A DNA stretch of 64,000 nt from Calocera cornea HHB12733. Lineage: Eukaryota; Basidiomycota; Dacrymycetes; Dacrymycetales; Dacrymycetaceae. The stretch lies in NCBI GenBank assembly GCA_001632435.1, contig KV423937.1:62001-126000 (forward strand), read 5' to 3'. The position numbers and the translations under genes are program-made. Of this stretch, positions 1-64,000 are shown in pieces (within the stretch, counting starts at the first letter, position 1; every line of letters starts with the position of its first letter). The notes under the pieces were generated by a model. It was not told the origin of the DNA, did not search any database, and saw only the letters and a program-made list of their open reading frames with translations.

Positions 1-997
1 TGGTGGCGTTGGGCCGTCGCAGACGAGGAATAGGTCTGCCAAGCAGTCTCCATCGAGGTCGACCACGGCGCTGCTATGCGGATTGGACAGCTTGCACAGT
101 TTGGATGTATCGAGCGGCGGTGTCGTACTGCATATGGAGGTCAGAACATGAGCAGAATAGTCCCGTATCTTCGCTTACATGCCGAACATGGGTCCGGAGC
201 GAGTGGATGTATTCCAGGTGTTCTCCCATAGCTGCCAGGTCGAGGATCCGCTCGCCGTCGGCGACATTCCCAGGAGGTCTACTCGAATGTTTCCTGTCGC
301 ATCGAGCGCAATTGGCTGCTCTGAAGCGGTTCCGGGTACAGTCAGAGCAGATTCAGCTTTGGCAGAACATGAGTACTCTGGCCGACAGAATTAAACAGTC
401 GAACGTACAGAACAGTCCGTTTCCTTGCCCCAGGTAAATGGCCATACCCACTTGTGTAACCTCCTCCCACCAGCTACCCCTGCTCTGCCTCAGCATCACC
501 AGCATGTCTAGGCGGCCATCGTGGCTAAAGTCTCCGGGGACCACATTCAGCACGTCTTCTATGAACCCAAGAGTTTGAGACTTCGTGAAAAGGTATCCGC
601 CTGAGGATGGTTTAGAGACGTGGATGAACGCCTACTACGTTTCACGCACTGTGATCCCAAGTGTATATGGTGAGGCTTCTCTGGTCCGTGCTCAGAGTGA
701 CCAAGTCGGTACTGGGATGACGCTTCAGATGCAAGCTCTCGTCCTGTCATGTAGGGAAACGCACTATTGGTCTCCATTGAAATCTCCGAAAGCGACTACG
801 CGTCCATCCAGTCCGGAGAGACCCAGGCTTCCGGCGTCAATCAGCGCGTCGCCAGAGTACCGTTTTGTCGGAAACGGCCAGACGGCCGCTGCTCCTTCCA
901 AACAGGCCAGACATGCAACGAATAAAATCCAGAAAGATATTGGCCTTCGACCTCTACGCTGCCATGCATGCATGGTGGTCATTTCATACCGTGGCAT
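1..997 (-). CDS. TIP/ITFG1-like FG-GAP repeat membrane protein, 3' end cut by window
   Basis: Homolog of T-cell immunomodulatory protein (ITFG1/LINKIN), a type I membrane protein with an extracellular beta-propeller of FG-GAP/VCBS repeats. Five exons can be joined in frame: 765-997, 650-711, 409-600, 179-356 and 1-127 (still open at the window edge). The N-terminus has a basic stretch followed by a hydrophobic signal segment (WILFVACLACLEGAAA). Calcium-loop-like repeats follow: VVAFGDFNGDQYTDLV, VVPGDFSHDGRLDMLV and AVVDLDGDCLADLFLVC. One acceptor (at 357-359) is AAG rather than CAG or TAG. The start could instead be the Met a few codons downstream. The gene is divergent from the V-ATPase gene, with 289 bp between start codons. 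The family identity is clear; its fungal role is unknown. Confidence 0.85.
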
Positions 998-1286
998 AGG
1001 GGACCGGAGTGGCGACGCATCTCAGGCTGTTCAATACGCAGGGTGGCGCAGCAGGCGGAGTCTGATCCGTGACGTCTCCTTGCCTTGCCCTCCTTCCGAA
1101 CCGAAGCGCCGACAGATACAGCTGCGACTGCGAACTCACCAGCCCGGCGCACAGGCGCATACCTTTGTCTCTCCTTTACTCCATTTATCTTAGTCGGGCA
1201 ACATGTCGGGGTATCCCAGCTTGTTCCGTAAGTAATGACTTGCTCCTTGTAGCCACCAGCTAACAGGAGATGAAGGCTCGGCGGCG

Positions 1287-4278
1287 ATGAGCTATGTCCA
1301 GCTCTACATCCCGACAGAAGTAGCCCATGACACAATCGCCGAGCTCGGAGAGCTCGGAAAGGTTGAATTCAAAGACGTAAGTGAATGGTGCTGGCTACAC
1401 CGTTACTGCATGCTCATTCGACTGCAGCTCAACCCCGACGTCAATGCCTTCCAACGAGCGTTCGTTACCGAAATCAGGCGTTTCGACGAGATGGCACGTC
1501 GCGTTCGCTTCTTCGAAACCCAATGCGAAACTGCCAGTATCCCAACTCGCCCCCTGGTAGACAGCGCGCCAATAATAAGCGTTGGACCGCGCGCAGCACA
1601 AACGTTCGACGAGCTAGAAGTCACGTTGAAGGAGCACGAGGACCGGCTGGTTCAGATGAATGAGAGCTATGCGATGTTGAACACGCGATCGCGCGAGCTG
1701 CATGAGGCTAGGCATGTTTTGCGCGAGACTGCTGTATTCTTCGAAAAGGTACGGTAGATCATCGGCCTGGTGTGGAGAACGACAAGCTGATAAAGTTACC
1801 ATCAGGCGGAATCTCAAGAGCAGCACGACAGGCGCCAGTCAGTAGACGAGCCCACCCAGCCATTGCTTGCCAGTGAAGAGGCCGAAGCAGGGCAGTATCA
1901 CCCTGATGGTAATGGTTTGACTTTCGATCTCGAGTTTGTTGCGGGTACAATCGACCGTGCACGGTTGCCGACGTTCGAGCGAGTGCTTTGGCGCGTCCTC
2001 CGTGGTAACCTGTACATGAACTACACCGATATCGACGAGGTGTTCGTGGACCCGCAAACGGGCGCAGAGACGAGGAAGAACGTCTTCATCATTTTCGCGC
2101 ACGGTGCTGCTCTGCTCGCCAAGATTCGTAGGATTGCGGAGAGCATGGGCGGCACGCTCTACCCCATCGACGCCAACCCCGACAAGCGGAGCGAGGCTCT
2201 GCGTGAAGTCACAAGCCGACTCGAGGACCTCAACACCGTTCTTTACAACACCGGCGCAACGAGGCGAGCTGAGCTGGCCAAGATTGCGGAGAGCCTGGCG
2301 GTGTGGAGAGACGTGGTCAGGAAGGAGAAGCTGATCTACGAAACTCTCAACCTCTTCAGCTACGAGGCGAGGCGGAGGGGCTTCATTGCCGAGGGTTGGG
2401 TGCCGACTCGAGATATTACTCCGGTACAGCTCGCCCTGAGACAAGCTATGGTTCGTCTCTATCTCGGCTGTCAACTATTGTCACTGACCGTATATGCAGG
2501 AAGTGTCTGGCACCAGCGCACCGGCCATCCTTCAAGAGATGCGCACCACCAAAACTCCTCCCACCTACCACCGAACGAACAAGTTCACCGAAGGCTTCCA
2601 GACCATCATTGACTCGTATGGTATCGCGACATACCAGGAAGTCAACCCCGGTCTTTACGCCGTCATCACCTTCCCCTTCCTTTTCGCCGTCATGTTTGGT
2701 GATCTCGGTCACGGATTCCTTACCTTCTGTGCTGGTCTTGCTATGGTCGTCTTCGAGCAGTCACTGGCGAAGAGCGATCTCGGCGAGATTGTCGGAACGT
2801 TCTACTAGTACGTCTTTGCCAAAGCCTATGTGATGTCCATGTACTGACACCCCACAGCGGCCGATACATCATTCTTCTCATGGGTGCATTCGCCATGTAT
2901 ACTGGCATGATTTACAACGACCTCTTCTCGTTTTCCATGCACCTCTTCAGGCCAGGTTGGTACTGGCCCGAGATGAATGGTACGGCACAAGCGGTGCCTC
3001 TGGGCGGAACGTACATTTTCGGTGTGGACCCAACATGGCACGGCACTGATAATGGACTTGTGTTCACCAACTCGTACAAGATGAAGATGTCAATTATTCT
3101 CGGTGTCATTCACGTACGTGAATACCAGAGCTTACGCGGGTTGGTTCTGACATCCGCCTAGATGACCTTCGCCATCTGCCTCCAACTTCCCAATCACTTT
3201 CATTTCAAGAAGCCTCTGAACATCTACGCCGAGTTCATTCCCCAGATTCTCTTCTTGCAATCCATCTTCGGCTACCTTGTCATCTGCATCATCATGAAAT
3301 GGTGCACCGACTGGACCAACTCGCCGACCTCTCCTCCCGGTCTCCTCAACATGCTCATCTACATGTTCCTCTCACCTGGCAAGGTGAACCCGAACGAGCA
3401 GCTTTTCCCTGGCCAAGGACCTCTTCAGGTGTTCCTGCTACTCCTGGCGTTGATCTGCGTTCCTTGGATGCTCTGCATGAAGCCGTATATTCTGTGGCAG
3501 GAGCAGAAGAAGATCAAGGCGCAAGGCTACCAGGGAGTGCAGCTTGGCGATGGTGTCTCCGCTGTTCGCGAGTCACACGATGAGGAGGATGAGGAAGAGG
3601 GAGCTGGTGTCCCTGTTGCCGAAGATGAGGAAGGGGAGCATGTGAGTGGTCCGATCCCTCAGTACGGGAACCGAAACTGATAACTAGATCAGGAGGACGG
3701 AATGGGTGACATTATTATTCACCAAGTCATTCACACGATCGAATTCTGTCTCGGCTGCATCTCCAATACTGCGTCTTACTTGCGTCTCTGGGCGCTGTCT
3801 CTTGCGCATGCGCAGCTCAGCGAGGTGCTCTTCAACATGACAATTCGCCTGGCCTTCGGCAGCACCGGTATATCCGGCGTGATTTTCACAATCATTATGT
3901 TCAGTGTCTGGTTCTCCGGAACGATTGGCATCCTCTGCGTGATGGAGGGCCTCTCCGCATTCCTGCATGCCTTGCGTTTACACTGGTACGTTTCACCCGC
4001 GATCTACCCCAGATTGCGGTGCTAACCCCACACGTGTCTAGGGTCGAGGCAAACGGAAAGCATTACATGGCGGGCGGCTATGTGAGTCTCGTTTCATTCC
4101 TCTGCGGGCAGGGTGGTGCGGGGCACCGGCGCCCATCAGGCGCGCGCGGTGTGCGCCCCACACGCCCGTGCCTGCCCCCTGTCCTCTGTTCTTCTGACGG
4201 GAATGGTCGCTGACATGTTCCTTTCTTCTGTAGCAATTCCAGCCGCTGACCTTCGCCAACGTCGAAGGCGTTGAATAG
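1287..4278 (+). CDS. VPH1: V-type proton ATPase subunit a (Vph1/Stv1 type)
   Basis: Membrane-embedded subunit a of the V-ATPase Vo sector, which forms the proton half-channels that acidify the vacuole and Golgi. Nine exons join in frame: 1287-1376, 1428-1748, 1806-2450, 2500-2807, 2858-3113, 3162-3641, 3693-3985, 4042-4081 and 4234-4278, giving about 825 aa, normal for the family. The first ~390 residues form the cytosolic domain, ending [12 protein letters not shown]. Transmembrane helices follow, starting at [20 protein letters not shown]. The helix [20 protein letters not shown] carries the family's essential proton-relay arginine. An acidic loop ([10 protein letters not shown]) separates helices. 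All signature blocks are present and nothing looks broken. Confidence 0.96.
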
Positions 4279-5716
4279 AGTTCTCTTGATGGGGCCGGAA
4301 TGCGAGCAATCAGGGATCGGGTGTGCTCACGAAAGGGGCCCCCGGGGATTATGGCGGGTGGTACGACGAAGAATGTTGACTACAGTACAATAAGCCGTTG
4401 CTATGCCCCTGCCTTCTGGCTCAGGGGGCTGCGAAATAAACTGCGATATACATAATGGACAAGGGCGGGAGAACCGTGTGGTTACGGGGGCTGAGGCCAA
4501 GCAGAGCTCAGCTGTCAAAACACAAAAGCGGAGACTCAATTGACCCCGGATGCCATCTGCGTCATCGCGCGGTAGCATCGCCCGCGCCCGCTGATGGGCC
4601 GTGACGGCGTTGACACAGCTCTGCGCATAATCCGGGGAAAATACTGTCTCGTGCGATAACAACTCACGGCGTTACTGAAAGACAGGCATAGCCAGTGTGA
4701 TACGGTAGGTCAGTGATATGGACATGGACATTGTTATCATTCCCCTTGCTGTGTTGTCATGCGGTCATTGCTGTCATTTTGGAACGTGCGATCGCCTCGG
4801 GTTCTGACAACGGGGGCGGCGTAAGGCTGTCTGATGGAACGCACCGGAACTTGCGGTCCCCTCATCGAGCGACAATGCCACGCCTCGACCGGGCGTGCAC
4901 CGTAAACAACCGAATATAGGAAAGAGCCGCTGGGTCTGGCTGCGAGTCACCAGCACCATTGCCTTACCGGTTCCGCAAAGGCCCGCCGGGGCGCCGGGCA
5001 GCGTTACTCCAAGCGGATATTTCTATAGCCCGCTAGGTGTTTTGGCGCCTGATTGGGCGCCGGAGCGCGAATGGAGGCCGGTGGACGGTTCGCGAAGGGC
5101 CGCCGGTGCGGAGGCGACAAGAGATCCACATCGCTCCGGCTTCCCGAATGTACGCGCATCCCGGTGGGGCAGTGAGACCGGAAGGGCTGGTTGGGCTGGC
5201 AGCTGGGTCTGCCGTCCCCTTGCTTGGAGGGCGTGTATGCTGACGGGACCAAGCGGGCGCGGAGCTGGCAGGAATTGTCCAATGAGGGTTCGAGCGGGAA
5301 CAGACGTGCAATGCACAGTTTTTTACACAGCGTCGGCCATCTGCCTCCGTGGAACGAGCCCAGGTGGGCCCCTCATAAAGGGGTGTAGCGCCTCCCCGCC
5401 GCCAGCCCCACAGATCTCTCTTTCCTCACTCTCTCTCGCTCTCCACTGCCTAGAGCCTATAGAACTGGGCACCTAATCCGTCCCCTCTCTGAACTCTACC
5501 GCAACTATACAGCGGTTTAGACCTCTCGACTTTCCGTCCTATTCGACTCGCGCCTTTGTGCTAGTAATCGCTTTCGAGCAAAAACACTAGAAAATCTTCC
5601 TTTTGGTAGAACAATCCTCTATTACCACTAGGTGAGACAACCGCCCCCGCAGCCATCCATCCATCCGTCACCGCGACTCATTGCTGACTATATGCTCTCC
5701 TCGACAGATTTTAGCT
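4279..5716 (+). promoter_or_regulatory. Intergenic region and EF3 promoter/5' leader
   Basis: No convincing gene lies between the V-ATPase stop and EF3; the open frames are short and lack family signal. Around 5400-5480 is a pyrimidine-rich CT stretch typical of strong fungal promoters near the transcription start. A good intron, GTGAG...GACAG, lies at 5632-5707 in the leader and ends nine bases before the EF3 start codon. This argues that the upstream in-frame ATG at 5681 is intronic and is not used. Confidence 0.6.
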
Positions 5717-8700
5717 ATGTCTCCTGCTGTCGCTGCTGCAACTCAACCTACTACTGCCTCCATTGCTGAACTCAAGCAAGCCAACGCCACCAACACCGAG
5801 GCAGTTACATCCCAGATGGAGAAGCTCAGCATTTCATTCGACACGTCCCGCCTCTTCGGAGCGGAGAAGGCAGCGCGCGTTGACGCCGCCAAGGAGCTCG
5901 CAGAGCTCGTCCAAAAGCAAGGCCCGTCGGTCTTCGAGTCCATCAAGATCACCGACGCTCTCGTCGCCGCTCTGGCTGACAAGAAGTCCACGGCCGCACG
6001 CGAAGGTGCCTGCAACACCATCGCCACGCTCTGCGAATCCGGCGCAACCGCTGCCTTCGAACCGTTCATCATCGATACCCCTGCCTATGCATCCCTCCTC
6101 GAGACTTTCTCCGACAAGCTCCCCGCCGTCCGCACGGCTGCCGTATCCGCTGCCACCGCCCTCACCAAGGCCCAGAGCCCCTGGGCTGCGCCCATCGTTC
6201 TCCCTGCTCTCCTCAAGCAGGTTCAGACCGCTGGCAAGTGGCAAGTGAAGACCGGCTGCCTCGCGGTCCTTGACACTCTCGTCAAGTCCGCGGCGCCGCA
6301 GATGGCGAAGCTTACCCCGGAGATCGTCCCGGTTTTGGCCGAGGCCATTTGGGATACCAAGGCTGAGGTGAAGAAGGCGGCCAAGGAGTCGCTCACAAAG
6401 GCCACCGCCCTGGTTTCGAACAAGGATATCGAGAAGTTTATTCCTGCTCTGATCGACGCTCTCATTCAGCCGGTAGAGAAGGTGCCGAGCACCATCCAAC
6501 TTCTCTCCTCCACCACATTCGTTTCTGAAGTTGACGCACCCACGCTCGCTCTCATGGTTCCCCTCCTGGCTCGCGGTATTCAGGAGCGCCCGACCGCTAC
6601 CAAGCGCAAGGTCGCCGTCATTGTCGACAACATGGCCAAGCTCGTCGACAACGAGTTTACCGTCCGCCCCTTCATCCCCAAGCTGCTCCCCGGTCTCCTC
6701 AAGGTCGTCGAGGTCGTCGGTGACCCCGAGGCTCGTGGCGTTGTTGAGCGCGCAATCAAGACCCTGCGCCAAATCGGCAACGTCCCGACGGGTGACGGCA
6801 CTGACCTCCCCCCCATCAAGACTCTCGAGCCGAAGGCTGTTGCCAACACCATCGTTTCTCTCTACCAGAAGGCTGGCATCGCTGCTCCTTCCGCGTCCGA
6901 TCCCGTTGTGTTCTACACTGCTCGCCTCGCCGCGAACATTGTGACTCAGCGCAACTTCGACGTCCCTGTCTGGGACGCCGCTCTTCCCCAGTATCTGTCC
7001 CTTGCCACCCCAGGTGCCGATACCACGGATGTTTCCCGTCAGTTGCTGCTGAAGTCAGCTACGATCGACGACGATGCTGCCGATGTTCCCGAGGATGAGG
7101 AGGAGGGTGAGGATCTCTGCAACTGCACCTTCTCGCTGGCGTACGGTGCCAAGATCCTGCTCAACACTGCTACCCTCCGCCTCAAGCGTGGCCACCGTTA
7201 TGGTCTTTGCGGCCGCAACGGCTCCGGCAAGTCGACGCTCATGAGGGCCATCGTCAACGGCCAGGTCGAGGGCTTCCCGTCCGCCGACCAGGTCCGCACC
7301 TTCTACGTCGAGCACGACATCGACGGTTCCGAGGCTGAGATCGCCGTTCTTGAGTGGGTTTGCAACGACAAGCGCCTCGAGGCGAACAGGGAAGAGATCA
7401 TCGAGACTCTTTCTTCGGTTGGCTTCAGCGATGAGAGGCAGGCCTCTTCTATCGGCTCCCTGTCCGGTGGCTGGAAGATGAAGCTCGCTCTCGCTCGTGC
7501 CATGCTGTTCAAGGCCGATATTCTCCTCCTCGACGAGCCCACGAACCATCTCGATGTCATTAACGTCGCTTGGCTCGAGAACTACCTCATCGGTCTCAAG
7601 ACCTGCACTTCCATCATCGTTTCCCACGACTCTGGCTTCCTCAACAACACCATCACCGATGTGCTGCACCTGAACCGCTTCAAGCTGAGGCGCTACAGGG
7701 GCAACCTTGAGGCCTTCGTCCAGGCTGTGCCTGAAGCAAAGTCCTACTACACCCTCGAGGCCGCCGAGGACTACAAGTTCAAGCTCCCCGACCCTCCCTT
7801 CCTCGACGGTGTCAAGACCAAGGAGAAGGCCTTGTTGAAGATGCGCAAGGTCGGCTTCCAGTACCCGACGCAGCCTGTCCAGCAGCTCTTCGACATTACG
7901 CTGCAGGTCTCGCTGTCGTCGCGTGTCGCTATCCTGGGTCCCAACGGCTCCGGCAAGTCAACCCTTGTCAAGCTGCTCATTGGCGACATGGAGCCCAACA
8001 AGGGTGGTGAGATCTGGAAGCACCCCAACTTGGTCATCGGTTACGTTGCACAGCACGCCTTCCACCACATCGATCACCACCTCGACAAGACCCCTCTGGA
8101 GTACATGCTCTGGCGCTACCAGACCGGAGAGGATCTTGAGGAGATGAGCAAGGCCAACCGCGTCATCACCGAGGAGGAGGAGAAGAAGATGAAGGAAGGT
8201 GGCATCTACGTTCACGAAGGTGTGAAGCGCACCATCGACGAGATCGTCGCTCGCAAGAAGTTGAAACAGTCTTACGAGTACGAGGTGTCCTTTAAGGGCA
8301 TGAGCTCCTCCGAGAACATCTGGATTCCCCGTGACGAGCTCATCAAGCGTGGTTTCGAGAAGAAGGTCATTGAGCTCGATACCCGCGAGGCTCAGCGCCT
8401 TGGTCTCATGCGGCCGCTGGTCCGTCGCGAGATCGAGAAGCACTTCCAGGACTTCGGTCTCGAGGCCGAGTTCGTCTCCCACAACAACATGCGGGGTCTG
8501 TCCGGTGGGCAGAAGGTCAAGGTTGTGCTCGGTGCCGCTACCTGGCGTCGCCCGCACATCATCTGCCTGGACGAACCGACGAACTACCTCGACCGCGAGT
8601 CGCTCGCCGCGCTTATCGAGGCTCTCAAGGACTTCCAGGGTGGTGTCCTGATCATCACGCACAACCGTGACTTCTCCGAGTCTATCTGCAAGGAAGTCTG

Positions 8701-8935
8701 GGCCATGCGTGACGGTCATCTGGAGGCATCTGGCCACAACTGGGTTGAGGGCCAGGGCGCCGGTCCCAAGATCGACACCAAGGGAGAGGAGGAGGACACA
8801 TATGATGCTATGGGGAACAAGATCGACGCTGTTAAGAAGGAGAAGAAGAAGACCTCCAAGGAGGAGCGTCTGGCCAAGAAGGCGCGCATGGCACGGAGAA
8901 AGGCCGGTCAGGACTCCGAGCCAGAGGATCTGTAG
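5717..8935 (+). CDS. TEF3: Translation elongation factor 3
   Basis: Fungus-specific ribosome-associated ATPase that promotes E-site tRNA release during elongation. Single coding exon of 1072 aa, close to the usual ~1045. The N-terminal HEAT-repeat domain covers roughly residues 30-330. The first ABC cassette has Walker A GRNGSGKST near residue 498, signature LSGGWKMKLALARAM and Walker B ILLLDEPTNHLDV. The second has Walker A GPNGSGKST near 740, an inserted chromodomain-like segment, signature LSGGQKVKVVL and Walker B IICLDEPTNYLDR. The C-terminus is Lys-rich (KKEKKKTSKEERLAKKARM), as expected for rRNA contact. The start at 5717 is preferred over the in-frame 5681 ATG, which lies inside the leader intron. 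Codons are strongly C-ending, fitting high expression. Confidence 0.97.
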   Translation: MSPAVAAATQPTTASIAELKQANATNTEAVTSQMEKLSISFDTSRLFGAEKAARVDAAKELAELVQKQGPSVFESIKITDALVAALADKKSTAAREGACNTIATLCESGATAAFEPFIIDTPAYASLLETFSDKLPAVRTAAVSAATALTKAQSPWAAPIVLPALLKQVQTAGKWQVKTGCLAVLDTLVKSAAPQMAKLTPEIVPVLAEAIWDTKAEVKKAAKESLTKATALVSNKDIEKFIPALIDALIQPVEKVPSTIQLLSSTTFVSEVDAPTLALMVPLLARGIQERPTATKRKVAVIVDNMAKLVDNEFTVRPFIPKLLPGLLKVVEVVGDPEARGVVERAIKTLRQIGNVPTGDGTDLPPIKTLEPKAVANTIVSLYQKAGIAAPSASDPVVFYTARLAANIVTQRNFDVPVWDAALPQYLSLATPGADTTDVSRQLLLKSATIDDDAADVPEDEEEGEDLCNCTFSLAYGAKILLNTATLRLKRGHRYGLCGRNGSGKSTLMRAIVNGQVEGFPSADQVRTFYVEHDIDGSEAEIAVLEWVCNDKRLEANREEIIETLSSVGFSDERQASSIGSLSGGWKMKLALARAMLFKADILLLDEPTNHLDVINVAWLENYLIGLKTCTSIIVSHDSGFLNNTITDVLHLNRFKLRRYRGNLEAFVQAVPEAKSYYTLEAAEDYKFKLPDPPFLDGVKTKEKALLKMRKVGFQYPTQPVQQLFDITLQVSLSSRVAILGPNGSGKSTLVKLLIGDMEPNKGGEIWKHPNLVIGYVAQHAFHHIDHHLDKTPLEYMLWRYQTGEDLEEMSKANRVITEEEEKKMKEGGIYVHEGVKRTIDEIVARKKLKQSYEYEVSFKGMSSSENIWIPRDELIKRGFEKKVIELDTREAQRLGLMRPLVRREIEKHFQDFGLEAEFVSHNNMRGLSGGQKVKVVLGAATWRRPHIICLDEPTNYLDRESLAALIEALKDFQGGVLIITHNRDFSESICKEVWAMRDGHLEASGHNWVEGQGAGPKIDTKGEEEDTYDAMGNKIDAVKKEKKKTSKEERLAKKARMARRKAGQDSEPEDL

Positions 8936-9228
8936 ATAATACATTGCATATCCTTGGTTTCGGGGTCTCTCATCACCTTTCTTTCTCTGTCACTACTACC
9001 ACCATGTTTTTTCTTCTCACTGGTCATGTATTCTTTTCAGCATCGGTCTCCAATCCATATGAGTTGCGCAGCAATTTTGAGTGTGCCCCAGTGTGCGTTT
9101 GTGAACAGAATCAGCCCACCTTTGCCACGGGTATTCCACCTCGCACACTGAGAAATATACGGATGTTCACGTATTGAATACTTCGGGTAATTTCATTCAT
9201 CAAATACAACACTAGGTATACAGGTTGG
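8936..9228. other. Convergent 3' UTR spacer
   Basis: AT-richer stretch between the EF3 stop and the stop of the convergent coiled-coil gene. It presumably holds both 3' UTRs; no gene seen. Confidence 0.5.
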
Positions 9229-10733
9229 TCATACAATGTTGTATCCCTCAACTGCCTTATCATCCTGTAGATCCGTGAACCCCGTTGCGATGACACTACT
9301 AGTCGGCAACATGGGAGTGCTCAACAAGGGCGGAACAGCGGCGGCTGGACTGAGCTGTAGACTGAGATGCGGTCCATGGCTTGACCCAGCGCCTTCCGAT
9401 GATCGTCTTGACCGATTGTCCGGGCTCACAGATCCCTTGTTTGACGGCAGTCGGAGCGAGTCATTCGCTGAGATAGGTGTAGATGCTGATACAGGGGTGG
9501 ATGCGTTTTGGAGTCGCATGCGAAGGTCATGGAGCATCTCCTGTGATGCGGTCAGCGAGGGGCTCCTTATCATAATGTGGGTTCAACATACGCCTTGCTC
9601 GTCATTCCGTCTCAACAGCTCCTCGTTCTGCTCCCTCATCTGATCCATCTCCTTTTCCATCAATTCCATCTCCATCCGTATCTCGGCAGCGTATTCTAAA
9701 GCGAGTGGTGAGAGTGCCTTGGAAGCAGCTGCTCGTTCAGCTGCCCGTAGTTTCCCCTTCAGGTCCGCTACCTCGGCCTCGTAGTCTCTGTTCTCGATTA
9801 GCGAGAGAGACACATGCAAAAGGCGTATTGCTGCTTGCCTGACTGCGGTAGACAGTTGGTTGATCTCGTGGATCCTCCCGCGCAGCACCTGACCCAGCCG
9901 CTGGAACTCATTCTCCTTCAGGTCTACGAACTCTTGCAAGTCGTGGACTTTCCGGATGTCATTAGCCCTGCCCACTGCTATCAGGGGCATAATTCTCCCG
10001 ACCAGTATCATCGACATACCATAGCCGTTGTGCCGCCGTGAGCTGGTCTATTCGTCGTTCGAAGTTGGCCACACGTTCGAACTTCGGTGATTCCTCGAGT
10101 CGTTGAGCAGCGAGCTTGAAAGCTCTGCACATGGGTCAGCATCGAAGGCGAAGGTTGAGAGAGTCGCTCCGTACCTTGCACTCTCTTGAGCTAAAAGCTT
10201 GCCTTGCGCATCCAATGCTTTCTATAGTCCACTCAGCATAGTTCTTTCGGAGTATATGATGGAAGACGTACCTTCAGCTCCGATACCTCGCTCCGTAGCT
10301 CGACAGCTTCGGCCAACCAGCTTTTCTTCTCCTCCCTCAGACCCTTCAACTTCTCCTGCAAGCTGTCGACCCACGCCTTCGACTGTTCCTTTGCGATGTC
10401 GGCCTGGTTCCGCTGCTTCTGACGCTCCTCCTGTTCGCGCTGTAGTTGCAGGCGCAGCTCCTTCAACCGCTGATACAATGACTGGCGTTCGCTCTCCGCG
10501 CTCTGGGGCATGTCCAACGTTGGCTGGGAGTCCGCCGCAGCCCGCATCGCACTCTCCGCCATCCATTTCTGCACCTCCAAGTCCGCTCGCAGCTGTCGCA
10601 CGAGCTCGGACTCTCCTGGTTGGCCGACATCCAAGGAAGGCGATTGTGGTGCGGTCAGAATGGGGGATCCCCGTGAACGTGTGTCCAGTTCCGGGGAGAA
10701 TGGAGACGTCTGGGATCGTGGCCTGGTCCCCAT
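9229..10733 (-). CDS. Coiled-coil protein of unknown function
   Basis: Multi-exon gene. Frames join from 10733 (MGTRPRSQTSPFSPELDTRS) through introns around 10215-10270, 10130-10175, 9960-10020 and 9565-9590 to a stop at 9229. The N-terminus is Ser/Pro-rich. Long heptad-rich segments follow (QSLYQRLKELRLQLQREQEE; VHDLQEFVDLKENEFQRLGQ; IRMEMELMEKEMDQMREQNE), predicting extended coiled coils over most of the protein. The tail is Ser/Pro-rich and low-complexity. No catalytic domain is visible, and no specific family was recognised. The layout would suit a cytoskeletal or septation scaffold, but that is only inference. The first exon could lie further upstream. Confidence 0.65.
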
Positions 10734-11591
10734 GTAGCCGTATACTCAGTGTTTCGTAGAGGGAGACGAGGTGGTAGCGTACGGCACACCGGGCGAAGCC
10801 ATGCGGCTGGCAAGGGACCTCGGGAGTCGGCGCCTACCAAACGGGTGCAATCCACATGACCTGCCCAGTCACAAGCCTGTGATAAACGAGGCGCAACCTT
10901 TGTTCGATTCTTCTACAGTGGACTGACAACATCTAAGCTGATATCTGGCTGTTCCTATGCTGCTGTAACTCGATGCACCCAGTTTCTCCGTCGTAGATGA
11001 CGCCTGGTCGCATCGTTGCGCTACAATCGGAGTTCTCCCTCCACTTGACGAGGCAATTCCAATCATTGAAAGGATCCTAATCGGGGTGCCGACCCACTGT
11101 ATCTTCCCTGGCCGTATCAATGCGCTGCGCGGCACCGATAACACGAAGCGTCAATCCCCGGATATGGCCAAGCAGTGCCTGATTGACAAGGGGCAAGAAG
11201 CGGGGACTTCGATCCGGGTTTGCAAGTCACCTGCATTATCAACATCATGCCCGCGATGTGCTGCAACGCGTGTACCTTGACTCGTTGTTCATGATCTCGC
11301 GGGAACTTTTCTTGTATCTTCTGAAAACAACATCTCCCTTTCAGTCCGGCAGAATGACACCCTTTCTCCCGAGGCAGCGAGCATGTCGCCCCGGGATCTC
11401 CAGTCATCACATACCCAGCTCCATTGGTCTGCAGTTCCCATCATGTCGACATCCTCAGAGTGAATCCCGCTGGCTGTGCCAGAAGGGAGTTCCAGCTAGA
11501 TATAATCCAGCAATGCGCATCATAATCCAGGGATCGACCCACCCACGCTCATCCCTTACCGCCCAGGCGTCAGCTATAGTGATAGACGTCG
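10734..11591. other. Intergenic region, no gene seen
   Basis: Divergent spacer between the coiled-coil gene and the DUF7587-like gene. Only short uninformative open frames occur. It likely holds both promoters. Confidence 0.4.
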
Positions 11592-12769
11592 ATGTCGACC
11601 CCCTTCATCTGGCAATGGCCGCCAACGCACGGCTCGTGGGCTCGGAAGGTCCTCACGGACAGACGGGAGACTCACCCGCTTCTGTTCCGCCTTGAGGACG
11701 AGCACTCCCAAACGAAAGCGGACACCAGCGGGGACCATGTCGCGGGGCTGTTCGATGACGGCGCCGATGCGGAAGAAGCTTCCTTGCGCCATGCAGAAGA
11801 GGGCACGGACCCGTTTGACTTCGACACTGTCTTCCGTCATGTCAATTGGGGCTCTGAAGAATCCACACCTCTTATCTCTTGCACTGCGAGCCCTCGCTGG
11901 GCTTTCTGGGAGGGCAACAGCCGTGTCTTCCAGACAGGCCACCGTCGCACGAGGTCTCAATCCCCTCTGTTGGTCATCATCGATTCCAGCCAAGTGCGTC
12001 ATGTTGGGGATGCCTACGCCATACTCCAAAGTTCGGAGCGCGCAAAGCTTGGAAACTGGTCCGCATCCCACGGCAAGCAACTCGAAAAGTTCCGATACTG
12101 TACCAATCAAGCTCAGGAATTCCTTGTATTCGGTGTCGTCCCAAAGAAAACTGTCCTCTCGACTGTGGATATGACCAGCGAGGCGTTTTGCAAGGCCGTC
12201 GAAGATCTGTATGAGGGTATCACGTCAGATCCGGATGCGGTTCACAATTCCTTCCGAGACGCATGGACAACTCAGGTTCAGTATTGGAAGGGCGTCAGAG
12301 GTGTCAGCAGAGTGGAGCTCGGCAAGCGCGGTGCCAGACTCGCAATAGTGATGCTTCACGAGCTATGGGACAGCGACTGGGCAGAGTTCACCGAGGAGGA
12401 GATTGGGCCTGTGCTTGACGACATCGCCGGCCACACCCATGCCCTCGCGGAGCAGATACTGTTGGACATCTTTTACCTGCGGGCGCATGAGACAGAAGTC
12501 TTCGATGGATTTCACTCTTGCATCGATAGGAAGAGGGACGAATGCATGGACCAATGGCGGAAAGTACATTCTCCGCCGACGCCGGACCTCTCATTCTCCC
12601 AGAGTCCTGATAACTCCCTTGACGAGCTCAATATGGAAATTCTTACGAAGCTGTTCGAAGCCAGCCTGGACCTAAGCAAGGAGGTGCAAGCCGGAAGAAG
12701 TAAGCATGTTTAACATCTCTCGGGCAGCCGCACTAAAGATCCTTGCTAGCAATACCAGTCCCGGCTTGA
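11592..12769 (+). CDS. DUF7587-like orphan protein, possible ADP-ribosyltransferase-like fold
   Basis: The function is not known. Read without splicing, the frame ends at 12713 (373 aa). A good intron (GTAAGC...GCTAG, about 12705-12749) would replace the last residues and end at 12769. The N-terminal half shows LLFRLEDEHSQT, later TPLISCTASPRWAFWEG, then LLVIIDSSQVRHVGDAYAIL. This order (Arg strand, Ser/Thr strand with following Trp/Ala helix, Ile-Asp strand) resembles the fungal DUF7587 domain, which I recall as ART-like; I could not verify this by search. The C-terminal half is mostly helical and charged (ELWDSDWAEFTEEEIGPVLD). A short decayed relative lies at 13461. There is no signal peptide or membrane segment. 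Confidence 0.6.
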
Positions 12770-13460
12770 GTGCTTCTGGCGCCACATGTACCATTCTTTA
12801 CCCTTCTGCAAATTGTATCCACTCACAGTCATACGCTGATCAATGAACGACTATCTTAATGTCCGGTGGGGCGCGAGAGTTCCTTGATGGGAAACTAGTG
12901 ATAGCGGGTTATTCTTCCTCGTTTGGGACGGGACGTCTTGGTTCGGCCCTTCTTCCTGCATGCATGGCCAGCGTTGTGCAGCCAGGAAGTCGGTCCCAAT
13001 GCAGGAAGCACTTATGCTATGCATCGCATCTTTCCCTAGTAACTCTTGTCTCGCAGGTGCTGCCTTTCACTGCCTGGGCTGCACGTACGTTCGGTAACCT
13101 GGCAGACTGAGGCGTCTCCTGAGAAGCAAGGCGGGCCTCTCAAGGATTTCCCGTCGCCAGGATACTTGCACATGCTCGACAGACACCAGCGACGATAGTG
13201 CTACTTTAGGACCTGCTTATCTTTCGTGCCACCCAGATGGCAACCTTTCTCAGAGCAAAGCCCTAGTCGCCTCGGAGATTCTAGGTTCTGGCATTTTCGA
13301 TCGCTGTTGTGTGCCTTCACCCTCCCAAGGGCACGCAGCTGGCACGTGCACTGTGCCATCAATGGAGTCCCGTTCTGTATACAAGACAGGCAGCGGTGCT
13401 GGAGCTGAGATAGCATACCCTCTGTCCATCAGCCAACCTCTCACTGCGGTCTAACCTTCC
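12770..13460. other. Intergenic region, no gene seen
   Basis: About 690 bp between the DUF7587-like gene and its short relative. No supported coding region, though the spacing is compatible with remnants of a local duplication. Confidence 0.35.
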
Positions 13461-13676
13461 ATGGCGGAACGCCCTTCCAACTTCACCTATTGGAAGTTCC
13501 CGATCATGCATAGCACAACTCAGAGAGATCTATTGGATGAGCGATGGCGAGACCACAAGCTTGAGATTCGGGTTGAAGACGAGCACTCGCAGACGAGGAG
13601 GGACGCGGCTGTGTATATTGTCTTTCACGGCTCCGATCATGAGCCCTTGGTGCTATTGAATCAGTTCTGTGTATGA
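13461..13676 (+). pseudogene. Truncated relative of the DUF7587-like gene
   Basis: A 71-residue frame whose centre, LEIRVEDEHSQTRRDAA, matches LLFRLEDEHSQTKADTS of the gene 1.9 kb upstream on the same strand. It lies at a similar distance from the start Met and after a similar Trp/Pro-containing beginning. Homology stops after this motif and the frame ends soon after (VLLNQFCV), so the Ser/Thr and Ile-Asp blocks are absent. The simplest reading is a tandem duplication followed by truncation. A very short functional gene, or a first exon of an unrecognised gene, cannot be excluded. Confidence 0.5.
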
Positions 13677-13937
13677 CCAGCAGTATATTATCACCTGTAT
13701 TACGATTGAAAAACGTCGAGCGTCTATGTTTCTTTGTGCGGGTAACGTGCACGCAAAGGGCAGTAAGACCAACGGCTCGCCGTTGCAGTGGTTGCGCAAC
13801 GAGCTTAGGCCGCCGTTCGGAGCATAAATTGCAAAGCAGTAAATCAATCCAGATGTTCACAATCAAACGAGTTCTAGCACCACCATCTCTACAGCCAACA
13901 GCCGCTCCATCCCAACGTCGAAAGTGAGCTGGAGGAG

Positions 13938-15491
13938 TTGGACGCTCCGATGAATGTTGTGGCGGAGAGATCGCCCCGCACGCCGCCCGGACGACTTTCA
14001 CATGCGTCGCTTATCGGATCTGCCTCCGCCGCTCTCAGCCGGCGCAGCGCGCGTCCCCGGCAGCCCCCGTCGCTCTCCTCATCGCCCAACCACCACCTCC
14101 CCTCCTCCGAAGCCGCCCTCCAGCTGCCTCTGTCGACATCCATGGAAGCCCGGCTGCTCCTCAAGGCAGTCAGGCTCGCCCTGGGGTCGGGCAGGCCGCC
14201 TCCCTCCTCGGCGGGAGCGCGCGCCCTGCACACAGGCCACAGGCCGCCAACCACCTTCCTGGGCCGCCTCGTACAGCGCGTCCTGCCACAATCCACTCAC
14301 CATGCACCGGTGCAAGTAGCCCAGCCATTTGCATACCGTGGTGTGCACACGCAGCGCCAGAACCTCTCCCTCCCAGCCAGGCAGTTCATCCAGCAGAACA
14401 CGGCGCGGACGATGCACTCCGTCCCGCGCCCGCCGACTGTCTCCAAGGGTGTGCAGCAGGTCGGCTTGGGCAAGGCGAGGAGCTTCTCCACCGCGAGCCC
14501 GCTCTTCCACACGGGTGTAAAGAACGTGCCGATCGTCGCTCGCGCATTCGCCCAGGCGGATCTGGACATCAAGGGCTCCATGGCAGACAGCAAGCTCAAG
14601 GCTCGCAAGGGCAAGAAGGCGAAGCACGCGCGTGCGCTGCACAGGCTCGCGGCGGACAACCTGTCCATCTCCTCTGCCTCCTACACTCCTGCCGAGATGG
14701 AGCACTACTTCCCCGACGCCTCCCCGTCCGTCCTTACACAGGTGACGATCTCGCTCGAGCCCGCCTGTTCGGGTGTCTCCTCCCCCTCCTCGCAGAGCGA
14801 CAGCACCTCGGACTCGGACTCGGACTCGGACTTCTGGCAGCACCTCGCAGATGTGCACGCGCTCTACCGCCCACATATGCGGCGGGTCGAGGCCGTTATC
14901 CGGCGGCTGGAACCGTATGCCCATTTGCGGCGGAACGAGGATGTGATCGGCTGGTCCTCGACGTTCGACGACGAGTTCGGCCTGCCCACTGCAGTGCGAT
15001 TCGCCTTCTCTGCCACTCGTGACGACGTCCGTGAGTGGCTGGGCGACTTTGCCGGTGCCAGGTGGTTGACAGTCGAGGATGTCACACCTGGCCCAGGCGT
15101 GTTCGCGAGCCTCAACACCCAGCTGGACGCTGTCTGGAACTCCGGCTCGATTTTCCCTGATCCCATCGCCGCGCCCGCAGCGCGAGCGCTCAGCAACTCC
15201 CTCACAGCACTGCCCGAGTGGGGCGCCCTTCCAGCCACTCCCCCAGCGCAGCCTTTGTCAGGCGCGTCGACCCCGCCCGATGGGTACGCCGACTCTGAGC
15301 TGGGCGGGGCGTGGACCTCCGGGTTCGGCACGGCCAGCGAAGAGTGGGAGTACGACGCGGAGGAGGAAGACGTGCTGAGCGAGCCGGTCAGCGTAGCCGG
15401 GAGCATGGCGAGCTGGGGAAATGCCCCGGGTTGGGGCCTGCAGTTCAGCGCCGAGTGGGAGACTAGGGCGGGGCAGGCGGTGACCCGCTGA
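13938..15491 (+). CDS. Orphan serine-rich protein with a possible mitochondrial presequence
   Basis: Single exon of up to 517 aa; no family recognised. Internal Met codons at 13953 and 14142 are alternative starts. The latter gives MEARLLLKAVRLALGSG, a basic amphipathic beginning. The N-terminal third is rich in Arg, Ser, Ala and Leu with little acid (for example KARSFSTASPLFHTGVKNVP), resembling a targeting region. The middle has a basic patch (KLKARKGKKAKHARALHRLA) and a Ser-Asp run (DSTSDSDSDSDFWQHLADVH). A conserved-looking globular part follows (RRVEAVIRRLEPYAHLRRNE; ARWLTVEDVTPGPGVFASLN), then an acidic, low-complexity C-terminus. Long uninterrupted frame and consistent G/C third positions support coding. 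Function unknown. Confidence 0.7.
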   Translation: MDAPMNVVAERSPRTPPGRLSHASLIGSASAALSRRSARPRQPPSLSSSPNHHLPSSEAALQLPLSTSMEARLLLKAVRLALGSGRPPPSSAGARALHTGHRPPTTFLGRLVQRVLPQSTHHAPVQVAQPFAYRGVHTQRQNLSLPARQFIQQNTARTMHSVPRPPTVSKGVQQVGLGKARSFSTASPLFHTGVKNVPIVARAFAQADLDIKGSMADSKLKARKGKKAKHARALHRLAADNLSISSASYTPAEMEHYFPDASPSVLTQVTISLEPACSGVSSPSSQSDSTSDSDSDSDFWQHLADVHALYRPHMRRVEAVIRRLEPYAHLRRNEDVIGWSSTFDDEFGLPTAVRFAFSATRDDVREWLGDFAGARWLTVEDVTPGPGVFASLNTQLDAVWNSGSIFPDPIAAPAARALSNSLTALPEWGALPATPPAQPLSGASTPPDGYADSELGGAWTSGFGTASEEWEYDAEEEDVLSEPVSVAGSMASWGNAPGWGLQFSAEWETRAGQAVTR

Positions 15492-15931
15492 GTTCTCACT
15501 GAGTCTCGGCGAGGTGGGATGTATGTATACCCAAGCAATGGATACACGGAGTTTTGGTGACATCTCGGTTTATGAAGGATTGTTCGTTGTTAGGATTATG
15601 CGACAATATATGCTCTATGTGCTGAACGACTGCCTGTTGTCCGCGCATACATCGTATAAAGCTATGCGTTCCCGTGTATGTGTCTACCCGATCCTACCTT
15701 CCGGCCATCGATGTCGCCTGGTCGCGCATATACTTTGCGTGTCCTCCTTCCGCCAATGGCCGGAGGGATCGGCCAGATTCTAGTCGTGCGAACCATGGCA
15801 GGTTCATTATCACACGAGCATAATCTTCCGGCGCTACCCGCCCAGTCGCAACGCTTTCTAGCTGTAGTATTACAACAGGGATCAACAGCTCCCACTGCCC
15901 TCCTATCCATCCAGTCACACCCCCTCAACTT
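15492..15931. other. Convergent spacer, no gene seen
   Basis: About 440 bp between two convergent stops. AT-richer than the flanking genes, consistent with two 3' UTRs. Confidence 0.4.
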
Positions 15932-16902
15932 CTACTTGAGCTCCAGCCCGCGGACGGTCTGCGGTACTGGTCGATCGGCACAGAAAGGCTCTGGCCTGGG
16001 CGGGTCGGAGACGGTGCGGAGGGGCAGGACGCCGGACCAGACGCGCGATGTGAGGTCCTTGTTTGCCAAGTCCTGTGTAGAAGGGCGTGCTGTGAGCGCT
16101 CCGGTGTGAGATGTGGTGTCAGTGAGGTACGCACGTTCTTGTCGTTCCCTGGGGTGCCTTTGCGGATCTTTGCGCTACATAGAGGTGAGCATATGGGGTC
16201 AAGGCGAGGAGGGTTCGCAGACCTCGCGCTCTCCACCTTCATCCTTATCACGCCCACACTCGCCCACTCCGTCTCGTCAATCGGCCGCGCCTCGTCCCAC
16301 CGGCCGGGCATGACGCTCTCCATGACCCTGGTCATAGCATGATCCTTCGCCTGCCTATCGCCCGCGGGCAGCGGGTAGGATACCCCGTGGAAGACGGCGC
16401 TGCGGTAGTTCAGCGAGTGGTTCGAGACGTTCAGCGCGAAGACGAGGCCGTCCACCAGCGTGCACGTGACGACCATCGGCGTCCCCGCGTCCGCAAGGCA
16501 CTTCATGATCCTCGTCGAGGTGTATCCTGCCGCCAGCCCAGCCAGCGTGGCAGTCTGTCAGCACCCATCCCCGTCTGGGAAGTAGGATGTGGAGCTCCCA
16601 CCGTGAAAGTACATCCACACCTCCTCGCCCTGCTCGCTCCGGTCGTCCACACACCCGAGCATGGGCATGCACTGCGGCATCCCCTCCTCATCCACGAACG
16701 CAACATGGCAGATCCCGTGGTTAGCCTGGACGATCCCGTGCACCACGGCCTTGTCGTAGCTCGCCCGGTCCTTCTTCCGCTGCACCGTGTTCGCCCGCGT
16801 CTTGTCGTACTCGGCGCCGGACATTGTTCTCCCGATGATGACCAAGTGGTAAGGGTGCTCACTTTCCCACTCTCGTAGTGCGTGTGGAGAGTGCTTCTCC
16901 AA
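15932..16902 (-). CDS. FMN-binding split-barrel protein, pyridoxamine-phosphate-oxidase-like
   Basis: Member of the pyridoxamine 5'-phosphate oxidase-like flavin-nucleotide-binding family (Pyridox_ox_2 type). Four exons join in frame: 16602-16902, 16223-16526, 16135-16174 and 15932-16072, giving about 261 aa, normal for fungal members. Recognisable blocks: ASYDKAVVHGIVQANHGICH, VAFVDEEGMPQCMPMLG, then YFHGYTSTRIMKCLADAGTP across the first splice, VTCTLVDGLVFAL, SLNYRSAVFHGVSY, and RVWSGVLPLRTVSDPPRPEP near the end. The His-Gly and Asn-Tyr-Arg-Ser positions are those that contact flavin in relatives. The substrate is unknown; cytosolic (no targeting signal seen). The track-like reading through the first intron ends in a stop, so splicing is required. 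Confidence 0.86.
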
Positions 16903-17848
16903 TCAACACTCAGGGCAGTAGGTTAAGTTGTGGGTCTGTGGATGTTGAGAAGCAGTCTTACATATACCGAGCGTTCGATCCACCGAGGAAGCGCCCGCCG
17001 TATGTAGGTGCGCGCTGGAGGTGGACCCGGAGTGGAGGAACAAACGGGTTCTCCCGATTTCGCGAAGAGGCAATTCCCTGACTCGGCCTCCTAGTCTGCC
17101 TTCTGCCTCCCAATGGGCTTCAAGGGCCTCCAACCCTGACTCGTCCGTTTGCGAGTGACTCCAGCGGATGCGGGGAACAACTTGTCGTTCCGGGTTCGTC
17201 AGCCCGCTGGCATGTGGGGATCACTACGGATTACTACGCACCACAGGACGATCAGATCAACCGGAAACCAGCTCCGCAGACTCAGCAAATTGTCGTAAGC
17301 GCCCAAGTGTGGAACCCAACTTGCGCACCAGCACTGAGAGGAGCCCAACCGGAGCTGGAGAAGCACCAGCAGCAGCCTGAGCTGACTCGTCCCTTACATG
17401 TACAGCACCGGTGTGAGATAGCCGAGCGGACCCTGAAATGCAACGCAGCGATAAGGACTGCTCACATACGTGCTTGCTTCTAGCCTCCCCTCAGCTACCG
17501 TCGAAGCTAGAAACCTAGAAGGCTCGTTGTGAGGCAATAAGGGCAGGTGGGCCAAGAACAGTAGCCGGGGCCGGAGGTTGGGAGTGCCGACCAGTACTCG
17601 TGTCAGCGCTTACTCGTAGGTTGCTCGCGGCAGCCCTCCCACCCGCGCTTACGGCCGACGCCCAAGTCCGAGCCCGCGGCGCTGGTTGCGTCTCGCTTAC
17701 TATAACCCTCCCGCTCGCGCTGTCTTCAAGCCGGTCCAAGCGCACAGCAGCGCAGCAAACTGCAGCGGCAACATCGCCCTTATCGAAGACACTCCTTTCC
17801 CGCAGTTGTTGTTTTTAGGGGAGTGTTCCGCTTATACCGCTTGATCCG

Positions 17849-17870
17849 CCGCGCGCGCGCGCGCGGGGGG
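17849..17870. repeat. GC dinucleotide run
   Basis: Seven consecutive GC steps at 17851-17864 followed by a run of six G. It is a potential Z-DNA or hairpin-forming simple repeat in non-coding sequence. Confidence 0.85.
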
Positions 17871-18899
17871 ACGTTGCCGGTGCCGCTAGTTGAGCACCGG
17901 CGGTCGGCGCCGGCGTGCTGCCGGCACAGAAGCGAGCAAACTTGTGCAGTGGGAAACGAAAATTGGCGTTGTGAGCTGAGGTGCCCGATCCGGTGAGGAG
18001 GGGCAGCTCGCGGCGCTTCCCACTATGTAGGATGATATGCGAGCATGGGATAGCTGCACGGGCTGATCAATGTCCCGAGTAGCAGGGGACGGACTAGTGT
18101 TTCTTTATTCCTTACGCGAAGAGGCAGGGTTGTTACAGTGCTGACAGGGTCAACGGGTTTAGCCTCTTCACCCGTGTCTGGCTTGTGTGATATGACCGAA
18201 ACAGACAGGGGAGGGAGCGGGAGGATCATGGGCCATGTTTGTTGTTGCCGGTGCTGCGTTGCGAGGCCGCCGGCTCGCCCAGCATCTGGCGACTCACCCA
18301 AGCCGCAGATCAAAGCCGTGCGCGAGCCGCAAGCCGCCGCCCGATCCGATCCCCGTTGCCGCGGCACGCTCGGCATCGTCCCCTGGACCCTGGCCTGTAC
18401 TGTACATATGCATGTCCGCGCGTCCGGGCTGGGCTGGGGGCGCTGGGTCTCGCCGGGCTTTTCGCGCGCGGATGGGCGTTGTGGACCATCCTTGCGGGTC
18501 GGAGGGAAGGGGGACCCTGGGTGTCGTGTGCTTACGAGATGCCAGGATTGGGGATTATTGATTGTGTGTTTGGTGTGTGTGCTGGGTGTGTTTGTGGAAG
18601 GGGAAGAAGCAGAGTGGGATCATGATGATTGTGAGGCAGCGAAAAGAAGCACACCCAGTACCACCGGAAAGAAGCACGCGGGTAAGGGAAACGAGTTCAA
18701 TCGCCGATCGGCGTGGCTCGGCGGTCGCCACCCCGCCCACGCACGACGGGCGGATCGGGTCGCGCGCGGTGAAGGGGAAGAAAGGGTCGGCCGGTGCGAC
18801 ACCTCGGCGCTCCAACGCTCCTGACCGTACGTGCACCGTGCACCACCCACCGTGCACCGCCCACCGCCCACCGCCCACCAGCCGGGGTGCGTGCCCCCC

Positions 18900-19114
18900 C
18901 TTCGTTCCCAGGATGGTGCCTGTTCCTGCCCCTGTGCCCACCCGCCCGCGCACGCATGCCACCTTCCCACCCGGCCCAGCGCGGGAATTGGAATGGGGGG
19001 GGGGGGGGGGGGGCTTCGTTCCCAGGATGGTGCCTGTTCCTGCCCCTGTGCCCACCCGCCCGCGCACGCATGCCACCTTCCCACCCGGCCCAGCGCGGGA
19101 ATTGGAATGGGGGG
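18900..19114. repeat. 101-bp exact tandem duplication with poly-G spacer
   Basis: The block starting CTTCGTTCCCAGGATGG at 18900 recurs at 19014. The two copies are identical over 101 bp and both end in a G run. Copy 1 ends in 19 consecutive G (18995-19013) and copy 2 in six. The repeat period is 114 bp. The absence of any mismatch outside the G run implies a very recent duplication or a sequencing/assembly effect at the homopolymer. Confidence 0.9.
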
Positions 19115-19822
19115 CTGCTGCGCCGGGAGGACGCAGCCGCGCTGGGCGGGAAGGGGGTCGCGGGATCCCGATCACGGGCACGGGCGTGAAAGAGGGGATT
19201 GGGTTCCGGGAAAAGAAGCACATGTGTGTTGCGCCGGGAGTCACTAGTCAGAATCCAGGGCCCAAGGACAAAGCAGAAGAAGATTGGATATAATATGCTT
19301 GGGCACTTGGTCTCGGCACCTGCCCTCCGTGCATATTATTCACGCGGCGCTGTTGCCACCCTGGCGTGAATCAGGACCGACTGCACACCGCACCCCGCAG
19401 CAAACAATATCAGCTCGGTGCACTGCACTGCACGGGCCTCGCGCTCACTCAGTCATCATCACGTCTCAGCACCTCGCTAGGCTTCAATCACACCCGAAGC
19501 CCCGAAGCACCCTCTCCGCTGATCCACGCTCGCGTCCCTTGTCGTCTTCTGGCGCTTCGTGTGCTTCCTTGGCCCCGCGGAACCCTTGCCTTGTCGCCGG
19601 GATCGCCCCAGCAACCCATTCACGAGCGACTATTCCCATTTTGCTACTTTCGCCCTGCCTCCTCTGCCCTGTGCGCCGGCGCCCAGAAGCACACTCCCAC
19701 AGGCCATCAGCGCGCGGCGAGGGCCACTTAAAAGCCCGGCCACCTGCCTCACGCCCTTTGTCACCCACCCCACCCGCGCACTAGCCACCCGCCGCACTCC
19801 CACCACCTACCTACCCACCGCG

Positions 19823-19863
19823 CATATAGCTGCCCCCCCCCTCCCCTGCATATAGCTGCCCCG
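19823..19863 (+). promoter_or_regulatory. Duplicated TATA-like element
   Basis: CATATAGCTGCCCC occurs twice, about 24 bp apart, separated by a C-rich spacer and ending some 33 bp before the ATG at 19896. Position and sequence suit a core promoter for that gene; this is inference. Confidence 0.4.
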
Positions 19864-19895
19864 ACGCCCCCTGCTGCTCCAACCCCCTGTCCTCG

Positions 19896-20777
19896 ATGAG
19901 CGTCACCCTCCTCCCCTGCGCCGCGCCCTCCCACCCTGCGCCCGCGTACGGCCACTACCTCTCCCCTTCCTCAGCCTCAGCCCCAGCATCAACATCGCAC
20001 AGCGTCTCCCAGCTCGCGGCCCTCATCTCCCTCGCGCACAGCATGTCCACCTCCACCGCCGGGCCCAGCAGCTACCCGCGCCGCCCAGGCGCAGGAGGCA
20101 TGCGCGGCCGCTCGCCCTCCTCCGCGCGCCTGCGCCTCCCGCCCTCCCTCCCGGCCCCGCGCGTACCCCCAACACTGGTCAACTCCCCCCTCCTCGGCCC
20201 GGGCAGCGCCTTCCGCCAGCGACACACGCTCGGGGAGCGCAAGGCCGCCAGGGAGGAGGCGGAGCGGGATGCCTGGGGCATCCGGGACCAGGTACCCATG
20301 CGCAGCAGCAGCTCGTTCTCCCTGCCTTCCGGCTCGGCATATGGGCTCGGGCTGGGAGTGGACGGGAATGGCGAAGGCAGCAGCAGGGGCAGGCCAGACC
20401 TCCCCCAGCGAGCAAAGTCCGACTCGGCCACCCTCCCCCCGCACCCCTCGCACCCCGCCCAACAGCCCTACAAGCCCTACCAACCGCCCGCACTCCCAAC
20501 CGCAACATCAACATCAGCATACTCGCACCCCTCCTCCACACCAGGCCACGCTCGCACGGGAAGCACGGTCTACTCCCACTCGCGGCTCGGGCCGGACTCG
20601 CCCGCTGCGGCGGTGGGCGCGGAGGAGGAGATGAGGGAGTACTTCCAGAGCTTGCAGCCTGCGGCGAGTGGGGGACAGGGGCAGGGGCAAGGACAGGGCA
20701 TGGCAGATGGGAGAGGGAGGGGGAGAGAGAGGGGCAGCGAAGGGGATCGCATGAGCTCGGCTCTTCAGGGGCGGTAG
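19896..20777 (+). CDS. Low-complexity orphan protein
   Basis: Single 293-aa frame; no family recognised. Mostly disordered Ser/Pro/Ala/Gly sequence. A more ordinary charged segment lies near residues 110-150 (HTLGERKAAREEAERDAWGI; DQVPMRSSSSFSLPSGSAYG), with Ser-rich, potentially phosphorylatable patches. A Gly-Gln repeat (GQGQGQGQG) lies near the end, followed by an Arg/Gly tail. The GC-rich composition also makes overlapping antisense frames, so the coding status is uncertain. The duplicated TATA-like motif upstream and the charged segment favour a real gene. Confidence 0.45.
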   Translation: MSVTLLPCAAPSHPAPAYGHYLSPSSASAPASTSHSVSQLAALISLAHSMSTSTAGPSSYPRRPGAGGMRGRSPSSARLRLPPSLPAPRVPPTLVNSPLLGPGSAFRQRHTLGERKAAREEAERDAWGIRDQVPMRSSSSFSLPSGSAYGLGLGVDGNGEGSSRGRPDLPQRAKSDSATLPPHPSHPAQQPYKPYQPPALPTATSTSAYSHPSSTPGHARTGSTVYSHSRLGPDSPAAAVGAEEEMREYFQSLQPAASGGQGQGQGQGMADGRGRGRERGSEGDRMSSALQGR

Positions 20778-21106
20778 CGGAGAACCTCAAGAGAGGGGGA
20801 GGTCGTGCGCCAGGAGCTCATCGCACACAGGAGAAGTCGTTGAGCGGAAGGATGTGGTTTCACTGGGTCTTACGTCGCTGCAACTCATTCCCCCCCTTTC
20901 TCCATCGGATCGTTCCCATACTTTCCATTCCATTCTACAACGCTCACAATGTCCCCAAACTCTCAATGTAACCTCGCTTAGAGCAGCATCGCACGTCGCA
21001 TCGGTCAGGAGCTAATAATAATACCTTGTCCATCTGACTCCGACGCCTCGTCCGTGCTCCTCCTCGAGCAGTCAGGCACACAGCATATATGCACATCCCA
21101 GCCCCA
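20778..21106. other. Convergent spacer, no gene seen
   Basis: About 330 bp between the low-complexity orphan and the F-box gene stops. AT-richer, likely 3' UTRs. Confidence 0.4.
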
Positions 21107-22735
21107 TCAATATTCATCAAGTGTCAACGGCCACGCCTCATTACACACTGCACACCCGTTCCGCTTGGGCCGCGCCCAGTCCTCGCCCTTCCTATCAAAC
21201 CCGCTGAAGTGCACCAGCTCGGGACTCGCGGCCGAGAAGATGCCGGCGGCCTGGATCCACTGGTGCTCGATCCACGGGTCGACGCCGAGCAGGTGCAGCG
21301 ACCTCAGCCGGGGCAAGTTGCTGATCGCTTCGGACATACCCAGCTGGAGATGTATCAGTACACGGGGTGGGGTGAGGGTACGGCATTGTGGGAAGGTGCT
21401 CACGAGAGTCTCGTCGCCTGGCCAGGCACGCAGCCGGATCATGAGTTCCTCCACGGAGGGAGCCATGCTTGCGAGCTGTGCGAGCTTCGCAATCCCCGAG
21501 GCGCGCTGGTTCTCGATCCCCAGCACGCGGAGCGTAGGCATCTGGCTCAGGCTCGTGCAGAGCTCCTCGAACTGCGCGTCAGAGAGGAAGCCGTCAGACT
21601 GGTGCGTCGTGATCGTCGGATCGAGGTTGTCGTACGTCGTCACGGTTATTTGGGAGAGGACCTCGATCGGTCGTCGGCTCCCGTCGGGGAGCGGCCGGAG
21701 GAGCGTGAGCAGCGTGCTCGTCCCTTGCTTGAAGGGCCACCAGACTTGGCGCAGCTTCGGGAGCGCGGTTTCGGGTAGCTGGAAGGGCAGCTCTTGCCAC
21801 GGGTAGGAGTCGCGATTCAAGCACAGCGTCTCTATGTTGACGTGTTCATCCAGGAAGGCCCCCGTGTGCTCGCTCGTTGACACTCTGTCCAGTTGTAACC
21901 ACTTCAGAGCGGGCCAGTGACCTTCCCACAGACGGCTGCTCGCTGCCGGGGGATAGTCGTCGAGAATACGCGGGTCGTAGCCGAAGTGCAGGCTCATGTG
22001 TTGTAGTTGCGGACATCCTTTCATCAACTGTCCCTCGACGGATGCGATGATAGCTGCTTTGGGTCAGCAAGCAGAGACGGGTTCAAGGGATAGCTTACGA
22101 TTCTCGTAATAATCGTCCGAATACCAGGAAAAGTGCGTCAGACCGCTGATTCCGGCGATGGACTAAGAACAAGATGAGATAGGACATCACTAGAGACATT
22201 TATACTGACTGACAGTCTGAGTTTGCTCCAGATGTGTCTCATGTGCTTCGCCGACGACCAGCGAAGCCGAGATGGAAAGCTTCTTGAAAGACGGGCTAGC
22301 AGTTCGGAGTGCAGCGAAGAAGCCTTGGAACAGCCCAAAGTCCAGTGCATCCACGTAGAGCTCTAGTGTGCGGATACAGCATAGCGAGGTTGCGAGTGAC
22401 GCAAGGCCCCCGACCAGCTCCTCCACGGTCGGCTCCTTTCGAGTCATCGGTCTGACAACGCGGAAGCCGCGCCCCACGAGATCATCTTGTTCCTCATAGC
22501 TTTGTATTCGGAGCCGCTGCACCAATGATGCACGTCTTTGAGTATCGATAAGAGACTTCAAATACGGGACGTCTTCAAAGAGGATGTCGATGGATCGCCA
22601 GTTCAGATGGTCTGGAAGCACCAAGGTTTTCAGCCTCTTGCATGTCGACCCCAGAGATAACAAGTCCTGAGGAGCATACACGTGCTCTACTATAACATCG
22701 AGCACCTCCGCTGGAAGTTCTAAGATTTCCAGCAT
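21107..22735 (-). CDS. F-box domain protein with leucine-rich C-terminus
   Basis: Likely substrate receptor of an SCF ubiquitin ligase. Start at 22735 is preferred because it places the F-box at the N-terminus (MLEILELPAEVLDVIVEHVY, then LGSTCKRLKTLVLPD). Exons: 22214-22735, 22099-22162 and 21107-22053. The first donor is the weaker GTCAGT, but the join restores LTHFSWYSDDYYEN in frame. A further 60-nt intron with good borders (21344-21403) may be removed; it is a multiple of three, so both versions stay open. The rest has repeated Leu-rich strands (LPRLRSLHLLGV; MPTLRVLGIEN; PALKWLQLDRV), typical of basidiomycete F-box/LRR proteins. The substrate is unknown. Confidence 0.82.
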
Positions 22736-22941
22736 GGTAGCCTCGACCACATCGGTAGATCCGCCTAGATTTCGTCGTTCCTCGTGAGGGAAATAAGATG
22801 GTTTCGGTGAGAGGCATGTCCCGCGCTGGCAGGACTCCGAAGCCGAAGCGCCGGCACAGCCCCTAATGAAGTCGCGTCGATGAGAAGCGCGTCGATAGTT
22901 GTCGTTCTCGCGTTTGTCAACGGTAACAACAACTAGCCAGC

Positions 22942-24603
22942 ATGTCGTGGGTGACCGACTCGAACGAGGCGCTGCATCTGCGGTTAGGTGAGCCACGTCT
23001 ATTTATCGAACACTGGACTGAATAACGAGCCCTGCATCAGTCCGGGCGCATGGCGAGGAGACACACGACGCGAGGACCGCCGATTTCCACCCCAGCTTCA
23101 CATACCCTGTGCGCAGGATCGCAGTTATTCCCGATGTCCTAGCCGCGCTGAACCTTTGACTAGATCTATGGCGAAGACGAGAAGATATTTGGATATGTGG
23201 ACCTCTATATTGCCGTATGTTGCGATAGTCCCGAGCTACGTAGGTGTGTGCTCACAGAGGTGCTTCAGCTCCACTTCGCTTCGGGCAGCTTGAAGCAGTA
23301 CTTCAAGGTCACCTCTACGAAACAACCCGCAGCGAAAGCCGATGATGTCGAGGGTGCTCTGTACAAGTTCATCCCTCCAGGTGAGTATATGCATGGTCAA
23401 TTCATCATCGGAACGCTGACACTCGTACAGACTATACCAAAGACGAAAAGAAGTTCCTCCGGCAAGTAGAGCAGGATGCCGACGACTTCAAACCAATGGG
23501 CAAGCTGATACATTCTTATACTCGGCCATCCCATGTGAACAAGGGCAAGTCCGTAAAACACGTGCCGAGGGAGGACGATGTCGTCTATGAGGTGTATCAT
23601 GTATGTGACAAGGTTACAGTGCTATGATACGCGCTCATTTTGTAGGCAACATGGGACACGCCCAACTTCCGAGACTACCACCGACATATGCAGATCTTTA
23701 TTCTGCTCTACATCGAAGGAGGATCGTACCTCGTCGAAGATGAAGAGAAGTGGGAGTTCGTTGTATCGTGCGTTCACCGACCAGCGTACTGTGTCGACTA
23801 AGTCTGACAGCCTCCCAGCTACGAGAAAACGAAAAACGCCGAGGGCAAGGAGCGATGGCACTTTGTCGGGTATTCCAGCTTGTATCCCTTCTGGTGCTGG
23901 CCGAACAACGTTCGCCTACGACTGAGGTACGTCTGTCTGACACAATTCTGATCACAATCTGACGATCGTCGTAGCCAGTTTGTCATTATCCCTCCCTACC
24001 AAGGGCAACATCATGGTTTTGAGCTGTACAACACAATCTACAAGCTAACGCGAGATTCCGTCCTCACGACGGAGCTCACGGTCGAGGATCCTAGCGAAGG
24101 GTTCGAAGACATGCGAGATAGATGTGACTTAGCGATGTTGCGGGCGAACACTGAGTTTATGGAGGGTTGGGAGCCGAAGGGCGGTGGGAAGAAGAGCTGG
24201 ACAGCACCAATCAACCGTGAATGGGAGAAGAAGTGGATGAGGGACCTGAAGCTCGCGAAGGTAAGCAAAATTGCATTCGCCATCCGTTCTCTTCGCTGAG
24301 TCCCATCTTCCGTAGCGACAATTCCAAAGGTTGACGGAGATGCTGATCCTTGACCATCTTCAACCTGGAGATCACGCCGCTGAGCGTGCGTTCCGCCTGC
24401 AGGTGAAGGAGCGCCTATACCGATTCAACTACGTGAGAGAACAACTGCATATACAGAGGACTCCGCTTACCTTCGGTTTGTAGGAGATCCTGATACAAAT
24501 GGACAAGCCCGATCGGCTAGACAAACTGGAGGAGACCTACGAGGGTGTGAAGGAGGACTACCTCCGCATCCTGGCTGGAAAGCGGAGAGATGCTCCGAAT
24601 TGA
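22942..24603 (+). CDS. HAT1: Histone acetyltransferase type B catalytic subunit HAT1
   Basis: Acetylates newly made histone H4 (K5/K12) before chromatin assembly, with a WD40 partner (Hat2/RbAp46). Ten exons join in frame: 22942-22987, 23041-23108, 23164-23214, 23269-23380, 23431-23600, 23646-23767, 23819-23926, 23975-24260, 24316-24432 and 24484-24603, giving about 399 aa. Family blocks: WVTDSNEALHLRL at the start, HPSFTYPIYGEDEKIFGYVD, YHRHMQIFILLYIEGGSYL, and HFVGYSSLYPFWCWPNNVRL. The GNAT acetyl-CoA loop FVIIPPYQGQHHG and the catalytic Glu/Asp block ELTVEDPSEGFEDMRD follow. The acetyl-CoA loop normally reads QxxGxG; here the first Gly is His (residue ~238). Divergent from the F-box gene, 206 bp between starts. 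Confidence 0.94.
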
Positions 24604-25405
24604 GCGGGCAGCTTGTTCCTCCCTTTCATTTCGGCCTTGTCGCATTTGTGCTGGCGTGACGAAGGCGGAGCGTTGTTCCCCACCGATTTCTGTTCTATGG
24701 CATCATTCATCAGGCGGACTGATCGCCTTGTATTAGCTGTGCAGGATGGTATTCGACGTTCATGACAACGAACACTGTTGCATTGGCTTAGATTATTAAG
24801 AGTGTCGGCATGGAAGCTCTTCCGAACAGACGGACTGACACAGCATATCATGTGCTCTGCCTGCAGCGTCTTCACTCGAATGATGGACTCGTCGATATTG
24901 ATGTCAAGATGAATTGTCTTCAGGTCGCATGGCCATTCTCATTTCGGAAGTGTTCTCGCGACGTCTCGTCAAGTTGGCAATGTCTGTGCAAGTCCAGGTC
25001 GGAGCCACATCTTCTTCACTCTGGTGATGTTGCGCTGTTCATGCATCTCTCGTGATGCAGCCTTCCCATTACGTTCCTCAACTACACAATACCTCTTTGA
25101 ACAGTGGGACATCGTCCTGGATGGATCGCCTCCGTTTCCAAGCGCGATGCTTCCCACGGACTTACAGCCTACAGCGAGCGACAATATATTCGCTGTCCGT
25201 ATTCCCGCGGGCAACAGCTGATGGCAGAGATGATTGCAGAGCTACTGCTCGGTGTCCATCCCGGGCTTCTGCTAGCTAGCTACAGCAGCTCGAGATGCTG
25301 ACCAGCAGCTTGCAGCCTATATAAAGGCCTGCAGAACACGTCCCAAACGAAGCAGACCACACCTCGACAACGCCCAGCAGACAGCCCATCACACAGCCGA
25401 CAACG
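24604..25405. other. Intergenic region upstream of the secreted peptide gene
   Basis: About 800 bp; no gene supported. The last 100 bp contain a TATA box and C/A-rich leader for the peptide gene. Confidence 0.45.
25318..25325 (+). promoter_or_regulatory. TATA box of the secreted peptide gene
   Basis: TATATAAA at 25318-25325, 81 bp upstream of the ATG at 25406 and followed by an A/C-rich leader. A consensus TATA box is uncommon among the genes here and points to a regulated or strongly expressed gene. Confidence 0.6.
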
Positions 25406-25774
25406 ATGCGCTTCCACCTCGCTCTCGCCACGCTCACCGCCGTCTTTGTATTCGCTTTGGCTGCTGCTGTTCCGACAGAGCACCCGGACGGCCTTTGTGG
25501 TGGGATGCCTTGCCCGGGCAAGCGGGCCGTCGACCATACAGACGGACTGTGCGGCGGGATGCCGTGCCCCGGCAAGGTCAGCCCGGATTTAGACTGTTCA
25601 GCGTAAGTAACAAGACGGGAATGCTAACGGTCTCCTAGCTCTGAACGACCGATGCAAACCTTGCACTCGCGTCAACACCGGAACGCCTGCCTATCGGACG
25701 ACCGCGCGATCGCCCGCCCGGCGAACGAGCGAGAGGCCGGGGAACAAAGTATGCAGAGCCTCAACCACATGTAA
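25406..25774 (+). CDS. Secreted Kex2-type repeat peptide precursor, undescribed
   Basis: Small precursor with a clear signal peptide (MRFHLALATLTAVFVFALAA). Two identical cores DGLCGGMPCPGK follow, coded at 25487-25522 and 25541-25576. The first core is followed by Arg, making Lys-Arg, a Kex2 site; the cores are separated by RAVDHT. Six of twelve codons differ between the copies and every difference is silent, showing selection on the peptide. Unspliced, the frame ends DLDCSA at 25606 (66 aa). A GTAAGT...CTAG intron (25604-25639) with a good branch site would extend it to 25774. No CaaX box, so it is not a classical basidiomycete lipopeptide pheromone. Each core has two Cys that could form a disulfide or bind metal. 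No family recognised; function unknown. Confidence 0.75.
25487..25576 (+). repeat. Coding direct repeat, two 36-bp peptide cores
   Basis: Two 36-bp units, start to start 54 bp, encoding the same 12 residues. Substitutions fall only at third positions of the Gly, Leu, Cys, Gly, Pro and Pro codons. The unit is therefore 54 bp including the linker with the dibasic site. Confidence 0.9.
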
Positions 25775-25807
25775 TTAGCCAGTAGAAATACACCCATCAC
25801 CGCACAT

Positions 25808-28280
25808 TCAGCGCTTCCTCATATCCCTCACGCTCAGATAGAGCATATCCCCGTCCTCCAAGTTATAGCTCGCCATCGTCTGCGCGTTCGTGAGCGTCTT
25901 GCCCTGGAAGGTGAGCCTGATCCTGCCGACGGGGCAGGTCGAGTCCAAGAGCTGGACGATCCTGTCCCTGAGGGTGCTGACGAGGAGCGTGAGGGGCAGC
26001 TCGGGCACCTCGGCGACCTTGCCGTCAAAGTGCCAGCCGGGGTTGTCCTCGGCGTTGGGGAGCTGCACCTGGATGCTGATGGGCTCGGGGTGCATGGCGA
26101 GCCAGTCGGCCTCGCTGTACGTGTGCCCGTCGTACCGCTCGATCCGCTGGCGCTTCGCGGGCGGCTGCTCAGCCTCGGGCGGCGTGGCGGCTTCGTCGGG
26201 CGTGGGCGTGGCGGACCCGCCGGGCGTGGCGGAGAGCGCGGCGAGCCGGCTCGGGTGCATGCCGGGCGGGGCGAACCCTGCGGGCGGGGCAGGCGCGGGC
26301 GTGAAGCTGCCTACGCTCGCCCCGGGCCCGCCGTACACGGGCGCGGTCGCGGGCTGGGGCGCAGCTGAGACAACCGCGTTGGCGTACTCCGGGAGGGCGG
26401 GGGCGTTGAGCGCCGCGGGCGCGGGGGTGATGCCCGGCCCGAGCGCAGGGCCGATGGAGGGCACGGACGAGTCGGCCATGACGCCCAGGCCCTTGGAGCG
26501 GTGGATGGCCGCGATCTGCTCCTCGAAGTTGACGTTGCTCTGGAACTTGCCCGCGGTGCTCTCCTTGGAGGCGGTATGCCCGTCCCAGACGATCTTCTCC
26601 CTCTCCCTCGCGCGGGCCTTCTCCGCCTCCTCCTCGGCGCGGCGGGCGACCTCGTCCTCCGCCGCGCCGAAGATATCGACGCGTGTGCGGGCGAGGGTGC
26701 GGAGGGACGAGGCGACGTTTGCGCCGAACTGGAGCTCGTTCGCCTGCGCGCGCCGCTGCTCCAGCACGTCCCGCTGCGACTTCCAGCGCGGGTCGAGCAG
26801 CTCGATGCGCATGTGCTCCTCCAGCTCGTCGATCGGGATCTGCTGCCCGCAGATCGTGCACGTCGTCGTCGCTTTCTTGGCCCCGCGCTGGATGCCTGCA
26901 ACGCCGTCATATCATCAGCGTATGGCCACATCAGAGAGCCAGAACAGGGAGAGGAGACGCACCTCGGGGAACGTAGTTCTCGCGGATCTTCATCTGCCCG
27001 CCAGGCAGCTGCACCTGGGCCATCGCCTCCCTCCTGAGCCTGTCCGCCTCCTCCTGGGCCAAGCTCGCCGCGGCATCCTCCATGCTCGCATCCTCCCCCT
27101 TGTCGGCCGCCCCGACCTCCGGCAGCTTCCGCTTGACGCCCGCGACGGCCTCGGCCCTGTCCGCGCGGCCCTGCTCCTCCCTCGCCCTGGTCTCCTCCAC
27201 CGCCGCGCGGTTGCGCACGTCCGCAGCCTCGTTCGCAGCCTTGATCTCCTCCGTCGTGCTCTCGTTGATCATCCTGGCCATGCGCTTCTGGGCAAGCGTC
27301 ATGCTCTCGACGTCCTGCACGCTCATGGGCGGAGGCAGCTCGGCGGCCGCGTCGGCAGGGGTGAACTCGATCGTCTGCACAACGGCGTAGTCGTGCCAGT
27401 CAATCTCGGCGAACGCCTTGCGCTCCGCCTCCTGGTCCTCGGCCCGCTTCTTCTCCCGGTCGCGCTTCCACCGCTCCCAGTCCGCCCGCGCCCGGCTCTC
27501 CTCAAGCAGCCTCGCTTTGCCCGCGGGACCCGCATCGGCCCGCAGCTTCTCCCTCGCGTCGCCCGTCGGCAGGAGCACGGTCTTGTACTGGCTGACGAGG
27601 CGGGAGAAGTAGCCGAACAGCGGGTGCGTCGGGCGGAGGAACTCGAACTCGGGGTTCTGGCCCTCGCGCACGCTCAGCGCCTGCAGGAAGCCCGCTCCGC
27701 GCACGGCGAAGAAGAGCGCGGTGAGCTTGATCGTGTCCACCTCGAGCGGGGAAGTGCGCGGCGTGGGGAGGACAAACTCGAGCTCGGGCGGCTCGGGCGG
27801 CGCGGCCCTGTGCCGGCCCGTGGGCTTCTTCGTCGTCGCCGCGTCAGCTTCAGCCTCGCCCTCCCCTCCCGCGCCTGCGCCCGCGCCCTCCCCCGCAGCA
27901 GCACCAGGAGCAGGAGAAGGCCGGACGGCGGCGCCCGTATCGGCGTTGACAGCCTCGCCGGCGCGGATGGACTCGACGCGGAGGCGGTAGTACGGGTGGT
28001 AGGCGTCGAGCGGGGCGAGGAAGGCGAACTTTGGGTCGGTGCGCTGGGACTCGCGCACGCGCTCCTCGAACTGCGTCGGGTTCTGCGAGCGCGCGACGTG
28101 CAGCGCCGTACGGTCGATTATTGCTGGAGGAGGGTGGGGGAGGGCGGTCAGCGTGGGGTCGATGGAGAGTGGAAAGGGAGGGCAGGGGGAGGGGGAGGGG
28201 ACGCACTCCTGATGTCGGGCGGGGGGTAGATCATCCCCGTGGCGTACTTGGGCGCGTCGTCGGGGGCGGGGGCAGGGGCA

Positions 28281-28312
<32 letters not shown>

Positions 28313-28372
28313 GGCAGAGTGCCCGTTCAGGCCGTTCGTGCCCGGCGCGGGGGCCATCTCGACGTGTGCCAT
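25808..28372 (-). CDS. SF3A1: Splicing factor 3A subunit 1 (SF3a120/Prp21)
   Basis: Subunit of SF3a, required for mature U2 snRNP and prespliceosome assembly; nuclear. Start at 28372 (MAHVEMAPAPGTNGLNG). Introns lie near 28105-28205 and 26895-26965. Domains in order: a PT-repeat N-terminus; SURP1 (AIIDRTALHVARSQNPTQFE, then FLAPLDAYHPYYRLRV); SURP2 (DTIKLTALFFAVRGAGFLQA to HPLFGYFSRLVSQYKTV); a charged region; the Prp21 core with a CTICGQQIPIDELEEHMRIE zinc-finger-like motif and LLDPRWKSQRDVL; and a C-terminal ubiquitin-like domain (LTFQGKTLTNAQTMASYNLE) ending RDMRKR. This full order is diagnostic. Alanine/proline-rich inserts make it longer than the yeast protein. Divergent from the ABCG gene, 348 bp between starts. 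Confidence 0.95.
28280..28315. repeat. Coding hexamer repeat (Pro-Thr)n
   Basis: Tandem GGTGTC hexamers in the 5' coding region of SF3A1 encode alternating Thr-Pro residues (PTPTPTPTPTP). A length-variable microsatellite is expected here; it does not disturb the frame. Confidence 0.75.
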
Positions 28373-28720
28373 CCTTGCTGGCTGGGGGTGGTGGTGGGCG
28401 GGGTGTGGTCGATCGCAGCAAAGTGCGGTCTGAAAGTGAGCGGCACGGACGCAACCCTCCCGGAAGCATCTCTCATTCTCATTCAGGGACCGGTCGCCTG
28501 TCGCGGGTCGGGGTGGGGCGACGCAGCGCCTTGCGTCTGCACAGGTCAAGAGCAGGCAAGAAGGAACAGGCCATCGGCCTGGTGGGTTATTCAGGGCGAC
28601 GACGACTGGGGCGAGCGTTGGTTGATCCCCTCCTGCCTTCCTGCCCTCCTCCCTCAGCCCTCTCTGCGGTCCTCCTGTGTGTCTCTGCTGGAACGGCTGT
28701 GATCGGCCGACACCGTGACG

Positions 28721-31700
28721 ATGCTCGCCTTGCTGCTGCTCTCCGCTCTGCTGCTCGCGCCACTGCGCTCCCGCCCGCTCCTGCCCACCGCCCTCGCCCA
28801 GCAATGCGAGCAGTACGCGCTGCCGCTCACCCCGAGCACGTGCCTCTGCCCCCCAGGCTTCTCGGGCCCGACGTGCTCCCTCCCCGCCTGCTCCGGCAAC
28901 CTCTTCCAGGGCACCGCCCGCCCCGCCGCCCAGCCCCTAACCGCCCAGGGACAGCCATACAGCAACCTCACCGCCTCCTCCTGCGCCTGCGAGCCGGGCT
29001 GGGCAGGCGAGGGATGCAACGTCTGCCGCACCAGCTCCGTCTGCCAGAACGACTTCTGGGCCAGCTCATTCAACACCACTATCGCCGGCGGCTCCAGCGG
29101 CGTCGACCTCACCGGCGTCACCCCCGACCAGACGGGAAACCAGAGCGTCGTGTGCAACACGGACAGCAGGGTGTATGCGGCCGGCGAGCTCAGCTGCGAC
29201 GTCAATGTGCGCATTCCCATCCACTCACCATTCTCATTGCATCGTATGCTAACCGCACCCCGGCAGAACCCGACGCTGCAATCGCTCTTCCCGCTCCAGT
29301 CGACGCTGACGATCCTGCGCATCCTCACCCCGTCCCTCACCCCCTACCCGAACGTCTCCGCCCTCCCCTTCCCAAACAGCACCATCCTCGCCCAGCTCTG
29401 GTACGCCGGCGTCGAGCAGTTCTTCTGCTCCGCCTCCTCCTGCACCCAGGCGCTCGACACCGCCGGCGCAGGCTCCAGCGACTGGCAGTGCACCGACCTG
29501 CAGTGCACGTGCCGCCCCGGCGCGGACTTCTGCGGGGCCGTCCCCGCACTCAACCTCACCAGCACCATCGACACCCTCTCCGGCACGCTCGAGATCTCCT
29601 GCGACGCCGTCAACGCGAGCTCAAGCACCGGCACAGCATGCGCGTTCAAGCAGAGCGTGCTGGAGCAGCTGTTTGGCGCGGGCGGGCTCAGCATGCAGAA
29701 CTGCGTGTTTGGCGAGTGCGTCCGGCAGGGCGTCATCGACGACGCGCTGGGCAACACCAACAGCACCGCTGCCTCCTCCTCCTCCTCGGCAGGGCTGAGC
29801 GGAGGCGTCATCGCCGGCCTCGCAGTGGTCGGCGCCTTCGTCCTCGCCGCGCTGCTCCTGCTGGCCTGGGGCCTCTGGGACCAGCACCGAGCGCGCTCGG
29901 GCGCCTCGGGCCTGTCCGAAGCCGCCGCAGCGCTCGAGAAGCCCCCCGGGGGCATCGGGCTCGAGTGGCACGACCTCTCCTACGCCGTCTCCCTGCGCTC
30001 GGGGCTCGGCACGCTCCTGCGCGGGCGGAGCAAGCCCCTGTACCCGGAGGACGGCGCCGCCTCCGCCGCGGAGGAGCTCGACAGCCAGGGGGCAAAGCTC
30101 ATCCTCCGCGGCGTCTCGGGCCGCGTCGCGCCGGGCACGATGGTCGCCATCCTCGGCCCGTCCGGCGCGGGCAAGACCACCGTCGTCGAGCTCCTCGCGG
30201 GGAAGCGGAAGGAGGGCCGCGCCACGGGCGACGTGCGCTACTTCTCCGGCGCGGACGGCGCCCCCCTCCCGCGCGTGCCCAGGGTCGGCTTCGTCGACCA
30301 GAGCGACGTCCTCCCCGCCAACCTCACCGTCAGGGAGACGCTGCTCTTCGCCGCGCGGCTCCGCCTTCCCGAGACGACGCCGGCGGCGGACAAGCAGGCG
30401 CGCGTGTTCGAGGTGCTCAACCAGCTCGGCCTGGCCCACGTCGCCGACACGCGCATCGGCTCGGGCGAGCGCCGCGGCATCTCCGGCGGGGAGATGCGGC
30501 GGGTGAGCATCGGCTGCGAGCTCGTCGCCCGCCCCGCCGTGCTCATCCTCGACGAGCCGACGAGCGGGCTCGACAGCGTCTCGGCGCACAAGGTCGCCAG
30601 CGTGCTCCGCGCGCTCTGCCACGACCCGGCAAACCCCACCGTCGTCCTCGCCTCCATCCACCAGCCCAGCAGCAGGCTCTACCAGACATTCGACAAGGTC
30701 ATGCTCCTCTCGGCCGGCAGCACCCTCTACTTTGGAGACGGCGGAGCCGCTCCCGCAGAGTACTTTGCACAGCGCGGGAGGCCCTGCGCACAGGGCTACA
30801 ATGTCGCCGACCACCTGCTGGATATCGCTTCCGACCCGTCGAGCTCGGCCCTCGCGCTCGCCCCAGCTGCAGCTGGAGCGCAGAACGGCGCCAACGGGGG
30901 GAACGGCGCGCTCCGGCACACGCCGAGCGAGGAGGCAGAGAAGGACCTCTCCGCGCCCTCGCACCCGACGTTCGAGAGCGAGCACGCGCCGCTGGGCGTC
31001 CCCGGTGCCCCCTCCCCAGGCGCGGGGCTCAAGCGCGGCCGCATGCGCACCAGCGGCCGGTACGCCGCGACGTTCCTCACGCAGCTGCAGGTGCTCTCGG
31101 GCAGGGAGTGGAAGAACCTCTGCAGGGACCTCTCCCTCTTCGCTGCCCACCTCGCCGTCGCCATCGTCCTCGGCGTCTTCACGGGCGGGCTGTACTACAA
31201 GACGGGCATCACGATCGCGGGCTTCCAGAGCCGGATCGGCTGTCTCTTCTTCCTCGTGCGTCTTCCCACCTCCCTCTCCCTCCCATGCCTCGACCCGTTG
31301 CTAACGCTATCCGCTGCAGGGCTCGCTGCTCAGCTTCTCCGCGCTCTCGGCCCTGCACAACCTCACCGTCATCCGCCCGCTCTTCCTGCGCGAGCGCGCA
31401 GGCGGGTACTACAGCCCCACTGCCTGGCTCCTCTCCCGCGTCATCTGGGACGTCATCCCCCTCCGCATCGTCCCCACCATATTCGTATCGACGATCACGT
31501 ACTGGATGGCGGGGCTCAGTCCCGAGCCGGCAAACTTCTTCAAGTTCCTCCTCATCCTCATCCTCTACGCGCTCGTCTTGACCCTCTTCGTGAGCTCGAG
31601 TTCCTCCCCGCGCGAGCGAACGCGACCGTACTGACACGCTTACCAGAACTTCTTCTACGCCGCCATCTTCTCCAACGGCGGTATCGCCATCCTCCTCTCG

Positions 31701-32084
31701 GCGCTGTTCAACCTCGCCCAGATGACCTTCGCCGGCTTCTTCGTCCACCTCGACACGATCCCGCCCGTGCTCCGCTGGCTGCAGTGGCTCTGCCCGCTCA
31801 AGTACACCCTCGAGGCGCTCAGCGTGAACGAGGTCAATTCCGGCCTCATGATCGAGGACACGCTCTCGGGCGTGCCCGTCGACGTCTCCGCCCAGCTGAT
31901 CATGAACCTGGCAAGTCGTCCCTTTCGCTTACGCGCGTAGAATGCGACGCTGATACATGCGTAGCTGTTCGGCTTCGGGGACAACAACTACTATCGGGAC
32001 GTGCTCGTCCTCTTCGCCTTCATCGCCGGCTTCGGCATCGCCCTCATCGGTGCCGTCTGGTTCAGGCTGCGCGAGACGCGTTGA
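28721..32084 (+). CDS. ADP1: ABCG-family transporter with EGF-like ectodomain, ADP1 type
   Basis: Putative half-size ABC transporter of the ABCG (White/PDR-like) family, matching yeast Adp1 in architecture; the substrate is unknown. Exons: 28721-29206, 29267-31255, 31320-31589, 31647-31910 and 31965-32084, about 1042 aa. A signal peptide is followed by Cys-rich EGF-like units (STCLCPPGFSGPTCS; SSCACEPGWAGEGCNVC) and Asn-glycosylation motifs. A first TM (GGVIAGLAVVGAFVLAALLL) comes next. The ATPase has Walker A GPSGAGKT, signature SGGEMRRVSIG and Walker B VLILDEPTSGLDS. The ABC2 membrane domain ends VWFRLRETR. The last intron (31911-31964) is GC-AG (donor GCAAGT), required to keep MNL joined to LFGFGDNNYYRDV. 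Confidence 0.93.
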
Positions 32085-32744
32085 ACGCGCGCCTACGCGG
32101 CGCGAGGCGAAATCAACGCGCATTTCCGCCGGCTCGACATATGGCCTGTTTGGGATTTAATGACATTTTGTTGCGTGTTTCACGGCACTGTTATATACCG
32201 GCTTGACCTCCTATGCAGTTAGTAGATGTACTTTTTACAATGGGATTTTGGTTTACAACAATTCACAACCCTCCGACCCAACTAGCTCAAGAATGCGCGT
32301 TTGTAAGAACATCCGGCATATCTATGCGACTTCTACGTGTGTATGCCCGCCCAGATATGCGACAATATGCCATGGTTGCAGAGATATGCGCCCATATGCA
32401 CGTTTGGTGCACATCTTTTCGCCTTCCGTGCGCCTACCATGCGCGTTGTTTCGCCTACCGTGCGCGGAACGTTCAAAGACGCGGAATCGGACCCGCGTAA
32501 GAACAAAAGGGCGGAACAAGCACACACCAGGGCCTCGGGCAAAGAAGCTCAGGTGTGCTTCTTTTTACACCTCAATCTTCTGACAGCCTCTGACTTCTCT
32601 ATACAATGCAGTTGATGTCCTGTTATTGGACAGTTTTCCTCCGTTTACGCCCGCATAACCCCCTTGACCCCTGTCGTCCACGTCCTCTCCCCTCCAGCCC
32701 CTCAATACCTCTGTGTCATTCCCCCTCTGTGCCTCAACCTCAAG
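32085..32744. other. Lower-GC intergenic island with ATATGC repeats
   Basis: About 660 bp, distinctly richer in A/T than its neighbours. Between 32310 and 32410 the motifs ATATGCG, ATATGCC and CATATG recur many times. A short hairpin (AAGCACACACC at about 32519 with GGTGTGCTT at about 32552) is followed by a T run. No gene seen; the composition resembles relics of a transposable element but no terminal repeats could be established. Confidence 0.4.
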
Positions 32745-33387
32745 ATGTCCAACATGCACAACCTCCCGGCCTTGACTGATATGGTAAGCTACACCTTCTT
32801 CTTCTGTGCGCATGTATGTTCCGGAAGACGCCTATATACGGCAATACCTTCCGGAACATGCATATAGGCACCTATATGTTCTGAACTGTACATATGCTGA
32901 TTGATGTTTATAGACACCACCTTCTGACCCTGTCCCTTCGGCATCTCCATCTGGAATGTTGCATATACCGCCTGGTGAGTCTTTCTGTTCTCCTTTGGCC
33001 TAAGCATCTACTGACATCTGTCAAGCCATGGCCCATGCCATCCTGGCCATCCTGGACGGCATCACCAATGCCGACAGCCCAACACCGACGTCTGATGAGG
33101 ACGATCAGACGTTGATGGAGGATGCTGATGATGAAGGAGATGGTACAACCATGGTTGACGAGTCTCGATCCGTAACACCTGAGGGTGAGAGTCCGGGCCT
33201 GGTCGTGGACTGGGAGATCCCAGATATCGACATTGGCGAGCCCTTGATTGAGGGATTCCGGGTCGGAGGGGTTCAGGAGGAGGACCTGGAGGATGAGGGG
33301 GAGGATGGGGATGATGAGGAGGATGGGGATGATGAGGAGGATGAGGAGGACGGAGAGGATGGAGAGGAAGGCATGATCATGGACTGA
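32745..33387 (+). CDS. Acidic low-complexity orphan protein
   Basis: Three exons join in frame: 32745 (MSNMHNLPALTDM) to about 32783, about 32914-32972 (TPPSDPVPSASPSGMLHIPP), and about 33027-33387. The first intron holds strong palindromes. The last exon begins with AMAHAILAILDGITNADSP and becomes very acidic, ending in an Asp/Glu repeat (GEDGDDEEDGDDEEDEEDGE) and GMIMD. About 155 aa; no family recognised. The acidic tail could suit a nuclear or chromatin-associated protein, but the whole gene sits in a compositionally odd island and may be lineage-specific. It could also be a relic of a mobile element gene. Confidence 0.5.
32811..32878. repeat. Nested palindromes inside an intron
   Basis: ATGTTCCGGAAG (32816-32827) pairs with CTTCCGGAACAT (32848-32859), a perfect 12-bp inverted repeat with a 20-nt loop. 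Immediately downstream, CATATAGG-CA-CCTATATG (32861-32878) is a second, perfect 8-bp palindrome. Both lie in intron 1 of the acidic orphan. Confidence 0.85.
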
Positions 33388-33724
33388 TCTGGGTACATGC
33401 ACATAAGCTGTGTGTGTAAGGGCTGGAAGGATCAGAGGAATACATGAGATTGTCAATGAAATAAAAGGTTTCTTTCAATGCCATAAGAAATGTGCACAGG
33501 CCCATGTGGTCGATGCCAATGCGCCTCGAGGTTGCAAGGTGATGCGGACGAGCACGCATGCTGTGCGCATCTTATGTGACCAGGCCCATGCCAAATGCTG
33601 CCCACCAACGCGCAATGTTGCCGACCAACGCGCATTTACGTGGGCCAGAGCGACAGAGTGCGAAGCGCAAGGTAAATGTACAATGAATTACAGACCAGTA
33701 CATACAGAAACCCTCTAACCTATG
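33388..33724. other. Convergent spacer, no gene seen
   Basis: About 340 bp between convergent stops. Contains repeated CCAACGCGCA (twice near 33605-33635) and CCCATGCC-like words, similar in style to the island at 32.1-32.7 kb. Confidence 0.4.
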
Positions 33725-34891
33725 CTACAACATGGCCATGACAGCTTGCTGGACGCCGACCTTTTTCGCGAGGATATACGCGAGTACCGCAACCAACGCG
33801 ACAATGAGGCCGTCCAGGAAGATTGGCCGGCTAGGGAGCGGCTCGTGATGCGCGTACGATTGCGTACGCGGCGGCGAGGGCCGTTCGACCATGGGCGTGG
33901 CGAGCGAGGTCGATGGCGCAACGGGCGCGGGGGTAGGCGGCAGGGCGATGGGCGCAGGTGCCGCGGGACCGGGCTGGAGGGTGAGTGCGACCGTGGGCGG
34001 AGCGGGCACGACCGAGGCCGGAGCGGTGGTGGGCGGCAGGGGTGTCGCAGGGGTGACGACCGCTGCGACCGAGGCCGGAGCGTCTTCTACGCGCCAAGCA
34101 GATGTCGACGTTGACGACTCTGGCGGTCCAGTCGTTCCAGGCGACGCAACCGCAGCATGGACGTGGCCGGCGTGCTCGGTCGACGTGGCGCTCGGGCCGT
34201 TCTCCAGGCGAAGCTGGCCGTCATGTACGTCGGGGAGCAATTCGAGATTCGGTACCCCGCATTCCGGGCATACCCATTCTCGCGATCTGCGAAATGTATT
34301 AGTATATGCGCAGAAGATCAAACGAAAGACCAGGGACGCACAAGCCAGCCAACCTCTTCCTCTCTGCCGCGGGGTAATCCAGCGCACCAACACCCATGGA
34401 CGCCTCTCCCTTGATCGGGAAGAACCCCTGCAGCCCAACGATCGCCGTTCGTATTCCCCACGCCGGCTGCCAGAGATCTTCGTGATATGCCGTGAACGAG
34501 ATACAAATCTTCTTATTCAGCTCGAATCGACCGTTGGGAGTGAGGATCATGATACTCGGGGGCTTGAAGGGGTATTCGGAGGGCAGGAGGACGCGGCAGT
34601 GGTATAAACCCCCTTCGAATTCGGTATCGGCCGGGCCGCGGATCGTACAGTGCCATTCGAAGATATCATCCTGTACGATTCGTTAGACGATTGCGAATGA
34701 GATGAACGAAGAAGCAGGGCGCACCTCTAACGGCGCGGCGCAGTAGTCCGTGGAAGGGTCGTTGCCGAGCTCCTTGGCTTCCTGGAGTATGCGCTTGACA
34801 GCTGTAGGCACAACCGTCAGTCAATCTATAAGCGACTGATAACGAGCGATGTACCCGAATTGTTCTTGTTGTGCGAAGACCTAGAAGCCAT
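33725..34891 (-). CDS. UBC6: ER tail-anchored ubiquitin-conjugating enzyme E2, Ubc6/UBE2J type
   Basis: E2 enzyme of ER-associated degradation, anchored in the ER membrane with its catalytic domain in the cytosol. Start at 34891 (MASRSSHNKNNS), then AVKRILQEAKELGNDPSTDY after an intron. The UBC fold continues with DDIFEWHCTIRGPADTEFEG and YPFKPPSIMILTPNGRFELN. The catalytic Cys lies in KKICISFTAYHEDLWQPAW. The usual HPN motif is replaced by TPNGRF, as in UBE2J members. YPAAERKR joins across an intron to SREWVCPECGVPNLELLPD. A long Pro/Ala/Thr-rich linker leads to the C-terminal anchor FLDGLIVALVAVLAYILAKK. Divergent from mS37, 296 bp between starts. Confidence 0.93.
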
Positions 34892-35187
34892 GATTGTAGC
34901 CTAAGAGAGCGACCCAGAGAACGATCAAGCAGAGAGAGCAGGAATAAGCAGTGGTCGACAGCAGCGGATAGACGAGGCGGCGGTGGTCGTCCCCCACACA
35001 GCGTTGTCAGGAGCGCTGCTCGACGTGTCCAGGCGTGGCGGGGTCGCGGGGCGCACATGTAGCGATCGGGTCTCAATGACGATCCCTCCCGCGCGGGAGC
35101 AGTTCCCTTTTCGGCGCGTCCACTTTCTTGCCCGAGAGCTGCACCTCGCTACAACGCCCAACACACGTCGAGCTCGACAATAGACAG

Positions 35188-35538
35188 ATGGGACGGCATA
35201 CAAGGATAAGAGTCAGGCCGAAGAAAGGTACGCTTCATTTCTCTCTCATTCAGAGAGAGGTGTCTGACTGCAGTTGTGCAGACCCGGCAATCGCGCCGTG
35301 CGCCGTCGAGATGGTCGCGATGCTCACCTGCTGGAGTTCGTCGGGAGATTGGGAAGGGCGCGCAACGTGCAAAAGCCTCAAGGACTCGCTGCATGCGTGT
35401 ATGCTGGCAGCGGTGCGCTTATTGGGCTCTACTTTTGTTGGCGAAACTGAGGTCTCTCTGCAGGGGAAGAAACCGCCGAAGCGCGCACCGGCGATCAACT
35501 ATCACCTGCAGAGACTGTCGAAGGATTTCCCGCCATGA
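35188..35538 (+). CDS. MRP10: Mitochondrial small-subunit ribosomal protein mS37 (Mrp10/CHCHD1)
   Basis: Twin CX9C protein of the mitochondrial small ribosomal subunit, imported and oxidised by the Mia40 pathway. Exons 35188-35227, 35282-35412 and 35464-35538 give 81 aa. The N-terminus MGRHTRIRVRPKK is the family's basic start. The first CX9C is CAVEMVAMLTC and the second is CKSLKDSLHAC. The C-terminus GKKPPKRAPAINYHLQRLSK matches the conserved KK...INYHL ending. The gene is easily missed because each exon is short. Confidence 0.93.
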   Translation: MGRHTRIRVRPKKGTLHFSLIQREVSDCSCADPAIAPCAVEMVAMLTCWSSSGDWEGRATCKSLKDSLHACMLAAVRLLGSTFVGETEVSLQGKKPPKRAPAINYHLQRLSKDFPP

Positions 35539-35871
35539 TACACCAGTTCTTCTCATGCCAGACGCCCCTGTCTGCACTCTCTACTCTGTCTCGCATGTGC
35601 TTTCCGGGAATGTAACTTTGACATTGCAGTAATACTGAATCGTATTTGCCCCTCTCAGCTGGGCCGGGGCGATTTCAGCTACCTGCGAGCGTCGATCCAA
35701 AACACGCCAACTATGCTCAGGCGATCTCTTCTCAGCAACGAATATCATCTCAGAACGGCTATCGTCACAACCTTGTTCATTGTATACTATCAACAAAAGC
35801 AACAAGAAGCAAAATCCATGTGTACATAGAAGATGAAAAGTTCGATTTTGGAGCTATCGGCCCAGCTGCCC
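35539..35871. other. Convergent spacer, no gene seen
   Basis: About 330 bp between mS37 and the dehydrogenase stops; probable 3' UTRs. Confidence 0.4.
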
Positions 35872-36993
35872 CTACACCGTGTACTCGCTCAGGATCGCCT
35901 TCACCTTCGGGTCGGCCTTCTCCAAGATCTCCTTCGTCTCCTCCCACACCCGATCCTGGATGACCTTCCCCTCGGGGCTGATCACGAGGTCGCTCTCTTC
36001 CGCGACGGCGCAGGCATTGGTGAACTTGCCCGACAGCCCTTGCATGTCCTTGCTGAGCGCGGCATGGAGGAGCGTCCTACTGCCGACCTCCGTCGAGCGC
36101 GCGTTGAACAGCTTCCAAATGTAGAAGTTCCACGTCACCTTCTTGCGGTTGCGCGTGAGGTCCGAGTGGCACAGGCCCGGGTTGACGGCATTGACGGTGA
36201 GCGGAGAGGTAGGCGGGATGTGCTCGGCCAGCGAGCGCGTGAAGAAGACGTTCATGAGCTTGCTGACGGAGTAGCGCTTGCCCATTATGCCCTCTTTGGT
36301 GCAGTGTTCCTCAGAGCCGAGTAGCTCGAGGATCTTGGGCGCTTGCGCCTCGGGCAGCTCGTACACCCAATAGTGCACGTCTGAGGAGACGATCACGAGG
36401 CGAGGGAAGATGGGTGAGGCGGTCGCTTTGGCGAAGCTGGGGAGAAGGCGAATGGAGAGCAGCGCGGTGGAGAGATGGTTGACTTGCAGGCTGTATATGG
36501 GTGTTAATTACTGCAGTACGAAGCATGCCGAGAATGTGGCATACACTGTCTCCCACCCGTCGACAGTCTTTGTGTACGCAGGCATCGACAAGCCCGCATT
36601 TGCGATCTTAGCAAAGGTATCAGCACTGCTCTGAACCGCTGAACACCGATTGCTCACCAGCAGGTCCAGGGCGCCAACCTCAGTCTCGTACCGATCCGCG
36701 AACGCGCTGACGCTGCTGAAGTCCGCCTGGTCCAGCTTCCAGCACTCAATCGTCTTGCACCCCGTGCTCTTGACGATGCTCTCCTTCGCCGCCTCTGCCT
36801 TCGTCAGGTCCCTGCAACCCAGGATGAGCTTCGCCGGGTTCATGCGCGCTAGGTGCCGCGCTGCCTCCAGCCCCAGGCCGACGTTCGAGCCCGTGACGAT
36901 GACGTTCTTCCCCGTCAGATCCTGCTTGAAGGACGCGACGGAGGGGAGGGGCATCCATTGCAGATAGTGGAAGTAGACGCTTCCGAGCTTCAT
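35872..36993 (-). CDS. Short-chain dehydrogenase/reductase
   Basis: NAD(P)-dependent classical SDR of the retinol-dehydrogenase-like subgroup; the substrate is unknown. Two introns (about 36607-36657 and 36480-36545) are removed, giving IANAGLSMPAYTKTVDGWE and VLQVNHLSTALLSIRLLP in frame. Motifs: cofactor loop GKNVIVTGSNVGLGLEAARH, then GCRD, ANAG, catalytic Ser in RLVIVSSDVHYW, and YSVSK with catalytic Tyr and Lys. NPGLCHSDLTR and a C-terminal extension to ILSEYTV follow. The Arg after Gly-Cys in GCRD favours NADP(H). No signal peptide or clear membrane segment. A 389-bp spacer upstream holds its promoter. Confidence 0.92.
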
Positions 36994-37382
36994 ACTGGGC
37001 GTGAATGAAGAGGGTTAGGCAGGAAGAGACTGCGATGAAGCGAGGATACACCGAGGACGTCTGGATTTATAGGTCGACGGGGAGGACACCCTGCCTCCAC
37101 ATCGTCTCTGGGACGTTCGATAACGTCTGTCTCATTGGCTTCCGCCCTACGCCCCTCGTCATCGTGGATGCCCACGTTCCGAGCAGCGCAATATAGACGA
37201 CGAGCTCGGCATCTTCAGCTGACTGTGGGAAGCGTTGTGTAGGGCATTGTGCTTGGTGGAGGGTCAGGTGGAGGTGTTACGTCAAGGGTTAAGGTACGCG
37301 AGCTCACGAGACACTAGGCTCCTAGTAGGCCGGCGGCAACAAGATAGTCGATGGTGGTAGTTATACAGTGCTCGCAAAGGTA
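36994..37382. other. Promoter spacer of the dehydrogenase, no gene seen
   Basis: About 390 bp between the dehydrogenase start and the APC5 stop (same strand). Nothing else recognised. Confidence 0.4.
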
Positions 37383-40316
37383 TTATGCTAGATCGTACTC
37401 TGGTATCGTTGATGCGTTCGAGTTCTCGTTGCTATCATCGTCTCCTGTGACGCTCCTCCCTCCAACGGCGACGTATGCCAGAACCTCAACACTCAGCTCC
37501 ATCATCGCCATGTACTTAGGCTCGACCGCCTTCGTTGACCGTTCTGTCACGATGGCTTCCAGTTCAAGGAGTCTTTCGGAGGCTGCGTCTCGTTTGCCCT
37601 CGTCGCGGAGATTCTCGTAAACTACGGCGAGGACATAGAGCACTTGCTGTGTCGACTTGATCAGTTCGATTGCCTCGTAGTCTTTCCAAGCGCGCTGGAG
37701 CCATGGGATGGCTTCCTGTAGTTTTGACACTGTTCGGAGTGTCAACAACATATCAAACGATCTTAAGGTATTGCTCACCATCACCATCCGCATTCGCAAT
37801 CATGCACCTAGCCAGGGTGAAGCATCCATATGCTCTCTGTTCGAGGTCATCACCGCGCAGGATTTGCGGAAGCTGTTCTTCTATCAATCGCTGTCCACTT
37901 GGAGCCATACCCAAGCCGATCCCGAGGTCGGCAATCATGATGAGAGCCGTCCTGTGCATCTGCCAGTTGCAGGCATATTCGGTGAGCGTAGCGGCAGTCA
38001 ATACTGGGGAGAGAGCGAGGAGATATTGCCGCGAGCTCTGGAAGAACGATCAGACAACACGCCGATCGCATCTGCGAATTACGAACAATATAGTTGTTCC
38101 CAAGACGTAGACATTCGCCGGCACCCAGGTCGCCTTTCTCTACATTGACGAGTTTCCCTTGGTAATTCTGTTGTGTAGGATATCTTGGCATAGTCTTTCG
38201 TAGATAGTCCGCTAATCCTTTTCGTTCCCTGTTCCAAGCGGTGAGCTGTTGTACGAGGATTCGGCAGAGTTCCTTACGTCCGTATAGAAAAGGTCAACAT
38301 GTTACACCACAGCTCCCACTGCCACTGCTGCGCTTGCTGAAGGCTGAGCGGCCGCCAAGTCGAAGGATCCATCATGGTCACCCACGCCTCGTCATACCGG
38401 CCTTGCCTGACAAGCTAAATACATGTGAGCGGCGGAGAGTAGTGTCAAACCAAGCGCTTACAGTTGTAGATCGCCATATTAGGTTCGTCAGTCGCACGTC
38501 CTCTGCGTTCTCGTCCATGTGAAGGAGCGACATATTTTCCCAGAGATTTCCCAGACTCTCGATTCCTGTCTTATGTTAGCGGTACGGCCGTAACACGTCT
38601 CTGCTGCTCACCACTTAGCTTCCACATGAACGCAGAAGCACTCGCCATACTAGATCTGTCACGACCTTTTCCACCGTCGGACAGATCCTTTGCTCCTGCC
38701 GAGGCGTACCACAGGAACTTCCAGCATTTGCTGACGGGCTCTCCAGATTCGAGGCTTCGCCGTAAGTCCCATAGGACATCAAGTTGTTTGAAGCCTTTCC
38801 TCAGCACGGTAGGCTCATGATCGGGGTAAAAGGCATTGATGCGACGTTGTAGACTGCTCACAGGTCAATCCAATTCTTCAACGAAGCAAACTGAAACACG
38901 TACGCAGAGCATGATATCAGGGTATACCTATCGCCCGCGTTGCGACATACTTTCATAGCTTCCTCGATGGTGTCTTTGGCAGCTTTCATTTGCCCATTCA
39001 GGTAGTATGTGGATGCAAGTCGCAGTAGCGTGTATTGATTGAACCCCCTGCACGACGTCAGTAACCCCACGAGGGACTATCATACAGAGAACGTACGAAT
39101 CGGCTTCCTCGCTAAACCGTTGGGAGAAAAACCGCCGCAAGCTCTCAACTGCCGTGGTTATGTCGCCAACGTGCTCAGCATTTTCGTATCTAGTATGATG
39201 TCGGTTGGCTCGTTCACGCAGATGGACGGAGCCTACTCACTCTGCGAAAGCCTCTGGGGTCGCATGTGGCGCATCATCATCAGGTGTTGGATAGCTCAAC
39301 ATGCCTGGAGAAGAATCAGACGGGCAGACGACAACTCGGACACGCATTTCCTACCGGGGATATCCCAGTTACTCTCAATCGCGTAGCCGCTCCCGTTTGA
39401 CGAGCTGGCCCATCCCTGAAAATCGTCGATGAACTTCGCCATGCCAGAAAAGGATAGTTTCTGCATGGAGAGTCGCGTCCGTCGAATGAACATGCCAAAG
39501 TACGATCGCCGCTCAAACACAGCGTTCGAATGCTATAATTCATTGTTAGGAGAAGCGAATCGTTCATGTCGATGCTCCTCACCAGGTCTCTCTCCCATAT
39601 GAGGCCATCCAGTTCTGTCGAGGGGTCAGTAAAGCCGGCATGTACCTCCAAAATGCAGCCAATTACGGGTGAACAGCGTGTGCAGGAAGTCCGGATGGGT
39701 CATTTGGTTGATCTGTGGAAACACATCAGCGCGATACTCTCCAAGCAATGAACGGAAGACTGACGAAGCCGTCCAAACACGAGGCCATGATCTCGATGTC
39801 TCTTGGATAGACTTTCCTCCCACCCTTGTCAAACTCCTGGATTTTCCGATAGAAATCTCGGTACGGTAGAGGCTGGTAGATCTAGGCAAATCGGGTTAAT
39901 GACGAGAACGCGGGTGTTGAGCTAGGGCGAACCTCCGAGATCTCCTTCATCACGAGCTTGTACATCTCCAATAGAAACAAGTCGGTAAACGTCCATTCAG
40001 GAGTATGAGTCAATCTCAGTACAGCAGCCATCAACACATGATGCGGTCGGAGGATATGTGTCCGCGCTGCCGGCGCGTCCGCCATGTCGAAGTTGAGCGA
40101 GTAGGATGTCGCGAGCAGGTCCCATAACCTCGGCCGGTCGAAAGTGACCACCTGTCCATGGCCAAGAACGCGGGTCGCCAGTTTGACTGATGGGATATAT
40201 GACGGTGTGAACTGGTAGACAAGGAATAGAGTGGACCGCGTGCGCCGTCGCGATTGATGGTGGCGCGAACGAACGACGAGGGACGCGTCGACGATGTCGG
40301 ACGCGACTTTTGGCAT
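37383..40316 (-). CDS. APC5: Anaphase-promoting complex subunit 5
   Basis: Scaffold subunit of the APC/C ubiquitin ligase, which drives mitotic exit. About ten exons; internal borders are approximate. The N-terminal block is RPHHVLMAAVLRLTHTPEWT then FLLEMYKLVMKEISE. The characteristic TPR segment of fungal APC5 follows: FNQYTLLRLASTYYLNGQMK, AAKDTIEEAMKVCRNAGD. Towards the C-terminus are EYACNWQMHRTALIMIADLG, QILRGDDLEQRAYGCFTLAR and CMIANADGD, then LQEAIPWLQRAWKDYEAIEL. It ends in an acidic tail and a stop at 37383. The combination of TPR spacing and GDDLEQRA-type repeats supports APC5; other TPR proteins are less likely. The start is only 48 bp from that of the SRR1-like gene on the other strand. 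Confidence 0.83.
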
Positions 40317-40364
40317 CGCCCTGCCAGCAACCCCTGTTTGGATGCCCCGTGCTGGATCTCTTAT

Positions 40365-41352
40365 ATGTCTGCGGACGATGCCTTTACGCTAGTAAAACGC
40401 AAACGACGGGGTAAAGGCAGGATGCCGCCCCTACCAAAGCCACTCTCAGAGCGAATGACACGAGTAGAGCACGACCTCGCGGCATGCGAATGGTTTAAGT
40501 CTTTCACCGGTTCGTCCTGCAGACCAATCGCTCGTCCTTGGAGCTCACCGCATTGCAGATGTCCTATCATCATTTCAGGAACGGTGTCCTCTGAAGCCCA
40601 AGAAGATAATTTGCCTCGGGCTGGGTAGTCCATCTGAATGGGCACCGGCAAGATTCCAGCTTGCTCTCCTTCTGGAAGTCTGCCACGCCTTTGACCTCGT
40701 GAGCGTTGTTAATGATCACAGTACCGTGTTGTCTAATCTTCCCAGTCTTCGAAAGAGGTAGAAGCGTACGATCCGGTCTTTACCGAGGAAGACAAGGAGT
40801 ACCTTCGTGGTTTGGGAGTTCTCGTTGCCGAAGATCAAGTATGCCGCACTTTCCCTGCACGAATCCCATAGTCTGACTGAGCTTCACAGGAGGCCCGTTA
40901 CGAGCTACATGAGCCAACATTGGTGTACATGCCTCATTGTGATCTGCCGTTCTACAACAATCTATTCGAAGTGAACTGGAATCTGAAACGCCTGGAGAAC
41001 ATGATCTTGCTAGGCAATGATCTTGAGGATTACGTCGTGAGGTGAGGACCTTCGCGTTCGACCCAGAACTCACGATTGACCTTCTCACAGTGGTCCGACC
41101 AAGCGCGTGCGAGCCAAAGGCCCGCTTGTGATGAAGATCGGTGAGTCAATACGTTCGTCAGGACGGCAAGATTTAACTCTGGAGCCAGTACCATATCTGG
41201 CCGCGACAGCTCTCCCTGACAAATTCTCGTTGGAGGATGCAGCGTTCAACGACCTTCAGCTTCAATTTGTGAAGGTTTCCGAACTGCCGGAGGAGGATAA
41301 CGATTTTTGGGAGTTGAGTCGCGAGACCACTGCGGACGGAGCTGCCTCGTGA
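40365..41352 (+). CDS. SRR1-like domain protein (Ber1/SRR1 family)
   Basis: Member of the SRR1 family (plant circadian regulator SRR1, yeast Ber1). The biochemical function is not established; roles in heme synthesis and microtubule stability have been proposed. Start MSADDAFTLVKRKRRGKGRM at 40365. An intron from about 40512 to 40557 joins EWFKSFT to DVLSSFQERCPLKPKKIICL and GLGSPSEWAPARFQLALLLE. Later blocks: YDPVFTEEDKEYLRGLGVLV, LVYMPHCDLPFYNNLFEVNW and NMILLGNDLEDYVV. These match the SRR1 core (CLGLGS, ARFQLALLL, YDPVF, MPHCDLPFYNNL). Ends with an acidic tail at 41352. Shares a very short divergent promoter with APC5. Confidence 0.9.
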
Positions 41353-41448
41353 TGGCCGCAGGTCGAGCTACTGTAGATGGGACAAGGGTAGACATTGTAC
41401 AGTAATTGTCCCATGTAGCTACATGTTAGAACTTCGCCTCGTGACAGC

Positions 41449-42575
41449 TCAAAGCCAAGGCGAGAGCCGGACGCCGCCCTGCGAGCTATCCTCGATGAAA
41501 CAGCCACCATAAATCAACCCCTCGTTCAGGTTTGACTCCTGGTAGCCCTCGTGCAGTACATCGGCTGTAAAGGCGGTCAGCGCAGAATCCCTCTTTGAGA
41601 CTGCCGAACGCACCGGATGGTGGGGTAGGCAGCTTCAGCAAGCCCATGTGGAACTGCCCACCACCAGTGTTGTTGTTGGTGACCGGACCAGCAATGATCT
41701 CGAGCGGCTCGTAGTCTTTCGAGTAATAGATTGTCATCTCGCTAGCCTCGAACATCGGCAACGTGAAACGCGAAGCAATACGAGATCTCACTTGGAATTC
41801 CAGCCGAGCGTAATAGCGAAGTTATGCCAAGTATCTTCCGTGAACGGCACAGAGATGTAGACGAATTCAGGAGACGTCTGCCTTCCTGCTAGGCGGAGTG
41901 TCTTCGGCGTCGTCAGGTCCAGACCGGGATAGTATGGAATCTCGTTGCTTTGGTTAAAGTACGTGCCCGTGTGAAAGGTGAACTCGCTTGTTGAGTAGTC
42001 ATGCGTCTCATGCCACGTCGGATGGTATTCGTGTCCCGTGTAGTTGAGCGGTCTGGCCGGGTCGGGGCGCACCGACCAATGGAAGGTCGTCGTGCCTTGG
42101 ACGGTCGCGTCAGTCCCATTGTTGGGAGCAGGGACCAGCTCGGAGCGGCGGAAACCGTAGTCCGGACCGCCCCCGCCCGGCTGAAAGATGCTGTTGTCAT
42201 TGAGGGTAACTTCGACCGAGCGCGTTCCAGCGGGACTAGAGAGAGAGCTCGGTATCAGGGATCATGAGGGTAGGGTCGACCTACTGGAGCGTATTGGGCA
42301 GATCGAACATGGACGGAAGGACAACAGGAAGCTTGATGACTTGATCCCATGTCTGGTCTACAAGGCGGATGAGCGAAGGCTCACAATGCGGAGACTCGGT
42401 ACGTACTGATGCCATGGACGTTGTCCGTGTTCTGGTAGATCGACGAGTTGGCATCGAAGCTATAAGGTGTGTAGCTCCAAGGAACTCTGCCATCGTAGAT
42501 GATGCTACCCAGCTTGGGAATAGCAGCAGCTACCACCACAGACGCGCAGAAAGCCAGAGACGCGAGAGAGAACAT
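41449..42575 (-). CDS. Secreted glycoside hydrolase family 131 beta-glucanase
   Basis: GH131 enzymes cleave beta-1,3/1,4/1,6-glucans in plant or fungal walls. A signal peptide (MFSLASLAFCASVVVAAA) starts at 42575. Family blocks: GSIIYDGRVPWSYTPYSFDA, TRSVEVTLNDNSIFQPGGGG, PDYGFRRSELVPAPNNGTD, then TTFHWSVRPDPARPLNYTGH, DTWHNFAITLGW and MTIYYSKDYEPLEI. The true 3' end needs one more intron (GTGCG...TACAG, about 41567-41617), which yields ADVLHEGYQESNLNEGLIYG and GCFIEDSSQGG. The family's conserved EG(L/I)IYGG ending is thus restored and the stop is at 41449. Several Asn-glycosylation sites fit secretion. Confidence 0.92.
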
Positions 42576-43366
42576 CTTTGATACGTCGCCCAGGACGGCC
42601 TCCCGAAAGACGAGTGATGGCCTTTAAATAGCATAATGTTCAGCCAGCGTGTCCGGAGCATGGTGTCTATTTGGGGCAATGGCGCCAAGCTGTCCCCGCA
42701 TGATGAGCCAGCATAGTTGAGAATGAATGATCTTCTCTCGAGGTTCTGAGAGGAATTGTATAGAAGAAGGAGGGAAGGTCGAAGAAGTAAGGTTGAGCCG
42801 ACGCTTCCCCGGACTGACCATATGGGGACGGAGGTTCAGCCTGATTAGGCACACGAGCCAACGTGGGGACAGCCTGCTGAAAGAGAACGCGACAGACAGG
42901 CGAGCAAGTCCCTGGGCCGTGAGGTTTATTCAGGGGTGACAAGATGTTCAAGAGGTCGAAGATGCACGAACACTTCATGAGCGCATACAGTCAGGCGGGG
43001 TATGTACATTTCGTGCGACAGATCGCGAGCTTTGCCTCGAGGTGTTGGCGTCTCGACAAGCAATCGTGGCTATCGATGGCGGCGACACAGACTCATGTGG
43101 CAATGATGAGGCGCCAATGTCAATGCAACCGTCGTGCCAATAGACAAAAGAAGGAAGATGCCAAGGAAAAGCGGTAGCAATGATCAAACAATTGCATAGC
43201 AATTAGACGCCGATGGCAACGGCACCGAAATTTCGCGCCTTTTCCTTTCGTCTACCATTCATCAACCCTCCTCTCATCGCGTTCGGCCTTTCGAGATCAC
43301 ATCAATATCCTTAAGAGCACTCTGCAGATCGTTCACTCCTTCATTACACCTTCAAGATCTGCAACC
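42576..43366. promoter_or_regulatory. Divergent promoter region of GH131 and PEBP-like genes
   Basis: About 790 bp between two head-to-head genes for secreted or surface proteins. CATTATGCTATTTAAAG near 42625 contains a TATA-like TTTAAA about 50 bp from the GH131 start. No coding signal was found. Confidence 0.4.
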
Positions 43367-44373
43367 ATGTTCTTCACACTTTCTACGCTCGCGGTCCTCC
43401 TGCCCGCCGTTCTGGGCCAGACGGTCAACATCCCTCTGGAGATCGAGTCTATCGAGGCTCTCTTCACCAGCGCGCAGCTCGTCCCCGAGCTCCTGCCTAC
43501 CTTCACCCCGACGGCAGCTCTTCATTTCTCCTTCGACAACCAGACCGACAACACTGCCGATCAGGCGTTGACTGTCCAGCGTGAGCCCGTTCATTTGAGA
43601 CGCGTCGACGCGCACTGACGCGTGCATGTCTCAGAGGTCGCAACCCCGCCTACCCTGCACCTGTACACGACGAGCGCGACCACTGCCTCGTCGCTCTACA
43701 CGTTGATCATGGTCGACGCTGACGTTGTCGGCACCGATGAGAGTGTTGGCCAGACCCGTCACTGGCTCGTCAACGACGTCTCCGTGTCTGGCTCAGGCGA
43801 GCCACTGTCCGTCAATCTGGACAACGCGACGGCCATCACGAACTTTGCAGGCCCGTTCCCCGCCGCTGGCAGTGGCCCCCACCGGTGAGCAATGTTAATG
43901 CTGTGTGTCTATACTGCGCCTAACGCTTGCATCTAGTTACTGCCTCTTCCTGTACGCGCAGCCCTCCACCTTCGCTGCTCCCAGCGACCTCAACACGCCC
44001 GGGACCCCCCTCGCCAACAACTGGGACTTTGCCGGCTACGTCAACTCCACCGGCCTCGGCCCGCTCGTTGCCGGTACATTCTACACTGTTGAGCAGGTGC
44101 GTCCTATTTTGCATCGCTACGAGCAGGGCTAACCGTCAATCTGTTAGGGTACCGCATCCACCTCCATCCCTGCCATTCCCACCATCGTCACCTCGACCCT
44201 CCCCGGCGCTCTGTCTACCTCCTCTTCCGGCAGCCAGACCTCGTCCGGCTCCTCCCCGTCCGGCTCCTCGGGCTCGGGCAGCGGTAGCGGCAAGAGCGGC
44301 GCGCTCAGCAACGTCGCCAACACTGTTGGCGTCATTGCGATTGCCGCCCTTGCTGGTGCCGCGCTCCTCTAAA
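43367..44373 (+). CDS. GPI-anchored PEBP-like cell-surface protein
   Basis: Extracellular phosphatidylethanolamine-binding-protein (YbhB/RKIP) fold protein. A signal peptide (MFFTLSTLAVLLPAVLGQTV) is followed by the PEBP core. The core has the ligand-pocket block LYTLIMVDADVVGTDESVGQ then TRHWLVNDVSV (cf. DPD...H-W) and GPFPAAGSGPHRYCLFLYAQ (cf. GP..G.HRY). The C-terminal helix includes NNWDFAGYVNSTGLGPLVAG. Introns lie near 43580-43635, 43885-43936 and 44097-44147. A Ser/Gly-rich linker (SSSGSQTSSGSSPSGSSGSG) and hydrophobic tail (VANTVGVIAIAALAGAALL) make a GPI-anchor signal. The physiological ligand is unknown. Confidence 0.9.
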
Positions 44374-44612
44374 GTAAAGGGGAATGACATTGTGGACGGA
44401 CTGTCGAACTAGCACATGGACTATGGCTCAACGCCGAACAGCCTGTTGTATACCTGCTTACACTAGCATCATCTTTCGTTTCTATAGCTCAATCGTTTAA
44501 AATGCATATGCCTGAACATCATCCGCGCGAGAGCAGACTAAGGTCAATCGATAAAGTACAGATTCTAATCATACACGAAACCAAATACGACACATGAGAA
44601 CGCTCCGCCCCG
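44374..44612. other. Convergent spacer
   Basis: About 240 bp of AT-richer sequence between convergent stops; probable 3' UTRs. Confidence 0.4.
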
Positions 44613-45547
44613 CTACTTATTCCCTACATTCTTCTTGATCGTCTCGAGGAGCGCATTCATCCTGAGCTTCATATCCGGCTGTCCCTTCCCCTTCTCGCCC
44701 CTCTTCTGCCCCTTCCCCCCTCCATTCGCCTGCTTCCGCAACGGGTCGCTCTTATACGTATGCAGCGTATCCTGCCCATACGCCGCCTTAGCCCTCGCCC
44801 TCCTCCGCGCCGCCTCCTCCCTCTCCTCGGTCGCCCGCTCCCCTCGTCCAGCACCGCCCTTCCCTTGCCTCACATCCTCCGCAGCACCCCCACTGCTCGT
44901 GCTCGGCCGACGCACACTCCCCTTCCGGTCTACCCGACCCAGCTCCGACCCGCCCACATACCCCTTGACAGGCGGAGGTCGCCTCGCCGCCGACGGCTGC
45001 CGAACAGCACGGCGCGGCTGCGGAGCTAGCTCCAGCTCCCGCTTGAGCGAGCCATCGCCGCGGTATGAGTCGGCCAGGGTGGTCTCGTCTAGCGAGGCGG
45101 TGCGCCTGCGGAAGTCCTCGGCGTCTTCGTCCTCCTCCTCTGCCAGGCCGTCAGGCGAGTCGTGCATCGCGTCATCTTCGTCCATCCCGTCCGAAAAGCC
45201 GTCAAATTCCTCGTCCGCTTCGGCATCATCGTCAGACACAGCACCGGTGTCGTTTTCCCATTCCTCTTCCTCCTCTTCGCCCTTCTCACCAGCTGGGGCG
45301 GACAGCGCAGCCTTCCGTTTCTGTCCTTTGCCGAAGTACTGACTCTGCAGTTTCTTGCGCTCCACCCACTGCTGCTTCATCTTCTTAGCTAAGCCAACGT
45401 CAGTCGAGATAGATAACACGGGGAGGGAGAGGACGCACCTGTTGCATGAGGGAGATGCTGAAATTTTGGAGGACCCTTGCGCTTGCGCTGGGAGCCGTCT
45501 GAGAGGGTTTCGGAGCCGCGGCGGGCGGATTTGCCAGTCGGGGCCAT
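44613..45547 (-). CDS. Basic/acidic orphan protein, nucleolar-like composition
   Basis: Two exons. The first (45547 to about 45440) encodes MAPTGKSARRGSETLSDGSQ, KRKGPPKFQHLPHAT. The second joins in frame as AKKMKQQWVERKKLQSQYFG and runs to the stop at 44613. It continues with a basic stretch, then a long acidic region (EEEEEEWENDTGAVSDDDAE), a Ser/Arg-rich region and a basic C-terminus ending MKLRMNALLETIKKNVGNK. The alternation of Lys/Arg and Asp/Glu blocks is common in ribosome-biogenesis proteins, but no family could be assigned. The conserved-looking segments are the PPKFQHLPHAT to QSQYFGK block and the last 20 residues. Divergent from COQ7. Confidence 0.72.
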
Positions 45548-45996
45548 GGTGAAAACGTAAGAGAGCCTTTTGAGTGGAGATTCTATCAGGAGGAGAAGTT
45601 TGAACGGGGCTGGCGCAGGACAGTCGAAGTAGACTCCGGTTGGAGCTTTAAGTAGCCGCTGTGGTTGCCAGCCAGGGCACAGCGTAAAGTGACAATGAAC
45701 GGTGACGACACGCCTCTTGCGTCCAGGTGACCTCTCTACAGATCAGCCCACTAATGAGCCGATGGAGTAATGTGCGGGGTAGGATTAGCCCTCGTTGACA
45801 GGTCGAACAGTCGTGCGGAGCTGAGTTGCCGCCCAAAAAGTGTGGGAATGACGAGGGAGGCGGCGCGTGCGCTTGCAAAGTGCGAAAAGGGTCCAGGGGA
45901 CCTAGTCACGTGCGACGCCGATCTGCTGGTTTGCCGTCGTCGATGCGATCGCGGTCAGAGTAGGTTGCCAGCTTCGGACATTACTCCTCTCGCGCT
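45548..45996. promoter_or_regulatory. Divergent promoter region
   Basis: About 450 bp between head-to-head starts of the basic/acidic orphan and COQ7. No gene seen. Confidence 0.4.
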
Positions 45997-46781
45997 ATGA
46001 AAATGTTCATTGCTCGACCTCTCCGACCGCTGCTTCCCCGTGCTGTCCGAGCATCCTCCTCTTCTTCGAGCGCCCCCTCCTCCAGGTACCTCAAGACCGA
46101 CCCCTCTGATGGCGCCACCTCCTCGTCACCTGTGCTTAGCGACAAGCAGCGCACGGAGCTCGGGCAGATGATTCGGGTCGACCAGGCTGGAGAGATCGCT
46201 GCCAATTGGATATATATGGGGCAGCTGGCGGTACTGGGACGGGATCGAGCGAGTGGTCCGTTGATCCAGGTGCGTGCGCCAGCCTGTGACAGATTGACAC
46301 GAAGACTGAACGGGACGGATAGGAAATGTGGAATCAGGAAAAGAAGCACCTTATCGTCATGGACCGCTTGCAGGCACAGCATAGGGTGCGACCGACTGTG
46401 CTCGCACCAGTGGCGAAGATTGCGGGCTTTGGGCTGGGTGCGGTCACTGCGCTCATGGGGAGGGACGCGGCGATGGCGTGTACGGAGGCGGTGGAGACGG
46501 TTATCGGGGAGCATTATGACGAGTACGTTCTTGCCCCTGAGTGACAAACGGAGAGGCTGATAGATATTCACAGTCAACTAAAATCTTTGGCTGAGATGCC
46601 TGTCAAGCACCCGAGTCTCAGCCTACTGAAGGATGTGATCACGGAGCTGCGGGACGATGAGCTCGAGCACCTCGACACAGCAGTGGAGAACCACAGTCAG
46701 CGCACGCCGCAGCATGCGCTGCTCACTACCATCGTGGAGACCGGGTGCAAGGTCGCGATCGAGCTATGCAAGCGGGTCTGA
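45997..46781 (+). CDS. COQ7: Demethoxyubiquinone hydroxylase COQ7/CLK-1
   Basis: Mitochondrial di-iron monooxygenase catalysing the penultimate step of ubiquinone synthesis (5-demethoxyubiquinol to 5-hydroxy). The N-terminus is a Ser/Arg-rich presequence ([19 protein letters not shown]). Iron ligands: Glu in [20 protein letters not shown]; ExxH in EMWNQEKKH across the first intron (about 46270-46321); Glu in [16 protein letters not shown]; and ExxH in [13 protein letters not shown] after the second intron (about 46522-46573). Ends VAIELCKRV, the family's membrane-associated C-terminus. The reading is complete. The start could be the second Met at 46003. Confidence 0.96.
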
Positions 46782-46902
46782 GTGCCGGCCGGACTTGAAT
46801 CTGTGGGCACGAGGATAGGTCGGCCAACAGGAGGCCGCAGATGATGGCTCGCGCAGGGCGATATTTATACATTAGTTCGGATATAGTGTATGCGAGTACG
46901 GA

Positions 46903-47580
46903 CTACTTTGTAGAAGGCTCCGGCACCTTCCGCAACAAAGAGTCCTCCCTCCGCTTGCCGGACCAGTCCCACTTGTCCTACACCGTGTCAGCATAATATG
47001 ACGATGACAACCCATGGAAGGGAGGAAGGGAGGAGGAAGCGCACCTTGGTGTAGTACGCCATGGCGTAGAAGGCGACCGGGATGGCCACGGCGTACCAGA
47101 GCGCCGGGCCGGTGTTGTACCGCGTGAAACGGAAGCCTTCGTGGATATGATCGCGCTAGGGAGGTGTGAGACACAACCAATCCCACGTTGCAACGGTAAC
47201 GTACCATAAGCCGCCAACGTTCAATCGCGGGGTCCAGCTGCAAGTTCTCATGTCAGTCATACACCCTTCGAGGCAGTAAATGCTCGTACTCTTAATGTAG
47301 CTGCACGAGAACCATCAGCACCAAGACCAATAATTCCAAAAGACTGAGCTCACGTTCATGCACAACGGGCTTCGCCTTCGGTCCCAGCAGCTCCATAACT
47401 TCCTTCTGCATGTCCGGCGGCAGACTCTTGAAGTTCTCGGTCTGGGCGAGTCGCTGCAACTCCGCCAGCACGCGCGAGCCTGGTCACAGAGCGTTTAGTA
47501 CGAGCCGGGACGAGCAAGATAGGAAGGAACGCACTCGAGCGCTCGCTCAACTGCACGATCGACTCCTCGGAATCCTTCAT
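46903..47580 (-). CDS. Complex I B15/NDUFB4-like subunit with micro-exon
   Basis: Small single-span membrane protein resembling the NDUFB4 (B15) accessory subunit of mitochondrial complex I. Blocks: LDPAIERWRLMRDHIHEGFR then the membrane segment ALWYAVAIPVAFYAMAYYTK and DKWDWSGKRREDSLLRKVPE. The upstream part, starting at 47580 (MKDSEESIVQLSERSS) and continuing SRVLAELQRLAQTENFKSLP, reaches the B15 part only through an 11-nt exon at 47290-47300, giving VVHEPTLRLDPAIERW. Both flanking introns (47301-47353 and 47238-47289) have GT-AG ends. Total about 135 aa. The B15 assignment rests on the Asp-Pro-Ala start, TM position and K-W-D-x-x-GKRR motif and is moderately sure. Divergent from the RBM5-like gene. 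Confidence 0.68.
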
Positions 47581-47878
47581 GTCTACCGGGGCCCGTGGTA
47601 TCCTGGGCTTGGTGCTGTAAAGTAGTGGGAGGTGTATGCGCCAGTAGGTCGACGCTGAGCACTTGGGACGAGCGTCACGACACTTGCTTGGGAACAGCTC
47701 CGAAGCAAGGCGGAAGCATTTTCGCGTGGTCGGACGCCGCCTGTCCGTGCGGCCGCGCACTTGCCCCTCGGCACACACCTTACTGGACATCAACCACACA
47801 TTACCACATTCAACGCTTGTTTACCTTGACAGACCAGTGCCCTCTGCTTCACTGATTGATTTGAGTGAGGCGATCAAC

Positions 47879-50804
47879 ATGAGCTACGGCTATGGGGGAC
47901 GAGAGTGGGACCAGGGGAAGGAGTGGGACGGAGAGGGCTCGCGCGGGACGAGGCGCGGCAGAGATGATGACTGGGACTACGATGGCGGCGAGGACTGGAA
48001 GAGGCGAAAGACGAACGACGGTGTATGCTTGTTTCTCTTGAAGATGCTGCTACGTGCTGAGTTGTGACAGGGATATGATGATCACCCCGGCCCTTCCTCG
48101 CATGGTCCGCCACAGCCAGGACCACCGGAATGGAACAGCTACCAGGGCTACGAAGGCGTGGGCCGAGGCGGTGGTGCAGGTTTCGGTCCTCCCGGATCGA
48201 ACGCGAACTTCAATACACCAGCGAGCTATGGGCGTGGGCGAGGCAGAGGGCCGAGTGAGGCGAGCGAACATATCATTTTCTTGGGTTTGGATCCCGACTT
48301 CACGGAGGACGACGTGAGTGCCTGGATCTTCGTGCATTGGGCAGAGATGCTGACTATATGTCTATTATAGCTGAAGAATTTCTTGACTGGACAAGGATTG
48401 CAGGTTGTGAATACAACCATCATTCGAGATCGTAATACTGGTACGTCTCCCCGCATACATCCAATTTACCCACCTCACGAGAACTCCAGGTGCTTCTCGC
48501 TCATTCGGATTCGCCCAGTTTACCACTGTGTCCGAATCCTCTCGCTTCCTTACGTCCAACTATCCCTTCGTGCAACTACCACCACCAGCCTCGCATGCCT
48601 TCGGTGGAGTCATCAACGATACCCCCGGTCGTCGCGTGAAGATCGACTTCTCGCAGAGCGCCCAGCCCAAGTTCCGCGAGCAGGCGCCGCCGAATGACGG
48701 CAGTCGGGATATGGGGAGCGCGCAGACGGCCGTGCTGCTGCTGCGTGGGCTGGACCCGTTGACAAGCATCGATGAAATTGAAATGGCATTGAGAGCCGTT
48801 GCAGGAGAGGGCAAGGCGGGCGCGGAGGGCATGAAGCGGATTGCTCTGATACGAGATCGCGGGACAAGGATGGGTTGGGGGTTTGCGTTCATTGAATTCA
48901 AAGACATTGCTGTATGCCGCTTTCTCTCTCAAGTCTGGCTTTCTCTGACATCTTTGTTTCGCAGTCCGCAGCCGCTGTCCTCGGATACACGATGATGCCA
49001 CAACTGCACCCGAATGGTTTCCGTATCAGCGACAAGCCGATCGCTGTCGCCTTCGCTCATCCCATGTCCTTCCAACCTCTTCCTCCCGGCACGCCGAAGG
49101 ACGAGTACTCCATATCGTCTTCCCTCTGGCTGGGAGGGCAGGAAGGCTGGTGGACCAAGTACTGGGACGACAATGCAGGCATCGGGGAGAAGAAGTTCGA
49201 GGTCAAGGAAGATCCTAAGGAGACAAAAGAGGAGAAGGAGAGAAAGAAGAAGCCGAAGCTGAAGGAAGTTGGTGAGTCAATCTATGCGGATGTGATTGGA
49301 CTCGTTGACATCGGGCGGGCAGACGAGAGCTCGTTGCCTGCGCCCACGAAACTGGTGGCGGGAGAGCATGCTCCTCTCAAGATAAGTGCGAAGAAGCCTG
49401 GATCCGGAATTGCAATCGTCGCCAAGGGAAGCGATGTTAAGTGTATGCAAACCTTTTAGTTAGAAGAACTTTCACCGACGTTTTCTCAGCTACTTCTACT
49501 GTAAAGGTTCCCGTCCTCGGGTTTGGAGGAGATGACGAGGCTGGCCAGTTCCAAGATGCTGAGGACGAGGAGGATACTTCGGCCTTTGTGAAGGGTTTGT
49601 TCCCCGCCATAGGGCGACATGTACCCATCATCATAGACGTGTACTGATGCGTCTTCCGGCGTACCAGTCAACAAAGGCACAAGATTCGCTCCTATGGCCG
49701 GCAGCAAGAAGGTAAGCACGTGTGTCCTGTTAAGAAACCAAACTGATGTCGTGTCATCCAGACCTTGGGCAATATCAACAAGTGGAATGCGAAGCAGGAA
49801 GCGCTGACAACCGATGCTCCTCCGCCTGTACCTGTGCCCACGCCAGCGATGGTGATCTATTCTTTCATCGCTCTGTTGCTACAGAAGCTTGTTTCAACAC
49901 ACTTCTCACGAACGTCCTGCGTGGTCTAGGCTCCCATCAAACGTGCACCAGCGCAGAAAGCTGCTTCCACACCTTCCCGCGACTCACCGGTTGCAGAGGC
50001 CGACAAGTTTGAGTACGGCGATCCGGTTGGATTCGCATGCTATCTCTGCTCGCGCAAGCTCACCAGCTTGGAGCTGCTGCGTCGACATGATCAGGAATCG
50101 GATCTTCACAAGGCTCGCGAACAAGTCCCACACCTGGCTGCTGTGACACGCTTGCTGACGTCTGTTTCTATTCTTCTTCCTGCACGCTCTATTGCGATGG
50201 TACCTGTTACGGCACTTTGCTTTGGATGAATAGGCGAACCTCAAGGATGAGAAACTGCGAGAAACTGCCAAGAAGAAAGCCGACGCCACTCGAGCTAAGC
50301 ATCAAGCTGACAAGGCGGAAGGCGCACCAAAGTACCGCGACCGCGCCTCTGAGCGACGGGAGATCTATGGTCAACCGGAGGTTCCGCCACCAGAAGCCTT
50401 GAACAGCAGCACGGTCGGCAAGAAGAAAGCTGAGTCACCGCCTCCGCCGCCAGTTGCGGTCGCTCCTGCGAAGGACGAGAACAACATCGGCAACAAGATG
50501 CTGAAGAAGATGGGCTGGTCGGAAGGGACTGGCCTTGGGACTGAAGGGGAAGGCAGAGTCGATCCGATGCGCGTCGTGGTTCATGTGGTTCCTGGAGATA
50601 CACATAGCTGACGCTGTGTAGTGAGACCGCTCTGTATACTGCTGGCGTTGGATTGGGTGCCGCGAAAGCGCAGCCGGTCGGAAAGTATGAACCTGGCATC
50701 AGGGGATATGTCGCGAAGGCGAAAGATTCGGTACGTGCTGCCGCTGCCAGAGGGGCGGACTATTCACTGAATGCCAACAGGCGAGGGATCGTTACAACCA
50801 ATAA
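47879..50804 (+). CDS. RBM5/RBM10-like splicing factor: two RRMs, C2H2 and G-patch
   Basis: Nuclear RNA-binding protein with the RBM5/6/10 order of domains; likely a splicing regulator. About ten exons. The N-terminus is Arg/Gly/Asp-rich (GEGSRGTRRGRDDDWDYDGG). RRM1 is EHIIFLGLDPDFTEDD, LKNFLTGQGLQVVNTTIIRD, then RSFGFAQFTTVSESSRFL. RRM2 is AVLLLRGLDPLTSIDEIEMA to GMKRIALIRDRGTRMGWGFA and FIEFKDIA. A C2H2 finger follows (FACYLCSRKLTSLELLRRHD, ESDLHK), and a G-patch (IGNKMLKKMGWSEGTGLGTE then YTAGVGLGAAKAQP). It ends DSARDRYNQ at 50804. The RanBP2 zinc finger found between the RRMs in animals is not apparent. Exon borders from 49440 to 50230 are approximate. Confidence 0.9.
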
Positions 50805-51512
50805 TGGAGTGGTTTGAATTTTGGGATTCTGTTTTGGTCGCGACACCTGTCACCTTGCATACTCGTATCCCCACATTGTGTTATATATAGTGATACTTTG
50901 TGAATGCACTCTTAAACGCGACGTGCTTGCTCTGTGGGTCACTAGGTTGCGTGAAGAAGTCGCCCTATACTCCGGTGCAATTTCCGGGCATGCGCATGCG
51001 CAGTGCAGTATGGACTACATCCTACGATACTCGGTGCATCCCACGATATAGTACTTGACATCCTCTGATACAGGGTCTGCATCCCAGGATACTTGGTGTA
51101 TCCCATGATACTCGATGCATCCTACGATACTCGCTATATCCCATGTTACTCTGTTGGTCCCATAACCCGGTGACCACAACCCGGTGAGCGTATCACACAA
51201 CACTTGCTGATTCCCGTGATACCGGGCATGCATGTCATTTACAGTAGTACACACCAGATCCTAAGACACTGAATGCATCGCACTTTGCTTTGCTCCTTAC
51301 ATCCCAAGATAATTAGGAACTCGTCCTAAGCTAATCATCGGACCGGTTATTCTATTTCTGGATATTTCTCACTCTGTAAGTTCGGACCCACAGATGACTT
51401 GTAATTGTTTCACGTTCGTCTCCATACAGTATGCCCAATTGGGGCACCAATACAACAAGATGATTCTGCATACACGAAGCCCAGAGGAGGAGAAAAGAAA
51501 ACTGTGCGAAGT
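50805..51512. other. Convergent spacer containing a degenerate minisatellite
   Basis: About 700 bp, lower GC than its neighbours, with no gene. Its centre is the minisatellite described separately. Just after it, AACCCGGTGA occurs twice (about 51166 and 51179). Confidence 0.5.
51018..51154. repeat. Degenerate 19-22 bp minisatellite, about seven units
   Basis: Consecutive units of the form CATCC(T/C)A(C/T)GATACTCG(G/A)TG with variable spacers. Units start near 51018, 51037, 51059, 51080, 51099, 51118 and 51137. All share CATCC/TATCC followed by GATAC. Their divergence indicates an old array. Confidence 0.75.
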
Positions 51513-52826
51513 TCACACGTCCATAGGCTTAAAAACCTCATGCTTGCCCTTGTACCCCTGCCTCGCCCACCAAATCTCCATCTCCTCCCCATCCTTGACC
51601 TTTCGGACATCGTAGGTGTTCTCGTAGGTGCTGAGCACGCGCACGATACGCGTGATGACGCGCTTCTGCTGCCCCTGGACCTTGGCCGTAATCGCCTCGA
51701 CCCGATGGGGCATCGTCACCGGGCTTGCCACCCAGTGATCCGGCTGCTTGAGCGTGTGCGCGCGAGCCGCTTCGACCATCGCCTGTTTCTCCAGCGCCCT
51801 GGCGCCCCCGTTCCTCCGCCGGCATGAGTTCGCGACGTGCCGGGCGAACGCGTCCTTGCGGGTGAAGGGGCGGCGGCACCAGCTGTGCGGGCAGCGGAGG
51901 AAGACGGGCTCGAGCCCGCCGAACATGTATGCGCTCAGCGGCCGGCGCCCGTCGTCCGTCTCGAGCTGCCGCTGGTAGTGCTCCTGAGCGACGTGCTTCG
52001 CGGCGTGCCGCCGCACGTCCGTCTCGCTGTTGAAGCACGCGCCGCAGGTGAGGGCGGGCGCCGAGGAGCGGTAGTACGGGCAGGAGAAGACGATCTCGGT
52101 TTGTTCATGCGCGGGATTGGGCCGGCGGGCGGTGGAGCGGGATGCCGGCGGCGGTGTGGTTGACGAGAGGGCGGTGCGAGCTCTGGGGTTGGGCTTGATG
52201 TCCTGCGAACGGAGTGGGCACTTGCGTTGGCCGCGGGAGGACAGGCGTGGGCGCTTGCTGGATTTCTTCTTTCCCACGCCCGGAAAATAATCGCCAGAGT
52301 CGTCGTCGTCTTCATCGTCCCCATTCTCACTCTCTCCAGCGCATACACGTGACTCTCCCTCCTTGGAGGGCGCCCCGGCCCGCTTCCGCTTCCCACCTGT
52401 ATGCGCCACTAACTCCGCTCCCTCAGCAGCAGGGGACAAACAAGCGCCGCCCATCCGCTGCTGCAGCTCCTCCTGCAGCGCCTGTTCCTCCTCCTCCTCG
52501 TCGTCCGAGCTCGCGAGGTCCTCCAGCATAGGTGGCAGGGAGGACTCGGAGCTCCCGGTGGGAGAGTCCCACAAGCTCGATTGATCCGTCGCGGGGGAGG
52601 ATGATGACGTGTCGCCCGCCCCGGGCGAAGGCGAGCGATAGATAAGCCGGGGGTCGATCCCGGCGTCTTTCCAGTCGTCACACATCGGCATCGGCACTTC
52701 TCCGAGCAGGGCAGGGGCGAACGGGCGCCCCGCAAAGCACCAGGCGCCGTTCCACGTCCAGCCCTGGGCGTCCAGCTGCTGCATGTACGGCGCCTGCCAG
52801 GCCGCCCACTGTTGTTCAGCGTGCAT
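51513..52826 (-). CDS. C2H2-type zinc-finger domain protein
   Basis: Single exon. Start at 52826 (MHAEQQWAAWQAPYMQQLDA) is preferred; the frame stays open upstream to 53243, but that part is Pro/Ala-rich, spans the hairpin at 53130 and looks non-coding. An N-terminal Trp-rich conserved-looking part (WTWNGAWCFAGRPFAPALLG) is followed by acidic and basic disordered regions. Two finger-like motifs then occur: LTCGACFNSETDVRRHAAKH and LRCPHSWCRRPFTRKDAFAR with HVANSC. The second uses Cys as its last ligand. The C-terminus (VITRIVRVLSTYENTYDVRK; MEIWWARQGYKGKHEVFKPM) looks globular. Likely a DNA-binding regulator; targets unknown. Confidence 0.78.
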   Translation of the reverse strand: MHAEQQWAAWQAPYMQQLDAQGWTWNGAWCFAGRPFAPALLGEVPMPMCDDWKDAGIDPRLIYRSPSPGAGDTSSSSPATDQSSLWDSPTGSSESSLPPMLEDLASSDDEEEEEQALQEELQQRMGGACLSPAAEGAELVAHTGGKRKRAGAPSKEGESRVCAGESENGDDEDDDDSGDYFPGVGKKKSSKRPRLSSRGQRKCPLRSQDIKPNPRARTALSSTTPPPASRSTARRPNPAHEQTEIVFSCPYYRSSAPALTCGACFNSETDVRRHAAKHVAQEHYQRQLETDDGRRPLSAYMFGGLEPVFLRCPHSWCRRPFTRKDAFARHVANSCRRRNGGARALEKQAMVEAARAHTLKQPDHWVASPVTMPHRVEAITAKVQGQQKRVITRIVRVLSTYENTYDVRKVKDGEEMEIWWARQGYKGKHEVFKPMDV

Positions 52827-53129
52827 CGTGTCGTCGCGGGGGGCAGCGGGCCAGGGGGTGTAGCGCGGCTTGAGGGAGGGCCGTGCGGGGCGCGGCCGGG
52901 GGAGGAGGTGGGGGAGGGGGAAGGCGTGGGAAGAGGAGAGAGCTGGGGTAGGCGCCGGCGGCGCGCGGGGTTTTGTACCCGACAGGGGCATAGGATATTG
53001 TTTGAGTGCCGCCGTGTGGGCAGGTGGGGCAGATGAGTTGCCAGAGAGGTGTCCTGAGTCACGTGCGAATTTTGTTTGACACTGCGGCCAACTAGCACCG
53101 GCCGGGGGGAGGGGGCCTGGAGGAGGAGA

Positions 53130-53169
53130 AGAAGGAGTGAGCAGCCCTGAAAGGCTGCTCACTCCTTCT
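53130..53169. repeat. Perfect 17-bp inverted repeat (hairpin)
   Basis: Arm 53130-53146 (AGAAGGAGTGAGCAGCC) is exactly complementary to 53153-53169, with the six-base loop CTGAAA. The hairpin lies about 300 bp upstream of the start of the C2H2 gene, in its presumed promoter or 5' UTR. No T-run terminator follows. It may be a regulatory hairpin, a protein-binding palindrome, or a small element remnant. Confidence 0.9.
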
Positions 53170-54015
53170 CTTGGAGTTTCCCTTTTATATCTAGGCCGGC
53201 ACTGGAGGGCAGTGGGCGGCGCACAGAATCGCGCTGTGACCATCAGAAGACAGAGAATTCAAAGCCGAGCGGATTTAGGGGTGTTGTGTTGTTGCTAACA
53301 CGGGGTGTTGCAGCGCTCTGAGGGGCACATAGTGCGGGCCCAACCGGTGCGCCCCGGCGGCGCCGCACATCAGAAGCGGCCTCGCGCCGGAAGAGGCGCG
53401 ATTCTGAGGGGATGCGGTGATGCTCGGCGGAGGACGTGGGTCCGTCGCGTGCCAGGGCGCACTGAATTCCCTGCTAATCCCCTGCCGGGTGTGAGGTACC
53501 AGGGCGGGGCACGCTATGGGAGCAGCGGCACCGGGCGTCGGCGGACTGCTGAGCTGAGCCGAGCTGAGGCCCGTGCGCCTGTGCCGGCCGGAAAGCGCAT
53601 GCCCTCGCGGCAGCACCGTAGAGCGCAGCCGGAGCCGGAGCCGGGGAGAATCACGCTCCGCGAAGAGCAGAAGGATGTCCTGCAGATCGAGCGTCATTGA
53701 TCCCAGGGCACGGTGTGGACAGGTGCATGAAAGAGCGCGGTGCTTTGTGTCGAGCGGGCGGAGGCTACTGATCGGGCTGGAACGGCTGCGGGCGCCGGGC
53801 GGGGGAGGGGGATGCCAGTCCGGACTTGAATGAATGTGTTGGGTGTGCTGTGCCGCTCGAGAAGCAGCTTTGGCGGAAAAAGAGGGGAGGACCGGACCTC
53901 CGGGGTGAGTCCGCTCGAGCACGGCATGCCCATGCGTGCCAGAGCGCCACGGTGCCCAGGGCGCTGGGGGAGAAGCAGCGCAGGAAGGGTGAGTCAGGCG
54001 GAGGCAGAGAAGCAC

Positions 54016-54043
54016 GGGAGTCGGGAGTCGGGAGTCGGGAGTC
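54016..54043. repeat. Heptamer tandem repeat (GGGAGTC)4
   Basis: Four perfect GGGAGTC units followed by a G run. Simple repeat in non-coding DNA about 250 bp upstream of the carbonyl-reductase-like gene. Confidence 0.9.
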
Positions 54044-54294
54044 GGGGGAAGGGGGAGTTTCCCCTCGCCGCGCCGGGGAAAGACACCGTCCGGTGCTTCT
54101 TTTCGCCCACTGCCGGGCCCGGTGTCGACGTCACCTCCACCATACCCGTCGAGGCTGGTGGCCCTTGTCTGGCTCATCCTCGTTCCTTGTTCTCCAAGCT
54201 TACTCTATCCATTGACTGGACCTAAGCACTGCCCAAAGCCCTCGCCGTAACCCCGCCCACCTCCACCGTGACGGCCAGACCCACGCCCCTCCCC

Positions 54295-55241
54295 ATGGCC
54301 TCCCCTCTCACGGTCGTCCTCACAGGCGGGGTGCGCTCCTCCCCCTTCCCGTAGTGCGCCCGCAGTCCTCACGGTGCTGCAGAACAAAGGCATCGGGTTC
54401 GCGATCGCCCAGTCGCTGCTCGCCCAGTCCGCCAGCACACCCGTGATCCTCTACCTCACCGCGCGCTCCGTCGCCCTGGGCGAGCAGGCGATTGCCGAGC
54501 TCCTCTCCTCTACACCGCCAGCACCGGGCAGCGACGTGCGCTTCCACCAACTAGACATCACCAGCGCCTCGTCCATCTCCGCGCTCGCGGCAGACCTGAA
54601 ACGCGACGCGGGCGCGATCGACGTGCTGATCAACAATGCCGGGATCCTGCCCTCGGGCGAGCTCAGCGCGGACCTGGCGAAGCAGGTCGTACGGTGCAAC
54701 TACGACGGGACCAAGGCGGTCACGTTTGCGCTCCTGCCGCTGATCAATCCCGGCGGGAGGGTGGTAAACGTCTCCTCCACAGGCGGGACGATGCGCAACC
54801 TGCCCTCGCCTGCGCTGCGCGCGCGGTTCCTCGATGCGCAGCTGACGGTGGAGAAGCTCGACGTGCTCATGCGCAAGTTCGAGCAGGATGTTGCGCTGGG
54901 CCAGTGGAAGGAGGAGGGGTGGCCCGAGAACGCGTACAGGGTCAGCAAGATGGGCATGACCGGGTTCAGCAGCGTGCTCGCTAAGGAGAACCCGGGCATC
55001 CTCGTCAACGCGTGCTGTCCGGGCTGGTACGTACCCCTTCCTCCCGCCGTGGATGCGGATGGGAGGAGTGCTGAGAGAAGGACTCGACAGGGTCAAGACG
55101 GACATGGCGCCGATGGGGACTAAGACGCCCGAGGAGGGCGCGCGGACGCCGGCGCTGCTCGCGGTGGGCGATATTGGGGGCAGGACGGGCCGCTTCTGGA
55201 GGGACGGGGCGGAGGTGCCGTGGACGGAGGGGGTGGAGTAA
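54295..55241 (+). CDS. Carbonyl-reductase-like short-chain dehydrogenase
   Basis: NADPH-dependent SDR resembling carbonyl reductase 1 (CBR1). The first exon (54295 to about 54330) MASPLTVVLTGG joins after a short intron (to 54370) to NKGIGFAIAQSLLAQSAS, giving the TGxNKGIG cofactor loop with Gly in place of the usual Ala/Ser. Further motifs: LTARS, LDITSASSISALAADLKRDA, IDVLINNAGI, catalytic Ser in RVVNVSSTGGTM, and YRVSKMGMTGFSSVLAKE with catalytic Tyr/Lys. A second intron after CCPGW (about 55027-55092) leads to VKTDMAPMGTKTPEEGARTP, the CBR1-type ending. The start ATG at 54295 is the only in-frame Met before the motif. Likely cytosolic carbonyl or quinone detoxification. Confidence 0.91.
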
Positions 55242-55821
55242 TCGTGGAGGGGAGTGGCCTTGGCTTGCGCGTACTGTACGAACATTTCTGGTGGTTTGTT
55301 GGACAGCAAGGTACATACATGTACAGTACAGTAAAGTGCAGGCAGGGAGGTTTGTACAATGATCTACATATAGAGCGATCTGACCGTTCCGATCCGACCG
55401 GCGACTCCAAGTTGCCCAGGGTAAGCAACATGCGGGGTAAGGCCGAATGATATTATACAATGCACGATCAGCAACTCCAACCTCCCCTCCCCAGTAAGAA
55501 ATAGGGGTCACCAAGGGCCATGACGCGCCTGACAACGCGCTCCCGCCCTTACTTTGACGCGTTTCATCATCGCGTCCCTACGGGTCGACCCCGCACATCG
55601 CCTCCGAGCAGCAAGTGATAACGGCGTGCAGTGGAGCTGCTCTTGCTGCTTGTTATCTTCTTCGCTTGCTCTCCCGGTCCGCTCGCTCTGCTTTGTCTGG
55701 CATTGTTGTGTTCTGCTTCACGAATTCACGATATCCCACGCATTTCTCACGATTACCTTCTACGACACATACCAGCTTCCTTCGGACGCGTTGAAGCTGT
55801 TTTCAACTGGGAAGAAAAACG
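55242..55821. other. Intergenic region, no gene seen
   Basis: About 580 bp between two plus-strand genes. A CT-rich part near 55630-55770 probably belongs to the promoter or leader of the bestrophin-like gene. Confidence 0.4.
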
Positions 55822-57669
55822 ATGAACCGCCGCACGACGATCCTGCCCGCCGAGAGCATCACCCGGATCATTAGCGTGCGTTATCCCCGCACATTACCGG
55901 TGCGCGCAGCGGACTGATGTCGACTGCTGCAGATGCCGCTCGAGGAACACCGGGCAGTGTTGCGCAAAGTACGTGCTCTGCCCACCTCCAGCTCGACACG
56001 CGCTGACAAGAGGAACTCGTCGGTACGCGCAGTACTCCTGGCTGCCCGACGTCCTCCGCATCGACGGGAGCGTGATCCCGCACATCCTCGGCCCGGTGCT
56101 GACCGTCACCATCTTCGCGGTGGGCATCGCGGCCGTGGACCGGCACACGGACCTGGACATCCGGCTGAGCAACAACGTCGTGCCGCTGCTCAGTGTGGTC
56201 GTCGGGCTGATATTGGTGTTTCGGTGAGTCGGTGCCTTTGAGCGGCGGTTGGGGATGGCGCTGATTGGGAGCTTGTAGGAATGGGTGAGTGCGGAATTGC
56301 AACATGGAGTGGGCAGGTTGCTGAGATGGGGCAGGACGTCGTATGACCGGTATTATGAAGGAAGGAAGGACTTTGCTACTCTCACGTCTCAGACGCGCAA
56401 CATTGCGCGGTATGCTTTCTCCGTTCGCATACCTGTCGAGTGTGCTCATACAAGACCGTTAGCTTGATCTGGATCAACGTCGCGCCTCCCCCTCCCACTA
56501 CGGCCGACAGCTCGCAGCCCTCCGCCAAAGTCCAGCGTAAGGTCACCAAGCTCAAAATCCGCGCCCTCCGACTCCTGATCGCCTTCCCACGCTCGGTGGT
56601 GCACCACCTGCGCAAGGAGAACGGGAGCGACTCGCAGGAGGAGACGCGGATACTCACTGAGCAGCTGCGGGATCGCGCGCGGATCGACACGTATCGGAAG
56701 CACAGTCGGGCGGGGACGGGCGCGAGCGGGTACGGCACGGTCAGCGAGCTGACTAGCCCGGTGAGGGGGAAGGAGACGCCGAGCAGGAGCAATAGCTCTG
56801 AATGCACTGCGACCGGGGCGAATGGGGTCAACCAGGAGACGCCCTTGCTCGTCGATGTGGAACGACAGGAGGAGGTCGAGATCCACATCAGCGACCATCC
56901 GCTCATCCCCAATATGCCGTTGACGTGAGTGGGCCCCGCTGTCTTGTTCCACGTGGGAGCTGCTGATCACAGGAACTATGTAGCATCGCGCATGAGCTCA
57001 CTCGCATGATCTGGAAGTTCAAGCGCGCTGGCATGCTGGATACTGTCGGGCCGGCGGGCACGACTGCGATGATGGTCTCGTAGGTACCCCGATCGATCAT
57101 ATCGTCGCTCTCTGACATGCTGTCGCAGTGTCCAGACCATGGTGGATATGCTGACCGCCATGGAGCGTGTCAGCAACACACCCATCCCAGCTTCATGTAG
57201 GCCGAGCTGTCCTTCTCTGCCGATCGAGACGATGCTGACACCTGCGCTGTAGACGGCATACATCTGAAGCAATGCGTCACACTGTATCTGTTCGCGCTGC
57301 CATTCACAATGGTCAAGGACATGGGGTAAGCACACCACCGTCCACGGAGAACGAAGTTTCTGAAAAGTCATTTATAGCTACGGCATGATCCCCATTGTCA
57401 CGGTCGTCGCTTTCACCCTCATGGGCATTGAGGGCATCGCGAACCAGATCGAGATGCCCTTCGGGAAAGACATGGATGACCTGCCGCTCGGTGAGCTTCC
57501 CACTGCCCATTGATCCGCATCCCTTCTAACGGGCGATACAGAGAAGTATTGCGATGAGATGCAACGCGATATCGAGTATGTCATGGATTACCTGCCGCAG
57601 GGCGACGAGGAGGACGGGTTCATGCGGGACATGCCCCAGGAAGATGATGATGACGCAGTTACATTCTGA
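55822..57669 (+). CDS. Bestrophin/UPF0187-family anion channel protein
   Basis: Membrane protein of the bestrophin-like (RFP-TM, UPF0187) chloride-channel family. Exon 1 at 55822 encodes MNRRTTILPAESITRIIS, then the short exon MPLEEHRAVLRK, then YSWLPDVLRIDGSVIPHILG. TM1 is PVLTVTIFAVGIAAVDRHTD and TM2 VVPLLSVVVGLILVFR. NGTSYDRYYEGRKDFATLTS follows, matching the family's (N)x(S/A)YxR(W/Y)WEGR block. A long cytosolic insert (residues about 150-260) is charged and Ser-rich. The C-terminal half continues HELTRMIWKFKRAGMLDTVG, SVQTMVDMLTAMERVSNTPI and YGMIPIVTVVAFTLMGIEGI, then IEMPFGKDMDDLPLEKYCDE, a strong family motif. An acidic tail ends at 57669. Confidence 0.9.
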
Positions 57670-57898
57670 CTTCGATGCACGCACTCAGATCTCAATCTCA
57701 GCACCGCAGCTCTCCGTATTGAGCGTAGCGATACCCTTGACCACGCTGTACATCATATATATGCATGATCCTGGAATGGAATCACTTTCACAATCGAGTC
57801 GGCGAAGGCCTCGTTCTCGGGGTGGGGAAGACTAAAGGTCTTTCAAGGCACCGCCGTGCAATGGAGATGCATTGAGGAATAGTACGGGTTGTACAGTT
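57670..57898. other. Convergent spacer
   Basis: About 230 bp between convergent stops of the bestrophin-like and NDUFV2 genes; 3' UTRs. Confidence 0.4.
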
Positions 57899-58899
57899 CT
57901 AAGAGAATTCCGGCGTACAATGCTCTCCAGGTCCGTAAGGCTAGGATTAGTAAGTTAGGACCGCATGGTATCAGAGGGGTTCAGAGTGCGTACCTTGCTT
58001 GTGAGGGAAGTTAGGCCAGCAGAGTTCTCGCTCGTATGCCGCCCGCTTTGGGGGCCTGGCTTGGGCTTTTGACCTTTTGCGAACGCGTCTAGGATCTTCT
58101 TGGTGCTTTCCGGCGTGAGGTCCTCCTAACGACCCATCAGTATATGCTTGTGTGAGTAGTCGGTCCTTGTGCGCACATAGAAATCATCGCCCACAACCAG
58201 CATCGGTGCGTTGCTGCAGGCGCCTTGGCACTCAACCTCGACAAGGGTGAACTTGCCATCTTTGGTTGTCTCGCCCACGCCGATGCCAAGGTGCTCCTTG
58301 ACCGTGTCCAGGATGTTGTACGCATTGCGGAGCATGCACGGGGTGGTCGTGCAGACTTGGACAAAGTGGTCCCCGATCGGTTCGCTGCATTTGGACAGGG
58401 CCGCGTGAGCATAATTTAGGAGCACGGCCAAGCGTACGCACCGGTTAAACATGGTATAGAATGTCGCGACCTCGTAAACTCGCATGGGAGGAAGATCTAG
58501 AAGCTTCGCGACGTAGTTCATCGTGCTGATGCTTGTCCAGCCCTTGTTCTGCCTCTGAGCCAGATCCAAGACAGGGATCACAGCTGCCTTCTTGTACTGA
58601 GGCGGGTAATGCGAGATGACCTCCTTCGCAATCTTCATGTTCTCAGGGGTAAACTCGAATGGAATCTGATTCAGGAGGTGTTGAGCGCTTGAGCTAGAGG
58701 AAAGGGGCTACAGAACGCACCTTGGAGTTGTTGTATGGCGTGTCACGATGCTGCGAAACGAGGTCAGACGGCAGATCGGGACGACGCTGGCTCAATCGCT
58801 ACGTACAACGAATAGAGCATCGGACCGAACGGCCCTCGACGTCGAGAACGCCCTCCTGACGGGCAACAGAGGCCGCAAGCGCATACACCGGAATGCCAT
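57899..58899 (-). CDS. NDUFV2: NADH:ubiquinone oxidoreductase 24 kDa subunit (NDUFV2)
   Basis: Complex I matrix-arm subunit carrying the binuclear 2Fe-2S cluster N1a. The mitochondrial presequence [20 protein letters not shown] follows the start at 58899 or the second Met at 58884. Spliced segments read [72 protein letters not shown] and FYTMFNR, then [14 protein letters not shown]. Cluster ligands are the Cys pair of VCTTTPC and those in [20 protein letters not shown]. The 3' end needs two further introns; it gives [28 protein letters not shown] and then [13 protein letters not shown] with the stop at 57899, the normal ending of fungal members. No ligand is missing. Confidence 0.95.
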
Positions 58900-60213
58900 C
58901 CTCGTCGAGTGCGCCGTCAAAGCAATGGCGAGGTTGACCCTGGTGGACGCCGAGCTTGATCGCACGGAATAGGGGGTGCATCGCCACTCGGACAAACAGC
59001 TGGTGAACGTCAGCTCCGAGCCCCGTCTGACTTGTCGCTAGCACTCGCGTTTTGTCCTCTTGCACGATATCTAGGTCATGCGTACATAATGGAGTCGGAA
59101 GATCCGGTCATATGTGCATCGAAATGCTGGCGGACCAAAGCCGAGAAATTGGTCATCGGAATCTTCATCAGTGGTATAGATCTTGCCGACGGCCCTTCTG
59201 CGCAGAACGTACAACAAAGTGACTACCATGACTCGCGTGACCGGTAAGCTCTACCGGCGGACCTGCATGAAGGCTTGGGACCATCTGCTGGGCCTCTGTG
59301 GTCTGCGGCGGGCGTTTGTACGAAGGACAGGGGTCTCGAATGGAGGTACCAACAGAACTGTACCTCACGGGAAACTCGCGGACCAGTCCTGTTCCTGACT
59401 CACTCCTGCAGGAATTCGCTCCAGTGAGATTGGGGTTTCCTGGAATCATGGTTCTGGGCGTTATGCGTCTCCTATCCGCATTCATGCGGAAGCCTTCAGA
59501 TTACGGTCATGTGGATGTCTTACTGTCTTCGGTGGTGCCTCGAAAGGAGCAGGAGACGTTCTACACCCGAAGGCTGAAGCGTTGTCGGACCTGGTGGCCC
59601 GCCCCTTACTCGCTCGCTTCTTGCTCCTCAACCTCCTATCCACGTCGTCAAATGACTTTCACCCAAAGCTTGCTGTGGTAGCGTTATAGCAGCTTCTTTA
59701 CCATCTTCGAAGCCATGAAAACACTTCTGGGTCGATGCCCTCGAAGATCCCCCGGATCTTCTGCGGCCAACTCGAGATATCGAACGATCTTTCATGACTG
59801 AAAACCGGTAGAACTTGGCCATAAATGACTTGTAACTGTCAAGCGATGTTGTCTTCGATGGTCCATGCCAAAGTTGGATCGCAGACGAACCAAATCTCGG
59901 GATATACGGCTTAAGCTCAGCCAATGGGGAGTCCCCGGAACGATGGACGCACCGCCTTCTTTTCTTCGACGTCTTCGCGCGCGTGGGGCAACGCGCTTTG
60001 TTGTGCTTCGGATGATGCCTGGTCACACGTACCTCGTCCCCTGCTGGCTCTCTCCGCTTGAGTCTCTTGTTCTCTTTTCCCCTCGTCCTCCGACGCTCCT
60101 TATTCAACCCACACTCCTTTTCACCAGCGTGTCTATAAGACACAGTCCATTCGTTGCCAAACATCTCAAGCTGATCTCGGTCGCTCTCTTCACACAAGCC
60201 CGCGCACTGAAAC
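58900..60213. other. Intergenic region, no gene supported
   Basis: About 1.3 kb between NDUFV2 and the GH5-like gene (divergent). Frames such as 59298-59681 (+) lack recognisable domains. CT-rich sequence near 60050-60120 likely marks the promoter of the secreted hydrolase. Confidence 0.4.
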
Positions 60214-62521
60214 ATGCTGCTCAACATTCGGAACTCAATTATTGCTGTGTTGCTTGCGGTTGCGGTCAATACCCTCGCCATTCCCGCGCCGACTCCTTTC
60301 GCTCGTAGTGCCAGAGCTGTTGGGCTCGCCCCTCCTGCCGTTCCCGCGTCAAATGCTACTACCGTCGACCCAGACTACGTGCCCAACTACGGTTTCGTTA
60401 GCCCTTCTGGAGGCCACCTCTATGACGGATTTGGAAACCTCTGGGACTTCGCTTCGTTCAACTCTCCTCACTTGCTCACCTGTGAGCCGTTCGAGGTATG
60501 ATACATTCTTCCCTTCAGTATCTATCGCTGACATGTAAGCAGGTCGACGACACCATGCGGACCCTCTCTTCCGGCTTCGCTCGCCCAGTCTCCCGGACCT
60601 ACGTTCTTCAGGTTACCAGCATCTATATTGATGCCTCCGACGCTCACATCGTTTCGTGGGACAACACCAGCATGAACTGGGTGTACAACGAGGCCATGTT
60701 CCAGAAGATGGACTACGTTCTAGCCACCGCGGCCAAATGTAGGTGCTGACTGGTCTCTCGCGCATGCTCTATGCTAAACTTGGAGTTTAGATGGGGTTAA
60801 GCTCGTTCACCCTATAATCAATCAGGTGAGGCTATGCTACCCCGGATTTTTCATTGTGCTCGGCTGAACCTCTTCCGCAGGATTATGGTTCAGAAGACAG
60901 CAATTATGCCGTAAGCCGAGCCGCACGTCTCTTCCCATCCACTGCTAAACCACTCGTGCAGGGCAATTGGGCCGATCTCATTCGCATGCGGTATGGATTT
61001 GCCACCTACGAGGATACCTATGCAGTCAACTGGTTTGCCGACCCCGTTATGCTTGACTCGTTCAAGCTCATTATCACGTATCTTCTGAACCGCGTCAACA
61101 CTATCAATGGAGTCAGATATGGAGACGATCCCACATTCCTGGCTCATGAAACGGGCAATGAGATGAAGTACGTGTGTTTGACTGCCTTTCTTCTCCCGGA
61201 TTCTAATCTCTTGCTTAGTTACCTTGGATACCTTCCGGCTCCTGGAAACGTATGGAATTTCGCCTCTGTACCTATTCCATCTCATTGTTCCTTTGCAGTG
61301 GACGGTCGCGGTTGCTGCACATATCAAGGCCTTGGCTCCCAACACCATGGTCCTTGACGGCAGCTTGTAAGCAGCACACCGGCGTTGCCAAACCAGTCTC
61401 ATGACATGTACACAGGGCCAGGAACAATTACACGGACCAATCATTCGCTCTGGAGGCACTTCAATCACCTCTGGTCGACCTCTTCTCTTGTACAGTCCTT
61501 CATTTCGTCCAAAGCACATTGTCTGAGGTTTATAACGCAGACCACTACTACCGCGACAACCCGCCTGCTTACGACTACAGGCGCATCAACGCGTCAGTCG
61601 CGGTCTCATAGTCTACCGACCAGCGCTGGCTTACTGACAAATGTGTAGCGATTCGGCGTACGTTCAGAGTTTCGGCAAGACCTATGTCGTTGGCGAGCAC
61701 GGCTTCTACGCCAACTATTCCGAGTATGAAGACTTCTTCCAGCGCCAGAAAGAGTCCAACACGGCTGGTTCCATGGTGTGGTCCATTCGGCCTCACTCAG
61801 CGGAGGGAGGCTTCATCACTCACGGTGAAGGGGATGGCATATTCTCGTACCATGCACCTGGCTGGTCCCCTCAACAGACCGCGGACTTCGATCCCCTTGA
61901 GGAGGGCATCATCCATATTACCCGTCGTGCCAGCTATACGATGCTCCATCAACAGACTCCAGCACTCTACCCTATCCCAAATGCGCCGGACATCTGGGTG
62001 GTCAATAATGGCACGTATGGCACGGGTCTCAGTTGGAGGGGCGGAGCAGTACGTGGGATCACGTCTGAACTATGTGCATTGTGCTGAGTCCTTGTCTATT
62101 AGTGGGCACAGCATTATGAGGTCTGGTCCGTTCAACTTGGCCACTCAGTATGGACCAAGGTGGGTTACTTCTTCGAGATCCCTATATGTCTAAGCTGACC
62201 AGTGAACAGATTGCAACATATGTTCTGGATGATGTCGATGCGGGTGACGCGTACTTTACCATCAACGCTGCCGCGCCCGAGCAGACAACGACGCCTACTT
62301 ACCCAACGTTGCCCACCAATGCGCCCAACGTGCCTTGGTCCGATCCGAAGCTGCCAAAGACTACCGGCCATCCCAATTGGTTGCCATTCAAGCGTGAGGA
62401 GCCTGAAGCCAGAGACGCGCCTCAGCCTGATCTGAGCTGGAAGAGTGCATTCTATATGATGCGTGGCGTGAGCGTTGATGGCTACGCTGGGCCCTTCTCC
62501 AACTTTGTTCTTGCGCTCTGA
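60214..62521 (+). CDS. Secreted GH5-like glycoside hydrolase (mannanase-like)
   Basis: Extracellular TIM-barrel hydrolase related to fungal GH5 endo-beta-mannanases. Start MLLNIRNSIIAVLLAVAVNT is a signal peptide. Roughly ten introns. Key blocks: NYGFVSPSGGHLYDGFGNLW, then YGVKLVHPIINQ, DYGSEDSNYA, GNWADLIRMRYGFATYEDTY and VRYGDDPTFLAHETGNEM/NY, whose Asn-Glu holds the acid/base Glu. Next come HIKALAPNTMVLDGSFARNN, LFSYHYY and FGKTYVVGEHGFY, which holds the nucleophile Glu. SMVWSIRPHSAEGGFITHGE and WAQHYEVWSVQL follow. The long C-terminal part ends MMRGVSVDGYAGPFSNFVLA, probably an accessory beta domain. Both catalytic Glu are present. The substrate (mannan or another beta-glycan) is inferred. 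Confidence 0.88.
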
Positions 62522-62795
62522 GCCGTAGTTCCTTACCAGCTTGACCAATGTTGTTGCTTAGCCTTTTTCCAATGTGATCGTTAGTTGCCAAATCCGGACG
62601 CTATCGGAGCTCCTGAGAAACCATTCAGAAGCCACTGAAAAAAAGGACCACCCTTGACGAACAGCAAGCCGCTACACAAGGGAATGCGCAGGACTTCCGT
62701 GAAGCAACGTCATCATTATTGTCCACAGAGAAAGGCAAGTCACGGTAACTAACCATCTAGAACCCTTATCGCCGAGCCGAACACAATGGCAGCGA
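62522..62795. other. Convergent spacer
   Basis: About 275 bp between the hydrolase and SNRNP27 stops; 3' UTRs. Confidence 0.4.
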
Positions 62796-63545
62796 CTATT
62801 TGATCTTGTCAAGTGGCCTAGAAGGACAGTCTGATCAGCCTCAGATTCGGTCATAGTGTGAGAAACGCACCTGTTAAAGCCCCCCCTCCGGTTCATGTAC
62901 TGCCTCCAGGTCCTCTGCTTATGAACGTCCGCACCGCCGGCGGTGTCATTTCCCCGTACCTCCTTCCCATGGGTGGTCCCAAAACCGCCAAAGCCCATCA
63001 TAGCCATCATCGCCTGCTCATTAGGGTCCGGCCCCTCTTCGACCACCTCACCTTCGTCTTCTTCCATCGCTGCTGCGGGCATGCTAGACACTGGAGCATG
63101 TTCCGAGGTTGGTTGGGCAGGGTGGGACGGAACGACTGGAGCTGCGGCTGGCGACTCTGTTCGAGAAGCTTCGGAGCGTTCAACGCTTCGCTCCCTTCCC
63201 CTTGGTCGATCGCGCTCTCTATCGTCTGGTCGAACTTTGTCGCGCCTGTCGTAGTCCCTTCCAGAATCCCTGCGATCTCTACCATCTCGTGTATCCCTCT
63301 TGTCGTAATCTGAGGAAAAGTCAACCCCCATAGTCCTTTGATGTTCTCAGATGCGCACCTCGCCTCCTGTCTCGGTCTCTGTCACCATCTCTTCTGGGAC
63401 TGCGCGACCTGCTCCTAGGTCGCCGTTCCCTGTCTCGCTCCCTGTCCCGCTCTCGATAGCGGTCTCGCTCCCTGTCCCGGTCATAGTCCCTGTCTCTTCT
63501 GTCACCGGGATCTCGGTCTCGCCGGTCTGGCAGGCGTGAGGACAT
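62796..63545 (-). CDS. SNRNP27: U4/U6.U5 tri-snRNP 27 kDa protein (SNRNP27)
   Basis: Spliceosomal tri-snRNP component that acts near 5' splice-site transfer to U6. The N-terminus is an Arg/Asp/Ser-rich RS-like region (MSSRLPDRRDRDPGDRRDRD). Removal of the intron at about 63305-63360 (GTGCG...CTCAG) joins DRDRRR to DYDKRDTRDGRDRRDSGRDY. The conserved C-terminus is QAMMAMMGFGGFGTTHGKEV, then QRTWRQYMNRRGGFNR. A last intron (about 62814-62869) gives the ending PLDKIK at 62796, matching the family's RQYMNRKGGFNRPL signature. An in-frame upstream Met at 63587 is an alternative start. Divergent from the last gene. Confidence 0.94.
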
Positions 63546-63653
63546 GGCTGTTAAAGTGAGGATAGAGCGTGACTTGGGCGTTGTCACGATAATGGGCGTT
63601 CAACAGCCGACGAGGGTTGCGTAGCGGAGGCAAAATGTTAGGGCGTTCCTAAA

Positions 63654-64000
63654 ATGGTAACATCACTTTTATCGTGCCTCGCCTCACCCTTCCTTGCTCA
63701 ATCTCTCACGACCATGTATTCCCGAATATCTGCTAGACCGCTCTTCCCTCCTTTGCGGACTCTAATGTCAACGCAGACTGCGTCTCGCTATGTTGCGACA
63801 GCCTCGTCATCCCAGTCGTCACAGCCAGAAACCACGCCAGTGTTCAGGAGCCGGACTGTGGACAACTGGATACGATTGAACGAAGTTCCCAAGACGTCCC
63901 TTCACAACGACGTACGCAGAGCGGTGACACGCGCAGGCGTAGATCAGAGATTTGAAGGTAGGTCCTATATTTCTAGACATATTCGCGGATGATTTACGAA
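63654..64000 (+). CDS. 5' end of a mitochondrial-looking gene, cut by the window
   Basis: First exon of a gene that continues beyond the window. Possible starts are 63654 and 63714; the latter gives MYSRISARPLFPPLRTLMST, a Ser/Arg-rich presequence-like N-terminus. The visible mature part is RSRTVDNWIRLNEVPKTSLH, NDVRRAVTRAGVDQRFEG, then a GTAGGT donor at about 63959. The pattern of a short strand followed by a Leu/Asn loop and a helix could be the start of an RRM of a mitochondrial RNA-binding protein, but this is a guess. Confidence 0.6.

Follow-up and report, generated by a model that had tools for sequence, protein, structure and literature searches.

The locus examined here raises the question of whether a short open reading frame (ORF) of Calocera cornea encodes a secreted precursor in which a repeated 12-residue core is maintained by selection, and which peptides such a precursor would release. 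The ORF was studied within a window of 64 kb, this term denoting the whole stretch of DNA that was analysed, and the coordinates of its parts and of the neighbouring genes are collected in Table 1.

Precursor structure and gene model

The single-exon ORF translates as MRFHLALATLTAVFVFALAAAVPTEHPDGLCGGMPCPGKRAVDHTDGLCGGMPCPGKVSPDLDCSA*. As described in the first-pass annotation, it combines a signal-like N-terminus with two identical DGLCGGMPCPGK blocks. Residues 5 to 21 are strongly hydrophobic (mean Kyte-Doolittle value of 2.4) and small residues at positions -3 and -1 close the hydrophobic stretch, a pattern that corresponds to the signal-peptide rule. The two 12-residue cores are offset by 54 nt. 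The Arg reported directly after core 1 does complete a Lys-Arg pair, which is followed by AVDH; core 2 ends in Lys57-Val58, and there is no dibasic site before core 1 or after core 2. The precursor contains a total of five Cys, the last of which is third from the end (DCSA), in agreement with the reported lack of a CaaX box. The TATA box that had been claimed was likewise found. Its motif, TATATAAA, occurs on the forward strand of the window only at 25318, and four times on the forward strand and never on the reverse strand in 264 kb of the contig.

Table 1. Positions, in window coordinates, of the parts of the precursor gene and of neighbouring genes.
Feature	Position	Strand	Remarks
Precursor ORF, 66 aa, single-exon model	25406-25606	+	stop TAA at 25604-25606; TATA box upstream; best codon score
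Signal-peptide-like N-terminus, residues 1-21	25406-25468	+	Ala at -3 and -1
Core 1, DGLCGGMPCPGK	25487-25522	+	
Lys39-Arg40, sole dibasic (Kex2-type) site of the ORF	25520-25525	+	directly after core 1
Core 2, DGLCGGMPCPGK	25541-25576	+	differs silently from core 1 in six codons
C-terminal tail VSPDLDCSA	25577-25603	+	fifth Cys, codon 25595-25597; no CaaX
TATA box TATATAAAGG	25318-25327	+	88 bp before the ATG
Proposed intron, ends corrected	25603-25638	+	GTAAGT ... CTAAC ... TAG, 36 nt; doubtful
HAT1-like histone acetyltransferase, upstream neighbour	23164-24603	+	Hat1_N in 23164-23466; last exon placed by eye
SF3A1 (Prp21), downstream convergent neighbour	25808-28469	-	PRP21_like_P, Surp, ubiquitin; two ORF pieces
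ABC transporter	28718-32203	+	ABC_tran, ABC2_membrane; about 3 kb downstream of the precursor ORF
ORF with DUF7587 domain	11592-12710		E = 1.3e-19

The position of the 3' end of the gene depends on an intron that had been placed at 25604-25639, extending the gene to 25774. Both ends of this intron were one position too high (GT lies at 25603 and AG at 25637-25638), and the intron itself is doubtful, as is the end at 25774. Donor-branch-acceptor pairs were surveyed across 264 kb of the contig and compared with the reversed sequence. Pairs with GTRNG donors exceeded this control at approximately 45 to 62 nt, with a peak at 50 nt, and numbered 73 compared to 78 in the control at 30 to 44 nt. Because the proposed 36-nt intron is shorter than the introns typical of the genome, the gene appears to end at 25606 rather than at 25774.

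The codon score of the tail at 25640-25771 speaks for the spliced form, reaching -0.27 per codon in the spliced frame compared to -0.50 and -0.47 in the other two frames and exceeding the 95th percentile (-0.39) of upstream intergenic DNA. An equally high score is found in 17% of dinucleotide shuffles of this tail, and its frame is open in 31% of them. The codon score of the whole 66-residue ORF is the highest among the six frames and is matched by 3% of dinucleotide shuffles; the mature part alone carries no codon-bias signal, with 36.5% of shuffles scoring as high and a score under the 5th percentile of the training genes. The spliced form has 110 residues and ends in NHM, and its first 66 residues are identical to those of the single-exon form. 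Overall, the single-exon form is more likely than the spliced form, although not certain. A different splice at 25577 (GTCAGC, 62 nt, giving a protein that ends in PGKL) was rejected; GTCAG donors formed 15 pairs at 48 to 65 nt, compared to 15 in the control. Donors of the GTY type were slightly above control in most length bins (for example, 110 versus 79 at 36 to 41 nt), and this slight excess, short pairs included, was read as an effect of composition.

Silent divergence between the two cores

The first-pass annotation had noted that half of the codons differ between the cores and that every change is silent, and the codon comparison agrees (6 of 12 codons differ, compared to 0 of 12 residues). 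The same nucleotide differences, translated in any of the five remaining frames, produce three to six residue changes. When substitutions are placed on distinct sites of the 36 nt with transition weights of 1 to 4, the probability that all six are silent is approximately 5e-5 to 1.4e-4. At the same 54-nt period, 10 of 12 flanking residues differ compared to none of 12 in the core (Fisher p = 6.7e-5, assuming that the flanks were duplicated along with the core). The repeated peptide therefore looks constrained.

The rarity of this pattern was assessed in the surrounding 264 kb. Across six frames, 188 identical 12-mer pairs (95 on the forward and 93 on the reverse strand) were counted in the same frame, 12 to 120 residues apart and with no stop between them; Gly or Pro runs aside, no pair other than that of DGLCGGMPCPGK reaches five silent codon differences. 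The same sequence contains 3061 ATG-to-stop frames of 40 to 300 aa, nested starts being counted apart. A crude signal-peptide filter retained 103 of these frames, among which this ORF alone contains an exact repeat of eight or more residues. From one pair of repeats in one genome, these observations may fairly be taken to suggest that the 12-residue motif is under selection. In addition, selection against DNA identity between the repeats could add to the number of silent changes.

Search for relatives

Homologs of the 66-residue and 110-residue forms were sought among 5.77 billion proteins, where only the gene's own record was found (from 1 and 9 candidates, respectively). As a control in the same database, the neighbouring SF3A1 exon, scored against the 7993 candidates with the most shared words, matched 102 proteins at E <= 1e-10. 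These homologs carry the name splicing factor 3A subunit 1, and the named matches include Phlebia, Lanmaoa, Dentipellis and Meripilus. Among the scored candidates, the best full-length identity was 49%, with partial values of up to 84% over 15% of the length. With full-length identity not exceeding 49%, a very close relative is not apparent in the protein database. The relatives of SF3A1 point towards Agaricomycetes, and a 5.8S rRNA search of the assembly gave no match. The missing peptide homolog is weak evidence of true orphanhood, since small genes are often unannotated and the fungal genomic DNA searched was the species' own assembly only.

Within that assembly, no second copy of the gene was found by protein or pattern searches. 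Apart from the gene, the protein search of the genome returned a single weak match, which had E = 0.16, was 35% identical over 46 residues and contained an internal stop. With up to two mismatches, the core pattern matched the two cores and three other places, compared to three matches for the reversed-pattern control. CGGxPCxG matched nine places (the two cores and seven others) versus two in the control, and PCPGK[K/R] matched four (one of them the gene itself) versus one. Read unspliced in the matching frame, none of the places outside the gene that these three patterns matched was a short signal-plus-repeat ORF. Two loci on contigs C182 and C274 (L054 and L056, in each around base 1500 of the locus) carry the same 78-residue frame, MRAVNLGCGGGPCGG..., a piece that is duplicated in the genome and, as far as seen, unrelated to the peptide gene.

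In prokaryote genomes, the core pattern without its Lys codon gave 20 matches at 17 loci, none of which resembles the gene when read in frame for about 25 residues on each side. A Micromonospora contig (L019, 6842-6987) contains four core-pattern matches within a short DNA-level repeat, a chance occurrence with respect to the peptide gene. In viral contigs, neither the core pattern with its Lys codon nor SF3A1 was matched. The best Pfam match of the 66-residue form had E = 9.8 (5.9 bits compared to a cut-off of 22), and the 110-residue form had none. A PDB sequence search returned chance matches only (best E = 0.16), and no Rfam families or tRNAs were found in the window. The strings CGGMPCPG, GGMPCPGK and DGLCGG occur in none of the full texts of 5.39 million papers, a search that covers main texts, lists of KEX2-processed repeat proteins (KEPs) being placed in supplementary tables. 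Judged by titles and the opening of abstracts, keyword searches of the literature brought up no report of such a gene.

Genomic neighbourhood

Besides the genes listed in Table 1, an EF3-like protein is encoded far upstream of the peptide gene. No peptide-modifying enzyme was identified by Pfam among 23 nearby reading frames, some of them overlapping and together amounting to a partial annotation. A single UstYa (DUF3328) match was found in the genome, on contig C16; the window lies on C24. Both results are consistent with the earlier statement that the gene has no cluster of modifying enzymes nearby.

Comparison with known peptide systems

KEPs of fungi are the nearest known kind. The precursor resembles them in its putative signal peptide, its short cores of the common 9 to 24-residue class and its dibasic site between repeats, but differs from them in having two cores and one site only. 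Umemura's definition of a KEP calls for three or more tandem repeats, each 8 aa or longer, between Kex2 sites (PMC7329392). In the screen of Le Marquer (2019), a candidate needs four or more fragments and no fewer than three repetitions (PMC6339444), and in that of Vogt it needs two or more cleavage sites together with similarity to two or more further fragments (PMC9769878). The gene lies outside the published definition; judged by its sequence it may act like a KEP, and it is not filed as one because its two repeats and one Lys-Arg are below the published thresholds. Automated screens would miss a two-core gene because they require three or more repeats or two or more cleavage sites. A second screen in the Vogt study was visual and restricted to C. 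cinerea (PMC9769878), and this approach might have caught such a gene. Since stand-alone (orphan) KEPs are common (2560 of 7878; Umemura 2020, PMC7329392), an orphan peptide precursor is unsurprising as such.

Alpha-pheromone-like KEPs of Basidiomycota, such as QSWGGCGGRGTPCW of Trichosporon oleaginosus (PMC6339444), share with the core two Cys, CGG and PC, a likeness judged by eye. The Trichosporon peptide has six residues between its Cys (PMC6339444) compared to four in the core, which has no Trp; the precursor has no repeated Ste13 dipeptides and only two cores. An alpha-type pheromone-like precursor was rejected on the absence of Ste13 X-Ala/X-Pro dipeptides, the residues after Lys-Arg being AVDH.

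Dikaritin (ustiloxin-type) RiPP precursors have a signal peptide, as is probable here, and a Kex2-type site, but the core found here has no aromatic residue. This identity was rejected as well, the one UstYa match found in the genome being on another contig. The mating pheromone precursors of basidiomycetes are farnesylated and carry a CaaX box. They are alike in being short ORFs with a Cys near the C-terminus and unlike in that the present precursor has a signal-like N-terminus; they were set aside on the C-terminus, which has no CaaX in the single-exon or the spliced form.

Proposed processing and role

The best explanation, to which we give about an even chance, is that the locus is a perhaps lineage-specific gene for a KEP-like secreted precursor of two peptides sharing one disulphide loop. 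In the ER, which the precursor is predicted to enter, the two Cys of each CGGMPC block would be joined in a small Cys-x4-Cys disulphide loop (Cys31-Cys36 and Cys49-Cys54). Cleavage by Kex2 in the Golgi would follow Lys39-Arg40, the basic ends then being trimmed by a Kex1-type carboxypeptidase. The predicted secreted products, approximately VPTEHPDGLCGGMPCPG (17 residues) and AVDHTDGLCGGMPCPGKVSPDLDCSA (26 residues), would both contain the constrained loop. With one disulphide, their monoisotopic masses were calculated as 1663.679 and 2542.060, respectively, compared to 1003.356 for the core lacking its Lys. The release of two equal 12-residue peptides, as originally proposed, is not what a single dibasic site predicts; equal 12-mers would need extra cuts because dibasic sites for them are absent, although mushroom KEPs expressed in Pichia are reported to give products cut after a single Arg or ending in Lys (PMC9769878). 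The broader proposal, in which a precursor of the secreted type has a Kex2-type site and a duplicated core under constraint, does appear supported. The genome (32.1 Mb, 302 contigs) encodes a kexin, identified through a P-domain match, and a 208-residue piece of it matches residues 247-438 of the solved Kexin at 1.5e-46. Exon-wise searches of the genome, whose counts are lower bounds, gave one P-domain match, four DPPIV_N (dipeptidyl-peptidase) matches and 37 S10 carboxypeptidase exon matches. The single P-domain match compares with the three kex2 genes that the Vogt study mentions for C. cinerea and other agaricomycetes (PMC9769878).

Several points count against this explanation, namely the single dibasic site, the presence of only two copies, the Lys-Val after core 2, the lack of a Ste13-type X-Ala/X-Pro repeat after Lys-Arg, the absence of codon signal in the mature part and the absence of any homolog in the searches. 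In a single-sequence AlphaFold2 model of the precursor (mean pLDDT 61, pTM 0.32), a helix spans residues 2-21, with mean pLDDT values of 81-84 for residues 1-20, and values are low after the signal-like N-terminus (blocks of 41-59). The same short EE--EE pattern appears at both cores (residues 30-35 and 48-53, pLDDT about 49-59). This pattern might fit a hairpin with a Gly-Gly turn beside the two Cys, although the model is too weak to serve as evidence.

If the peptides are released, communication with other cells or organisms would be their likeliest use. According to the Vogt study (PMC9769878), KEP functions are largely unknown, axenic cultures of six C. cinerea kep knock-outs showed no apparent phenotype, and KEPs are proposed to act in biotic interactions; by analogy, such a role may be extended to the present peptides with low confidence. 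The same paper reports that mass spectrometry has detected KEP peptides in Agaricomycetes (Vogt 2022, PMC9769878).

Alternative explanations

There are several potential alternatives to the release of two peptides. The product may be an uncut small secreted cysteine-rich protein of approximately 45 residues with five Cys, in which the two blocks represent a structural or thiol motif that was duplicated and Lys39-Arg40 is incidental. While the single dibasic site, with none after core 2, and the hairpin-like pattern shared by both cores in the model would suit such a protein, its Cys number would be odd, the sequence diverges sharply outside the cores, model confidence is low past the signal-like N-terminus and the Lys-Arg sits exactly after core 1; we regard this alternative as possible but doubtful. 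It is quite improbable that the gene is non-working, that is, a decayed or never translated ORF with the repeat as a relic. Silent-only divergence would have a probability of about 1e-4 without constraint, the TATA box is well placed and the signal-like N-terminus is in the same frame, although the orphan status of the ORF (0 homologs among approximately 5.8 billion proteins) and the missing codon signal of its mature part are what a non-working gene would be expected to show.

Metal binding had also been suggested in the first-pass annotation, and the two Cys pairs could represent two Cys-x4-Cys sites of a secreted peptide binding, for example, copper. The tetramer GCTG/CAGC is seen in copper elements, and it occurs 14 times in the 250 bp before the ATG (25156-25405) compared to a contig mean of 3.5; however, this test was chosen after looking, and approximately 0.15% of 250-bp windows reach 14. 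No copper-element consensus was found in 25156-25405, and TCY4-6GCTG is absent from the 803 bp upstream. The ACE1 consensus used in the search is yeast-type, and within these 803 bp it occurs only at 24645, approximately 760 bp upstream of the ATG. In addition, the Cys density is not metallothionein-like. The upstream sequence thus argues against the suggestion, and we consider a metal-binding peptide very improbable.

Implications

A wider proposal, which we consider unlikely, is that the gene is a first example of an overlooked class in Agaricomycetes, consisting of minimal two-core precursors with a single Kex2 site that give rise to small disulphide-loop signalling peptides, the core in this case being held by selection. 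Published KEP screens of the automated kind ask for a minimum of three repeats, which could explain why such a class has escaped notice. In fungal secretomes, small orphan peptides are poorly mapped. If the gene is real, two-core precursors that are invisible to automated KEP screens can carry strongly selected peptides, and silent-only divergence between cores would provide a homolog-free way to find such precursors in any single genome.
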